DNA from: Alphaproteobacteria bacterium
Lineage (GTDB): Bacteria; Pseudomonadota; Alphaproteobacteria; UBA2966; CAIVPW01
Assembly: GCA_947481575.1 (NCBI GenBank)
Contig: CANKGV010000019.1
Location: 1-45,624 of the forward strand
DNA length: 45,624 nucleotides
Direction of reading: 5' to 3'
Shown: one piece after another, positions 1 through 45,624 of the stretch
Layout: the number at the start of each line of letters is the position of its first letter
Position numbering within the stretch: the stretch's first letter is position 1
Position numbers and translations under genes: made by a program
The notes under the pieces: model-generated
The model's database searches: none
Told to the model about the DNA's origin: nothing
Seen by the model: the letters and a program-made list of their open reading frames with translations, nothing else

Positions 1-324
1 CTTGCGGTACCAGGCCACGGCTTGGGCGTAGTCCTGCGGGACACCTTGACCGCGCTCGTACGCGACCCCCAGATTGTGCTGAGCGCTGGCATGTCCCTGG
101 TCCGCAGCCTTGCGGGACCAGGCCACGGCTTGGGCGTAGTCCTGCGGGACACCTTGACCGCGCTCGTACGCGACCCCCAGATTGGACTGGGCGTTGGCAT
201 TGCCCTGATCCGCAGCCTTGCGGTACCAGGCCACGGCTTGGGCGTAGTCCTGCGGGACGCCTAGGCCGTTGTAGTACATGACCCCCAGATTGTACTGGGC
301 GCTGGCACGTCCCTGATCCGCAAG
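1..324. repeat. Tandem 108-bp repeats encoding Sel1 units
   Basis: The motif cttgcggtaccaggccacgg begins at 1, recurs with one change at 109, and recurs again at 217, an exact 108-bp period (36 codons). A more diverged unit follows to about 324. Near-identity of the DNA, not only the protein, points to recent unequal crossing-over or slippage. Confidence 0.85.
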
Positions 325-460
325 TGGGCGCCAAAGGCGCAGCGCCGTCGCGTAGTCGCCCTTGTCGTAAGCCGCCTCGCCATCCTCGAACGGGCCAGCC
401 ACCGCAGCGCCCGCGAGGCTGGCGGCAAGCATCAACGCCAATAGGAATGCTTTGATCATG
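1..460 (-). CDS. Sel1-repeat secreted protein, truncated by window edge
   Basis: Reading leftward from ATG at 458-460, the frame stays open to base 1, so only the first 153 codons are present. The N-terminus is a signal peptide (Met-Ile-Lys, a hydrophobic run, then Ala-rich; probable cleavage near residue 21). A short linker follows, then Sel1-type TPR repeats with the pattern A..NLGV.Y..G.GV.QDY..A..W..KAA. At least three successive 36-residue repeats are nearly identical at DNA level. Sel1 proteins are alpha-solenoid scaffolds for protein-protein contacts, often periplasmic. The partner here is unknown. A second, more divergent Sel1 protein lies at 38583-39515. Confidence 0.85.
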
Positions 461-569
461 GGTGGAACTGTACGCCCGCGGGGGCGTAAGCGTGAGCCCT
501 AGCTAGCGTCCATCCAGCGAATGACGATTTCCTGCGGCTCCGTCTCGCCCGATCAACTAGAGAAATTCC

Positions 570-929
570 TTATTCGCCCTGGAACCGCTTGCGAATTGCG
601 GTCGACACCTTCGCCAACTGAGCGTCGTAGTCGCCCACCAGGACCATCGCTCGGATCGTGCATAGAGCGTGTTCGCACTCATCGAGGTCTTTGCACTGAA
701 TTGAGAACATCCCCTTCTTCAGTTCGATCTGCTGGCGCCCGTACTTGATCGGAACGAAGTAGCTGCCAGCTTCATCCATCCATGCCCACGCCGCACGAGG
801 CGTACCTCCCTGAATCATTTCACGGACGTACATGACCTGCTGATCGATCTTCCGAATCAGCCGCTGACGACGCTGAACGGCAGCACTCACCGCTGCGGGT
901 CGGATTGACGCAACAAATTTGAGTTCCAT
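570..929 (-). CDS. Small protein resembling the DUF6641 family
   Basis: This encodes 119 residues from ATG at 929; a GTG two codons upstream (935) is the alternative. It is basic at the N-terminus, with a run VQRRQRLIRKIDQQ, a central W.W.DEAGSYFVPIKYG segment and IELKKGM. This is the layout I recall for DUF6641 proteins, small genes of unknown function common on integrative elements and near phage-type integrases. No catalytic motif, membrane segment or signal peptide is visible. It is co-directional with the integrase at 992-2287, 62 bp downstream of it, so it is probably element cargo. The family assignment is from memory of the pattern and is moderate. Confidence 0.6.
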   Translation of the reverse strand: MELKFVASIRPAAVSAAVQRRQRLIRKIDQQVMYVREMIQGGTPRAAWAWMDEAGSYFVPIKYGRQQIELKKGMFSIQCKDLDECEHALCTIRAMVLVGDYDAQLAKVSTAIRKRFQGE

Positions 930-991
930 CGGCACACCCCATCAGTTGATTGATGTGCCGACCGTCCTGTCACTCGGGATAAAGGTCCACG

Positions 992-2287
992 CTACTTCAG
1001 CCAGCTCAACGAGGACGACTTGCCCGTTGAGGAGCGCTTGCCCTGCTTGGTCAGTTCATCTGCCGAAGCAATGTTGGAGGTATGACCGTAGTACTGCTCC
1101 AACATCGCCACGGAGGTTCCCATATTCCTTGCCAGGATGAACTGATGAACCCCCTGCTGCAGGCGGAACGTGGCGTAGGTGTGCCTTAGCGAGTAGAGGG
1201 TTCGGCTGTGACCGTGGGTGTCCTTCTCAACACCCGCCGCTCGTAAGAGCGCCTGAAACGACCCTTTGAAACTCCCAACGGGCGAACCGTCTTTGTGGCA
1301 AAAGACGAACCCGTCCGTGTCGAGATCTGGATTCGGGTTGTCCTTTGTCGTCAGTTCTTCAATTCGCATGTCGTGAATGCGCTTGAAGTGGATTTTCACA
1401 TCGGAGGTCCTGGAAACGACCTCTCGGGGACCTGTCTTGCCCGTCACGTTGAGGACAATGTTGGTTTCCCCCTCACGGCTCCCGCCAACTTCAGCGATGT
1501 CTCGCCACTTCAGGGTCCTTGCCTCGCCAACTCGAATGCCCGTGTTGGCAAGAATCAGCACGTAGTTCGTCAGCATCGTCCGATCCCTGCGGGTCGAACG
1601 GTTGGTGACCTTCACAAACTCCCTGAGGTACCGAGTTAGCTTCGCCCAATCCTTGGCGTCGAAGTGCGGTCGCCTGTCAGCGGTGCCCGCTAGTCGAGGA
1701 AACCGAGGGAGTTGACCGAGATACCCCTCTTCAACCGCCCACGTGAGGAAGTGCTTCAGGTCAGAACTGATCCGTTTGACCGTGTTCGGAGACAGCTTCC
1801 CACCACGAGATTGGGTTCTGAGATCATCGAACAGTTGGGAGATCAGAGAGGTGTCGAGTTGCTCGAACGTCTTTGAGCCGATGAGCGGTTCAATCCGCTT
1901 GATCAGCAGGATTCGGTTGTGCGTCGAAAGCCGCTTGCTGTCAGGTTCAAGGCGCTTCGCATACGCCGAGAGCGCCACGCCAACCTTTTTCGAGTTCAGA
2001 TTCTCACCACCAAGCGCCCTAACGAGGGTGTGGTTGTAGAGATCGTCAGCAAACTTGAATGCTGCGTGTTCGTCCGTCGTTCGGGTGCTTCGCCAGATGT
2101 AACCCCTGACGCTCGGAACCTTCACCCGACAGAACCAAATCGGCTTTTTGTAGTCCGAACGGCGGAACAGATAGATCGCTCCGTCCTTGAAAAACTTGCC
2201 GTCTAGGACGTTCCTACCGAGGTGATCTCGGCGATTCGGTGCAGAAGCAGCTACCGATGCGGGTTCAAGTGCCCCCGTTCTTCCCAA
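992..2287 (-). CDS. Tyrosine-type site-specific recombinase (integrase)
   Basis: 431 residues. The C-terminal catalytic domain shows ANTGIRVGEARTLKW (Arg about 252), YSLRHTYATFRL (Arg about 368, His 369) and MGTSVAMLEQYYGH with the nucleophile among Tyr 399/400. The first box-II His is replaced by Tyr and the second His/Trp position reads Thr, as in a common integrase subfamily. Residues of about 100-200 form the SAM-like core-binding domain. The start is TTG at 2287, supported by GGAGG six bases upstream (2294-2298); no nearby ATG competes. It faces away from tRNA-Gly, 104 bp from its 3' end. This is the usual arrangement when the recombinase uses the tRNA 3' end as attachment site, so it likely integrates and excises an element extending left out of the window. 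Confidence 0.93.
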   Translation of the reverse strand: MGRTGALEPASVAASAPNRRDHLGRNVLDGKFFKDGAIYLFRRSDYKKPIWFCRVKVPSVRGYIWRSTRTTDEHAAFKFADDLYNHTLVRALGGENLNSKKVGVALSAYAKRLEPDSKRLSTHNRILLIKRIEPLIGSKTFEQLDTSLISQLFDDLRTQSRGGKLSPNTVKRISSDLKHFLTWAVEEGYLGQLPRFPRLAGTADRRPHFDAKDWAKLTRYLREFVKVTNRSTRRDRTMLTNYVLILANTGIRVGEARTLKWRDIAEVGGSREGETNIVLNVTGKTGPREVVSRTSDVKIHFKRIHDMRIEELTTKDNPNPDLDTDGFVFCHKDGSPVGSFKGSFQALLRAAGVEKDTHGHSRTLYSLRHTYATFRLQQGVHQFILARNMGTSVAMLEQYYGHTSNIASADELTKQGKRSSTGKSSSLSWLK

Positions 2288-2310
2288 GGAAAACCTCCGA
2301 ACTCGGATAT

Positions 2311-2328
2311 CCGTATACGATCCGTATA
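2311..2328. repeat. Two direct CCGTATA repeats, 11-bp period, upstream of integrase
   Basis: CCGTATA occurs at 2311-2317 and again at 2322-2328, one helical turn apart, between the integrase start and the tRNA 3' end. The position and spacing suit integrase arm-type or excisionase/repressor sites. This is an inference from placement only. Confidence 0.5.
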
Positions 2329-2391
2329 TCCTGTTCGAAGGCTTCTTGAGAAAACAGCGTTTTTATAACGCCTTGATTTTATTACGAAATC

Positions 2392-2466
2392 TGGAGCGGG
2401 AGAAGGGATTCGAACCCTCGACCCCAACCTTGGCAAGGTTGTGCTCTACCCCTGAGCTACTCCCGC
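2392..2466 (-). tRNA. tRNA-Gly (anticodon GCC), CCA encoded
   Basis: Read on the minus strand, the acceptor arms GCGGGAG and CTCCCGC pair perfectly, with discriminator T and an encoded CCA at 2394-2392. The D arm has GTAGCTCAGGGGTAGAGC. The anticodon stem CAACC/GGTTG closes the loop TTGCCAA, giving anticodon GCC. The T arm contains GGTTCGAATCC. The 3' half is the probable attachment site of the neighbouring integrase. The other attachment copy is not in the window. Confidence 0.97.
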
Positions 2467-2508
2467 ACCCCAGGCCACCCTTGTCCGGGCGGCTTTCGTA
2501 AGGCGCGG

Positions 2509-2536
2509 ATGATACCCGCCGAAATCTGCTTTGCAA
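2509..2536 (-). promoter_or_regulatory. Probable sigma-70 promoter of tRNA-Gly
   Basis: On the minus strand, TTGCAA (2531-2536) and TATCAT (2509-2514) are separated by 16 bp. The -10 box matches 5/6 and the -35 box 4/6. Transcription would begin about 36 bases before the mature tRNA 5' end. Confidence 0.5.
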
Positions 2537-2594
2537 GCGTGGTGGCAAGCGATGGCGGATTTCTGTTGGCCGCAACAGGCCGCTGAACCCGCTA

Positions 2595-3830
2595 CTAGAG
2601 CTCGAACACTTCGCCTTCGGCCGGCGCCGCCACGACTGTGGTCGACCCAAGCGAGCGCAGCCGTGCCTCTGCGGTGTGTAGCTTCGCGTCGATATCGTCG
2701 TCGCTCTGGGCTGGATCATGATGGAATAGGTGCAGGACCTTGGCTTGGGCCGCGTGGGCAAAGTCAGCGACTTCGGTAATCGCCGAATGACCCCAGCCTT
2801 CCTTACGCACGTATTCCTCGTCGGTGTAACAGGCGTCGGTGATCAATAAGTCGGTGCCGCGCACGAATTCGACCAGCTCGGCTACGTAACGCGGATCGCG
2901 GCCCGGGTGCCCGACCGGATAGAGCTCGTGGTCGGTCACATAACACACGCTGCGCCCACCATAGTCGATGCGGTAGCCCAGGCATTGGCCCGGGTGATTG
3001 AGCAACATCGTGCGCACCGGAATGCCCTCAACCTCGATCGACTCCTGCCGCAAGTCGCGGAAATACACGCGCGCACCGAATTCGCGGATCGTCACCGGGA
3101 AGTAGATTCCGTCCATCTGCGCCGAGATCATCTCGCGCACCGAGGTGCCACCATGCGCCGCGCCTAGAATTTCGAATTCGTTGCCTGGCACATAGAGCGG
3201 CCCGAAGAATGGGATCGCATTGATGTGGTCCCAGTGCGGGTGCGAAATAAAGATGTGGCCTTTGCGGCGTGCCTTGCCGTCCTCCATCAGGTGGTCCGAC
3301 AAGGCTTTGATGCCGGTCCCAGCATCGAAGATGAACAGTGCGCCGGAAGGAAACGAAAGGGTCACGCACGACGTGTTGCCGCCGTATCGCTGCGCCCGCG
3401 GACCTGGCACTGGCAACGTGCCACGCACGCCCCAATAGCGCAGCGCCAGGGCGTCTTCCAAGATGCGGGCGATCTCCGCCAGGAGGACGTCTTTGCGCAC
3501 AGGCTTGGCCAGATAGCCGTCGGCGCCCAGTTCGCGCGCGCGCCGGCGGTCGAAGTCGTAGGACTTGCTGGAAACCACCAACACACGCGTCCGGTCGAAC
3601 TGCGGCTTGGCGCGGATGGCGGCGCACAGCTCATAGCCGTCGACGCCGGGCATCATCAGATCAAGCAGAATACAATCCGGCGGGGACGCCAGCATGCGCT
3701 CGAGTACGTCGCGCCCGCTGGTCAGCGTCTCCACCGTGTGGCCAGCATCCGTAAGAATCGCGGAAATCGCACTGGCCGCGATCGCGTCATCGTCCACCAC
3801 CAGGAACCGGTACGTTTGTGATCGACTCAC
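2595..3830 (-). CDS. Response regulator fused to metallo-beta-lactamase-fold hydrolase
   Basis: 411 residues. Residues 7-125 are a receiver domain: acidic cluster D13-D15, phosphoacceptor D57 in ILLDLMMPG, and K109 in LAKPV. Residues of about 130-400 form a metallo-beta-lactamase fold with HPHWDH (197-202) in ISHPHWDHINAIPFF, followed by GGTS, HPGQ, TDHE, ITDAC and HHDP. These are the metal ligands of the RNase Z/phosphodiesterase-like branch. There is no DNA-binding domain, so output is probably enzymatic (phosphodiester or similar hydrolysis) in the cytoplasm, controlled by phosphorylation. The start is GTG at 3830 with AGGAGG eight bases upstream. It is divergent from the hybrid kinase that begins at 3894, 63 bp away, its likely phosphodonor. 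The substrate is unknown. Confidence 0.88.
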   Translation of the reverse strand: MSRSQTYRFLVVDDDAIAASAISAILTDAGHTVETLTSGRDVLERMLASPPDCILLDLMMPGVDGYELCAAIRAKPQFDRTRVLVVSSKSYDFDRRRARELGADGYLAKPVRKDVLLAEIARILEDALALRYWGVRGTLPVPGPRAQRYGGNTSCVTLSFPSGALFIFDAGTGIKALSDHLMEDGKARRKGHIFISHPHWDHINAIPFFGPLYVPGNEFEILGAAHGGTSVREMISAQMDGIYFPVTIREFGARVYFRDLRQESIEVEGIPVRTMLLNHPGQCLGYRIDYGGRSVCYVTDHELYPVGHPGRDPRYVAELVEFVRGTDLLITDACYTDEEYVRKEGWGHSAITEVADFAHAAQAKVLHLFHHDPAQSDDDIDAKLHTAEARLRSLGSTTVVAAPAEGEVFEL

Positions 3831-3893
3831 TCGGCGGACCTCCTGGCACTATGAGACGTTGCAACCGGCCGAAGCTGCAATAATGTCGAAGGC

Positions 3894-4147
3894 ATGACTC
3901 AAGGTCCATGGCCGGAAGCCCAGGGCGCACGCCCGCCCCTCTTGGAACGCGTCCGCACCCTCACGCGTGAACACTTCGCTCCCGCGGCAATTCTGCTGGT
4001 TGGGTTGGCGGTCGCTGCAGCGTCATTCACAGCGCGTCAAAACTACCTAACCCTTACCATCAGTGACCGCTTTGCGATTCCGGCGCGGAATTCCGCAGAA
4101 AGCATAATCGGCGCTTTCGCCCGTTATAGCGATGAAATCGCAGGGGG
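3894..4147 (+). pseudogene. N-terminal segment of frame-disrupted hybrid sensor kinase
   Basis: From ATG 3894 this frame gives a cytoplasmic stub, one transmembrane helix (PAAILLVGLAVAAASF, residues of about 30-48) and the opening of a CHASE sensor domain ending FARYSDEIAGG. The homologous continuation (VVDFFHGTASVSREEF) is in the next frame from 4148. The break falls on the run of five G at 4143-4147: removing one G joins IAG to VVDFF perfectly. Without the join, this frame runs on as non-homologous sequence to a stop near 4469. It may be a real mutation or a homopolymer sequencing error. Confidence 0.7.
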
Positions 4148-6534
4148 TCGTGGACTTCTTCCACGGCACAGCGAGCGTTTCGCGCGAGGAGTTCGCTGCA
4201 TTCGCGAGCCGCCTGCGGGCGAGGTTTCCGGGCATCCAGACACTCAGTTGGTTGCCCCGCGTGCTGGACGACGACCGCGCAGACTTCGTCCAGCGCGCCC
4301 GCGCCGCCGGGCTGACCGATTTCGAGATCCGCGACCGCACCCCGAACGGCCAGGTCACCGCGCCCCGGCGCGAGGTTTACTATCCTTCGCTGTACATCGA
4401 TCCGCCCTCGTTCTCGAACCCAGGTTTCGACCCGTTCGCGGACCCCGAACGCCGGTCAGTCATCCTTAGCGCGGCCAACACCGGGCGCCCCGCCGTCACT
4501 GGCAAGATCGCCTTGGCCAACGGCAGCGGGTTCGGGGTCCTCGTTTACGCGCCGATCCTTACGGTCGAGCGGCGCGGCGCCTACGACGATGTATTCCGCT
4601 CCATGACGAGTCTCGTAGTCGGCGTGTTCGATCTGCCTGCGCTGCTCGAGGAGCGTCTGGCAGACCTCGCGCTTCCGCTGGGCGAGGATGTCTACCTCTA
4701 TGATCTCAGCGCCACCGGCGACGAACGCTTGCTCGCCTTCCGGCCGTCTCCGACGCGCAGCGTGCCAATCGCGCCTCTGACTGAGTCGGAGGCGCACACC
4801 GGCACCTTCCTGAGCGTTGCCTTCAACGTGGGTAGTCGTCAGTGGGCGGTTCTCCTGCGGCCGTCCGCGACGGTAGTTACCCGTGCCGAGACATTGAGCC
4901 CACCCATGTCGGCCGGCGCCGTGCTCCTGCTTGCCGCTCTGCTTGCGCGCGCGATTGAAGCCGCACGTACCCGCAACCGTGAAGTGGAACAGAAGGTCGA
5001 GGCGCGCACCCGAGAACTGCGCGATAGCGAAGAACGCCTGCGCTTGGTGGCCGATGCGCTGCCCGCGATGATCACATACGTCGACGCCAACCAGCGCATT
5101 CAGTTCGCCAATCGAACCACTGCCGATTGGATGGCGCGGCCGGCCAAGAGCATCGTCGGCGCATTCGCCGCGCCCGTATTCGGCCGCGAACTGACCGAGG
5201 GAACCAAAGCCGCGGTTGATGACGCCCTGCGCGGCAAGACCTCGTCGTTCGCCGGATCGTTCCACTTTGCGGATCGCACCACACGCTACGTGGAGGGCAT
5301 CAACGTGCCGCGGCTTTCGCCGGGCGGCGAGGTGTTGGGCTACTACACGTTGCTGCTGGACGCGACCGAACGCCGCCACCTGCAACGCGAGGTCGAGAAC
5401 TTCTTCAACATCTCGCTGACCGCTCTGGCGACAATGGATTACGACGGCCGCTATCGCACAGTGAACCCTGCATGGGTTGACATGTTCGGATACAGCGCCG
5501 CCGAAATGATGGAGCTCCCCCGCGGCGGTCTGACTCACCCCGATGACCGCGCTCGGGTCATGGAACTCCTCGGGCACACTGTCGTGTTCGGCGAGGCTAA
5601 ACGGGACATCGAAGCGCGCTTTGTCCGCAAGGACGGTGAGGTCCGAACCGGCCTGTTCATGGCGGCGCCGATCCCCGACGACCAGCTGATCTACTTCGCC
5701 GCAATCGACGTGACGGACCGTAAGCGCCACGAGGAGCAGATCCGCGAGACCCGCAACGAAGCGATCGCCGCCGCCCGCGCTAAGGGTGAGTTCCTGGCCA
5801 ACATGAGCCATGAGATTCGCACACCGCTCAATGCGGTGATCGGCTTCAGCGATCTCGCGCTCAACACCGCGCTAACGCCGAAGCAGCGCGATTACTTGCT
5901 GAAGATTCGTGGGTCTGGACAGTTCTTGCTCGACCTCATCAGCGACATCCTGGACTTCTCCAAGGTCGAAGCCGGCAAGCTCGAACTCGAGTTCGCCGAG
6001 TTCTCCCTCGAAGAGATTTTGACCCGCGTCGGCGCCGTCGTCGGCCTCAAGGCAGCCGATAGCGGCCTCGATTTCTGGTTCTCGGTAGCACCGGATGTCC
6101 CCGATCTCCTGGTGGGCGATTCGGTCCGCCTCACGCAAGTGCTCGTCAACCTAACGGGCAACGCTGTGAAGTTCACGGCCGCGGGCGAAGTCGCCGTACG
6201 CGTCGAATGGGCGCAGTCCGCCACCGGGGGGCGGAAATTGCGTTTTACCGTGACCGACACAGGTATCGGCATGACACCGGAAACGCTCTCCAAGCTGTTC
6301 CAGCCGTTCCAGCAGGCCGATGCGTCGACGACACGTCGCTTCGGCGGCACTGGACTTGGCCTGGCAATTTCGCGTCAGGTAGTCGAGATGATGAGCGGCG
6401 AAATCGGCGTCACCAGCAACCCGGGGTCAGGCAGCACCTTCTGGTTCACCATCGAGGTTGCGACAGCTGCATCTGCCATTGCGCCATCGCCGATCCACAC
6501 CAGCGTGCTGCTGGCCCAAGTGAGTGGAACGTAG
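4132..6534 (+). CDS. CHASE-PAS-PAS hybrid histidine kinase, core portion
   Basis: The frame is open for 800 codons from 4132. Homology begins at about 4148, continuing the CHASE domain (to about residue 175). A second transmembrane helix lies at about 262-280 and a coiled-coil linker follows. Two PAS domains sit at about 305-420 and 425-540. HisKA has NMSHEIRTPLNAVIGF with phosphorylated His 560. HATPase_c has N box NLTGNAVKFT, DTGIGM and GGTGLGLAIS. It would sense an extracytoplasmic ligand and start a phosphorelay to the receivers and HPt encoded just downstream. The ATG at 4132 lies inside the CHASE domain and would omit the first membrane helix, so it is not a convincing native start. The 3' end also breaks inside a receiver-like domain (HTSVLLAQVSG then stop). 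It is best read as the middle piece of one gene spanning 3894-7648. Confidence 0.85.
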   Translation: MKSQGVVDFFHGTASVSREEFAAFASRLRARFPGIQTLSWLPRVLDDDRADFVQRARAAGLTDFEIRDRTPNGQVTAPRREVYYPSLYIDPPSFSNPGFDPFADPERRSVILSAANTGRPAVTGKIALANGSGFGVLVYAPILTVERRGAYDDVFRSMTSLVVGVFDLPALLEERLADLALPLGEDVYLYDLSATGDERLLAFRPSPTRSVPIAPLTESEAHTGTFLSVAFNVGSRQWAVLLRPSATVVTRAETLSPPMSAGAVLLLAALLARAIEAARTRNREVEQKVEARTRELRDSEERLRLVADALPAMITYVDANQRIQFANRTTADWMARPAKSIVGAFAAPVFGRELTEGTKAAVDDALRGKTSSFAGSFHFADRTTRYVEGINVPRLSPGGEVLGYYTLLLDATERRHLQREVENFFNISLTALATMDYDGRYRTVNPAWVDMFGYSAAEMMELPRGGLTHPDDRARVMELLGHTVVFGEAKRDIEARFVRKDGEVRTGLFMAAPIPDDQLIYFAAIDVTDRKRHEEQIRETRNEAIAAARAKGEFLANMSHEIRTPLNAVIGFSDLALNTALTPKQRDYLLKIRGSGQFLLDLISDILDFSKVEAGKLELEFAEFSLEEILTRVGAVVGLKAADSGLDFWFSVAPDVPDLLVGDSVRLTQVLVNLTGNAVKFTAAGEVAVRVEWAQSATGGRKLRFTVTDTGIGMTPETLSKLFQPFQQADASTTRRFGGTGLGLAISRQVVEMMSGEIGVTSNPGSGSTFWFTIEVATAASAIAPSPIHTSVLLAQVSGT

Positions 6535-7648
6535 TCGGCGGCACCTGACCGCCGATCTGGAAGAGCTCGGTTCGCGGTGCATAGCTGTCGACTCGGTCGA
6601 GGCCGCCGTCGCCGCGGCGGCCGGCGCGCGCACGCCGTTCGATGTCGTCATCTACGACATGACGCTGGGGAGCGTCGGCGCGGCCCAAATCCAACAGGCG
6701 CTCCCGGTGGCGCGGTTCATCCAAATCACGTCCGACGCCAATGAATCCGGGTTCGGCGTCCAGAACCAGCTGTTGCTCCCGCGGCCGGTCAACCCGTTCC
6801 GGCTGCGCACCCTCCTGCGGGGTGGTGCCGATCCGTCCACGCAGGACACCTCGTTCGGCGCGCCGGCGCGGATCGACGGTGTGCGCGTGCTGCTGGTGGA
6901 GGACAACCCGATGAATCAGGAGGTCGCATCCGAGATGCTGCGCGCGGCCGGCGCGATCGTCGACATTGCCAATAACGGCCGAGAAGCAGTCGGCACCATC
7001 GCGCAGAATCCCGCGGGCCACGACTTGGTGCTGATGGACCTGCAGATGCCTGAAATGGACGGTATCACTGCGTGCACCATCATTCGCCGCTCGGTGCCAA
7101 ACGACCAATTGCCGATGCTCGCCATGACGGCGCATAGCCTCGGCGAGGAGCGCGAGCGTTGCCTAGCCGCGGGAATGGATGAGTATCTGACCAAGCCGAT
7201 CTCGGCCAAGCGCCTTACCGCAGCAGTCAAGCGGTGGGCGAGGACGCCTCCGACGCCCACCACCCAAGTTGCAGTAGCAGCAGCCGCTGCGCCCCCGGCC
7301 GGACTGCCCGACAGCTTGCCTGGGATCGCGGTGCGGGAGGCAATTGCCAACTTCGGGTTCAGCGAGGCGCGGTTCGCAGGATTGCTTGGCATGTTCCACC
7401 GCCAGTATCGAACCCTGCCGGACGACCTAACGGAGGCGGCAGGCGATGCCGATCGCCTCGGCCGGATTGCCCACACCTTGCGGGGCAGCGCATCCTACAT
7501 TCAGGCGACCGAGCTCATGGAGGCCGCCGGCGCAGTGGAATCGGGTGCGCGTAGCGGCGCACCGGTTGCCGAACTCTTGCCGCGAATGACCGGGGCACTC
7601 CAGATTGTGCTCGAGGCAACGGCAGCCTACGCCGAGCAGCCCAACTAG
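6524..7648 (+). CDS. Degenerate receiver, receiver and HPt module of hybrid kinase
   Basis: 374 codons from GTG 6524, overlapping the kinase frame by 11 bp. Residues 1-100 are a receiver-like domain lacking its first strand, which is still encoded in the upstream frame. Residues 118-240 are a canonical receiver with VLLVEDNPMNQ, phosphoacceptor D172 in LVLMDLQMPEMDG and K224 in LTKPIS. After an Ala/Pro linker, residues 265-370 are an HPt domain with IAHTLRGSASYI, phospho-His 317. It would carry phosphoryl groups from H560 to a separate regulator, most likely the receiver-MBL protein encoded divergently. The split inside the first domain argues for a second single-base frameshift rather than a natural gene boundary. 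A separately translated response regulator is the alternative. Confidence 0.82.
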   Translation: MERSRRHLTADLEELGSRCIAVDSVEAAVAAAAGARTPFDVVIYDMTLGSVGAAQIQQALPVARFIQITSDANESGFGVQNQLLLPRPVNPFRLRTLLRGGADPSTQDTSFGAPARIDGVRVLLVEDNPMNQEVASEMLRAAGAIVDIANNGREAVGTIAQNPAGHDLVLMDLQMPEMDGITACTIIRRSVPNDQLPMLAMTAHSLGEERERCLAAGMDEYLTKPISAKRLTAAVKRWARTPPTPTTQVAVAAAAAPPAGLPDSLPGIAVREAIANFGFSEARFAGLLGMFHRQYRTLPDDLTEAAGDADRLGRIAHTLRGSASYIQATELMEAAGAVESGARSGAPVAELLPRMTGALQIVLEATAAYAEQPN

Positions 7649-7740
7649 ACACCGGCCCCGCGGTCCGCGGGGTTGATGGCGGCCGCTATCCGCACCATGT
7701 TACGGTCGCAAGCCGGTCGTCCGGCGCATCGGGAAGCCTC

Positions 7741-8670
7741 ATGAACGAACCTGTACCCATGACCTCGGCGGGAACCCCGCCGGCTGCCGCCACCGCCGCT
7801 CCGATCATTAAGGACGGCTCGCAAGCGACGTTCGTCGCCGACGTCATCAATGCCTCGCGCGAGGTGCCGGTGATTGTCGACCTGTGGGCGCCGTGGTGCG
7901 GCCCGTGCAAGACCCTTGGGCCGATCCTGGAAAAGGTGGTCACCGCCGCTCGCGGTGCTGTCCGCCTAGTTAAGATCAATGTCGACGAAAGCCCAGAACT
8001 GTCCCGGCAGCTACGGGTTCAGTCGATCCCCGCGGTATACGCATTCAAGAACGGGCAGCCGGTCGATGGCTTCATCGGCGCACTCCCGGAAAGCCAAGTG
8101 AAGGAATTCGTCGCCACCCTGATCGGCGGCGAAGTCGGACCCACGCCCACCGAGGAGATTCTGGCCGAAGCCGACGCGGCGCGCACCGATGGCGACCTCG
8201 CCGCCGCCGCGCAGTTGTATGGCCACGTGGTCAGTACCGAGAGCGGCAACGCCACGGCGCTCGCTGGCCTCGCCCTTTGCTACATCGACACCGGCGACCT
8301 TGAACTGGCGCGCCAGACCCTCAGGTTAGTTCCGCCCGACAAGGCCAACGATGCCGCCGTGCGCTCCGCCGAAGCAGCGTTGTCGCTGAAGGAAAACGCG
8401 AAGCCGGCCAGCGAAGTCGATGGCCTCGCCGCAAAGGTGCAAGCCAACCCCGCCGATCACCAGGCGCGCTTTGACCTCGCCCTCGCGCAGGTCGGGGCCG
8501 GCCTGCGCAGTGAGGCGGTAGACAACCTACTCGAAATCGTTCGGCGCAGCCGCGCGTGGAACGAGGAAGCCGCGCGCAAGCAGCTCGTGACGTTGTTCGA
8601 AGCGTTTGGGGCGAAGGACGAGTTGACCATTTCCGGCCGGCGCCGCTTGTCGTCGCTTCTGTTCACGTGA
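7741..8670 (+). CDS. cnoX: Thioredoxin-domain co-chaperone, CnoX/YbbN family
   Basis: 309 residues. A thioredoxin domain (about 25-130) has VDLWAPWCGPCKTLGP with the complete active site C53-G-P-C56 and the cis-Pro segment QSIPAVYAFK. TPR-like helices follow (about 145-300). In this family the thioredoxin part forms mixed disulfides with oxidation-damaged proteins and the TPR part hands them to GroEL or DnaK; the intact CGPC suggests retained redox activity. The location is cytoplasmic. It is the first gene of a tight rightward run: its TGA overlaps the GTG of the LON-domain gene (GTGA at 8667-8670). The symbol is given by family, with function inferred. Confidence 0.88.
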   Translation: MNEPVPMTSAGTPPAAATAAPIIKDGSQATFVADVINASREVPVIVDLWAPWCGPCKTLGPILEKVVTAARGAVRLVKINVDESPELSRQLRVQSIPAVYAFKNGQPVDGFIGALPESQVKEFVATLIGGEVGPTPTEEILAEADAARTDGDLAAAAQLYGHVVSTESGNATALAGLALCYIDTGDLELARQTLRLVPPDKANDAAVRSAEAALSLKENAKPASEVDGLAAKVQANPADHQARFDLALAQVGAGLRSEAVDNLLEIVRRSRAWNEEAARKQLVTLFEAFGAKDELTISGRRRLSSLLFT

Positions 8671-9311
8671 CCATCGTCCACGCCGACACCCTACCCCGCA
8701 CGCTGCGGCTGTTCCCGCTGGCGGGCGCCCTGCTTTTGCCCCACGGCAACTTGCCGCTGCATATCTTCGAGCCCCGCTACACAGCGATGTTCCAAGATGC
8801 CGAGAGCGACGACGGCCTGATCGGCATGGTCCAGCCGATGGACGACGGACCCAATCCGAAGATCTTCCGGGTCGGTTGCGTCGGTCGCATTGCCAATGAA
8901 ACCGAAGCGCCCGATGGCCGCCGTTTTGTGACCCTGAACGGCGTGTGCCGGTTTGATATCGTAGAAGAGTTGCCGTTGGACGGCGCCGGCTATCGCCGTG
9001 CCTCGGTGCGCTTCGACCGGTTCGCAGACGACCTCGAGGAAGAAGACCCCGCCGCGCTCGATGCGCCGGACCTGCTGGCCTCGCTGCGCACGTACTTCCG
9101 TTCACACGCCTATAGCACCGACTGGGACGGCCTGGAGAAACTTCCGGCACCTGTGGTAGTCAACCTCCTGTCGATGATGTGCCCATTCGCACCGCGCGAG
9201 AAGCAGGCGCTGCTGGAAGCCCCGTCCCTCAGAGAACGAGCCAGCATACTCAATGCCCTCCTTGACCTCGACGCTAAGAGCGGCGGGAAGTCCGCGGGCA
9301 CCCTGCAGTAG
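8667..9311 (+). CDS. LON N-terminal (substrate-binding) domain protein
   Basis: 214 residues from GTG 8667, which overlaps the previous stop by four bases. It begins [28 protein letters not shown], the hallmark LON substrate-binding PUA-like start, with GLIGMVQP and VGCVGRI after it. There is no ATPase or peptidase domain, so it is a stand-alone LON-domain protein, a family widespread in Alphaproteobacteria with unknown biochemical role, possibly in substrate recognition. It sits between CnoX and Trm112, which suggests a protein-quality or translation-related unit. Confidence 0.88.
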
Positions 9312-9316
9312 CAGCG

Positions 9317-9514
9317 ATGACTGAGACTGCCGCCGTCGACCCGAAGCTTCTCGAAATCCTGGTGTGCCCGCTCACCAAGTGTCCGCTGCGCTACGACGTT
9401 GCGCGCCAGGAGCTGATCAGCGACAAGGCGCGGCTTGCTTACCCGATCCGTGACGGCATCCCTATCATGCTGGTCGAAGAAGCACGCAGCCTCGACGGCG
9501 CCGCGGCCCAATGA
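9317..9514 (+). CDS. Trm112 family zinc-ribbon-like protein
   Basis: 65 residues: [17 protein letters not shown] (C17 and C22), then [17 protein letters not shown], the standard Trm112/YcaR pattern. Eukaryotic and archaeal Trm112 activates methyltransferases; short bacterial members are assumed to act similarly. Two of the usual Cys positions are kept, so zinc binding is uncertain. It starts 5 bp after the LON-domain stop, and its TGA overlaps the next ATG (9511-9514). Confidence 0.92.
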
Positions 9515-9881
9515 CCGCCACCGACGGTGGTGCGCGCCTGCGAGTCACCGAATTGCGGATGCGCCGCGCCGACAAGTTCCTCGATGTCGCGTTTGCCGAT
9601 GGCGCCAAGTTTGAGTTGCCGGCTGAACTGCTGCGGGTGGAGAGCCCATCTGCCGAAGTGAAAGGCCACGGCGGCCCCAAGCGCATCGTCGCAGGCCGCA
9701 GGCATGTCGGCTTCCTCGGCCTGGAGCCGGTCGGCCACTACGCGATCCGCATTCAGTTCGACGACACCCACAACACCGGCTTGTACACGTGGGCCTATCT
9801 CCGCGAGTTGGGCGAACGCCAAACCGAGTTGTGGGACGAGTACCTACGAGCCCTCGCCGGCCACGGACTGAGCCGCGATCC

Positions 9882-9885
<4 letters not shown>
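9511..9885 (+). CDS. DUF971 / gamma-butyrobetaine hydroxylase N-terminal-like protein
   Basis: 124 residues starting at the ATGA overlap with Trm112. The features are [58 protein letters not shown] and YLRELG, typical of the small DUF971 domain also found at the N-terminus of gamma-butyrobetaine hydroxylase. Bacterial stand-alone versions occur near iron-sulfur or quinone genes and their exact role is not established. Its 3' end overlaps by four bases the stop of the convergent UbiH-family gene. Confidence 0.9.
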
Positions 9886-11725
<1,840 letters not shown>

Positions 11726-11734
11726 GAGGGACCC

Positions 11735-13045
11735 ATGAACGGTATTACGAATCGAATGTCGCGGGTGCTTCCTGCCCTAGGTTGGGCGGGGGTGCTGCTC
11801 GCGGCGGCCCCGGCGTTTGCCGCCGACGAACCGAAACTCGACAGCGGCGACACCGCGTGGATGCTGACGTCCACGGCGCTCGTGCTCATGATGACCATTC
11901 CGGGCTTGGCATTGTTCTATGGCGGCATGGTCCGCAAAAAGAACGTGCTTGCTACGGTGATGCAGAGTCTTGCGATCACTGCCTTGGTCACGCTGATCTG
12001 GACCGTGGTGGGCTACAGCCTCGCGTTCACCGAAGGTGGCAGCCTGCTCGGTGGGATGGGCGGGTTCATGTTGGCTGGGATGACTCTCTCCACCACCCAC
12101 TCGCTCGCACCGACTATTCCGGAAAGCGTGTTCGTCTGCTTCCAGATGACGTTCGCAATCATCACCCCGGCGCTCATCGTCGGCTCGATGGCGGAGCGTA
12201 TGAAGTTTTCTGCACTGCTGTGGTTCACTGGCCTGTGGTCCATTCTGGTCTACTCGCCGGTCGCCCACTGGGTGTGGGGCGGCGGCTTCCTGGGCAGCGC
12301 CGGCGTGCTTGATTTCGCTGGCGGCACGGTTGTTCACATCAACGCCGGCATCGCCGGCTTGGTGGCGGCACTGATGCTCGGCAAGCGCATCGGCTACCGC
12401 AAGGAAAACCTGTCTCCGCACAACGTCACGTACACGGTTGTGGGCGCGGCGTTGCTGTGGGTCGGCTGGTTCGGCTTCAACGCCGGTTCGGCGGGGGCCG
12501 CCAACGGCCGCGCTGGTATGGCCATGGCAGTGACGCAAATCGCCACGGCCGCGGCACTGATGGGCTGGATGTTCGCCGAGTGGCTGGTGAACAAGAAGCC
12601 AAGCGTGCTCGGTGCGGCGTCCGGCGCAGTTGCCGGCCTGGTCGCCATCACCCCGGCGTCCGGCTACGTCGGCCCTGGCGGCGCGATCATCATCGGCATC
12701 GCCGCCGGCGTGGTGTGCTTCTGGGCCGCTTCATGGCTGAAGCGTGCGGCCGGTTACGACGACTCGCTGGATGCCTTCGGCGTCCACGCGGTCGGCGGTA
12801 TCGTCGGCGCGCTACTCACCGGCGTGTTTGCCGTGGAGGCGATCGGTGGAACCGGAGGCCTGCTGGAAGGCAACGCCGGCCAAGTGATGAAGCAGGCCTA
12901 TGGCGTCATCGTCACCCTGCTCTACAGCGGTGTCGCGAGCTGGATCATCCTGTTCGTGCTCAAGGCGACCATCGGCATCCGTGTCGAGGAAACCCAAGAG
13001 CGCGAAGGACTGGATATCTCTCTACACGGCGAAAGCGTCGTCTAA
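11735..13045 (+). CDS. amtB: Ammonium transporter AmtB
   Basis: 436 residues. It has a cleavable signal peptide (to about AFA, residue 29), then eleven predicted membrane helices. Conserved features are TALVLMMTIPGLALFYGGMVR, the first pore His in VVHINAGIAGLVAAL, and the second in FGVHAVGGIVGALLTG. It conducts ammonia/ammonium across the inner membrane as a trimer gated by GlnK. A strong RBS (GGAGGG) lies between the glnK stop and the ATG. Transcription probably ends at the hairpin at 13072-13105. Confidence 0.96.
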   Translation: MNGITNRMSRVLPALGWAGVLLAAAPAFAADEPKLDSGDTAWMLTSTALVLMMTIPGLALFYGGMVRKKNVLATVMQSLAITALVTLIWTVVGYSLAFTEGGSLLGGMGGFMLAGMTLSTTHSLAPTIPESVFVCFQMTFAIITPALIVGSMAERMKFSALLWFTGLWSILVYSPVAHWVWGGGFLGSAGVLDFAGGTVVHINAGIAGLVAALMLGKRIGYRKENLSPHNVTYTVVGAALLWVGWFGFNAGSAGAANGRAGMAMAVTQIATAAALMGWMFAEWLVNKKPSVLGAASGAVAGLVAITPASGYVGPGGAIIIGIAAGVVCFWAASWLKRAAGYDDSLDAFGVHAVGGIVGALLTGVFAVEAIGGTGGLLEGNAGQVMKQAYGVIVTLLYSGVASWIILFVLKATIGIRVEETQEREGLDISLHGESVV

Positions 13046-13071
13046 GCCTTCTAAGTCGATCCCCATGGCGG

Positions 13072-13105
13072 CGGGCCGGGCACAATTGCCCGGCCCGTTT
13101 CGTTT
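13072..13105 (+). terminator. Rho-independent terminator after amtB
   Basis: The perfect 11-bp stem CGGGCCGGGCA / TGCCCGGCCCG with loop CAAT is followed by TTTCGTTT. It lies 26 bp after the amtB stop. Confidence 0.88.
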
Positions 13106-13163
13106 GAGCGGCACAGACCTTCAGCGCCTTCCTTTTTGCCCGTGCCAGCCATATGTTCCGCGG

Positions 13164-14399
13164 ATGACCGGCGCAGGGCCCCGGCCCGTTCCTACTCACA
13201 CCGCGAATGCGACCCTCAACCAGCGCCTAGCCGCGCTCGGCGACGGCCCGTTCCGCCGCCTCGACCTGCTGCTAGCGGGCGTTACCCCCGCGCCGAACCG
13301 CAAGGTGCTGGATTTCGCGCTGGGCGAGCCACGTCACCCGTTTCCCGCCTCGGTCGCACGCCTCATCCAAGACCGCCAGGCCGATTGGGGGCGCTATCCG
13401 CCCATGAAGGGCACAGCCGAATTCCTGAGCGCGGTCGCGAGTTGGCTGGAGCGCCGCTACCGCCTGATCCCCGGGACCGTCAATCCGACGACCAACGTGG
13501 CGCCGATTGCCGGTAGCCGCGAGGGCTTGTTCCTGATCGCCCAGGTCGTGGTTCCGGCCCAATCCGAACACCGGCCGGTGGTGTTGCTCCCCAATCCCTA
13601 CTACGTCGCGTATGCGGGAGCGGCCGTGGGCTCGGGCGGCGAACCAGTGTTTGTCCCGGCCACGGCCGAATCCGGGCATCTACCCGACTATTTCTCACTC
13701 CCCCGGGAGGTGCTGGAGCGCACCGCCCTGTGCTACCTGTGCTCCCCGGCCAATCCCCAAGGGGTGTTCGCCGACGCGTCCTATTTGCGCCGCCTGATCG
13801 CCTTGGCGCGCGAATATGGGTTCATCCTGGCGGTCGACGAGTGCTACGCCGAGATTTACGACCGCCACGCTCCCATCGGCGCCCTAGAAGTATGCGCCCA
13901 AGAGTCTGGGGGGTTCGACAACGTGCTGGTGTTCCACTCACTGTCCAAGCGCTCCAGCGTTCCCGGCCTGCGCTCTGGGTTTGTCGCCGGGGATCCCCGG
14001 GCAATCGCTGAATTTTTGCGCTTCCGGGCCTATAGCGCGCCAACAGTGCCGCTTCCGGTACTGGCGGCGTCGGCCGCATTGTGGGACGATGATCGTCACG
14101 TGGTTGAGACGCGCGATTCGTATCGTGCGAAGTTCGACCAGGCCGAGCGGGCGCTCGGCAACCGATTCGGCTTCCGTCGGCCGGACGGCACGTTCTTTTT
14201 GTGGTTGAACGTGAGAAATGGTGAGGCGGCGGCGCGGCAGCTTTGGGCAGATGCCGCGCTGAGAGTGATGCCGGGTGCGTACCTGGGCTACGGCGAAGGA
14301 CCGGACAATCCGGGAGCGCCGTACGTACGCGTGGCACTGGTGGACGATTTGGCAGCCACGGCCGATGCCGTGGCGCGAATCGCCGCCACGCTGTCGTAA
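13164..14399 (+). CDS. PLP-dependent aminotransferase class I/II, DapC-like
   Basis: 411 residues from ATG 13164. Fold-type I features are: LDFALGEPRHPFP; APIAGSREGLFLIAQVV; the Asn/Pro motif LPNPYY; CSPANPQGV; AVDECYAEIY, the PLP-ring Asp; and SLSKRS with the Schiff-base Lys 262. The C-terminal YVRVALV contains the substrate-carboxylate Arg. It most resembles N-succinyl-diaminopimelate aminotransferases of Alphaproteobacteria (lysine/peptidoglycan precursor route), but substrate specificity is not readable. It sits just upstream of ftsK. Confidence 0.85.
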   Translation: MTGAGPRPVPTHTANATLNQRLAALGDGPFRRLDLLLAGVTPAPNRKVLDFALGEPRHPFPASVARLIQDRQADWGRYPPMKGTAEFLSAVASWLERRYRLIPGTVNPTTNVAPIAGSREGLFLIAQVVVPAQSEHRPVVLLPNPYYVAYAGAAVGSGGEPVFVPATAESGHLPDYFSLPREVLERTALCYLCSPANPQGVFADASYLRRLIALAREYGFILAVDECYAEIYDRHAPIGALEVCAQESGGFDNVLVFHSLSKRSSVPGLRSGFVAGDPRAIAEFLRFRAYSAPTVPLPVLAASAALWDDDRHVVETRDSYRAKFDQAERALGNRFGFRRPDGTFFLWLNVRNGEAAARQLWADAALRVMPGAYLGYGEGPDNPGAPYVRVALVDDLAATADAVARIAATLS

Positions 14400-14483
14400 C
14401 GGCATCTGATACGACCGCCGGGTTCACCACCGGCAAGCACAATCGGGGGGAATGGACTAGGCGACGGAGCAAGACCGCGGCCG

Positions 14484-16877
14484 ATGACTGAACAGATTCG
14501 CGAACGCGGCCGTGCCGTGCTCCCGCAGGGAGCCCACGAGTTCCTGCGCCACCGTGCCCTCGAAGCGGGTGGACTAGTGCTCGCCGTTACCGGCGTGCTG
14601 CTGGCTGTGGCGCTAGCGAGCTATCACCCCGATGACCCCAGCTGGAACAATGCCTCGTCGCAGGCCCCCGCCAACATTGTCGGCTTTCCTGGCGCCTACA
14701 GCGCGGACATCCTACTGCAGACCCTGGGGCTCGCGGCGGCGCTCGTACCGTTCCTGCTCACGTCGTGGGCATGGCGCTTGTTTTCCCACCAAGGCCTGCC
14801 GCGCGTTTGGCTGAAGCTGACCCTGGTGCCATTCGCGCTGTTGTTCGCCGCAGGCCTCGCTGCGTCATTCTCCAAACCGGCGTTCCTGCCCCTGCCTGGC
14901 GGCCTTGGCGGCGTGTTGGGCGGTTTTCTCTATAGTAACACTGCTGAACTCGGCGAACGGTTTGCGCCCCAGGTGCCGGCGTTCGCTTGGGCGATCCTGC
15001 TGGGCGCGCTTGCGCTGGCGGCCATCGCCGCCAGCTTCGGCCTCCATTGGCGCGATTGGCGCCGGATCGCGGGTGCGCCGTTGTCGATCGTGCGCGCCAG
15101 CACTTCGCTGCCGTTGCGCTTGATCCCGAATATCGTGGCGCGCGCATCCGCCGCTCGCGATCAATGGGCCCCGGTGCCGTTGCGTGCCGAGCCGAAGTTG
15201 CTGGACAACGGCCGCGGCGACCCGCCGCTGCGCGAACGCCGTCGTACCGCCATTCCAGTGCGTCCGCCGACGCCCGAAGAGTCGCCACGCGTGGTCAACA
15301 AAGTCTCGCCCAAGATCCGCACCAGCAAGCGCGCCAAGGCCGAAGCCGAGCCGACGCTAAACCTGGGCACCGACGAGGGCTTCCAGTTGCCCCCGCTGTC
15401 GCTGCTGCAGGCGGTCACCGGCCGCCGCGCGCAAAGCGTCAGCAATGCCGCGCTCGAGCAGAATGCACGGTTGCTGGAAACCGTCCTCGGAGAGTTCGGC
15501 GTCCATGGCGAGATCGCCGCTGTCCACCCGGGCCCGGTGGTCACCCGCTATGAGCTGGAGCCGGCGCCCGGCACCAAGACCTCGCGCGTGATCGGGTTGG
15601 CCGATGATATCGCCCGCTCGATGAGTGCCCTGTCGGCCCGTGTCTCTGTCGTGCCGGGGCAGAACCGCATCGGCATCGAACTTCCCAACGCCGACCGCGA
15701 GACGGTGTTCCTCAAGGAACTGCTGTCGACGCCGGAGTACGAGACCACCTCGGGCCGCCTGTCGCTGGCCCTCGGCAAGAACATCGCCGGCGAGCCGGTG
15801 GTAGCCGACCTCGCGCGCATGCCGCACTTGCTGATCGCTGGCACCACCGGTTCCGGCAAGTCGGTCGCGGTCAACACGATGATCTTGTCGCTGCTGTACC
15901 GGCTGACCCCATCGCAGTGCCGGTTGATCATGATCGACCCGAAGATGCTGGAGCTCTCGGTCTATGACGGCATCCCGCATTTGCTCACGCCGGTGGTCAC
16001 CGAGCCGGGCAAGGCCGTCGTCGCGCTCAAGTGGGTCGTGCGCGAGATGCAGAACCGCTACCGCTCGATGTCGCGGTTGGGTGTGCGCAACGTCGCGGGC
16101 TACAACGAAAAGATCGCTGAGGCGATCGCTAGTGGCGAGCGTCCCAAGCGCACGGTGCAGACCGGCTATGACCCGGCGACCGGCGAGCCGACCTACGAAG
16201 AGCAGATGCTCGAACTGGAACCGATGCCGTTCATCGTCGTCGTCGTCGACGAAATGGCCGACCTGATGATGGTCGCGGGCAAGGACGTGGAAGCGGCGAT
16301 CCAGCGCCTGTCGCAGATGGCGCGCGCGGCCGGCATCCACTTGATCATGGCGACCCAGCGGCCGTCAGTGGACGTGATCACCGGCACCATCAAGGCGAAC
16401 TTCCCGACCCGCATCAGCTTCCAAGTCACGTCGAAGATCGACAGCCGCACCATCCTGAACGAACAGGGGGCGGAACAACTGTTGGGCCAAGGCGACATGC
16501 TGCTGTTAGAGGCCGGCGGCCGCATCCAGCGCGTGCATGGACCATTCGTCTCGGACCAGGAAGTCGAACGCGTGGTCGCGGCGCTGAAGCGCCAGGGCTC
16601 GCCGTCGTACCTGGAGGAAGTCACCGCCGAGCCGGAAGTTGATCCCGACGCCGTCGGCGCCCCTGCCAGCGGCGGGGAGACGGACGAGTTGTATGACCAA
16701 GCGGTCTCGATCGTGCTGCGCGAGCAGCGCGCCAGCACGAGCTTCGTCCAGCGTCATTTGCAGATCGGCTACAACCGCGCCGCACGCTTGATCGAACGCA
16801 TGGAGGCCGAAGGTGTTGTCAGCGGCCCCGATCGTGTCGGCAAGCGTGAAGTGTTGCCCAACGGCGGCGGCGTATGA
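14484..16877 (+). CDS. ftsK: DNA translocase FtsK
   Basis: 797 residues. The N-terminus has four membrane helices (about 28-50, 75-95, 110-130, 160-185) anchoring it at the septum. A Pro/Arg-rich linker follows, then the motor: alpha domain QNARLLETVLGEFGVHGEI, Walker A GTTGSGKS at 453-460, Walker B VVVVDEMADL with D589, and MATQRPSVDVITG. The C-terminal gamma winged helix (DELYDQAVSIVLREQ ... VQRHLQIGYNRAARLIERME) reads KOPS sequences. It pumps DNA and activates XerCD dimer resolution at division. Its stop overlaps lolA by four bases. Confidence 0.96.
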   Translation: MTEQIRERGRAVLPQGAHEFLRHRALEAGGLVLAVTGVLLAVALASYHPDDPSWNNASSQAPANIVGFPGAYSADILLQTLGLAAALVPFLLTSWAWRLFSHQGLPRVWLKLTLVPFALLFAAGLAASFSKPAFLPLPGGLGGVLGGFLYSNTAELGERFAPQVPAFAWAILLGALALAAIAASFGLHWRDWRRIAGAPLSIVRASTSLPLRLIPNIVARASAARDQWAPVPLRAEPKLLDNGRGDPPLRERRRTAIPVRPPTPEESPRVVNKVSPKIRTSKRAKAEAEPTLNLGTDEGFQLPPLSLLQAVTGRRAQSVSNAALEQNARLLETVLGEFGVHGEIAAVHPGPVVTRYELEPAPGTKTSRVIGLADDIARSMSALSARVSVVPGQNRIGIELPNADRETVFLKELLSTPEYETTSGRLSLALGKNIAGEPVVADLARMPHLLIAGTTGSGKSVAVNTMILSLLYRLTPSQCRLIMIDPKMLELSVYDGIPHLLTPVVTEPGKAVVALKWVVREMQNRYRSMSRLGVRNVAGYNEKIAEAIASGERPKRTVQTGYDPATGEPTYEEQMLELEPMPFIVVVVDEMADLMMVAGKDVEAAIQRLSQMARAAGIHLIMATQRPSVDVITGTIKANFPTRISFQVTSKIDSRTILNEQGAEQLLGQGDMLLLEAGGRIQRVHGPFVSDQEVERVVAALKRQGSPSYLEEVTAEPEVDPDAVGAPASGGETDELYDQAVSIVLREQRASTSFVQRHLQIGYNRAARLIERMEAEGVVSGPDRVGKREVLPNGGGV

Positions 16878-17506
16878 CCCACACCCGCCGAACCGCACTG
16901 CAGCTGATCACCGCTGCGGTTGCCGCCACGTTGGCGGCTCCGGCACGAGCGGAGCTAGCGGCGCCCGACAAAGCCGACGTCGCGCGCGCCGAGCAGTACC
17001 TCAACGGAATCACCACCATGAAGGCGCGGTTCATCCAGATCGGCCCGAAGGGCGAGATCGCCGAGGGGCTGTTCTACCTCGCGCGTCCCGGCAAGCTGCG
17101 GTTTGAGTACGACCCGCCGGCCCCTGCCCTAGTCGTCGCCGACGGCATTCGCCTGGTGTTCTATGACCGCGAACTGGACCAGGTGACGGCGTGGCCGGTG
17201 GGGGCGACACCGCTGGCGCCCCTGCTCGCACGCACCGTCGACTTCACCGCGAACGGATTTGCCCAGTCTGTGGCACGCGATCCCGGTGTGCTGCGTGTGA
17301 CGCTGATCGATCCCGGCCGCCCGCGCGAAGGGTCATTGACCCTGGTGTTCCAGGACAAGCCGTTGGAGCTGCGCCAGTGGGTGGTCCTCGACGCCCAAGG
17401 CCTGAACACCGTGGTCGCGCTGTCGGACACGCAAATCAATCCGCCGCTCGAAGCGGGACTGTTCGTGTTCTCGGACGACACCCACTCGGGGATGAAGCGG
17501 AACTAA
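16874..17506 (+). CDS. lolA: Outer-membrane lipoprotein carrier protein LolA
   Basis: 210 residues. The signal peptide (about 1-26, ending PARA) has a twin-Arg pair THTRRTALQL, so Tat or Sec export is possible. The mature protein shows the LolA pattern YLNGITTMKARFIQIGPKG, FYLARPGKLRFEYDPP and VVADGIRLVFYDRELDQV. It ferries lipoproteins from LolCDE to the outer membrane through the periplasm. It is coupled to ftsK by an ATGA overlap, and its 3' end overlaps the stop of the convergent heparinase-like gene. Confidence 0.92.
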   Translation: MTHTRRTALQLITAAVAATLAAPARAELAAPDKADVARAEQYLNGITTMKARFIQIGPKGEIAEGLFYLARPGKLRFEYDPPAPALVVADGIRLVFYDRELDQVTAWPVGATPLAPLLARTVDFTANGFAQSVARDPGVLRVTLIDPGRPREGSLTLVFQDKPLELRQWVVLDAQGLNTVVALSDTQINPPLEAGLFVFSDDTHSGMKRN

Positions 17507-19134
17507 GTTCCTTCGACCCGGGCGAAAGCCCATTTGACCATCGCGCCGGTGGGCGCGGCCGATCCGGAAATCACGATCTGCTCGGCGCGCCGGGTCTCGC
17601 CGGGCCGGCCCAGGTACACGCTTTCCTCCAACGACAGCAGGCCGCCAGCGGCGCGGAAGCGCCAGCCGGAGCCGCCGGGCAGGCGCAGCAAGGCGCCATC
17701 GGGCACCAGCGAAACTTGCACGTCCGGGTGCAGGTGGAAGCGGACGGTGAACACCGTCTCTTTGCCGCCGCCCGGGCCTTCCAGCACGTCTTCGCCGCGG
17801 AAGGTGGTGCCGTCGGCGGAGAGGTAGACGCGGCGGCGATGGATCAGACCGAACCGGCGCACGTAGCCGTCGTGGGCCGCATCCAGCCACGTGTTGCCGA
17901 GGTCTTCTTGCCGCTTCACGGCGACAGTGCCGGGGCGTTCGCCCAAGCCGGCGGGCAGAATCTCGGCGGAGTTCTGGTCGCCCAGCACCAGGGTGGAATG
18001 GGCGGCAGTCGAGCAGCTGGCGGGGCGCCAGTTGGCGCCGGGGCGGTGGCCGCAGTTCACCACCAAGCGTTCGCGGCCGACGCTGAGTTCGAAGGCGAGC
18101 GTGCCGGCGTGGGCGTCGGCGTCGTAGGGCGGCGGCGGCGGCGGCGAACCCGCGTCGAGCAGCACCAGGGTTGCGGCACCGGCCAGGCGCTCGTAGCCGC
18201 CTTGGGGCACGGCGGCGAGCGGGCGCACCTTGGCGACGACCGCGGAGAGAGTCTCTGCGACGACGCCGCGTTCTTCTTCCTGGCTGCCGTGGAACAGGGC
18301 GAGGCCGCCGTCGCCGTGGCGGAACAGGCCGAGCACCGGCGCCATGCGTTCGATGGCGCCGCGCACCGGCAGCGGCACCGGCAGCTTGGCCGCCTCGCGC
18401 GCGGCGGCGATCCACACCAACTCGCGCAACAGAGCGAGCTGGTCGGAGGGGTCGCGGCTGGCGACGCAGCCGTCGTCGAACACCTGGTGGGTCAGTTCCG
18501 CTTCGAGGCCGTCGATGACGCGGGCGACGCGGCGGCTGCTGCCGCCGAACATGGCGTCGTAGGCGAGCAGGCCGCCGAGGGCGGACACGGTGCCGACACC
18601 GGCGGGCGCCAACTCGCGCGCGCGCCACAGGTGGCGGGCTTGGGCGTCCATCGAAATGAGGAAGCGGTGCTGGAAGGCGCTGTCGGCGCCGTCGAGCAGG
18701 AAGTCGGCGTGGCCGGTCCAGGCGAGCAGGCGCGCCCCCACGACATCCGGGCGCCAGGCGACCGGATGCCAAGTGGAGTAAGCATCGATCCAGGTGCGGA
18801 CCAGCTCGCGCGCGCCTTCCCGAGACGCGGCGCCGCCGTCGGCGCGGAAGTCGCGCAGCCAGACGAACGACGAGGCCTCGGCCTGCCACGCGATGGGCGG
18901 CACGGTCTGGCCCCACGGCGGGCGGTTGAACAACTGGACTTCGGAGCCGGCAAACCGGTAGCGGCCCTGGAACAGGGCGTTGGCGCGGGCCGGGTCGCCG
19001 TGCCACGGATCGGTGCCGGCGCCGACGGCGACGCGCTCGCGGCCGCGCAGCAGGTGGCGGTAGAGCGGCGAGCGGAAGAGGCGCTGAAACAGACGCGCGC
19101 GCAGGCTGGTGGACCCAGGGGTGCGTCTGCGCAT
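17503..19134 (-). CDS. Heparinase II/III-family protein
   Basis: 543 residues from ATG 19134. A TTG at 19191, overlapping the rpe stop as TTGA, is an alternative that adds 19 residues. An alpha-helical toroid region (residues of about 60-330) is followed by a beta-rich heparinase II/III C-terminal domain with GGYERLAGAATLVLLDAG, NCGHRPG and AHSTLVLGD. The family includes polysaccharide lyases. Alphaproteobacterial members sit next to rsmB-rpe and are of unproven substrate, possibly a uronic-acid envelope polymer. No signal peptide is evident. It is the third gene of a leftward rsmB-rpe unit. The C-terminal end is shared convergently with lolA. Confidence 0.85.
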   Translation of the reverse strand: MRRRTPGSTSLRARLFQRLFRSPLYRHLLRGRERVAVGAGTDPWHGDPARANALFQGRYRFAGSEVQLFNRPPWGQTVPPIAWQAEASSFVWLRDFRADGGAASREGARELVRTWIDAYSTWHPVAWRPDVVGARLLAWTGHADFLLDGADSAFQHRFLISMDAQARHLWRARELAPAGVGTVSALGGLLAYDAMFGGSSRRVARVIDGLEAELTHQVFDDGCVASRDPSDQLALLRELVWIAAAREAAKLPVPLPVRGAIERMAPVLGLFRHGDGGLALFHGSQEEERGVVAETLSAVVAKVRPLAAVPQGGYERLAGAATLVLLDAGSPPPPPPYDADAHAGTLAFELSVGRERLVVNCGHRPGANWRPASCSTAAHSTLVLGDQNSAEILPAGLGERPGTVAVKRQEDLGNTWLDAAHDGYVRRFGLIHRRRVYLSADGTTFRGEDVLEGPGGGKETVFTVRFHLHPDVQVSLVPDGALLRLPGGSGWRFRAAGGLLSLEESVYLGRPGETRRAEQIVISGSAAPTGAMVKWAFARVEGT

Positions 19135-19187
19135 CGTTCGTGCCGCTGAATGCCCGGGACTAGAGGGTCCGCCGGGCGCGGTCAGGC

Positions 19188-19853
19188 TCAAGCCTGACCG
19201 CGGAGCCGGGCGATATTGGCTGCGTACTGACTAGGGCCGCCGGTGAAAGTGGCAGTGCCGGCGACCAGCACGTCGGCGCCCGCGGCAATGGCCAGCGGCG
19301 CCGTTTCGAAATTGATGCCGCCGTCCACTTCGAGGTCGATGGTGCGGCCGGTGGCGTCGATCTTTTGACGCAGCACGCGAATCTTATCGAGCTGGCTGTG
19401 AATGAACTTCTGGCCGCCGAAGCCCGGGTTCACGCTCATCACCAGGATCAGATCGACGTCGCCGATGACGTAATCGACCGCGCTGGGGTGCGTGGCGGGG
19501 TTCAGCACGACGCCGGCTTTTTTGCCGAGGCGTTTGATTTCCTGGATCGTGCGGTGCAGGTGCGCACCGGCTTCCGGGTGAGCCGTGATGATGTCGGCGC
19601 CGGAATCCGAGAAGTCTTGGAGGAACGGATCGACCGGCGAGATCATCAAGTGACAATCGAACGTCTTCTTGGTGTGGGGGCGCAGGGCTTTGACCACACC
19701 GGGGCCGATGGTGATGTTGGGCACGAAGTGCCCGTCCATCACGTCGACGTGGATGTAGTCGGCTCCGGCGGCGTCGATGCGACGCACTTCTTCACCGAGG
19801 GACGCGAAGTCCGCGGACAGGATCGACGGGGCGATTCGAACGTTCTGGCGCAT
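19188..19853 (-). CDS. rpe: Ribulose-phosphate 3-epimerase
   Basis: 221 residues, the typical length. The TIM barrel shows IAPSILSADFASLGEE, the metal-binding IHVDVMDGHFVPNITIGP, FDCHLMI, VMSVNPGFGGQKFI and LEVDGGIN, with the catalytic Asp pair and metal His residues all present. It interconverts ribulose-5-phosphate and xylulose-5-phosphate in the pentose phosphate and Calvin pathways in the cytoplasm. It lies 44 bp downstream of rsmB and directly precedes the heparinase-like gene. Confidence 0.96.
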   Translation of the reverse strand: MRQNVRIAPSILSADFASLGEEVRRIDAAGADYIHVDVMDGHFVPNITIGPGVVKALRPHTKKTFDCHLMISPVDPFLQDFSDSGADIITAHPEAGAHLHRTIQEIKRLGKKAGVVLNPATHPSAVDYVIGDVDLILVMSVNPGFGGQKFIHSQLDKIRVLRQKIDATGRTIDLEVDGGINFETAPLAIAAGADVLVAGTATFTGGPSQYAANIARLRGQA

Positions 19854-19897
19854 GGGCCGAAGTCTCTATCAGCTTGAGGATGGAGCGGCAAGAAAAC

Positions 19898-21190
19898 CTA
19901 TGCGGCGGCGGGTAAGCGGCGCAGCCGGGCGGCGTAGAACCCGTCCATACCGCCGATGTGGCCGAGGTGACTGGGCAGCGCGCGCAGGTCGCCTGCGGGG
20001 CTGACAACTTCGGCCAGGCCGCCGGTGTCCGCTTCGGTCACCGGCACGCGTTCGAACTCCGGGTGGCGGCCTAAGAAAGCGGCGACCCGGTGCTCGCCCT
20101 CGCTTTGATCGAGGGAGCACACGGCATAGGCGACGATGCCGCCTTCGCGCACGAGAGTGCCCGCGTGTTCGAGCAGCGTGTCTTGGGTGGCGCGCAGGCC
20201 GGCGGCGGCGGAGGCGTCTTTGATCCAGGGAATCTCGGGATTGCGGCGGATGGTGCCGGTGGCGGTGCACGGTGCATCGACCAGCACGCCATCCAGCAAC
20301 GTTTCGGGCCGCCACGTCTCGGCGTAGTTGGCGACCACTTCGGCGGTGAGCTTGAGCCGCGTGAGGTTGGTGCGGAGACGCACGAGGCGTTCGGGCGAGA
20401 CATCGACGGCGGTGACGTGCAGGCCGGCGGCGGCGAGTTGGGCGGTCTTGCCGCCCGGCGCGGCGCACAGGTCGGCGACGCGGGAGCCCGGGGCCAAGAT
20501 GCCGGTGAGCAGGCGGGCGGGCAAGGCGGCGGAGGCGTCTTGGACCCACCATTCGCCATCGGCGTAGCCGGGCAGGTCGACCACCGACGAGACATTGCGC
20601 AAACGCACCGAGCCGGTGGGCAGCAGGTGGCCGCCGAGCTTGGCGGCCCATCCGGCGCCGTCGCTTTTCACGGTGAGGTCCAAGGGCGGTTCGCCCATGT
20701 GGACGTTGGAGATAGCGCGGGCGGTTTCTTCGTTCCAGGCATCGCGCAACTGCCGCCACAGCCAATCGGGCATGTTGAGGCGCGGGGCTTCGCGCGGCGA
20801 GAGCATGGCTTTGCCTTCGCGCGCCAGGCGGCGCAGCACGGCGTTGACCAGACCTTTGAGCGGGCTGCCTTCGGCCAGCAACACGGTGGCATCGACGGCC
20901 GCGTGGGACGGCGTATCCAAGAACAGCAACTGACACGCGCCGGTGCGCAGGATGTCGCGGATGTTGCCGCGGCGGCGCTGGAGCGGCTGGTCGAGGCAAC
21001 GGCGGATCACGTCGTCGATCTGGCCCATGCGGCGCAGGGTGACGAGGACCAGGCGGCGGGCGAACGCCTTGTCGCGGTCGGGGATCGGCGGATCGCGCGG
21101 CAGCTCGGCCCAGGCGGTGTCGAGGGTGGCGCCGTCCAATACGCGCGACAGCACCATCAAAGCCGCAGCACGGCCGCTTAGAGGCTGCAT
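19898..21190 (-). CDS. rsmB: 16S rRNA m5C methyltransferase, RsmB family
   Basis: 430 residues. An N-terminal NusB-like helical domain (1-140) is followed by a SAM-dependent methyltransferase domain. The SAM site reads VADLCAAPGGKTAQLA. Motif IV DAPCTATGTIRRNP holds C308, and motif VI YAVCSLDQSEGE holds the nucleophile C358. It methylates a cytosine of 16S rRNA (C967 in E. coli). It heads the leftward rsmB-rpe-heparinase cluster typical of Alphaproteobacteria. Confidence 0.93.
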   Translation of the reverse strand: MQPLSGRAAALMVLSRVLDGATLDTAWAELPRDPPIPDRDKAFARRLVLVTLRRMGQIDDVIRRCLDQPLQRRRGNIRDILRTGACQLLFLDTPSHAAVDATVLLAEGSPLKGLVNAVLRRLAREGKAMLSPREAPRLNMPDWLWRQLRDAWNEETARAISNVHMGEPPLDLTVKSDGAGWAAKLGGHLLPTGSVRLRNVSSVVDLPGYADGEWWVQDASAALPARLLTGILAPGSRVADLCAAPGGKTAQLAAAGLHVTAVDVSPERLVRLRTNLTRLKLTAEVVANYAETWRPETLLDGVLVDAPCTATGTIRRNPEIPWIKDASAAAGLRATQDTLLEHAGTLVREGGIVAYAVCSLDQSEGEHRVAAFLGRHPEFERVPVTEADTGGLAEVVSPAGDLRALPSHLGHIGGMDGFYAARLRRLPAAA

Positions 21191-21333
21191 CGGCGGCCTC
21201 CGGCCCGTATCTTCACGATACGTTCCATATGTGTTGCCGCAATGTTCTGCCGTTTACCATACGGTACTGAACTCGAAACGCGGCGGAACACGGCCAAAGA
21301 CCACGCTACTACGGGCGGACCAGCGGGCGTGTT

Positions 21334-22020
21334 TCAGTTTGTAGCGGGCGCCGGCGCCGGCGCGGCAACGGCAGGAGCAGCGGGAGCGGCAGCGGGGGCG
21401 GCGACCGCGGGGGCGTTGCGGCCGGGCGCGCGGGCGCGGGCCATCAGCGATTCGAACGAGGCGCGGGCGCGTAGCTCGGCATTGGGCACGTTCAGCAGGC
21501 GGTGGAACATATGGTAGGCCTGCAGAATGCTGATGATGTTGAAGGCGATTTGACCCAGATCGAGATCGGGGCGGAACTGGCCTTCGGCCATCGCCTCGCG
21601 GGTCGCGTTTTCCAGGGTGCCGATCCAATCGCGCTGGACGCGGGCGACGTAGTAGCGGCACACGCCGGGATTGTCGTCCAACTCGCTGGCGGCAGCGGTG
21701 AAGATGTCGCCGCCGGGAAGCTGCTTGTGGGCGGCGTATTTGAACCAGCCGTCGAACAACGAGCGGACGCGCAGTTCGCCAGACCCGCCGGTGACGGCGG
21801 GCGTGATGACGGTGTTGGCGAACAACGCCGCGGCCCACTGCAGCACGGCGAGGTCGAGCGCCTCTTTGGAGCCGAAATGCGCGATCAGACCGCTTTTGGA
21901 TAGGTTCAGGTCCTTGGCGAGCCCACCGATGGTGAGACCTTCCAAGCCCGACCGGCTTGCGATCGCGGCGGCGCGCTCAAGTATCGCGTCGCGGGTCTTT
22001 GCGCCCTTGCCAACGGTCAT
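21334..22020 (-). CDS. TetR/AcrR-family transcriptional regulator
   Basis: 228 residues. The N-terminal helix-turn-helix is TIGGLAKDLNLSKSGLIAHFGSKEALDLAV (about 29-58). A C-terminal ligand/dimerisation domain has RVRSLFDGWFKY and a helical RDWIGTLENATREAM. A low-complexity Ala/Pro tail (about 205-228) ends the protein. The ligand is unknown. The 110-bp upstream region carries two ACCGGT-centred sites (22081-22126), suggesting autoregulation. The adjacent acetyl-CoA synthetase gene, co-directional upstream, is a possible target or merely a neighbour. Confidence 0.9.
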   Translation of the reverse strand: MTVGKGAKTRDAILERAAAIASRSGLEGLTIGGLAKDLNLSKSGLIAHFGSKEALDLAVLQWAAALFANTVITPAVTGGSGELRVRSLFDGWFKYAAHKQLPGGDIFTAAASELDDNPGVCRYYVARVQRDWIGTLENATREAMAEGQFRPDLDLGQIAFNIISILQAYHMFHRLLNVPNAELRARASFESLMARARAPGRNAPAVAAPAAAPAAPAVAAPAPAPATN

Positions 22021-22080
22021 GCGATCCCCGATCCGCCCCCCGGGATTAGTAGCAAACGACCGTTCTTATTCAAGCGTTTT

Positions 22081-22126
22081 CAACCGGTTCGGCGCGACCG
22101 CAAGAAAAACAGAACGACCGGTTGGA
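22081..22126. promoter_or_regulatory. Two ACCGGT-centred operator-like sites upstream of tetR
   Basis: CAACCGGTTCGG (22081-22092) and CGACCGGTTGGA (22115-22126) share the core C-R-ACCGGTT with centres 34 bp apart. A third, shortened relative ACGACCGTT is at 22056-22064. AACCGGTT is a perfect palindrome, as expected for a dimeric TetR-type repressor. Confidence 0.5.
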
Positions 22127-22131
22127 AAACC

Positions 22132-24087
<1,956 letters not shown>

Positions 24088-24132
24088 AACGGAACCCGGC
24101 ATTGGAAACAGACGCCCCTGCGAATAGCACGG

Positions 24133-24384
24133 CTACGGCGATGCGGGGAGTCGGAGCGGCGACGCCCACGCATGCGGATCGGTGACGCGGCGCGGCGCGG
24201 CGATGCTTGGATTGCACAGGCTGATGTAGATGCACGGGGTGCCGGGGGCGCCTAGCCCAAGCTCCGCGACCGGATTGCCCGCATACCCCACCGGCGTTTC
24301 GACGAAGTAGACCGCGATGCTTGGCACGACCTGGCCGCGGCGGCGCTCAAGCGCGCCGACGCGGGGACGCAGACGGCGGGTCAT
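24133..24384 (-). CDS. Small unknown protein coupled to DUF5681 gene
   Basis: 83 residues. The ATG overlaps the stop of the DUF5681 gene as ATGA (24381-24384). It starts TRRLRPRVGALERRRGQ, followed by a SIAVYFVETPVGYAG segment and PCIYISLCNP. There is no membrane segment or known motif. The four-base overlap and shared codon bias support a real gene whose product is made with the DUF5681 protein. I do not recognise a family. Confidence 0.6.
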   Translation of the reverse strand: MTRRLRPRVGALERRRGQVVPSIAVYFVETPVGYAGNPVAELGLGAPGTPCIYISLCNPSIAAPRRVTDPHAWASPLRLPASP

Positions 24385-24881
24385 GGGGCGCGGCCTTCCA
24401 ACGCGGATACGCGGCGCTCCAATTCTTCGGTCTCGATGGCGCGGCGCTGGGCCTCGATGACGGACGCCAACGCTTGGCCCTCGGTCGGAGTGAGTTCGCC
24501 GGCGCCGACGAGGGCCGCCACCTGCCCCGCCGCTTTCACCGCATCGGATGCGGTTTCTACGGCGGGCAACGCCACCGCCACGGTGCGCTCGCGCCGCAGC
24601 GGCACCAGCCGATCGAGGCACAACCGCAACGCGCCGACATTGCCGGCGACGGCCTGCTCAACGGCGGTGCGCATGAGCAACTCGGCCTCGCCATCGAGCA
24701 ACGCCTGGGCGAGGTGGGTCGCCTTGTTGCGCGAGCCAGCCGGGCGGCCGGGGTTGCCGGGGGTGAAGGGGCGGCCGGGGTTGTCCTTGCTGAACGGCTT
24801 CCCGCGCGTAAGTACGCGGGATTTACGCGCGGGCTGACCCTGCTCTGCCGAATCGGAAGTCGGGGGAGTTTCGTGCGCCAT
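24381..24881 (-). CDS. DUF5681-type protein
   Basis: 166 residues from ATG 24881, preceded by GGAG seven bases upstream. The N-terminal motif FTPGNPGRPAGSRNKAT (about 39-55) is the DUF5681 signature. It is followed by AQALLDGEAE, ALRLCLDRLVPLRRERTV, and a C-terminal coiled coil AIETEELERRVSALEG. Such proteins are found singly in Alphaproteobacteria and near phage-packaging-like genes; the function is unknown. The basic GRPAGSRNK segment suggests nucleic-acid contact (inference). It is first in a two-gene unit with its own promoter. Confidence 0.78.
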   Translation of the reverse strand: MAHETPPTSDSAEQGQPARKSRVLTRGKPFSKDNPGRPFTPGNPGRPAGSRNKATHLAQALLDGEAELLMRTAVEQAVAGNVGALRLCLDRLVPLRRERTVAVALPAVETASDAVKAAGQVAALVGAGELTPTEGQALASVIEAQRRAIETEELERRVSALEGRAP

Positions 24882-24911
24882 TCGCCGCTCCAAGTGTATC
24901 GGGGAGCGGCT

Positions 24912-24950
24912 AAGATACGATATGTACCACTACGGTGTCAATACGTATTG
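24912..24950 (-). promoter_or_regulatory. Sigma-70 promoter with palindromic operator for DUF5681 gene
   Basis: On the minus strand, a perfect TTGACA (24936-24941) and TATCTT (24912-24917) are 18 bp apart, putting the start of transcription about 25 bases before ATG 24881. The perfect palindrome CAATACGTATTG (24939-24950) overlaps the -35 box, a classic repressor position. Confidence 0.55.
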
Positions 24951-25076
24951 GGTTGTCTTCCTGGCCGCCAGTTCTCATCGAGATCGGTGGGCCCGAGGGG
25001 ATGTCCGAAACTGCTTTCCCTACGTCCAGTGGATTGATGCGGCATTCGGTAGCAACCACACCTCACGACGGCGCGC

Positions 25077-25766
25077 ATGCTATTTTTCGGTATGCTCACA
25101 GCTTCCCGCCGAAGCGCCGCTTTCTTCATTACCCTGGGCGGCGGCATCGTCCTGGCTCTCCGCGTTGTCGCCGATAGCATCGGGCGCACGACCTTGATTG
25201 ACGATGCCCTACAGGCCGCTGGGCGGGTCGGCCATTTCCTCTCATGGATAGGGGATCAGCCGGGCCTGGTGATCTACACGGGAGGGGCCACGGCGCTCTT
25301 TGTTGGAGCCCTGTTACTGGCTCCCTGGGAAGTGCTCGCCGCGAGGATACTCGGGCGCCATGAGCGGGCTGGGCGTTTGGCGGCCCTCGGGGCGGAATGT
25401 GTGGAGATAAGCGAGGTGCTTCTAAAGCACTGGGCCAACAAGCACGGCGCATTTCCCAAGGAGGTTGATAAGGTCTACTCGCTCAAACTCAGCCTTATGG
25501 GTGAGGGCTTTAACGTCCCAATCCAGTCCCCCACCGTTGATGCGCCGAAACTTGACTGGCTGTTCTACGACCTCGGAACCTACTTCAGCCTCGTCGGCAC
25601 GCTGTTGGCTGATGGCCATATCCCGGCAGCATACCGGGCCGCTAACCGGGACGCTCAGCGGATGAACAACCGCCTCAATGAACTCCTTTCGGCACCTACC
25701 GCGGGTCAAGACGGAGATCCCGCACCTCGGCCGCAACAAGCGCCTGGACTAGAAAAACAGCCGTGA
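25077..25766 (+). CDS. Membrane protein of unknown function
   Basis: 229 residues. Two membrane helices lie at about 12-32 (AAFFITLGGGIVLALRV) and 63-85 (LVIYTGGATALFVGALLLAP). A soluble, mostly helical cytoplasmic part follows, with a polar Pro-rich tail. There is no known domain. An ATG at 25092 is a possible later start. Codon use is less GC-biased than in the flanking housekeeping genes, consistent with acquired DNA. The 3' end overlaps the convergent DUF6471 gene by 71 bp, which is unusual and suggests rearrangement. Confidence 0.6.
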   Translation: MLFFGMLTASRRSAAFFITLGGGIVLALRVVADSIGRTTLIDDALQAAGRVGHFLSWIGDQPGLVIYTGGATALFVGALLLAPWEVLAARILGRHERAGRLAALGAECVEISEVLLKHWANKHGAFPKEVDKVYSLKLSLMGEGFNVPIQSPTVDAPKLDWLFYDLGTYFSLVGTLLADGHIPAAYRAANRDAQRMNNRLNELLSAPTAGQDGDPAPRPQQAPGLEKQP

Positions 25767-25941
25767 ACCCGCCCCGGCTGATCTTGTTCTTTATGTTCGC
25801 CTCGGTTTCGTGAATCCCCATCTTTCCGAGCCGTGCGGCAAGGTCGCCGTACGTGACTCCGTGGCGCTTCAATTCCGACTTGAGAAGGTTCTTAACCCGG
25901 CGCCGGATGGAAGTAGGGACGCACCACCACGTAAGCGGCAC
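25696..25941 (-). CDS. DUF6471 protein, N-terminus altered by IS relic
   Basis: 81 residues in the frame. Residues of about 15-78 (VKNLLKSELKRHGVTYGDLA, then NIKNKISRGGFTAVFLVQ) match the small DUF6471 family, a likely XRE-like helix-turn-helix domain. The first 11 residues (MPLTWWCVPTS) are unlike the family and lie antisense to the IS1595 transposase fragment. The original start therefore appears lost, and the present ATG at 25941 lies inside IS DNA. Expression is uncertain. Confidence 0.7.
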   Translation of the reverse strand: MPLTWWCVPTSIRRRVKNLLKSELKRHGVTYGDLAARLGKMGIHETEANIKNKISRGGFTAVFLVQALVAAEVRDLRLDPR

Positions 25942-26092
25942 GTACCTAGCCGCCTATGCGAACGAAGCGGCATGGCGCGAGTACAACCGCCGCGAGGCGA
26001 ACGGCACGCAGTACGGGATGGTCGTTAGCGCCGCGCTGGCGCACCCGGTGTCGGGACAGTGGAAGGGGTACTGGCAGCGCTCAGCGCGCTAG
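25907..26092 (+). pseudogene. IS1595-family (ISXO2-like) transposase fragment
   Basis: The C-terminal remnant only: GTHHHVSGTYLAAYANEAAWR followed by YNRREANG, matching the end of the ISXO2-like domain (Y/H-HHVS..L..Y..E...R.N.R). The catalytic Asp residues and zinc ribbon of the full transposase (about 300 residues) are missing. The frame ends at 26092, 12 bp past the end of the convergent 61-residue gene. Confidence 0.65.
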
Positions 26093-26266
26093 CTTGAACG
26101 GAAAGAAGTTCTGGGTCGGAACCACAGACTTGTCGTCCTTGTCCGACGCCTTCGCAAGAGTCCCAGTCCCGGTTGGGGTTTGGAACGCATAGTGCGAACC
26201 CACTGCGGTGTAGGGCTTTGGAGACTGCTCTGGTGTCGAGGCCGAACTCTCTGCCGCCTTCTTCAT
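26081..26266 (-). CDS. 61-residue polar protein coupled to Ntn-hydrolase gene
   Basis: The ATG at 26266 overlaps the TGA of the Ntn-hydrolase gene as ATGA, so translation is probably coupled. The protein is Ser/Thr/Lys-rich and low in hydrophobics (KKAAESSASTPEQSPKPYT, SDKDDKSVVPTQ), with an aromatic/basic end NFFPFKLAR. It is predicted largely disordered, with no known family, Cys pair or signal peptide. The coupling suggests a partner, substrate or adaptor of the hydrolase; that is inference. Unlike Pup it lacks a C-terminal GGE/GGQ. Confidence 0.55.
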   Translation of the reverse strand: MKKAAESSASTPEQSPKPYTAVGSHYAFQTPTGTGTLAKASDKDDKSVVPTQNFFPFKLAR

Positions 26267-27105
26267 TCGTGTCCCTCTGGGTTTAAGACGGTATCGAAGT
26301 AGTGCTTTCGCCTGACCCACTTGAAGCCCTCGTGCTTCGTTATGGCGGCGCTTTCAATCGGGCCACCCACCGTGGCAGCTCCGCGTTTAAACCTCGTAAA
26401 CATGGCGGTCGTATGGACGATAAACTCGGCAAAATCTATCGCGTCTTGAATCGGCATGGGAGCCTCAACTAGAGAGACTCCCAACTTATTTCCAATCGCC
26501 GTTACCGCCCCGGGGACATCGGCATCGGGCATCCCCAGCGACTTCAGAGCGTCGCCCAAGCCCATGCCGTGACCATTGAGCAGCCGGGTAAACACTTCAG
26601 GTTCACCACCGGCATACGCGTTTGTGACTCCTCTGGCCATCAATCGTACTGGGGCCGGGCAATTCCCCTGATTGATTTCGATCAGCCAAACCTCGCTCAA
26701 CGGCTCGTTGGCTGAGTATCCAGCAACGACAAAGCCAAAGATTGGGCCGGTGCCGACGGGAATATTTAGGCTCTTGTAGTGCTCGTCAAAGAAGAACTCC
26801 CTCGTCCTATTGCAGACCTCCTCGACGGTCACCTTTTCATCGTCCAGTGCCCAGCCTTTGTGGGCAGCATCATCCCCAGCAAAACGGCGGCGCAAGTCTT
26901 TCACTAGCGTGGAAATGGAACTGGCACCGAACGAGCCCATGCCATAGGTCAGGCCACCAATCGGTAGGCCCTTCTTGAGATTGAATATCTTGTTCGCGTT
27001 GTTGTAGACGTTGACGACTTGGTCGTTTCCGTCAAACAGAGTTGTGGCGCTATCAGAGGCGAGAACGACCCCGTCGTGAACCTGGACAGCGATCGCGATC
27101 GTCAT
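26263..27105 (-). CDS. Proteasome-beta-like Ntn-hydrolase-fold protein
   Basis: 280 residues from ATG 27105 with GGAGG eight bases upstream. The start MTIAIAVQVHDGVVLASDS is the proteasome/HslV/Anbu beta-strand pattern. After Met removal Thr becomes residue 1, and Asp falls at mature position 17, the standard catalytic Asp. Lys in NNANKIF (mature 38) can serve as the Lys33 equivalent after a short insertion. The downstream segments GGLTYGMGSFGASSISTLV and GFVVAGYSA fit the fold. It is longer than HslV (about 175) and the C-terminal ESAAITKHEGFKWVRRKHY is not HslV- or Anbu-like. It is likely a self-assembling cytoplasmic threonine hydrolase of unknown substrate, with no ATPase gene nearby. Confidence 0.72.
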   Translation of the reverse strand: MTIAIAVQVHDGVVLASDSATTLFDGNDQVVNVYNNANKIFNLKKGLPIGGLTYGMGSFGASSISTLVKDLRRRFAGDDAAHKGWALDDEKVTVEEVCNRTREFFFDEHYKSLNIPVGTGPIFGFVVAGYSANEPLSEVWLIEINQGNCPAPVRLMARGVTNAYAGGEPEVFTRLLNGHGMGLGDALKSLGMPDADVPGAVTAIGNKLGVSLVEAPMPIQDAIDFAEFIVHTTAMFTRFKRGAATVGGPIESAAITKHEGFKWVRRKHYFDTVLNPEGHE

Positions 27106-27185
27106 CTCGGCCGCCTCCGAATAGTTCCGACCAGCATACCTGGGAGTGAATCGATAACGGGTCTGCGAGTCAACTCACGGTAGAG

Positions 27186-27653
27186 TCAGCGCACCACCTC
27201 CCACAACATGAACATTCCAGGTCCCTGACTCGCCTTAGTCAGTCCCGCGTCCCTGGCGTGCCGCAACGACACCCCCACCCGTTTGACCATCAACGACAAC
27301 AGCCGCTGATCGGCCCGGTCTAGGGCGCGTTCAACGAGCATCTGTACCGCCAGTTCTCTGGTGGTCATTGGCTCGCTGGCCGTCCGCAGGATGCTCAGCA
27401 CGATGCGGGACATTTCGCCCCGGTGTGCCCAATCCGGTGGGGCGCGGAACGTGCGCGGCTTGATGCGCTCTAGGACTACGGACGGGTCTATCGTCTGGAT
27501 CGTCGCGTCCAGGCTGGCGAGTTGCTCAACCAGCGTCCGCAGCCGTTGGTGGGTGCGCTCTATGACGAAACCGACCGGCCCAAGGTCGTCCGCCTGCGCC
27601 ACGCGAAATTCTGAAAGCGCGACGCCCGCGTCCGGGCTATCTATCGCGAGCAT
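27186..27653 (-). CDS. Unknown protein, possible winged-helix C-terminus
   Basis: 155 residues from ATG 27653; GTG 27689 is an alternative. The N-terminal half includes DLGPVGFVIERTHQRLRTLVEQL, a helical segment. The C-terminal half has SRIVLSILRTASEPMTTRELAVQMLVE and SLMVKRVGVSLRHARD, laid out like a winged helix with a beta wing ending GMFMLWEVV. I recall close relatives as hypothetical proteins in other Alphaproteobacteria. DNA binding is an inference from pattern. It is divergent from the short frame at 27693. Confidence 0.65.
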   Translation of the reverse strand: MLAIDSPDAGVALSEFRVAQADDLGPVGFVIERTHQRLRTLVEQLASLDATIQTIDPSVVLERIKPRTFRAPPDWAHRGEMSRIVLSILRTASEPMTTRELAVQMLVERALDRADQRLLSLMVKRVGVSLRHARDAGLTKASQGPGMFMLWEVVR

Positions 27654-27692
27654 CCTAGCGCGGTGGCAGAAGTGACCGGCGACAATCACAGT

Positions 27693-27827
27693 GTGAGACG
27701 GCTGAAGGCCCGGATGCTGTGCAAGCCGCCTAAGGGTCTGACGCCGGCCGAGACGGATGAGGCCATCCGTCTGGCGGTGTTGCGACGCGCTGCGAGCGCT
27801 AAGACAAAGCCCGAGAACCCCAAATGA
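27693..27827 (+). CDS. Possible 44-residue basic peptide
   Basis: GTG 27693 (or ATG 27714) opens a Lys/Arg-rich frame (RRLKARMLCKPPKGLTPAET) that ends in TGA overlapping the ATG of the next gene as ATGA (27824-27827). The overlap favours translation, but the length and weak start make it tentative. No family is recognised. Confidence 0.35.
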   Translation: MRRLKARMLCKPPKGLTPAETDEAIRLAVLRRAASAKTKPENPK

Positions 27828-28381
27828 AGAAGTGGTTGGTAGTTGCCGTTGTCCTTATCGCTGCCGCCGGCGCCGCGGCGATTCCCATCCTCCAGCGCTC
27901 CCAGAACGCCTGGGAATACACCGCGCCGCATTCGGGGCAGCTGGTGCTGGCGGTGAACGGCACATCGCCGCAGATGGCGGCGACGAGGCTGGAGATCCGG
28001 TGCGGGGGCGAGGTGGCGCAAGTGCGGCTGCATGTGCCGGTGCAACTGGCGCCGCCCGTAGGGCCGGGGGGTGCCGCGGCCAAGCTGCGCACCGTAATCC
28101 TGGAAGTGAGCGAGGAGTTCTTGGATGCGGACCGCAAGGTGATCCGCGCTTCCGAAAACGGGCTGTTTGCGTGGACGGTGAGCGACGACGGGGGATTTGC
28201 CGAGCGGACCGATCCGCGGCCGTTCATCGAGGCTTTGAACGGCCCGGCGTGGCTGAACCTGCATGTGCTGGGGGTGGCGGGCGGCGGGGCCTTGGGTTCG
28301 GCCACGATCTACTTCCCGCTGACGGGCCTGGTGAAGTACCGCGACAAGATCGCGGAAAGTTGTGGGGCGGCCACCGGCTGA
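27824..28381 (+). CDS. Exported or membrane-anchored unknown protein
   Basis: 185 residues. The N-terminal KKWLVVAVVLIAAAGAAAIPIL is a signal peptide or anchor. The rest is beta-rich with TRLEIRCGG, VQLAPPVGPGG, KLRTVILEVSEEFLD and SATIYFPLTGLVKYRDKI; two Cys could pair in the periplasm. No known domain is seen. Transcribed rightward, it is followed by a 222-bp gap containing hairpins at 28448-28468 (CACCGGT/ACCGGTG) and 28545-28570 (GTCCCGCCC/GGGCGGGAC), without a clear T-run. Confidence 0.65.
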   Translation: MKKWLVVAVVLIAAAGAAAIPILQRSQNAWEYTAPHSGQLVLAVNGTSPQMAATRLEIRCGGEVAQVRLHVPVQLAPPVGPGGAAAKLRTVILEVSEEFLDADRKVIRASENGLFAWTVSDDGGFAERTDPRPFIEALNGPAWLNLHVLGVAGGGALGSATIYFPLTGLVKYRDKIAESCGAATG

Positions 28382-28603
28382 GGCGCGACGGATTTTTGGT
28401 TGGCGCCCGTTAGTCCTGGGATTGTTGTAGCCACTGCGCCCGTGCGCCACCGGTAGATTTCACCGGTGTGCAACCGGGCAGACCCGCCGGGCGGCCGTGC
28501 CCGTGGCTATTGGCCGGACCGGCGAACTGTGACTACACCATGGCGTCCCGCCCGGTTGCGGGGGCGGGACTTTGGTAGAAAAAAAATTCTGGGAGAGAAC
28601 GTC

Positions 28604-28927
28604 ATGAAGATGCTTGTTGGCGCGCTGGTGGCGGCGTCGGTTTTGGCTCCGTTTGCCGCGCTGGCCGCGGAAATCGGCGGCCCGACGAACGGCACGGTTA
28701 ACGTCGTCGTCGAATCGTGGGATGCGGGCAAGCGCCTGCTGACCATTAAGTCCGGCAACCAGGTGCCGTACTCGTTCATGGGCTGCACGGTGGACGCCAA
28801 CATCGGCGTGCCGGGCACCATCTCGCAGGGCCGGCCGGTCTATCTGCAGTACACGGGCCCCGGCCCGGGCGCTGCCGGCGGACCGTCGAACAACGGCAAC
28901 GTCTGCCAGCAGATCGAGCTGAAGTAG
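28604..28927 (+). CDS. Small secreted protein, tandem copy A1
   Basis: 107 residues with signal peptide (1-21, ending ALAA). The mature part is EIGGPTNGTVNVVVESWDAG then KRLLTIKSGNQVPYSFMGC and a Gly/Pro-rich loop TGPGPGAAGGPSN before a C-terminal CQQIELK. Two Cys may form a disulfide. The alternation suggests a small beta barrel in the periplasm. It is nearly identical to the gene at 29123-29446. The RBS GGGAGAG precedes ATG 28604. The function is unknown. Confidence 0.75.
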   Translation: MKMLVGALVAASVLAPFAALAAEIGGPTNGTVNVVVESWDAGKRLLTIKSGNQVPYSFMGCTVDANIGVPGTISQGRPVYLQYTGPGPGAAGGPSNNGNVCQQIELK

Positions 28928-28995
28928 GCCTGTCCGCCTCGGTTTTCCGGGGCGCGGCGCGGCTTTCGGCCGCGTTTGGCACGGTTGGTACGGTT

Positions 28996-29027
28996 GGCCC
29001 TGGCGCCGTTAGGACGGCGCCGGGGCC
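28996..29027 (+). terminator. Strong hairpin between the tandem copies
   Basis: GGCCCTGGCGCCGT pairs with ACGGCGCCGGGGCC around loop TAGG (one T-G pair). There is no T-run after it, so this is a weak terminator or an mRNA-stabilising hairpin. Confidence 0.45.
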
Positions 29028-29122
29028 GACTCGCTCCGGCGGACAATTTTGACTAGACTGTACCGGCACCGCCATGTAGCGGCGGTCCGAATGCTTGTCG
29101 AAATTTTCCGGGAGGAGAAATC

Positions 29123-29446
29123 ATGAAGACTCTTATTAGCGCGCTGGTGGCAGCGTCGTTCTTGGCTCCGTGCGCGGTTCTGGCCGCGGAAATCGGCGGC
29201 CCGACGAACGGCACCGTGAACGTCGTCGTTGAATCGTGGGATGCGGGCAAGCGCCTGCTGACCATTAAGTCGGGCAACCAGGTCCCGTACTCGATGATGG
29301 GCTGCAAGGTTCCGGACTCGATTGGCGTGCCGGGGAGCATCGCCAAGGGCCGTCCGGTCTATCTGCAGTACACGGGCCCCGGCCCGGGCGCTGCGGGCGG
29401 TCCGTCGAACGACACCAACGTCTGCCAGCAGATCGAGCTGAAGTAA
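29123..29446 (+). CDS. Small secreted protein, tandem copy A2
   Basis: 107 residues, paralogue of 28604-28927. It has the same signal-peptide layout, the identical core NGTVNVVVESWDAGKRLLT and the same TGPGPGAAGGPSN loop, differing mainly in the signal peptide and the segment around CKVPDSIGVPGSIAKG. The RBS GGGAGGAG precedes ATG 29123. It is separated from copy A1 by 195 bp with its own hairpin, so the two may be separately transcribed. Confidence 0.75.
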   Translation: MKTLISALVAASFLAPCAVLAAEIGGPTNGTVNVVVESWDAGKRLLTIKSGNQVPYSMMGCKVPDSIGVPGSIAKGRPVYLQYTGPGPGAAGGPSNDTNVCQQIELK

Positions 29447-29520
29447 CCTTCGGCTTTGCACCACCGAGAACGCGGGGCCCGGGTGTTTCTCTGACACCCC
29501 GGCCGCACGGCTCATGACTT

Positions 29521-29560
29521 TGCGCCGTACCGGCTACCGCCGGTACGGCGCAGTTGTTTT
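29521..29560 (+). terminator. Rho-independent terminator after copy A2
   Basis: A perfect 14-bp stem TGCGCCGTACCGGC / GCCGGTACGGCGCA with loop TACC is followed by GTTGTTTT. It lies between copy A2 and the convergent gene ending at 29580. Confidence 0.85.
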
Positions 29561-29579
29561 GGGGCGGCGTGGCGGAGAG

Positions 29580-29972
29580 CTAACCGGCCCAGGCGGTCCA
29601 GGTGGCGGGGTCGTCGTCGATGCCCAGCGCCCCGGATTCGAGATCGCGCAGGGGCACCAAATACGTGGCGCCACCGGGGCGGACCAGCAGACCGTGGTAC
29701 GGCTCGCGATCGGGCAGGCGCGGATCGGCGGTGACCAGCGCGTCGTCATTGAGCGCGGCCGACAGCGCCACCGCCAGCGCCAGATCATCGGCCAGCTTAA
29801 ACGCCGGGCGCAGCAGCGTGACCTGGGTGCGGAAGCCTTCGCTGACGATATCGCTTTCGAACGCCAGCACGTCGTCGGCCGCGCCGGTGATGGCGAGCAG
29901 CGCGGCGCGCAGCGTGATTTCCTTGTGGACGCCGCGCAGCATAGTTTCGCGCAGCACGGGCGCCGGGCTCAT
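29580..29972 (-). CDS. Unknown cytoplasmic protein
   Basis: 130 residues from ATG 29972, which overlaps the preceding lipoprotein gene's stop as ATGA. The N-terminus is ETMLRGVHKEITLRAALLA. The middle has VSEGFRTQVTLLRPAFKLADD and ADPRLPDREPYHGLLVRPG, and it ends with ESGALGIDDDPATW. There is no membrane segment, signal or recognised domain. It is the last gene of a leftward unit with the lipoprotein at 29969-30346. Confidence 0.65.
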   Translation of the reverse strand: MSPAPVLRETMLRGVHKEITLRAALLAITGAADDVLAFESDIVSEGFRTQVTLLRPAFKLADDLALAVALSAALNDDALVTADPRLPDREPYHGLLVRPGGATYLVPLRDLESGALGIDDDPATWTAWAG

Positions 29973-30346
29973 GGCGCGGGAATCCAGCGCCCGGTTTGGC
30001 CATCGAGGCGGTAGCGGGTCCACCCGGCCTCAATCCGGCAGGCATCGACCGCGCGCTCGCGGCGGTCTTCGTTGTCGTCGACGGTGCGGAAGCGCGGCGG
30101 GACGTAGTCGCCGCCTTTGGATACGCAGTCGATGCGATTGGCGCCGTTTTGGCACGTGGTGACCAGCGGCGTGGTGTAGCCGGCGGCGACCAGCTCGGTG
30201 CGCAAGAGCGGCGGGAAATCCTGAAGCGCCAGCGCCTCGCAGTGCGAGGTGACGATTTTCAGATCGGCTTCGGTGGCGCCGGGTTTGGCCCACTGGTACT
30301 GGGCGCAGCCGGTGAGCAGCAGCACGAGGGCGACGGCGCGGCGCAT
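29969..30346 (-). CDS. Lipoprotein of unknown function
   Basis: 125 residues from ATG 30346. A short lipoprotein signal RRAVALVLLLTGCAQ has the lipobox Cys at residue 14. The mature part has KPGATEADLKIVTSHCEALA, TTCQNGANRIDC and VDACRIEAGWTRY; several Cys may pair in the periplasm. The pattern of 'conserved Cys plus small helical domain' is common among alphaproteobacterial lipoproteins. It is coupled to the gene at 29580. Confidence 0.78.
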   Translation of the reverse strand: MRRAVALVLLLTGCAQYQWAKPGATEADLKIVTSHCEALALQDFPPLLRTELVAAGYTTPLVTTCQNGANRIDCVSKGGDYVPPRFRTVDDNEDRRERAVDACRIEAGWTRYRLDGQTGRWIPAP

Positions 30347-30365
30347 GGCGGCGCGCTCGGGCGGC

Positions 30366-30710
30366 TTAGCGGCGCAGCGCGGTTTGGAGCGCGCGCTCGG
30401 CGGTGGTGGCGGCGGCTTGGGCCTGGATCGCGGCGCCTTGGGCGGCTTGCGCCGCGTTGTCGGCGGCGATGGCGCCGGCTTGCGCCTGGTCGGCGGCGGA
30501 ATGCGCCTGGATTGTTGCGGCCTTGGCGGCGGCCAGGGCTTCCGCGGCATCGGTGCGGGCTTGCGCCGCGTCTTTGGCGATCTGGTCGACCGACGCCTGC
30601 AGCTTGGTGAGCAGGGCGCGGTCGTCGGGCGCCAACTGGGCGCACGCGGCGGTGAGGCCAGCGGCAGCCAAGGCTACTCCGAACGTAGTGCGGCGAATCA
30701 GACGGCGCAT
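30366..30710 (-). CDS. Ala-rich coiled-coil lipoprotein (Lpp-like)
   Basis: 114 residues from ATG 30710. The signal TTFGVALAAAGLTAACAQ has the lipobox Cys at residue 23. A continuous Ala-rich helix follows with heptad spacing (LLTKLQASVDQIAKDAAQ), ending in basic ALQTALRR, as in Braun-type lipoproteins where the C-terminus reaches peptidoglycan. There is no terminal Lys, so covalent linkage is doubtful. It lies 19 bp before the next lipoprotein gene. Confidence 0.75.
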   Translation of the reverse strand: MRRLIRRTTFGVALAAAGLTAACAQLAPDDRALLTKLQASVDQIAKDAAQARTDAAEALAAAKAATIQAHSAADQAQAGAIAADNAAQAAQGAAIQAQAAATTAERALQTALRR

Positions 30711-30809
30711 GGGATCAGGCTCGATGGGCGCAAACGCGCCCGGCTGGCGAAACTTGGGCTGAGTATACGGCACGGGGCGCGGCGGCGGAATCCCGCCCGG
30801 CGAAAAGAC

Positions 30810-32384
30810 CTAGCGATAGGCTTGATCGTCCATGTCGAGGGTGGGGACATCGGGCGGCAGCGGCATGGTCTTGAGCTGGGTGGGCTCGAGATTGGTTGTG
30901 TGGCGGGCCGGAGCGGGCGGCGGCGGCGCGGGTGCGGCGGCGGGCGGCGCAGGCGGGGCCAGCACGGCCGGCGGTTCGGGCTCCGGCTCCGGCTCGGCTG
31001 GCTGGGGCGTGGGCTCGGGCAGCGCCAGCAGGGGCGGACGGGCGAGCGCGGCGGCGGCGGCGGCGAGGCCGCCTTCGGGCAGCACCGGCGGCTCCACCGA
31101 TTCGGCGGCGCGCCAGGCGAGCGCATCGAAGGCGAGGCAGTGCGGGCAGTTGGGCGCCCATTCGTGGCTGGGCTGGCCGCAGTTGCTGCACGCCCACGCC
31201 GGATCGGCGGGGGCGGCGGCGGCGCGCATCAGCCATTCGCGGGCGGCGAGGCCCGGGCCGAACTCGCCGTCTTCGATGGCGGCGCGCAATTGGCACACGC
31301 GGGCTTCGGGGCGCGAACCCATGACGGCTTCCAGGTAGTTCCGCGCGGCGGGCCAGTCGGCGACCGCGACGCAGGCGCGGGCGAGCGCGATGCCGCCTTC
31401 GCGGGTGCCGGATTTCGCCGCCACCAGCGCCTCGGTGTGGCGCAGGTGGTGCACGGGCGATTCACCGGGCCAGGCAGCGGCAATGGCGGCAGCGAGGTCG
31501 GGGTGCGGCGACAGGCGCCACGCGTCTTCGAGCGCGCGCTGGGCGCGGCGTTGTTTGCCGGTGGCGCCATACAGCCGCGCGGCGGCGACGGCGGCGGGCA
31601 CGAACCCCGGCGCGGAATCGTGCGCCCGGGCGGCGAGCTTCGCGGCGGCGGCGCGGTCGCCGGTGGCGTCCACCGCAGCGGCTTGCTCGAGCAGTAGGAT
31701 GGCGCGGCGGCGGCGGACGAGATCGTCGGGCGCGGCGCGGCGCTTGCTGAGATCGGTGAGGAGCGCTTCGGCCTGCTTCCACTCGGCGGCGCCGAGCTGC
31801 AATTCGAGCAGCGTGCCTTGGACCCACTCGGAGGTGGGGCGGAGGCGGTAGGCGCGGCGGGCAAGAGCGAGCGCCTTGGTGTTTTCGCCACCGCGCAGGG
31901 CGCCGCGCAACAGACCGCGCAGGCCGAGGAACTCCATCTCGGGGTTGGCCAGCATCAGTTCGAAGTAGCGCTCGGCGGCGCGCTCGTCGCCGGTGAGCTG
32001 CGCGGCTTGGGCCGACAGGAGCAGCGTGAGCGGCGGCTCGGACAGCAACGCTTCGGCGCGCTTGGCGAGGCGGGCGGATTCTTCCGCATCGCCGGCGGCG
32101 ACCGCGACCAGGCCGCGGGTGAGCGCGCGGTAGCCTTGGCGGCGGCGTTCGGCTTCGCGGCTGAGCCCGCGGCGGCGCGGCAAATGGCGTAGCCACAGCC
32201 ACAGGCGGTGCACGATGGTGAACGCGGCGAGCACGAGGAGGCCGAGCAGCACGGCGGTGCCGACGGAGGTTTCGATGCGCCAGCCGCGCCAATCGATGGC
32301 GATGCCGCCGGGATTGTCGGCGAACCACGCCGCGGCCAGCGCCACCGCGACGAGGGCCGCCGCGACCAGCGCGGCGCGGATCAT
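30810..32384 (-). CDS. hemY: HemY-family membrane TPR protein
   Basis: 524 residues from ATG 32384, coupled to the mitofilin gene as ATGA. Two N-terminal membrane helices (about 5-22 and 42-62) flank WFADNPGGIAIDWRGWRIE, the HemY signature. A TPR superhelix follows to about 380. A zinc ribbon CSNCGQPSHEWAPNCPHC (about 399-416) comes next, then a long Pro/Glu/Ala-rich disordered tail ending VPTLDMDDQAYR. HemY_N proteins accompany hemCD and are thought to organise haem-synthesis enzymes. This is not the protoporphyrinogen oxidase also called HemY. Confidence 0.88.
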   Translation of the reverse strand: MIRAALVAAALVAVALAAAWFADNPGGIAIDWRGWRIETSVGTAVLLGLLVLAAFTIVHRLWLWLRHLPRRRGLSREAERRRQGYRALTRGLVAVAAGDAEESARLAKRAEALLSEPPLTLLLSAQAAQLTGDERAAERYFELMLANPEMEFLGLRGLLRGALRGGENTKALALARRAYRLRPTSEWVQGTLLELQLGAAEWKQAEALLTDLSKRRAAPDDLVRRRRAILLLEQAAAVDATGDRAAAAKLAARAHDSAPGFVPAAVAAARLYGATGKQRRAQRALEDAWRLSPHPDLAAAIAAAWPGESPVHHLRHTEALVAAKSGTREGGIALARACVAVADWPAARNYLEAVMGSRPEARVCQLRAAIEDGEFGPGLAAREWLMRAAAAPADPAWACSNCGQPSHEWAPNCPHCLAFDALAWRAAESVEPPVLPEGGLAAAAAALARPPLLALPEPTPQPAEPEPEPEPPAVLAPPAPPAAAPAPPPPAPARHTTNLEPTQLKTMPLPPDVPTLDMDDQAYR

Positions 32385-33577
32385 CGGGCGGCGGTCCCGG
32401 TGGCGGCGCGCACCAGCACCTGGGCTGCCGCTTGTTCGACCGCGACGCGGGCGGCGGCGTCCGAGCGCCACGATGCGAGCGACGGCGCACCTGTGCCTTC
32501 CAACTCGGCGAGGGCGCCGGCGACATCGCCGCGGGCCAAGCGCGCTTCGGTGCGGGCGAGGCGCGCATCCAACGTGACGCCGGACACTTCGCCGGTGCGG
32601 CGCACGGTGACGAGGCCGCGCAGGCGCTGGGCGATGGCGCCGGCCCAGCCGGGCGCGGCGCCGGCCTCGGCGGCGAGGGCCGGGCCGACGAGCGGCGCGA
32701 AGCTGCGCGCGAGATCGTCGGCGCTGGGCACGCCGCGGTCGGCGCGGGCGGTGAGCACCCCGAGCGCGGCAGTGAAATCCGGATCGGCGACGCCGCCGGA
32801 CTTGGCGAGGTCGCGCACGGCGCCGAGTTCCGGCGCGAACGGGGCAGAGCCGTGGATGCGCTGCTGCAGACGGACGGCGGCGGCCACGAGCGCGGCGGAG
32901 CCATTGCCGCCGGCGGCCAGCGCGGCGACGGTATCGCGCAATTGCGTATCCGGCGCGGCGGTGGCGGCGGGCGCGGGGCGGTTGCGCAGGTCTTCGAGCT
33001 GGCGGTTCAGGTCGTTCATGCGCGCGGCGAGCGCCGCGGCGAGGGTGCCGTCGCCGCCGCTCGCAGGCACCGGCGCGGCTTGCAGCGCATCGATGCGGCG
33101 GGCGAGCGCGGCGAGATCCCCGCGCAGATCGGGCGCGGCGGGTTGGGCTTGGACTTGCTTGGCCAGCGTATCCACCGCGGCGCGCAGTTCGGTGTAGGGC
33201 TTGGCCGCATCGGCGATGCGGGCGTCCAAATCGGCCTGCGTGACGGCGTTGGGGGTGACGGCGGGGGCGGCGGCTTGGATGCGGGTGATCGCATCGATCT
33301 TTTGGCCGAGGCCGGTGACGGCGCTCTCCAGCATTTGCAGGCGCGCCTGCAGAGACTGGAACGCCGGGTCTTGGGCGACGGACGGTTGGGTCAGCGCATT
33401 GCCGCCGGCGAACAGCGCGGCGCCGGTGGCCATCAGCACGATGGCGGCGAGCACGCGGCCGATGCCGGAGCTTTTCTTGGGCGCGGGGTGCAGCGGTGCG
33501 GCGCTCGCGGGGGCGCTATCCGGCGCGGGTGCGACCGAATCGGCGGGAAGTTCCGGCGGCGCGTCTGGCAGGGTCAT
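32381..33577 (-). CDS. Mitofilin/Mic60-like inner-membrane protein
   Basis: 398 residues. An N-terminal Pro/Ala cytoplasmic segment, one membrane helix (VLAAIVLMATGAALFAGG, about 43-60) and a long coiled coil (about 72-200: LQARLQMLESAVTGLGQKID) lead to the C-terminal mitofilin region SWRSDAAARVAVEQAAAQVL. Alphaproteobacterial Mic60 relatives bend intracytoplasmic membranes and are regularly encoded between hemD and hemY, as here. It overlaps both neighbours by four bases. Confidence 0.85.
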   Translation of the reverse strand: MTLPDAPPELPADSVAPAPDSAPASAAPLHPAPKKSSGIGRVLAAIVLMATGAALFAGGNALTQPSVAQDPAFQSLQARLQMLESAVTGLGQKIDAITRIQAAAPAVTPNAVTQADLDARIADAAKPYTELRAAVDTLAKQVQAQPAAPDLRGDLAALARRIDALQAAPVPASGGDGTLAAALAARMNDLNRQLEDLRNRPAPAATAAPDTQLRDTVAALAAGGNGSAALVAAAVRLQQRIHGSAPFAPELGAVRDLAKSGGVADPDFTAALGVLTARADRGVPSADDLARSFAPLVGPALAAEAGAAPGWAGAIAQRLRGLVTVRRTGEVSGVTLDARLARTEARLARGDVAGALAELEGTGAPSLASWRSDAAARVAVEQAAAQVLVRAATGTAAR

Positions 33578-34287
33578 GCGGCTCCGTCACCCAACAGCTT
33601 CAGCAGCGCCGGTTCGTCCGGCACTTTGGTGGACCGCACCTTGGACCACGGCAGCGCGCGCGCCAATGTGGCGATCGCCGGGCTGAGGCACACCGCCTCG
33701 ACGGTGCGGCAGGCGTCGGCCAGTCCGGCGGCGGTCACCAGGCGCACAAGCGTAGTGGCGGTGCGCGACGAGAATAGCAGCACTGCGTCCAACTCCCGCC
33801 GCGCCAGGGCGTCGCGGGCCGGGGCCGGCAATTCGTGGACCGGGCGGGCTTCGTATAACACGACGCGGCGGACATCGAACCCGTGCGGGCTGAGCGCATC
33901 GGTGAGGTCGACGGCGACATCGGCGGCGCTGGCGTTGAGCAATGCGCCGCGGCGCGGGTCCAATTCATCGAGCACGGTGGCGACCAACGCTTCGGCATCG
34001 CCGCGGGCGCTTTCGACCTTGGTGAAGCCGGCTTCGCGGGCGGCGCGCGCGGTCGCATCGCCGACGGTGAACACCGGCAACCGGCGTTCCGGGTGGGCGG
34101 CGGCCAGCGCGCGGGCGCCGGCGGAGCTGGTGATCAGCACGGCCTGGACGCCTTCCAGGTTCACGGTCACGCCGGACACTGGGTGAATTTCGAGCAGGGG
34201 ACAGGAGATGCCCTGGTGGCCCAAGGCCGCCAAGCGTTCGACCAACCCTGCGGCTTCCGCCACCGGCCGTGTCACCAGCACCCGCAT
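33574..34287 (-). CDS. hemD: Uroporphyrinogen-III synthase
   Basis: 237 residues. It starts VLVTRPVAEAAGLVERLAALG, with VLITSSAGARALA, FTVGDATARAAREAG and LLFSSRTATTLVRLV, the two-lobed HemD pattern. It cyclises hydroxymethylbilane with D-ring inversion to uroporphyrinogen III. The ATG is 1 bp after the hemC stop and the 3' end overlaps the mitofilin gene (ATGA). Confidence 0.9.
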   Translation of the reverse strand: MRVLVTRPVAEAAGLVERLAALGHQGISCPLLEIHPVSGVTVNLEGVQAVLITSSAGARALAAAHPERRLPVFTVGDATARAAREAGFTKVESARGDAEALVATVLDELDPRRGALLNASAADVAVDLTDALSPHGFDVRRVVLYEARPVHELPAPARDALARRELDAVLLFSSRTATTLVRLVTAAGLADACRTVEAVCLSPAIATLARALPWSKVRSTKVPDEPALLKLLGDGAA

Positions 34288-34288
34288 T

Positions 34289-35221
34289 TCACCCTCCCGG
34301 TGCGTTGCGCCTCAATTCGGCTCCGGCATCGCGGCCCATGCGTTCGGCATCGGCCGCGGCGCCTGTCCGCTCGGCATCGTGCCGCCATGCGCCGTCCGGC
34401 GCCAGCACTGCCGCACGCAGGTGTAACCCCGCCGGTCCGAATTCGGCCAGGGCGGCGATGGGGGTGCGGCAGGTGCCGTCCAATACCGCCAGCAAAGCAC
34501 GTTCGCAGGCGACGCGGGTGGCGGATTCGGCGTGGTTGAGCTGGGCGACCAGCGCGGTGGTGGTCGCATCGGCGGCGCGCACCGTGACCCCAACCGCGCC
34601 CTGGGCGGCGGCGGGCAGCACCTCGGCGGGATCGAGGATCGCGCCGCGGGCGGTGTCGATGCCCAGGCGTTTGAGCCCGGCCAGCGCCAGCATGGTGGCC
34701 TGGACGGTGCCGGCATCGACCTTGGCGAGGCGGGTGCCGACATTGCCGCGCAGGGGCACGATCGTGACATCGGGACGGCGGAAGCGCACTTGGGCGCCGC
34801 GGCGCGGCGACGTGGTGCCGAACGTGGCGCCCTGGGGCAAGGCGGCGATGGAGGACGCGCCGAACAATACGTCGCGGGGATCGACGCGCGGCAGGATCGC
34901 GGCGATGGCGATGCCAGGCGCCAGATCGGTTTGCACGTCTTTCATGGAATGGACGGCGAGATCGATGGTGCCGGCCACCAGGGCTTCGTCGAGCTCCTTG
35001 GTGAACAGGCCTTTGCCGCCCAATTCCGCCAGCGGACGGTCGGTGACGGCATCGCCGGTGGTGCGGATCACGACGAGTTCGAAATGGTCGACGGTGAGGC
35101 CCGCAGCGGCGGCGAGCGCGGCGATGGCCTGGCGCGTTTGGGTCAGCGCGAGGGGACTGCCGCGGGTGCCGACCCGGACCGCGCCGGGGCGCGTGACAGC
35201 GCCGGTGGATTGCTCTCCCAT
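34289..35221 (-). CDS. hemC: Hydroxymethylbilane synthase (porphobilinogen deaminase)
   Basis: 310 residues from ATG 35221. The signature VRVGTRGSPLALTQTRQ is followed by catalytic Asp in LAVHSMKDV (D95), Arg-rich TTSPRRGAQV, GNVGTRLAK, and the dipyrromethane-carrying Cys 251 in LDGTCRTPIAA. It polymerises four porphobilinogens in tetrapyrrole synthesis. It is the first gene of the leftward hemC-hemD-mitofilin-hemY run. Its start codon is only 44 bp from the divergent tsaD start. Confidence 0.95.
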   Translation of the reverse strand: MGEQSTGAVTRPGAVRVGTRGSPLALTQTRQAIAALAAAAGLTVDHFELVVIRTTGDAVTDRPLAELGGKGLFTKELDEALVAGTIDLAVHSMKDVQTDLAPGIAIAAILPRVDPRDVLFGASSIAALPQGATFGTTSPRRGAQVRFRRPDVTIVPLRGNVGTRLAKVDAGTVQATMLALAGLKRLGIDTARGAILDPAEVLPAAAQGAVGVTVRAADATTTALVAQLNHAESATRVACERALLAVLDGTCRTPIAALAEFGPAGLHLRAAVLAPDGAWRHDAERTGAAADAERMGRDAGAELRRNAPGG

Positions 35222-35265
35222 AGGGGGTGGTGCTAGAGCGGCGGCAGCCAAAAGGCAAGGAACCC

Positions 35266-36300
35266 GTGCTGATCCTGGGCATCGAAACGAGCTGCGACGA
35301 AACGGCCGCCGCCGTGGTGAACGACCGGCGCGAGATCCTCGCCAATGTCGTTGCCTCGCAGGTGCTGGATCACCAGCGCTACGGCGGCGTGGTGCCGGAG
35401 ATTGCGGCACGCGCCCATGTGACGCATCTGGACGGACTGATCGCCCGCGCCATGCGCGACGCCAAAATCACCTGGGCGCAACTGGACGGCGTGGCGGCGA
35501 CCGCAGGCCCCGGCCTGATCGGCGGCGTGCTGGTGGGACTGGTGACCGGCAAGGCGATTGCGGCGGCGGCGGGGGTGCCGCTGATTGCGGTGAATCACCT
35601 GGAGGGCCACGCGCTGTCGGCCCGGCTGGCGGCGGGGGTGGCGTATCCGTTTCTGCTGCTGCTGGTGACCGGCGGGCATTGCCAGCTGGTGGAGGTGGCG
35701 AGTCTGGGGCGCTACCGGCAGCTTGGCACCACCATCGACGACGCGGTGGGCGAAGCCTTCGATAAGGTCGCACGGCTGCTCGGCTTGGGCTACCCGGGCG
35801 GCCCGGAGATCGAGCGCGCGGCGCTGGCGGGCGTGGCGGCGCGGGTGCCGCTGCCGCGGCCGATGGTTGGGCGCCAGGGGTGCGACTTTTCGTTTTCCGG
35901 CCTGAAGACCGCGGTGCGGCGGGTGGTGGAGGAACGCAGTCCGCTGACGCCGCAACTGGTCAACGACATTGCCGCTTCGTTTCAATCGACGGTCGCCGAG
36001 GTTTTGGCGGACCGCACGGCCAACGCGATGGCCATGTTCCGCGAACGCCACCCGGGACCGGGCAGGCTGGTGGTGGCGGGCGGCGTGGCGGCCAACAGCG
36101 CGCTGCGCACGCGGCTGGAGCAGACCGCCAAACGCCACGGCTTCACCATGATCGCGCCGCCGAAAGAACTGTGCACCGACAACGCGGCGATGATCGCGTG
36201 GGCGGGAGTGGAACGCTTGCAGGCAGGATTGACCGACGGCCTGGACGCGGCGGGGCGCGCGCGCTGGCCGCTCGCCGAACTGGTTGGGCCGCTGCAATGA
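35266..36300 (+). CDS. tsaD: tRNA N6-threonylcarbamoyladenosine transferase TsaD
   Basis: 344 residues from GTG 35266, chosen because AAGGA sits at good distance and homologues begin at [16 protein letters not shown] at 35227 would add 13 residues. ASKHA ATPase features are: [14 protein letters not shown]; metal-binding [46 protein letters not shown]; and [12 protein letters not shown]. It transfers threonylcarbamoyl to A37 of ANN-reading tRNAs with TsaBCE. It overlaps gpsA as ATGA. Confidence 0.95.
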
Positions 36301-37301
36301 CGCGCATCGCCCGGCTGGGCATTGTGGGCGGCGGCGCCTGGGGCACGACGCTGGGGCTGGTGGCGCTGCGCGCTGGCACGGCAGCGACCGTGTGGGCGCG
36401 CGAGCCGGAGGTGGTGACGGGGATCACCCGCGATCACCGCAATCCGTTTTTGCCCGGCGTCGATTTGGACCCGCGCCTGTCGGCCACCGCGGAGCTCGCG
36501 GACCTGGGTGCGGCGGATGCGGTGTTGCTCGCGCCGCCGGCGCAGCATTTGCGCGCGGTGTGCGCGCGGCTGGCGCCCGCACTGAAGCCCGGCACGCCGG
36601 TGGTGCTGTGCACCAAGGGATTCGAGGAAGCGAGCGGACTGCTCCTGAGCCAGGTGATTGCGGAGACGCTGCCGCGCGCCGTGCTGGCGGTGCTATCGGG
36701 CCCGACCTTCGCGCCGGAGATTGCACGCGGCCTGCCCGCCGCGGTGACGCTGGCGAGCGCCGACCGTGCGGTGGGCGAGGCGCTGGTGGCGGCGCTGGGG
36801 GCGCCGACGTTCCGGCCGTATCTATCCGCCGACGTGACCGGCGCCCAGGTGGGCGGCGCGGTGAAGAACGTGCTGGCGATTGCCTGCGGCGTGGTGACCG
36901 GGCGGAAGCTCGGCGACAACGCGCGCGCGGCGCTGGTGACACGTGGCCTCGCCGAGATGCTGCGCCTGGGGCGCGCGCTGGGCGCCGACCGGGAATCGCT
37001 GATGGGGCTTTCGGGCCTGGGCGATCTGGTGCTGACCGCAACTTCCGAGCAATCGCGCAACATGAGCCTGGGCGTGGCGCTGGGGCGCGGCGAGCGGATT
37101 CACGACGTGCTGGCGGCGCGCACATCGGTCGCCGAAGGCGTGGCGACTTCGGCGGCGGTGGCGAAGCTCGCCGCAAAACTCGGCGTGGATATGCCGATCT
37201 GCGTGGCGGTGGATGCGATCGTGAATCGCGGCGCGGAAATCGGCGCGGTGATTCAGTCGCTGCTGAGCCGGCCGTTTCGCCCGGAGGGCGAACAGAGATA
37301 G
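36297..37301 (+). CDS. gpsA: Glycerol-3-phosphate dehydrogenase [NAD(P)+]
   Basis: 334 residues. N-terminal Rossmann [13 protein letters not shown], then [19 protein letters not shown] and [12 protein letters not shown]. The catalytic Lys is in [15 protein letters not shown], and the substrate-binding Arg region is [28 protein letters not shown] and SRNMSLG complete the signature. It makes sn-glycerol-3-phosphate for phospholipids. It is the second gene of the tsaD unit. Confidence 0.96.
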
Positions 37302-37381
37302 GCGCGTCGCGAAGGCGAACGCTAGGCGCGCGCACCCGCGTGCAATAGAATCGGCGGATCATTTCATTGAGGGATCCCGCC

Positions 37382-37732
37382 ATGCTGTTTGCCGTTGTCG
37401 CCATCGATCGTCCGGGCCGCTTGCCGGTGCGCAAGAAGACCCGCCCGGAACATCTGGCCTATCTGACCCGCAACATCGCTTCGGTGGTGGTGGCGGGGCC
37501 GTTTCTTGCGGAGGACGGCACGCCGGTGGGCAGCATGCTGGTGATCGAGGCGAAGACGCTGGCCGCCGCGGTCGCATTCATGGCGAAGGACCCGTATGCC
37601 AAGGCGAAGCTATTTGAGAGCGTGACGGTGCGCCCGTGGAGCCCGACGCTGGGTTCCGGCGTGAAGGCGAAGAAGCTGCCGAAGGCGAAGGCCGCACCGA
37701 AGGCCAAGCGCGCCGCCAAGCCGAAGAAGTAA
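37382..37732 (+). CDS. YciI-family protein with histone-like Lys/Ala tail
   Basis: 116 residues from ATG 37382. Residues 1-92 are a YciI ferredoxin-like domain: MLFAVVAIDRPG, His 25 in RPEHLAYL, the GPFLAEDG loop and DPYAKAKLFESVTVRPW. The last 24 residues are almost only Lys, Ala and Pro (KAKKLPKAKAAPKAKRAAKP), resembling a histone H1 or HU tail. Such an extension is not part of YciI and suggests nucleic-acid or acidic-partner binding. The enzymatic role of YciI proteins is mostly unknown. It is co-directional with gpsA and EVE. Confidence 0.85.
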   Translation: MLFAVVAIDRPGRLPVRKKTRPEHLAYLTRNIASVVVAGPFLAEDGTPVGSMLVIEAKTLAAAVAFMAKDPYAKAKLFESVTVRPWSPTLGSGVKAKKLPKAKAAPKAKRAAKPKK

Positions 37733-37755
37733 CCAGCGCACCGCGCGCACTGCCG

Positions 37756-38169
37756 ATGAACTACTGGCTGCTTAAGACGGAAGCCGAGGAGTTTTCCTGG
37801 GCCGACCTGGTGAAGAAAAAGGTCGGCGGCTGGGACGGCGTGCGCAACACGCGCGCGGCGGCGTATCTGAAACGCATGGAAACCGGCGATCTGGGATTTT
37901 TCTACCACACGGGTAAGGAGAAGCAGATCGTCGGCATCCTCCGCGTGGTGAAGACCGCTTACCCGGACAAGTCGGACCCAACCGGCAAGTTCGTGATGGT
38001 GGACGTGGCGCCGGTGAAGCCGATGGTGACGCCGGTGACGCTGAAGGCGGTGAAGGCCGACCCGCAGTTTGCCGACATGCAGCTGGTGCGCATCGCGCGC
38101 CTATCGGTGCAGAAGATCGAGCCCGAGCAGTGGGCGGCGATCTGCGCGATGGGCGGAGTGACGCCGTAG
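37756..38169 (+). CDS. EVE-domain protein
   Basis: 137 residues. It begins MNYWLLKTEAEEFSWADL, followed by GWDGVRNTRAAAYLKRMETGD, LGFFYHTGKEKQIVGI and a closing VQKIEPEQWAAIC. This is the thymocyte-nuclear-protein-1/EVE fold of the PUA superfamily, which reads modified bases in nucleic acids. Stand-alone alphaproteobacterial EVE proteins commonly neighbour YciI genes as here. Its 3' end overlaps the Rieske gene if that begins at 38130. Confidence 0.92.
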   Translation: MNYWLLKTEAEEFSWADLVKKKVGGWDGVRNTRAAAYLKRMETGDLGFFYHTGKEKQIVGILRVVKTAYPDKSDPTGKFVMVDVAPVKPMVTPVTLKAVKADPQFADMQLVRIARLSVQKIEPEQWAAICAMGGVTP

Positions 38170-38561
38170 TAGGGCCAGCCTACCGCCCGCTTTCGCCCGA
38201 TGCCGCGCCGCCCGCGCCCGGCACGGTGCTGTGCCAGCTTGCGGACATTGCCGACCCGGGCGGGCGGGAATTTTCGTTTGGGCGACCGCCCCACGAATTC
38301 ACGATGTTCGTGATCCGGCGCGGGAGCCAAGCGTTCGGCTATGTGAACGACTGCCCGCACGCACGCTCGCCGCTCAACTGGCTGCCGGACAAGTTCCTGG
38401 ACCCGAGCCGCACGCTGATTCAATGCGCGACGCACGGGGCGCGGTTTCGCATCGAAGATGGGCTGTGCATCGCGGGCCCCTGCCCTGGTGCATCGCTGCT
38501 GGCGGTGCCGGTGCGGGTGGAGGGTGGCGCGGTGGTGGTGGCGCCGGGATACGGCGCGTAG
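38130..38561 (+). CDS. Rieske-type [2Fe-2S] protein
   Basis: 143 residues from GTG 38130. A later GTG at 38226 would give 111 residues and avoid the 40-bp overlap with EVE, but the sequence between keeps strong third-position GC in this frame. The cluster ligands are C-x-H in NDCPHARSPLNWLPDKFLD and C-x2-H in IQCATHGARFRIEDG, followed by a GPCPGASL stretch. It is a small soluble ferredoxin-like electron carrier or a detached oxygenase component. No partner oxygenase is adjacent. Confidence 0.82.
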   Translation: MGGDLRDGRSDAVVGPAYRPLSPDAAPPAPGTVLCQLADIADPGGREFSFGRPPHEFTMFVIRRGSQAFGYVNDCPHARSPLNWLPDKFLDPSRTLIQCATHGARFRIEDGLCIAGPCPGASLLAVPVRVEGGAVVVAPGYGA

Positions 38562-38582
38562 TTGCCGCCTAGACGCCCCGCG

Positions 38583-39515
38583 TCACTTCGCCTGCCGGTC
38601 CCGCGCGATTTGCTTGGCGGCCAGGATTTGCGCGGCGGTCATTTTGCCGGCCAGCGCATCGCGGCTGGCGAGCGCCGTGCGGGCCCGGGGTTGTGACGGG
38701 GGGTAGCCGGCGACCGCCTGATCGAACAACGCATAGGCCTGCACGTTGTCAGCCGCGACGCCGCGGCCTTGTTCGTACATTTCGCCGAGGCGGTGCTGGG
38801 CGGTGGGCTCATCCTGGTCGGCGGCTTTGCGGTACCAGTCCACGGCGATCACGTCGTCTTGGTGGACGCCGATGCCTTCGTGATAGAGCGAGCCCATCAG
38901 CATTTGCGCCTGGGCCTCGCCTTGGACGGCGGCCATGCGCAGCCAGCGCGCGCCTTCGACGTCATCGCGGGCGGTGCCGCGGCCGCCTAGGTACAGCATG
39001 CCGACCTGCTGCTGGGATTGCGCGTCGCCTTGATCGGCGGCGGCGCGGTACCAGTAGAGGGCGGCGGCGAAATCGACGGGGACGCCGAGACCGAGGGCAT
39101 AGGCGTCGCCGACATAGAACTGCGCCAGCGCGTACCCTTGGGCCGCGGCCTTGCGGTACAAGACCTGGGCCATGAAGGGGTCTTGGGCGATACCCACGCC
39201 GATGTCGTAGTGCTCACCCAGATTGGTTTGCGCGGGGGCGTTGCCCTGATCGGCGGACAGGCGCAGCCAGCGCACCGATTCGGCATCGCTGTGGGGCGCG
39301 CCGCGGCCTTCGCCGTACATCAACCCGATGGCGCGCTGGGCAGCGGCGTTGCCGCCTTCTGCCAACGGCCGCAGCAGGGTGAAGGCGGCGGCGGGGTCGG
39401 TGACGCCAAAGGGCCGGAGCGCTTCGTCGAGCGGAAACGCGGCGGCGGGCAGCGCAGCGGCCAGCCATGCCGCCACGATCGCCCCGCACAGAGTGTTCGT
39501 CTTCATCGCATTCAT
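38583..39515 (-). CDS. Secreted Sel1-repeat protein
   Basis: 310 residues from ATG 39515, with AAGGGG upstream. Signal peptide to about residue 26 (ALPAAA). Six or seven Sel1 repeats run from about 46 to 265 with AAAQRAIGLMYGEGRGA, SQQQVGMLYLGGRGTA and TAQHRLGEMYEQGRGV. A helical C-terminus AAQILAAKQIARDRQAK ends the protein. It is a periplasmic scaffold or regulator of unknown partner. Unlike the protein at 1-460 its repeats have diverged, so it is the older of the two. Confidence 0.88.
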   Translation of the reverse strand: MNAMKTNTLCGAIVAAWLAAALPAAAFPLDEALRPFGVTDPAAAFTLLRPLAEGGNAAAQRAIGLMYGEGRGAPHSDAESVRWLRLSADQGNAPAQTNLGEHYDIGVGIAQDPFMAQVLYRKAAAQGYALAQFYVGDAYALGLGVPVDFAAALYWYRAAADQGDAQSQQQVGMLYLGGRGTARDDVEGARWLRMAAVQGEAQAQMLMGSLYHEGIGVHQDDVIAVDWYRKAADQDEPTAQHRLGEMYEQGRGVAADNVQAYALFDQAVAGYPPSQPRARTALASRDALAGKMTAAQILAAKQIARDRQAK

Positions 39516-39685
39516 CGCATCGCCCCTTGAGCCCAGAGGCGGCAGTGCATGCGCCCCATTCGGGGTGCTGTCTATGCACAGCAACGCGAGCGAGCTGTGA
39601 CGGCAGCCGGCACGGCCCGGCAAATTTTGCCGCCGCCGCCTGGAACTTCGCATCGCCGGTGGCCGGCGGAAACATGCCGATGTGG

Positions 39686-39751
39686 TTACGCCGCGTATTG
39701 CGGGGAGAGCGCAGCTTACGCCGCGTATTGCGGGGCGCAGCTTACGCCGCG
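39686..39751. repeat. Three copies of the creatininase-gene 3' end
   Basis: TTACGCCGCG occurs at 39686, 39716 and 39742, and the first two copies continue as TATTGCGGGG. On the minus strand each copy is GCGGCGTAA, so the stop region of the creatininase gene has been duplicated twice downstream. Otherwise the 226 bp between the Sel1 gene and this gene hold nothing recognisable. Confidence 0.7.
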
Positions 39752-40503
39752 ACAAACTTCCGGTAGTCGTCGACCAGATCGCCGACGACGGCATCCAAGA
39801 ATCGCTTGCCGTGTTCGGGGCGCGAAAGCGCCGGGTGGGAGCCCATGCGGCCGTCGGGGAAGCGGCGGCGGAAGTCGAACGCGTCGGCGAAATCGAGAGT
39901 GGCGGGCGGGGCCGGGTCCATCGCCACATGTTTGATGTGATCGGGGTACACGTGCTGGGTGAGCGAGACTTCGGACGGCGTGGCGTGGAGACCCTCCATG
40001 TCGCCGTAAAGTTCTTTGGCCAGCGCCAACACGGGCGGGCGGAGCCACCAATTGCGCAGCGTGCAGGCGATGCCGCCGCGCCAATTGTCGCCTGGTTCGC
40101 GGCCATCCAACGCCATGCTGCGTTCGGAATAGATCTCGGCGAACGCGCTTTGCACGATGGCGATGTTGCCGCCGTGGCCGTTCACGAAATAGAAGCGGCG
40201 GAAGCCGTGGGCGGCGAGCGACACGACGCAATCGCGGATCACGGCGATCAGCGTGGTGGGCCGGAGCGTCATGGTGCCGGTGAACGCCATGTGGTGCTGG
40301 GCCATGCCGGCCGCAATGGTGGGGGTGACCAGGGCGTTCACGCGTTCGCCCAGGCCGCGGCCGACCACCTCGGCGCAGATCGCATCGGTGCCGATCAGGC
40401 CATTGGGGCCGTGTTGTTCGGTGGAGCCGATCGGCACGATGATGCCGGTGGAGGATTTGAGGTAGTCCTCGACTTCGGACCAGGTGCACAGGGCAAGCTG
40501 CAT
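39742..40503 (-). CDS. Creatininase-family amidohydrolase
   Basis: 253 residues. The metal-site motifs of the family are IIVPIGSTEQHGPNGLIGTD (Glu, His and Asp ligands), GMAQHHMAFTGTMTL and FYFVNGHGGN with Glu later in GLHATPSEVS. Members open cyclic or simple amides (creatinine, formamide intermediates of riboflavin/F420 synthesis, mycofactocin precursor). The substrate here cannot be fixed. It is single, with no pathway partner adjacent. Confidence 0.88.
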   Translation of the reverse strand: MQLALCTWSEVEDYLKSSTGIIVPIGSTEQHGPNGLIGTDAICAEVVGRGLGERVNALVTPTIAAGMAQHHMAFTGTMTLRPTTLIAVIRDCVVSLAAHGFRRFYFVNGHGGNIAIVQSAFAEIYSERSMALDGREPGDNWRGGIACTLRNWWLRPPVLALAKELYGDMEGLHATPSEVSLTQHVYPDHIKHVAMDPAPPATLDFADAFDFRRRFPDGRMGSHPALSRPEHGKRFLDAVVGDLVDDYRKFVAA

Positions 40504-40649
40504 CGGGCGAGGCTAGCGCCGCGAATCGTAAATCGCCAGGGGAGCCGGCGGGCCCACGCACCTTGCCCCGGCGCGGGTGGCAACCCTATGATTTCGGCCA
40601 GGGCCCGAATTACCGGGCCCTTTGGCTGCAATTTAGAGAGGGAATGCAG

Positions 40650-40904
40650 ATGATGAAGATGCTGAGCGCCGCCGCGGCGGTGGCCATGCTGTTTGCCGGC
40701 ACCGCGTTCGCCGCCGAAGTGAAGGGCGACATCAAGGCGATCGACGGCGCCAAGAAGACCATCACCCTGGACGACGGCAAGGTCTACACCTTTGCCACGC
40801 CCAACGCGCTGTTCGGCCTGAGCACCGGCCAGACCGTTGTGATTACCTTTACCGCCGCCGGGGCCGCCAACAACGGCGAACTGGTGCGCATGTATAAGAA
40901 GTAG
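40650..40904 (+). CDS. Small secreted DUF1344-like protein, copy B1
   Basis: 84 residues from ATG 40650 (ATG codons at 40644 and 40653 are close alternatives; GAGAGGG at 40635-40641 best fits 40650). The signal peptide ends TAFAA. The mature part is EVKGDIKAIDGAKKTITLDD, GKVYTFATPN, TGQTVVITFTAAGAANNGEL, a small beta-barrel like DUF1344. It is paralogous to 41051-41314. A hairpin GGGCCCG/CGGGCCC (40601-40620) lies in the leader. Confidence 0.78.
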   Translation: MMKMLSAAAAVAMLFAGTAFAAEVKGDIKAIDGAKKTITLDDGKVYTFATPNALFGLSTGQTVVITFTAAGAANNGELVRMYKK

Positions 40905-40932
40905 GCATTCGTTTCGCCCTTTTGACCGGCTC

Positions 40933-40969
40933 ACGGCCGCCAGCGACCCCGCTGGCGGCCGTTCTTATT
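40933..40969 (+). terminator. Terminator between copies B1 and B2
   Basis: A 13-bp perfect stem ACGGCCGCCAGCG / CGCTGGCGGCCGT with loop ACCC, followed by TCTTATT. Confidence 0.8.
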
Positions 40970-41050
40970 GCGGCAGGCACGCTCCGCCCCCTACTGTTCC
41001 CCGGCCGGACCCCGAATCGTTCGGGCCGCCGGCACTTGGGGAGAACCACA

Positions 41051-41314
41051 ATGAAATTTACCCACATGCTGATCGCCGCGGTGGCCGTGGCCACGATGGC
41101 CTTTGCCGGCGCCGCCTGGGCGGCCGAAGCAAAGGGCGCGATCAAGGCGATCGACGCCGCCAAGAAGACCATCACCCTGGACGACGGCAAGGTTTACACC
41201 TTTGCCACGCCGAACCCGATCGCCGGGGTGAGCGTGGGCCAGACGGTGATCATCACCTTCACCGCCGCCGGCGCCGCGAACAACGGCGAACTGGTCCGCA
41301 TCTACGTAAAGTAG
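41051..41314 (+). CDS. Small secreted DUF1344-like protein, copy B2
   Basis: 87 residues with signal peptide ending AAWAA. The mature sequence differs from copy B1 at few positions (KAIDAAKKTITLDDGKVYTF is almost unchanged; NPIAGVSVGQTVIITF replaces NALFGLSTGQTVVITF). The RBS GGGGAG precedes ATG 41051. It has its own terminator at 41326-41376 and is separated from B1 by one, so the copies form independent units. The periplasmic function is unknown. Confidence 0.78.
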   Translation: MKFTHMLIAAVAVATMAFAGAAWAAEAKGAIKAIDAAKKTITLDDGKVYTFATPNPIAGVSVGQTVIITFTAAGAANNGELVRIYVK

Positions 41315-41325
41315 CCGGAAACACA

Positions 41326-41376
41326 CGGCCGCCGCGGCGCCCAGTGCGGACCGGGCCCACGGCGGCCGCAGTTTTT
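41326..41376 (+). terminator. Terminator after copy B2
   Basis: The stem CGGCCGCCG (41326-41334) / CGGCGGCCG (41360-41368) with a 25-base loop is followed by CAGTTTTT. Confidence 0.7.
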
Positions 41377-41400
41377 CTGACCGCCCCCGCCCCGGCCACG

Positions 41401-41430
41401 TTGACGCTGGCGCGCACCCCGGCGTAGCTT
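41401..41430 (+). promoter_or_regulatory. Possible promoter of tRNA-Thr
   Basis: TTGACG (41401-41406, 5/6 match) and TAGCTT (41425-41430, 3/6) are separated by 18 bp, ending 14 bp before the tRNA. The -35 box is good and the -10 weak. Confidence 0.4.
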
Positions 41431-41444
41431 CCGCGCTCTGGTTG

Positions 41445-41519
<75 letters not shown>

Positions 41520-41566
41520 GTCTTTTCAATGAGTTAGTCTGCAATCTCGGTCTTGGCACTCAAGCC

Positions 41567-41587
41567 GAGTGACCACAGAGTGACCAC
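41567..41587. repeat. Direct GAGTGACCAC repeats downstream of tRNA-Thr
   Basis: GAGTGACCAC occurs at 41567-41576 and 41578-41587, an 11-bp period. It lies within the 206-bp gene-free stretch 41520-41725, which otherwise shows no gene. It may be a relic of recombinase arm sites. Confidence 0.5.
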
Positions 41588-41725
41588 GCGGACCAATTTC
41601 GCCCAAAACGGCGCCTCCTCAGCGGGTCATATCCGTCGCGTCACGAATAGCACCGCGCACCTCCCGCGAATGGCACCTGAAGCACGACCGGGCCTTCAGG
41701 TTGGCAGCTTCCTTGGCGTCGGGGA

Positions 41726-42364
41726 TCAGGTCCGCTGCTGATTGCCTTCGCTAGCAATCGCCATTTCCCTTGCTGCCGCCTTTGCTGCCCTTCGGATGTT
41801 GCCCAGACGTTCATTGAAGGGATGAGGGGCGTTGCCCTGCAGGTTCAGCGGAAGGGACAGGGACTTCAGGAGCTCATCCTCCAAGACCCATGGCTCGGGA
41901 TGCTCGACCCAGCAGACCCTAGCGTTCTCCGCCATCCATTGATCCAGCCATTGCTCTCCGAGATGGGTGAAGGTCATTCGGTTGCCGGTCCCGACCCGCC
42001 TCAGTGGGAAATCACTCTTGGATGCCAAGAGGGCGCCAAGTGTGAGGCGAAGGGTCGATCCCTCGGCGTTGCCCCTAAAATGGTAGGAGACCCGTTTTCT
42101 GAGGTTCTCGCTGCTGCTGTCGTTCTTGGGTGAGATGCCGACATAGAGGAGAGTGTGACCGTCCTTGGTCAGGCATCCGCCAGTCAGAACATCTGTGGGG
42201 ATTTCATTGAAGTACCACGCGTAGACCCCTCGAACAGCCGGTATCGGACAGGGCTTGGCAAGGACGTCCGATCTGGTGAACAAGCGTTGACAGATGTATA
42301 AGCTCCAGCCTGACGCGCGAGGGCAATCGACTCTCCGCGCCGAACGCCCTCCTCCTCCGGACAA
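41726..42364 (-). CDS. GIY-YIG nuclease-fold protein
   Basis: 212 residues if read from TTG 42364; a TTG at 42283 (starting LFTRSDVLAKPCPIPAVRG) is closer to family starts and would give 185. There is no ATG. The catalytic core is GVYAWYF (46-52), LLYVGISPK (72-80), Arg 91 in LRKRVSYHFRG and NAEGSTLRLTLGALL, followed by ARVCWVEHPEPWVLEDELL with the acidic residue and LSLPLNLQGN. This family of free-standing GIY-YIG proteins is widespread in Actinobacteria and Proteobacteria. DNA cleavage is presumed, the target unknown. Lower GC than its surroundings and its position after a tRNA suggest transfer. Confidence 0.8.
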   Translation of the reverse strand: MSGGGGRSARRVDCPRASGWSLYICQRLFTRSDVLAKPCPIPAVRGVYAWYFNEIPTDVLTGGCLTKDGHTLLYVGISPKNDSSSENLRKRVSYHFRGNAEGSTLRLTLGALLASKSDFPLRRVGTGNRMTFTHLGEQWLDQWMAENARVCWVEHPEPWVLEDELLKSLSLPLNLQGNAPHPFNERLGNIRRAAKAAAREMAIASEGNQQRT

Positions 42365-42408
42365 CCTTCGAGGCTCCCATCGAAAACCCGACCCTCGCCT
42401 GGACCTAC

Positions 42409-42783
42409 TTGGTCATTGGGCTCGCTCTTGTCGTCTATACCTGGACCCTGCTCGGCGCCGCGCGCGCACGGGGCAAGAGCGGCATCAAGTCACCGGCAAC
42501 CACCGGCGACGTAACCCTGGAGCGCGCCCTGCGGGTTCAGCAGAACACGCTGGAGCAACTCATCGTCTTCGTTCCGGCCATCGTGCTGTTCGCGATGCTG
42601 GTCAGCCCGTTGGTTGCACCCATTCTTGGCGCGATCTGGCTAGCGGGCCGCGTGCTGTACATCCCCATGTACATGCGCAACCCAGACTCGCGCGGGGCCG
42701 GGTTCACCATCGCCTTCCTGCCGCAGATGATGTTGGTGGCAGGTGCGATTGGCGGCGCCGTCATCGTGATTCTGCACGGCTGA
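42409..42783 (+). CDS. MAPEG-family membrane protein, 5' end probably displaced
   Basis: 124 residues from TTG 42409. Three or four membrane helices, with KSPATTGDVTLERALRVQQNTLEQL holding the MAPEG motif E..R..R.Q.N..EQ. The family includes glutathione-dependent membrane enzymes. The frame is open upstream to 42280, and coding similarity seems to begin at PIENPTLAWTYL (42376), where ATG would be expected but GCT is found. The native start therefore looks lost at an insertion boundary, and TTG would cut into the first helix. Whether it is expressed is uncertain. Confidence 0.72.
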   Translation: MVIGLALVVYTWTLLGAARARGKSGIKSPATTGDVTLERALRVQQNTLEQLIVFVPAIVLFAMLVSPLVAPILGAIWLAGRVLYIPMYMRNPDSRGAGFTIAFLPQMMLVAGAIGGAVIVILHG

Positions 42784-42847
42784 TCCGGGTCGCGCCCGCC
42801 TAGCGGAACTGCGTGGCACGAATGCGAAACCCTAGAGGACGAATGGA

Positions 42848-43408
42848 ATGCGCTTTCGCACCTTGCTGCTATGGACGGCCGGCTTCCTGCTGCCCGCGCT
42901 CGTGGCCGGGGCGCAGGAAGCAACGCTAGCGCCGCTGGAAACGATTCCGGGCGTGGACGTGGCGCGCTACGTGGGGCGCTGGTACGAGATCGCCAAGTTC
43001 CCCAACCGGTTCCAGGCCCAGTGTGTTTCGGATGCGGTCGCGCAGTACCGGGTAAGCGGTGCGGGGCGCGTCGAGGTTACCAACCAGTGCAGGCTGGAGA
43101 GCGGCGCGATGGAAGACGCTGTGGGTGCGGCGCGGCAGATTGGCGCCGCCGATTCTCCCAAGCTCCAGGTGCGCTTCGCTCCGGCGTGGCTTTCGTTCCT
43201 GCCGGCCGTGTGGGGCGACTATTGGATCGTCGATCTGGACCGGGACTATACGCTGGCGGCGGTGAGCGAGCCGAAGCGCGAGTACCTGTGGATTCTGTCG
43301 CGCACGCCCACGGTGGACGCCGAGGCCTATCGATCGTTGCTCGCGCGCTTGAAGGCGAAGGGCCTCGATATCGACAAGCTCGCCGTTACGCCGCACACGG
43401 GCGGCTGA
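42848..43408 (+). CDS. Bacterial lipocalin (Blc-like)
   Basis: 186 residues with signal peptide (1-22, cleaved after GA-Q). There is no lipobox Cys, unlike E. coli Blc, so it is probably soluble in the periplasm. Lipocalin motif 1 is VARYVGRWYEIAKFPNRFQ (43-45 G-x-W). Then come CVSDAVAQYRV, NQCRLESG (a likely disulfide), GDYWIVDLDRDYTLAAVSEP and YLWILSRTP. It binds fatty acids or lysophospholipids and is linked to envelope repair. It is convergent with the cytochrome gene. Confidence 0.9.
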   Translation: MRFRTLLLWTAGFLLPALVAGAQEATLAPLETIPGVDVARYVGRWYEIAKFPNRFQAQCVSDAVAQYRVSGAGRVEVTNQCRLESGAMEDAVGAARQIGAADSPKLQVRFAPAWLSFLPAVWGDYWIVDLDRDYTLAAVSEPKREYLWILSRTPTVDAEAYRSLLARLKAKGLDIDKLAVTPHTGG

Positions 43409-43452
43409 ACCGCCTCCGCTTTGCTTCCCCGCCGTCGGCCCCGCGACCGCAG

Positions 43453-44034
43453 CTACCCGCCGATCTTGAACGCCTTGGGCGGCTCCGGCCAGAAGTTCAC
43501 GAAGCCGTTGCGGTTCGGCATTTGCACGGCCGGCAGCGTCTTTGCATCGAGCACGTCGGCGGCTTTGACGATGCCGTCGATCGACAGGATGAAGGCGACG
43601 AGCCCGTAGACCTCGTCGTCGTTCAGCGACTGGGGTGTGGTGAGCGGCATGGCGCGGCGGATGTAGTCGAACGCCGTGGTGGCGTAGGGCCAGTAGCTGT
43701 TGACGGTTTTGACCGGCTGGTCGGTGGCGAGGGTGCCGATGCCGCCGGTGAGCGGGCCGCCGGTGACACCGGTGACGCCGGCGCCGTTCGGGCCGTGGCA
43801 CGGCTGGCAGGCGCGCACGTACACCAGCGCGCCTTGCAGCGCGGAGCCCGAGCCGGGGGGCAGGCCGGCGCCATCGGGCGTGATGCTGATGTCCCACTTG
43901 GCGACCAGGGCCGCGGGAGCATCTTGGCCGAGGCCGGGGCCAGCGGGCAGTTTGTCGGCGGCGCCGGCCGCCAGCGGCGCGGACAGCGCGACCGCGAGCG
44001 CGGCGGCGGCGGCGCGCGGGTCAAACATAGACAT
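43453..44034 (-). CDS. SoxD-like monohaem cytochrome c
   Basis: 193 residues with a Sec signal (to about AAGA, residue 26). One c-type haem site C76-Q-P-C-H80, with distal Met 129 in IRRAMPLTTPQSL. The C-terminal MPNRNGFVNFW is typical of the SoxD partner of SoxC. Classical SoxD has two haem domains and about 380 residues, so this is a half-length form. It would take electrons from the molybdenum subunit in the periplasm. The start at 44034 overlaps soxC by 14 bp; ATG 44028 is an alternative. Confidence 0.85.
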   Translation of the reverse strand: MSMFDPRAAAAALAVALSAPLAAGAADKLPAGPGLGQDAPAALVAKWDISITPDGAGLPPGSGSALQGALVYVRACQPCHGPNGAGVTGVTGGPLTGGIGTLATDQPVKTVNSYWPYATTAFDYIRRAMPLTTPQSLNDDEVYGLVAFILSIDGIVKAADVLDAKTLPAVQMPNRNGFVNFWPEPPKAFKIGG

Positions 44035-45349
44035 GGCTGACGTTTCCCAACTCGTTGGTGGCCCACGCGGTGATGCCGTTGAACTTGTAGCCCTGGTTCG
44101 CGCCGTACGCCTTGAGCCACGCGGTGCGGGTGGGCTGGACGTTCTTTTTTTCGTCGGTGGCGCGGCTGGTGAGCGTGGCGGGCCCGCCGTCCCACTTCCA
44201 CCACAGGCGGAAGCGCGTGAGCGACATCGGCAGCACCGGCTCGGTGAGCGCGGCTTGCGCCCAGCTTTTGCCGTCGGCGGAGACTTCGACCTTGGCGATC
44301 TTGCCGTTGCCGGACCACGCCAGGCCGGTGATCTGGTAGAGGCCCGGCCCCTGCATGTCGTAGCCGAACGACGGGCGCGAGATGAACGAATTCACCGGCT
44401 GCGTGAACATGAACTGCGCAGCTTTGCCGCCCGGCAGAAGTTCGGTGTACTTCGACGTTTCGTCCTTGGTGAAGGTCGGCGTCGCACTCACCTTGAGGCG
44501 GTGCAGCCATTTGACGTTCTGGTTGCCCTCGAAGCCGGGGAGCAGGAGGCGCATGGGATAGCCTTGTTCGGGCCGGATGCGCTCGCCGTTCTGGTAGAGG
44601 GCGATCATGGCGTCGCCCATCGCCTTTTCGATCGGCACGCTGCGGCTCATGCTGGCGGCGTCGGCGCCTTCGGCCAGCAGCCACTTGGCCTTGGTGGGAT
44701 CCACGCCGGCTTCGTCGAGCAATATCTTTAACGGTATGCCGGTCCATTCGCTGCACGACAGCAGGCCGTGCATCGCACCGGCATTGGCTTGCCGCGGCAA
44801 CGCGGCGCCGAAGCCGCCGTTGTTGCCCGCGCACTCCACGAACCGGACATGGGTCTCGGTCGGGTAGCGCATCAGCGCATCCATGGTGAAGGTGAGCGGA
44901 CGTTTGACCATCCCGTGGATCAGCAACGTGTGGTCTTCCGGGCTGATGGTGGGGACGCCGTTGTGGTTGCGCTGGAAGTGCAGGCCGGACGGCGTGATGG
45001 TGCCGTCGAGCAGATGGTGCGGGGTGCGCGACGAGCCAGTGCCGGGCGCGGCAGCGTTGAAGGTGAAATCGCGGCCGGTGCTGACCTCGTAGCGCGACGG
45101 CGTGCCGTACGTGCTGAACGGGGCGCCGGGGGTGCTTTGGGTCATCAGCGTGCGCGCCGAAAGCGGGGGCTTACCGGACTGGGCCGCGGCTTGAGCGAGC
45201 GCGTCGTTGGCGGTCAGCGCGGCGGCGGCCAAGCCGGTGAAGGCGGCCCCGCCGTGCAGGAATGCGCGCCGGTGCAGCAGCCCGTTACCTGCGACCGGTT
45301 CGCCCAGCGCTTGCTCGAAGCGCTGGGCGGCCTTTTTGTCCGAATCCAT
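44021..45349 (-). CDS. soxC: Sulfite dehydrogenase molybdenum subunit, SoxC family
   Basis: 442 residues from ATG 45349. Tat signal with twin Arg 27-28 (LLHRRAFLHGGAAFTGLAA). The sulfite-oxidase fold has the molybdopterin-liganding Cys 173 in VRFVECAGNNGG, then GLLSCSEWTGIPLKILLDEAG, EQGYPMRLLLPGFEGNQNVKWLHRL, and a C-terminal dimerisation domain with VEVSADGKSWAQA. It oxidises protein-bound sulfane sulfur or sulfite in the periplasm, passing electrons to the coupled cytochrome. No soxXYZAB genes are visible here. Confidence 0.92.
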   Translation of the reverse strand: MDSDKKAAQRFEQALGEPVAGNGLLHRRAFLHGGAAFTGLAAAALTANDALAQAAAQSGKPPLSARTLMTQSTPGAPFSTYGTPSRYEVSTGRDFTFNAAAPGTGSSRTPHHLLDGTITPSGLHFQRNHNGVPTISPEDHTLLIHGMVKRPLTFTMDALMRYPTETHVRFVECAGNNGGFGAALPRQANAGAMHGLLSCSEWTGIPLKILLDEAGVDPTKAKWLLAEGADAASMSRSVPIEKAMGDAMIALYQNGERIRPEQGYPMRLLLPGFEGNQNVKWLHRLKVSATPTFTKDETSKYTELLPGGKAAQFMFTQPVNSFISRPSFGYDMQGPGLYQITGLAWSGNGKIAKVEVSADGKSWAQAALTEPVLPMSLTRFRLWWKWDGGPATLTSRATDEKKNVQPTRTAWLKAYGANQGYKFNGITAWATNELGNVSHVYV

Positions 45350-45444
45350 GAGGCGACCCCCTCCCAGGAATCTCAGTGCGATCGGCAGCGTAGTCTCGTG
45401 GCCTCCCGGCGGCAATTTGGTGGGGCACGGCTCGCGGCCATTGT

Positions 45445-45458
45445 GATACATATGTATC
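45445..45458. promoter_or_regulatory. Perfect 14-bp palindrome upstream of soxC
   Basis: GATACATATGTATC is a perfect inverted repeat in an AT-rich patch 96 bp before the soxC ATG and 20 bp from the IS21 end. The size and position suit a dimeric repressor site. No regulator gene is adjacent. Confidence 0.45.
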
Positions 45459-45478
45459 TTGTTTGCGGCGCCCGTGCG

Positions 45479-45624
45479 TGTAAGCGCCGGAGCAAAAATC
45501 CCTCACTGAAGCGGCCGGGTATTCCGGTTGCGCCGGAGTAAAAGTCCGGCAGCAGATAGCCCTTTGCGGTTGGCAGAGGGTGGGGGATGAAGGGCGTGGA
45601 GTTGTATGGACGGGTTCGCTATGC
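45479..45624 (+). mobile_element. Left end of an IS21-family element
   Basis: Starting at TGTAAGCG (45479), two imperfect terminal repeats GCGCCGGAGCAAAAATCC (45484-45501) and GCGCCGGAGTAAAAGTCC (45530-45547, 16/18 identical) precede an istA-like start. IS21 elements begin with TG and carry several such repeats as transposase sites. The element continues beyond the window. Confidence 0.75.
45587..45624 (+). CDS. istA: IstA-like transposase, first 13 codons
   Basis: From ATG 45587 the frame reads MKGVELYGRVRYA before the window ends. This matches the conserved start of IS21-type transposases (VELY..VR.AV...G.S.R). The position just inside the terminal repeats supports the call. Only the extreme N-terminus is visible. 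Confidence 0.65.
   Translation, partial: MKGVELYGRVRY

Follow-up and report, generated by a model that had tools for sequence, protein, structure and literature searches.

Gene pair and its surroundings

The window, i.e., the whole stretch of 45,624 nucleotides that was analysed, carries on its minus strand a pair of overlapping genes at 26081-27105, exactly where an earlier note made from the letters alone had placed them. The first gene encodes a proteasome-like hydrolase, and the second, which encodes a small polar protein (the partner), starts inside the stop codon of the first, as that note had also read. The features of the pair are as follows.

26263..27105 (stop codon included), minus strand: proteasome-like N-terminal threonine hydrolase, 280 aa (ORF, AlphaFold2 (AF2) model, 76 aligned relatives)
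27114..27118, minus strand: ribosome-binding site GGAGG of the hydrolase, 8 nt 5' of the ATG (read directly)
27100..27102, minus strand: codon of Thr2, the predicted N-terminal nucleophile once Met is removed (VIA-align ranges and conservation)
27052..27054, minus strand: codon of Asp18, corresponding to proteasome Asp17 (invariant in 76 relatives)
26989..26991, minus strand: codon of Lys39, presumed to correspond to proteasome Lys33 (invariant in 76 relatives; spacing off by five residues)
26081..26266 (stop codon included), minus strand: polar partner protein, 61 aa, translationally coupled (ORF; positional equivalents in most relatives)
26263..26266, minus strand: ATGA shared by the stop of the hydrolase and the start of the partner (read directly)
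26180..26191, minus strand: YAFQ, which fits the partner motif Y-x-[YF]-[QR] and precedes TPTGTGT (partner motif count)

The hydrolase begins with MTIAIAVQVHDGVVLASDS. The GC content is 57-59% across the region compared with 65-75% in the flanks, and a match was found in only 3 of the 61 related genomes searched, the host being counted among the three, with 0 matches in the 14 other genomes of the host's family or order. Because of the GC dip and the rarity among related genomes, the hydrolase gene is taken to be accessory and was probably acquired, which agrees with the accessory region proposed earlier. The next minus-strand gene beyond the partner, about 140 nt away (window 25696-25941), is DUF6471; no toxin gene lies directly 3' of the partner, and the window copy is thus the toxin-less form of the arrangement described below. 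The promoter and terminator scan gave nothing beyond chance level.

Several other genes were observed around the pair and around the hydrolase genes of relatives (loci of relatives are given as L numbers). A DUF6471 homolog is also present near the hydrolase in L022 (Sphingopyxis). Immediately upstream of the window hydrolase, a 167-aa ORF without a Pfam match (27186-27689, minus strand) has homologs in the same position relative to the hydrolase in L022 and L041. Two tandem, near-alike small proteins with signal-peptide-like starts are encoded on the plus strand at 28600-28927 and 29123-29446, apparently by recent duplication. In addition, a transposase-like gene (zinc-ribbon, IS1595-like by eye) is homologous across L022, L041, L078, L086 and L091, where it lies on the opposite strand about 1-2.3 kb downstream of the hydrolase, and this common gene is a sign of shared mobile islands.

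Fold and active site of the hydrolase

The structure prediction that had been proposed as a check of the N-terminal nucleophile (Ntn) hydrolase fold supported it. The AF2 model, based on the 76 aligned sequences, reached a pLDDT of 94.5 and a pTM of 0.90, and Foldseek retrieved proteasome subunits with it (best E 1.9e-8; 540 chains at E <0.001). With VIA-align, the best structural match was Anbu (Z 20.6 over 204 residues, rmsd 2.6), and Z was about 19 against proteasome beta; residue 2 of the model pairs with residue 1 of the Anbu and proteasome beta chains in the aligned ranges. From the model we are confident that the predicted fold is the alpha-beta-beta-alpha Ntn fold of the proteasome beta/Anbu type.

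The residues proposed as a catalytic triad, Thr2, Asp18 and Lys39, are all present in the 280-residue ORF, and their conservation was borne out in the 76 relatives: Asp18, Ser19, Ala20 and Lys39 are invariant, and Thr2 is kept in at least 90%, with Ser in some, including an acidobacterial group. Methionine aminopeptidase normally removes a Met standing before Thr or Ser, and Met removal would therefore expose the nucleophile Thr2. The equation of the lysine with proteasome Lys33 is upheld by its invariance, whereas the spacing gives no support, since Lys39 is mature position 38 and thus five positions off.

Sequence similarity to known families was weak. Pfam PF00227 did not match the window hydrolase at E 10 and matched 24 of the 76 relatives weakly (best E 8.9e-5); TIGR03634 matched 26 of the 76, also weakly. 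Pfam, NCBIfam and PADLOC searches with the single window sequence gave nothing useful, and the PHROG family phrog_5990 (427 aa, function unknown) was matched and led to the long form of the hydrolase described in the last section.

Placement among proteasome homologs

The earlier view that the protein is neither HslV nor Anbu was supported at the sequence level. None of the Anbu, HslV or BPH chains among the PDB sequences was matched up to E 10 by phmmer or by profile search, and TIGR03692 (HslV) did not match the window hydrolase. HslV and BPH are, like the hydrolase, bacterial proteasome-like peptidases with Thr1/Asp/Lys, and Anbu is the nearest structure; however, Anbu has 17% identity to the hydrolase, and about 76 residues stay unaligned. 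Direct homology to HslV was rejected because the HslV of the host and the window hydrolase have no BLAST or profile similarity, and the hydrolase is not the HslV of this host, as a separate, normal hslV-hslU pair was found on another contig. Connectase, an archaeal proteasome-like protein ligase of high specificity (PMC8665760), was rejected on structural grounds: it lacks H1-H2 and has a two-helix S3/S4 insertion, and the hydrolase model shows the opposite on both, with helices 64-75 and 94-113 following the first sheet and none between strands 21-25 and 29-34.

The hydrolase had been called unclassified, and this is not supported because the family, as judged by likeness to the published description, very probably belongs to the PMI types of proteasome homologs that Fuchs, Alva and Lupas defined in 2021. 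That work described 22 new proteasome homologs; more than 20 of the proteasome-like families had no known function, and no informative genomic context was reported (PMC8665760). An H3/H4 insertion, which according to the same report could prevent double-ring layers, is typical of the PMI types, a point that bears on the self-compartmentalised enzyme suggested earlier. In the window hydrolase, helices 183-189 and 194-208 sit between helices 170-177 and 219-239, which are H3 and H4 by our own assignment, and these extra helices before the last long helix may correspond to the H3/H4 insertion, which PMI-2 has without a large pore-loop insertion. The listed spread of PMI-2 (Proteobacteria, Firmicutes, Actinobacteria, Bacteroidetes, PVC, other bacteria and Euryarchaeota) was also seen here, in Pseudomonadota, Bacillota, Actinomycetota, Bacteroidota, Planctomycetota, Methanomicrobiales and other bacteria; viral contigs carry some of the present relatives, whereas none are listed for PMI-2 (PMC8665760). 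The long form, which is carried by phages and has a large additional insert following its first helices, fits PMI-4 (PMC8665760). By description, we infer that the short form is PMI-2 and the long form PMI-4. The hydrolase family is thus known in outline, and the new part is its context, namely the coupled partner and the link to toxin-antitoxin (TA) genes, as PMC8665760 mentions neither an operon nor a toxin for the PMI types.

The coupled partner gene

For the survey of relatives, 128 genomic stretches encoding hydrolase relatives were collected, of which 80 were kept, together with 23 viral loci. The relatives occur in Pseudomonadota, Actinomycetota, Bacillota, Acidobacteriota, Chloroflexota, Planctomycetota, Gemmatimonadota, Nitrospinota, Bacteroidota, archaea and phages, and in most of them a short ORF begins no more than a few bases from the stop codon of the hydrolase. 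Under a strict rule (ATG start, Shine-Dalgarno sequence, 35-110 aa, offset of -20 to +20, no long ORF overlapped), a coupled short ORF was found in 51 of 94 relatives (54%), compared with 17 of 365 control genes taken from the same loci (4.7%; Fisher p 4e-27, with the kinship of the relatives uncorrected). In close pairs, dN/dS of the partner was 0.05 (L099/L103), 0.17 (L042/L059), 0.14 (L057/L062) and 0.29 (L082/L083), which indicates that the partner gene is under purifying selection, and the enrichment and this selection together argue that the 61-aa ORF is more than a chance ORF. As an internal negative control, ORFs obtained by the same picking procedure in Roseomonas-like relatives showed pN near pS.

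The suggestion of a dedicated small partner is therefore supported, and the partner can be described as a small, fast-evolving protein that is usually encoded with the hydrolase. It does not, however, always follow the hydrolase, a point on which a neighbourhood survey had been advised: the strict rule finds it in 54%, and it could not be recognised in a clade of Roseomonas-like and Polyangia hydrolases, where the hydrolase gene of the Roseomonas-like members is itself still under purifying selection. The Roseomonas-like loci without a partner are L044, L047, L050, L056, L058, L067, L069-L071 and L079-L081.

A short motif recurs among the partners. Y-x-[YF]-[QR], often preceding Gly/Ser-rich letters, was found in 23 of 76 non-redundant partners, compared with 0.7 expected from shuffles (maximum 4 in 1000 shuffles), and is missing from about 70% of the partners. 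The sequences are too short and divergent to show common ancestry of all partners. A Pup-like partner was rejected, since the window partner ends in KLAR and not in GGQ/GGE, and other partners end otherwise too.

Toxin-antitoxin genes in relatives

The main clue to a role is absent from the earlier note: in relatives, the place of the partner can be held by a type II antitoxin. A longer partner gene (76-135 aa) is often followed by the gene of a type II toxin, mostly with a 4-base overlap. The following toxins directly after the partner were recognised by Pfam above curated cut-offs, 14 in total.

PIN toxins: L005, L039, L042, L046, L131
PemK/MazF toxins: L009, L018, L031, L192
ParE-like or ParE/RelE toxins: L007, L049, L028, L038, L145

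In addition, L057, L059, L062 and L066 have PIN genes homologous to the Pfam-recognised PIN toxins, so that at least 18 relatives carry a toxin directly after the partner, and three unrelated toxin folds are represented. Two of these relatives, L145 and L192, come from a hydrolase group that is more distant and has Ser at position 2. In the first 104 loci, a toxin was directly downstream in 15 and one toxin-like gene was found elsewhere in 1.07 Mb, a background control that favours the result because the profiles were built from the same toxins. Strand and order were constant in the toxin-linked loci, the antitoxin started at or near the hydrolase stop, and none of these loci had an extra small gene between hydrolase and antitoxin. 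By position, therefore, the partner place appears to be occupied by a type II antitoxin in 18 relatives. The label antitoxin follows from this position and, for L049, from an antitoxin-like C-terminal helix; Pfam recognised no antitoxin family in the antitoxin-type partners.

The antitoxin-type partners also share sequence features with the small ones. A Y-x-Y core was found in 5 of 16 (L049 YHYQ, L131 YNYR, L038 YEY, L028 YNY and L031 YNY) compared with 1.2 expected (6 of 2000 shuffles), and three scored at p<0.01 with a held-out motif profile trained on small partners only. When the L049 hydrolase and partner were modelled by AF2 as one read-through chain (TAA and TGA read as residues), the N-terminal part of the partner including the motif was unstructured (pLDDT 34-55), the antitoxin-like C-terminal helix was its only ordered portion, and this chain gave no sign of docking. 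On the hydrolase tree, the toxin-linked state needs 10 changes; the strongly supported branches force only two, and repeated gain of the toxin link is for this reason not proven. Neither a proteasome homolog tied to a toxin-antitoxin system nor a family-wide coupled partner of proteasome homologs was found in the literature searched, with partial coverage of subscription papers and preprints.

Proposed mechanism and alternative explanations

What can be read from the sequences is the predicted fold, the triad, the coupling, the breadth of occurrence, the selection on the partner, the shared motif and, by position, the antitoxin at the partner place; the chemistry of the hydrolase and the direction of control we infer. 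We give roughly even chances to the reading that the hydrolase acts with a dedicated small ligand, a substrate or an inhibitor, and that in some lineages this ligand is the antitoxin encoded in a hydrolase-antitoxin-toxin operon. The pair would then be a mobile two-gene module of an Ntn threonine hydrolase and a cognate small disordered partner encoded by the coupled next gene. The hydrolase would specifically recognise a segment at the N-terminus of the partner, in many cases Y-x-Y-Q-like, and cleave or trim the partner under some trigger. If the partner also has an antitoxin tail, the toxin would be set free by this cleavage; in toxin-less copies, including that of the window, the partner would be a regulatory substrate or inhibitor that sets the activity of the hydrolase.

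There is a tested precedent for such cleavage. MaOC1 is a caspase homolog encoded ahead of a type II TA pair; it cleaves the free antitoxin and may release the toxin by cleaving this neighbouring antitoxin (PMC7935541). The order of protease, antitoxin and toxin genes is the same as here, and the proposed control would be analogous, but MaOC1 is an unrelated cysteine protease, its gene is separated from the antitoxin gene by repeats and 147 bp more, and it is a single case as opposed to an operon recurring across a family (PMC7935541).

These observations suggest that an orphan hydrolase family may control toxin-antitoxin switches. Going further, we propose tentatively, as a possibility that we rate somewhat below even, that the PMI-type hydrolases are the dedicated proteolytic control of undescribed mobile TA or phage-defence modules composed of hydrolase, partner or antitoxin, and an optional toxin. 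Such modules would include an antitoxin bearing a hydrolase-recognition segment that can be swapped among PIN, MazF and ParE/RelE toxins, and the widespread two-gene form would be the same switch without a resident toxin. The coupled partner and the recurrent TA linkage give one large orphan group of proteasome homologs a concrete, testable role, and if the proposal is true, a proteasome relative is a switch in toxin-antitoxin or phage-defence biology. A small self-contained system of this kind, with a 280-aa enzyme and a 45-75-aa ligand, would also lend itself to the study of how threonine peptidases acquire dedicated substrates in the absence of an unfoldase.

Other explanations appear less likely. 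The hydrolase could itself be a toxic effector protease acting against cell or phage proteins and the partner an antitoxin that plugs its active site, the loci with a classical toxin being composites in which one antitoxin restrains both. A coupled, small, disordered and fast-evolving second gene does recall type II modules, the majority of pairs have no toxin, and phages, satellite phages and plasmids carry the genes; however, the partner-less clade tolerates a lone hydrolase whose gene is under purifying selection, and the hydrolase was always first in the cases seen, whereas most type II modules have the reverse order. We regard this explanation as unlikely overall. For the window copy, a hydrolase with a regulatory substrate or inhibitor appears to be the best reading of the sequence, and a toxic protease with its antitoxin is the main rival. 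A protective role, in which the hydrolase guards or folds the antitoxin as the SecB-like chaperone of tripartite toxin-antitoxin-chaperone (TAC) systems does and catalysis matters little, takes its appeal from the similar logic of TAC, where a third gene is likewise linked to the antitoxin by a segment added to the latter. This segment is a C-terminal chaperone-addiction extension that TAC antitoxins need (PMC5105189, PMC6377645), and the third protein is a SecB-like chaperone, whereas here it is a proteasome-like hydrolase that is encoded first. Since a pure chaperone would not need a catalytic triad, and the triad is invariant or nearly so family-wide, we consider this role improbable.

The remaining alternatives concern the reaction and the linkage. 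That the hydrolase is a ligase or transpeptidase, joining the partner as a tag to proteins or processing it by peptide transfer, has a model in the high specificity of connectase (PMC8665760), and both the short linear partner motif and the lack of an AAA+ unfoldase associated with the hydrolase would suit it. This is nevertheless very improbable in our judgement, as connectase is without H1-H2, whereas the hydrolase model has both helices, and a tagging role does not predict linkage to antitoxins. Accidental neighbourhood, i.e., a general peptidase that happens to sit upstream of common TA modules, draws on the abundance of TA genes in environmental genomes of this kind and on the weak backbone of the hydrolase tree. 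We give little credence to it, because strand and order are constant, the antitoxin begins at or close to the stop of the hydrolase, the toxins have three unrelated folds and also occur in the distant hydrolase group, and only one toxin-like gene was seen elsewhere in the 1.07 Mb.

Long form and mobile carriage

In the long form, which is related to phrog_5990, the hydrolase has about 400-430 aa, and it aligned with the whole short form by hhalign at E 2e-22. It contains two additional segments, a large one that follows the first helices and a second one in the region preceding the last long helix. The long-form hydrolases have their own conserved partner of about 58 aa (49-58 aa in phage loci), in which the motif [EDA][FIVY][EQRK][RKH]x[FY][FLY]P was found in 10 of 21 compared with 0.00 in shuffles.

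This bacterial relative of the proteasome has spread horizontally. In an Escherichia coli H3 prophage (L203), the long form lies between the Q antiterminator and holin genes on the opposite strand, and related DNA was found in 22 of 5,426 E. coli genomes. The prophage-borne E. coli protein WP_000123148.1 is a long form whose partner has 49 aa. In the Streptococcus satellite phages L204 and L109, the annotation ends with the genes of the hydrolase and of a 55-58-aa protein, and in a Providencia phage (L110) the long-form hydrolase adjoins the lysis genes; the hydrolase is also plasmid-borne. These sites in phages and plasmids are typical cargo positions and fit a candidate role in defence or maintenance. 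On Rhizobium and Mesorhizobium plasmids (L116, L119 and L120), a multiubiquitin-domain gene and a ThiF-family E1-like gene were observed within a few kilobases of the long form.
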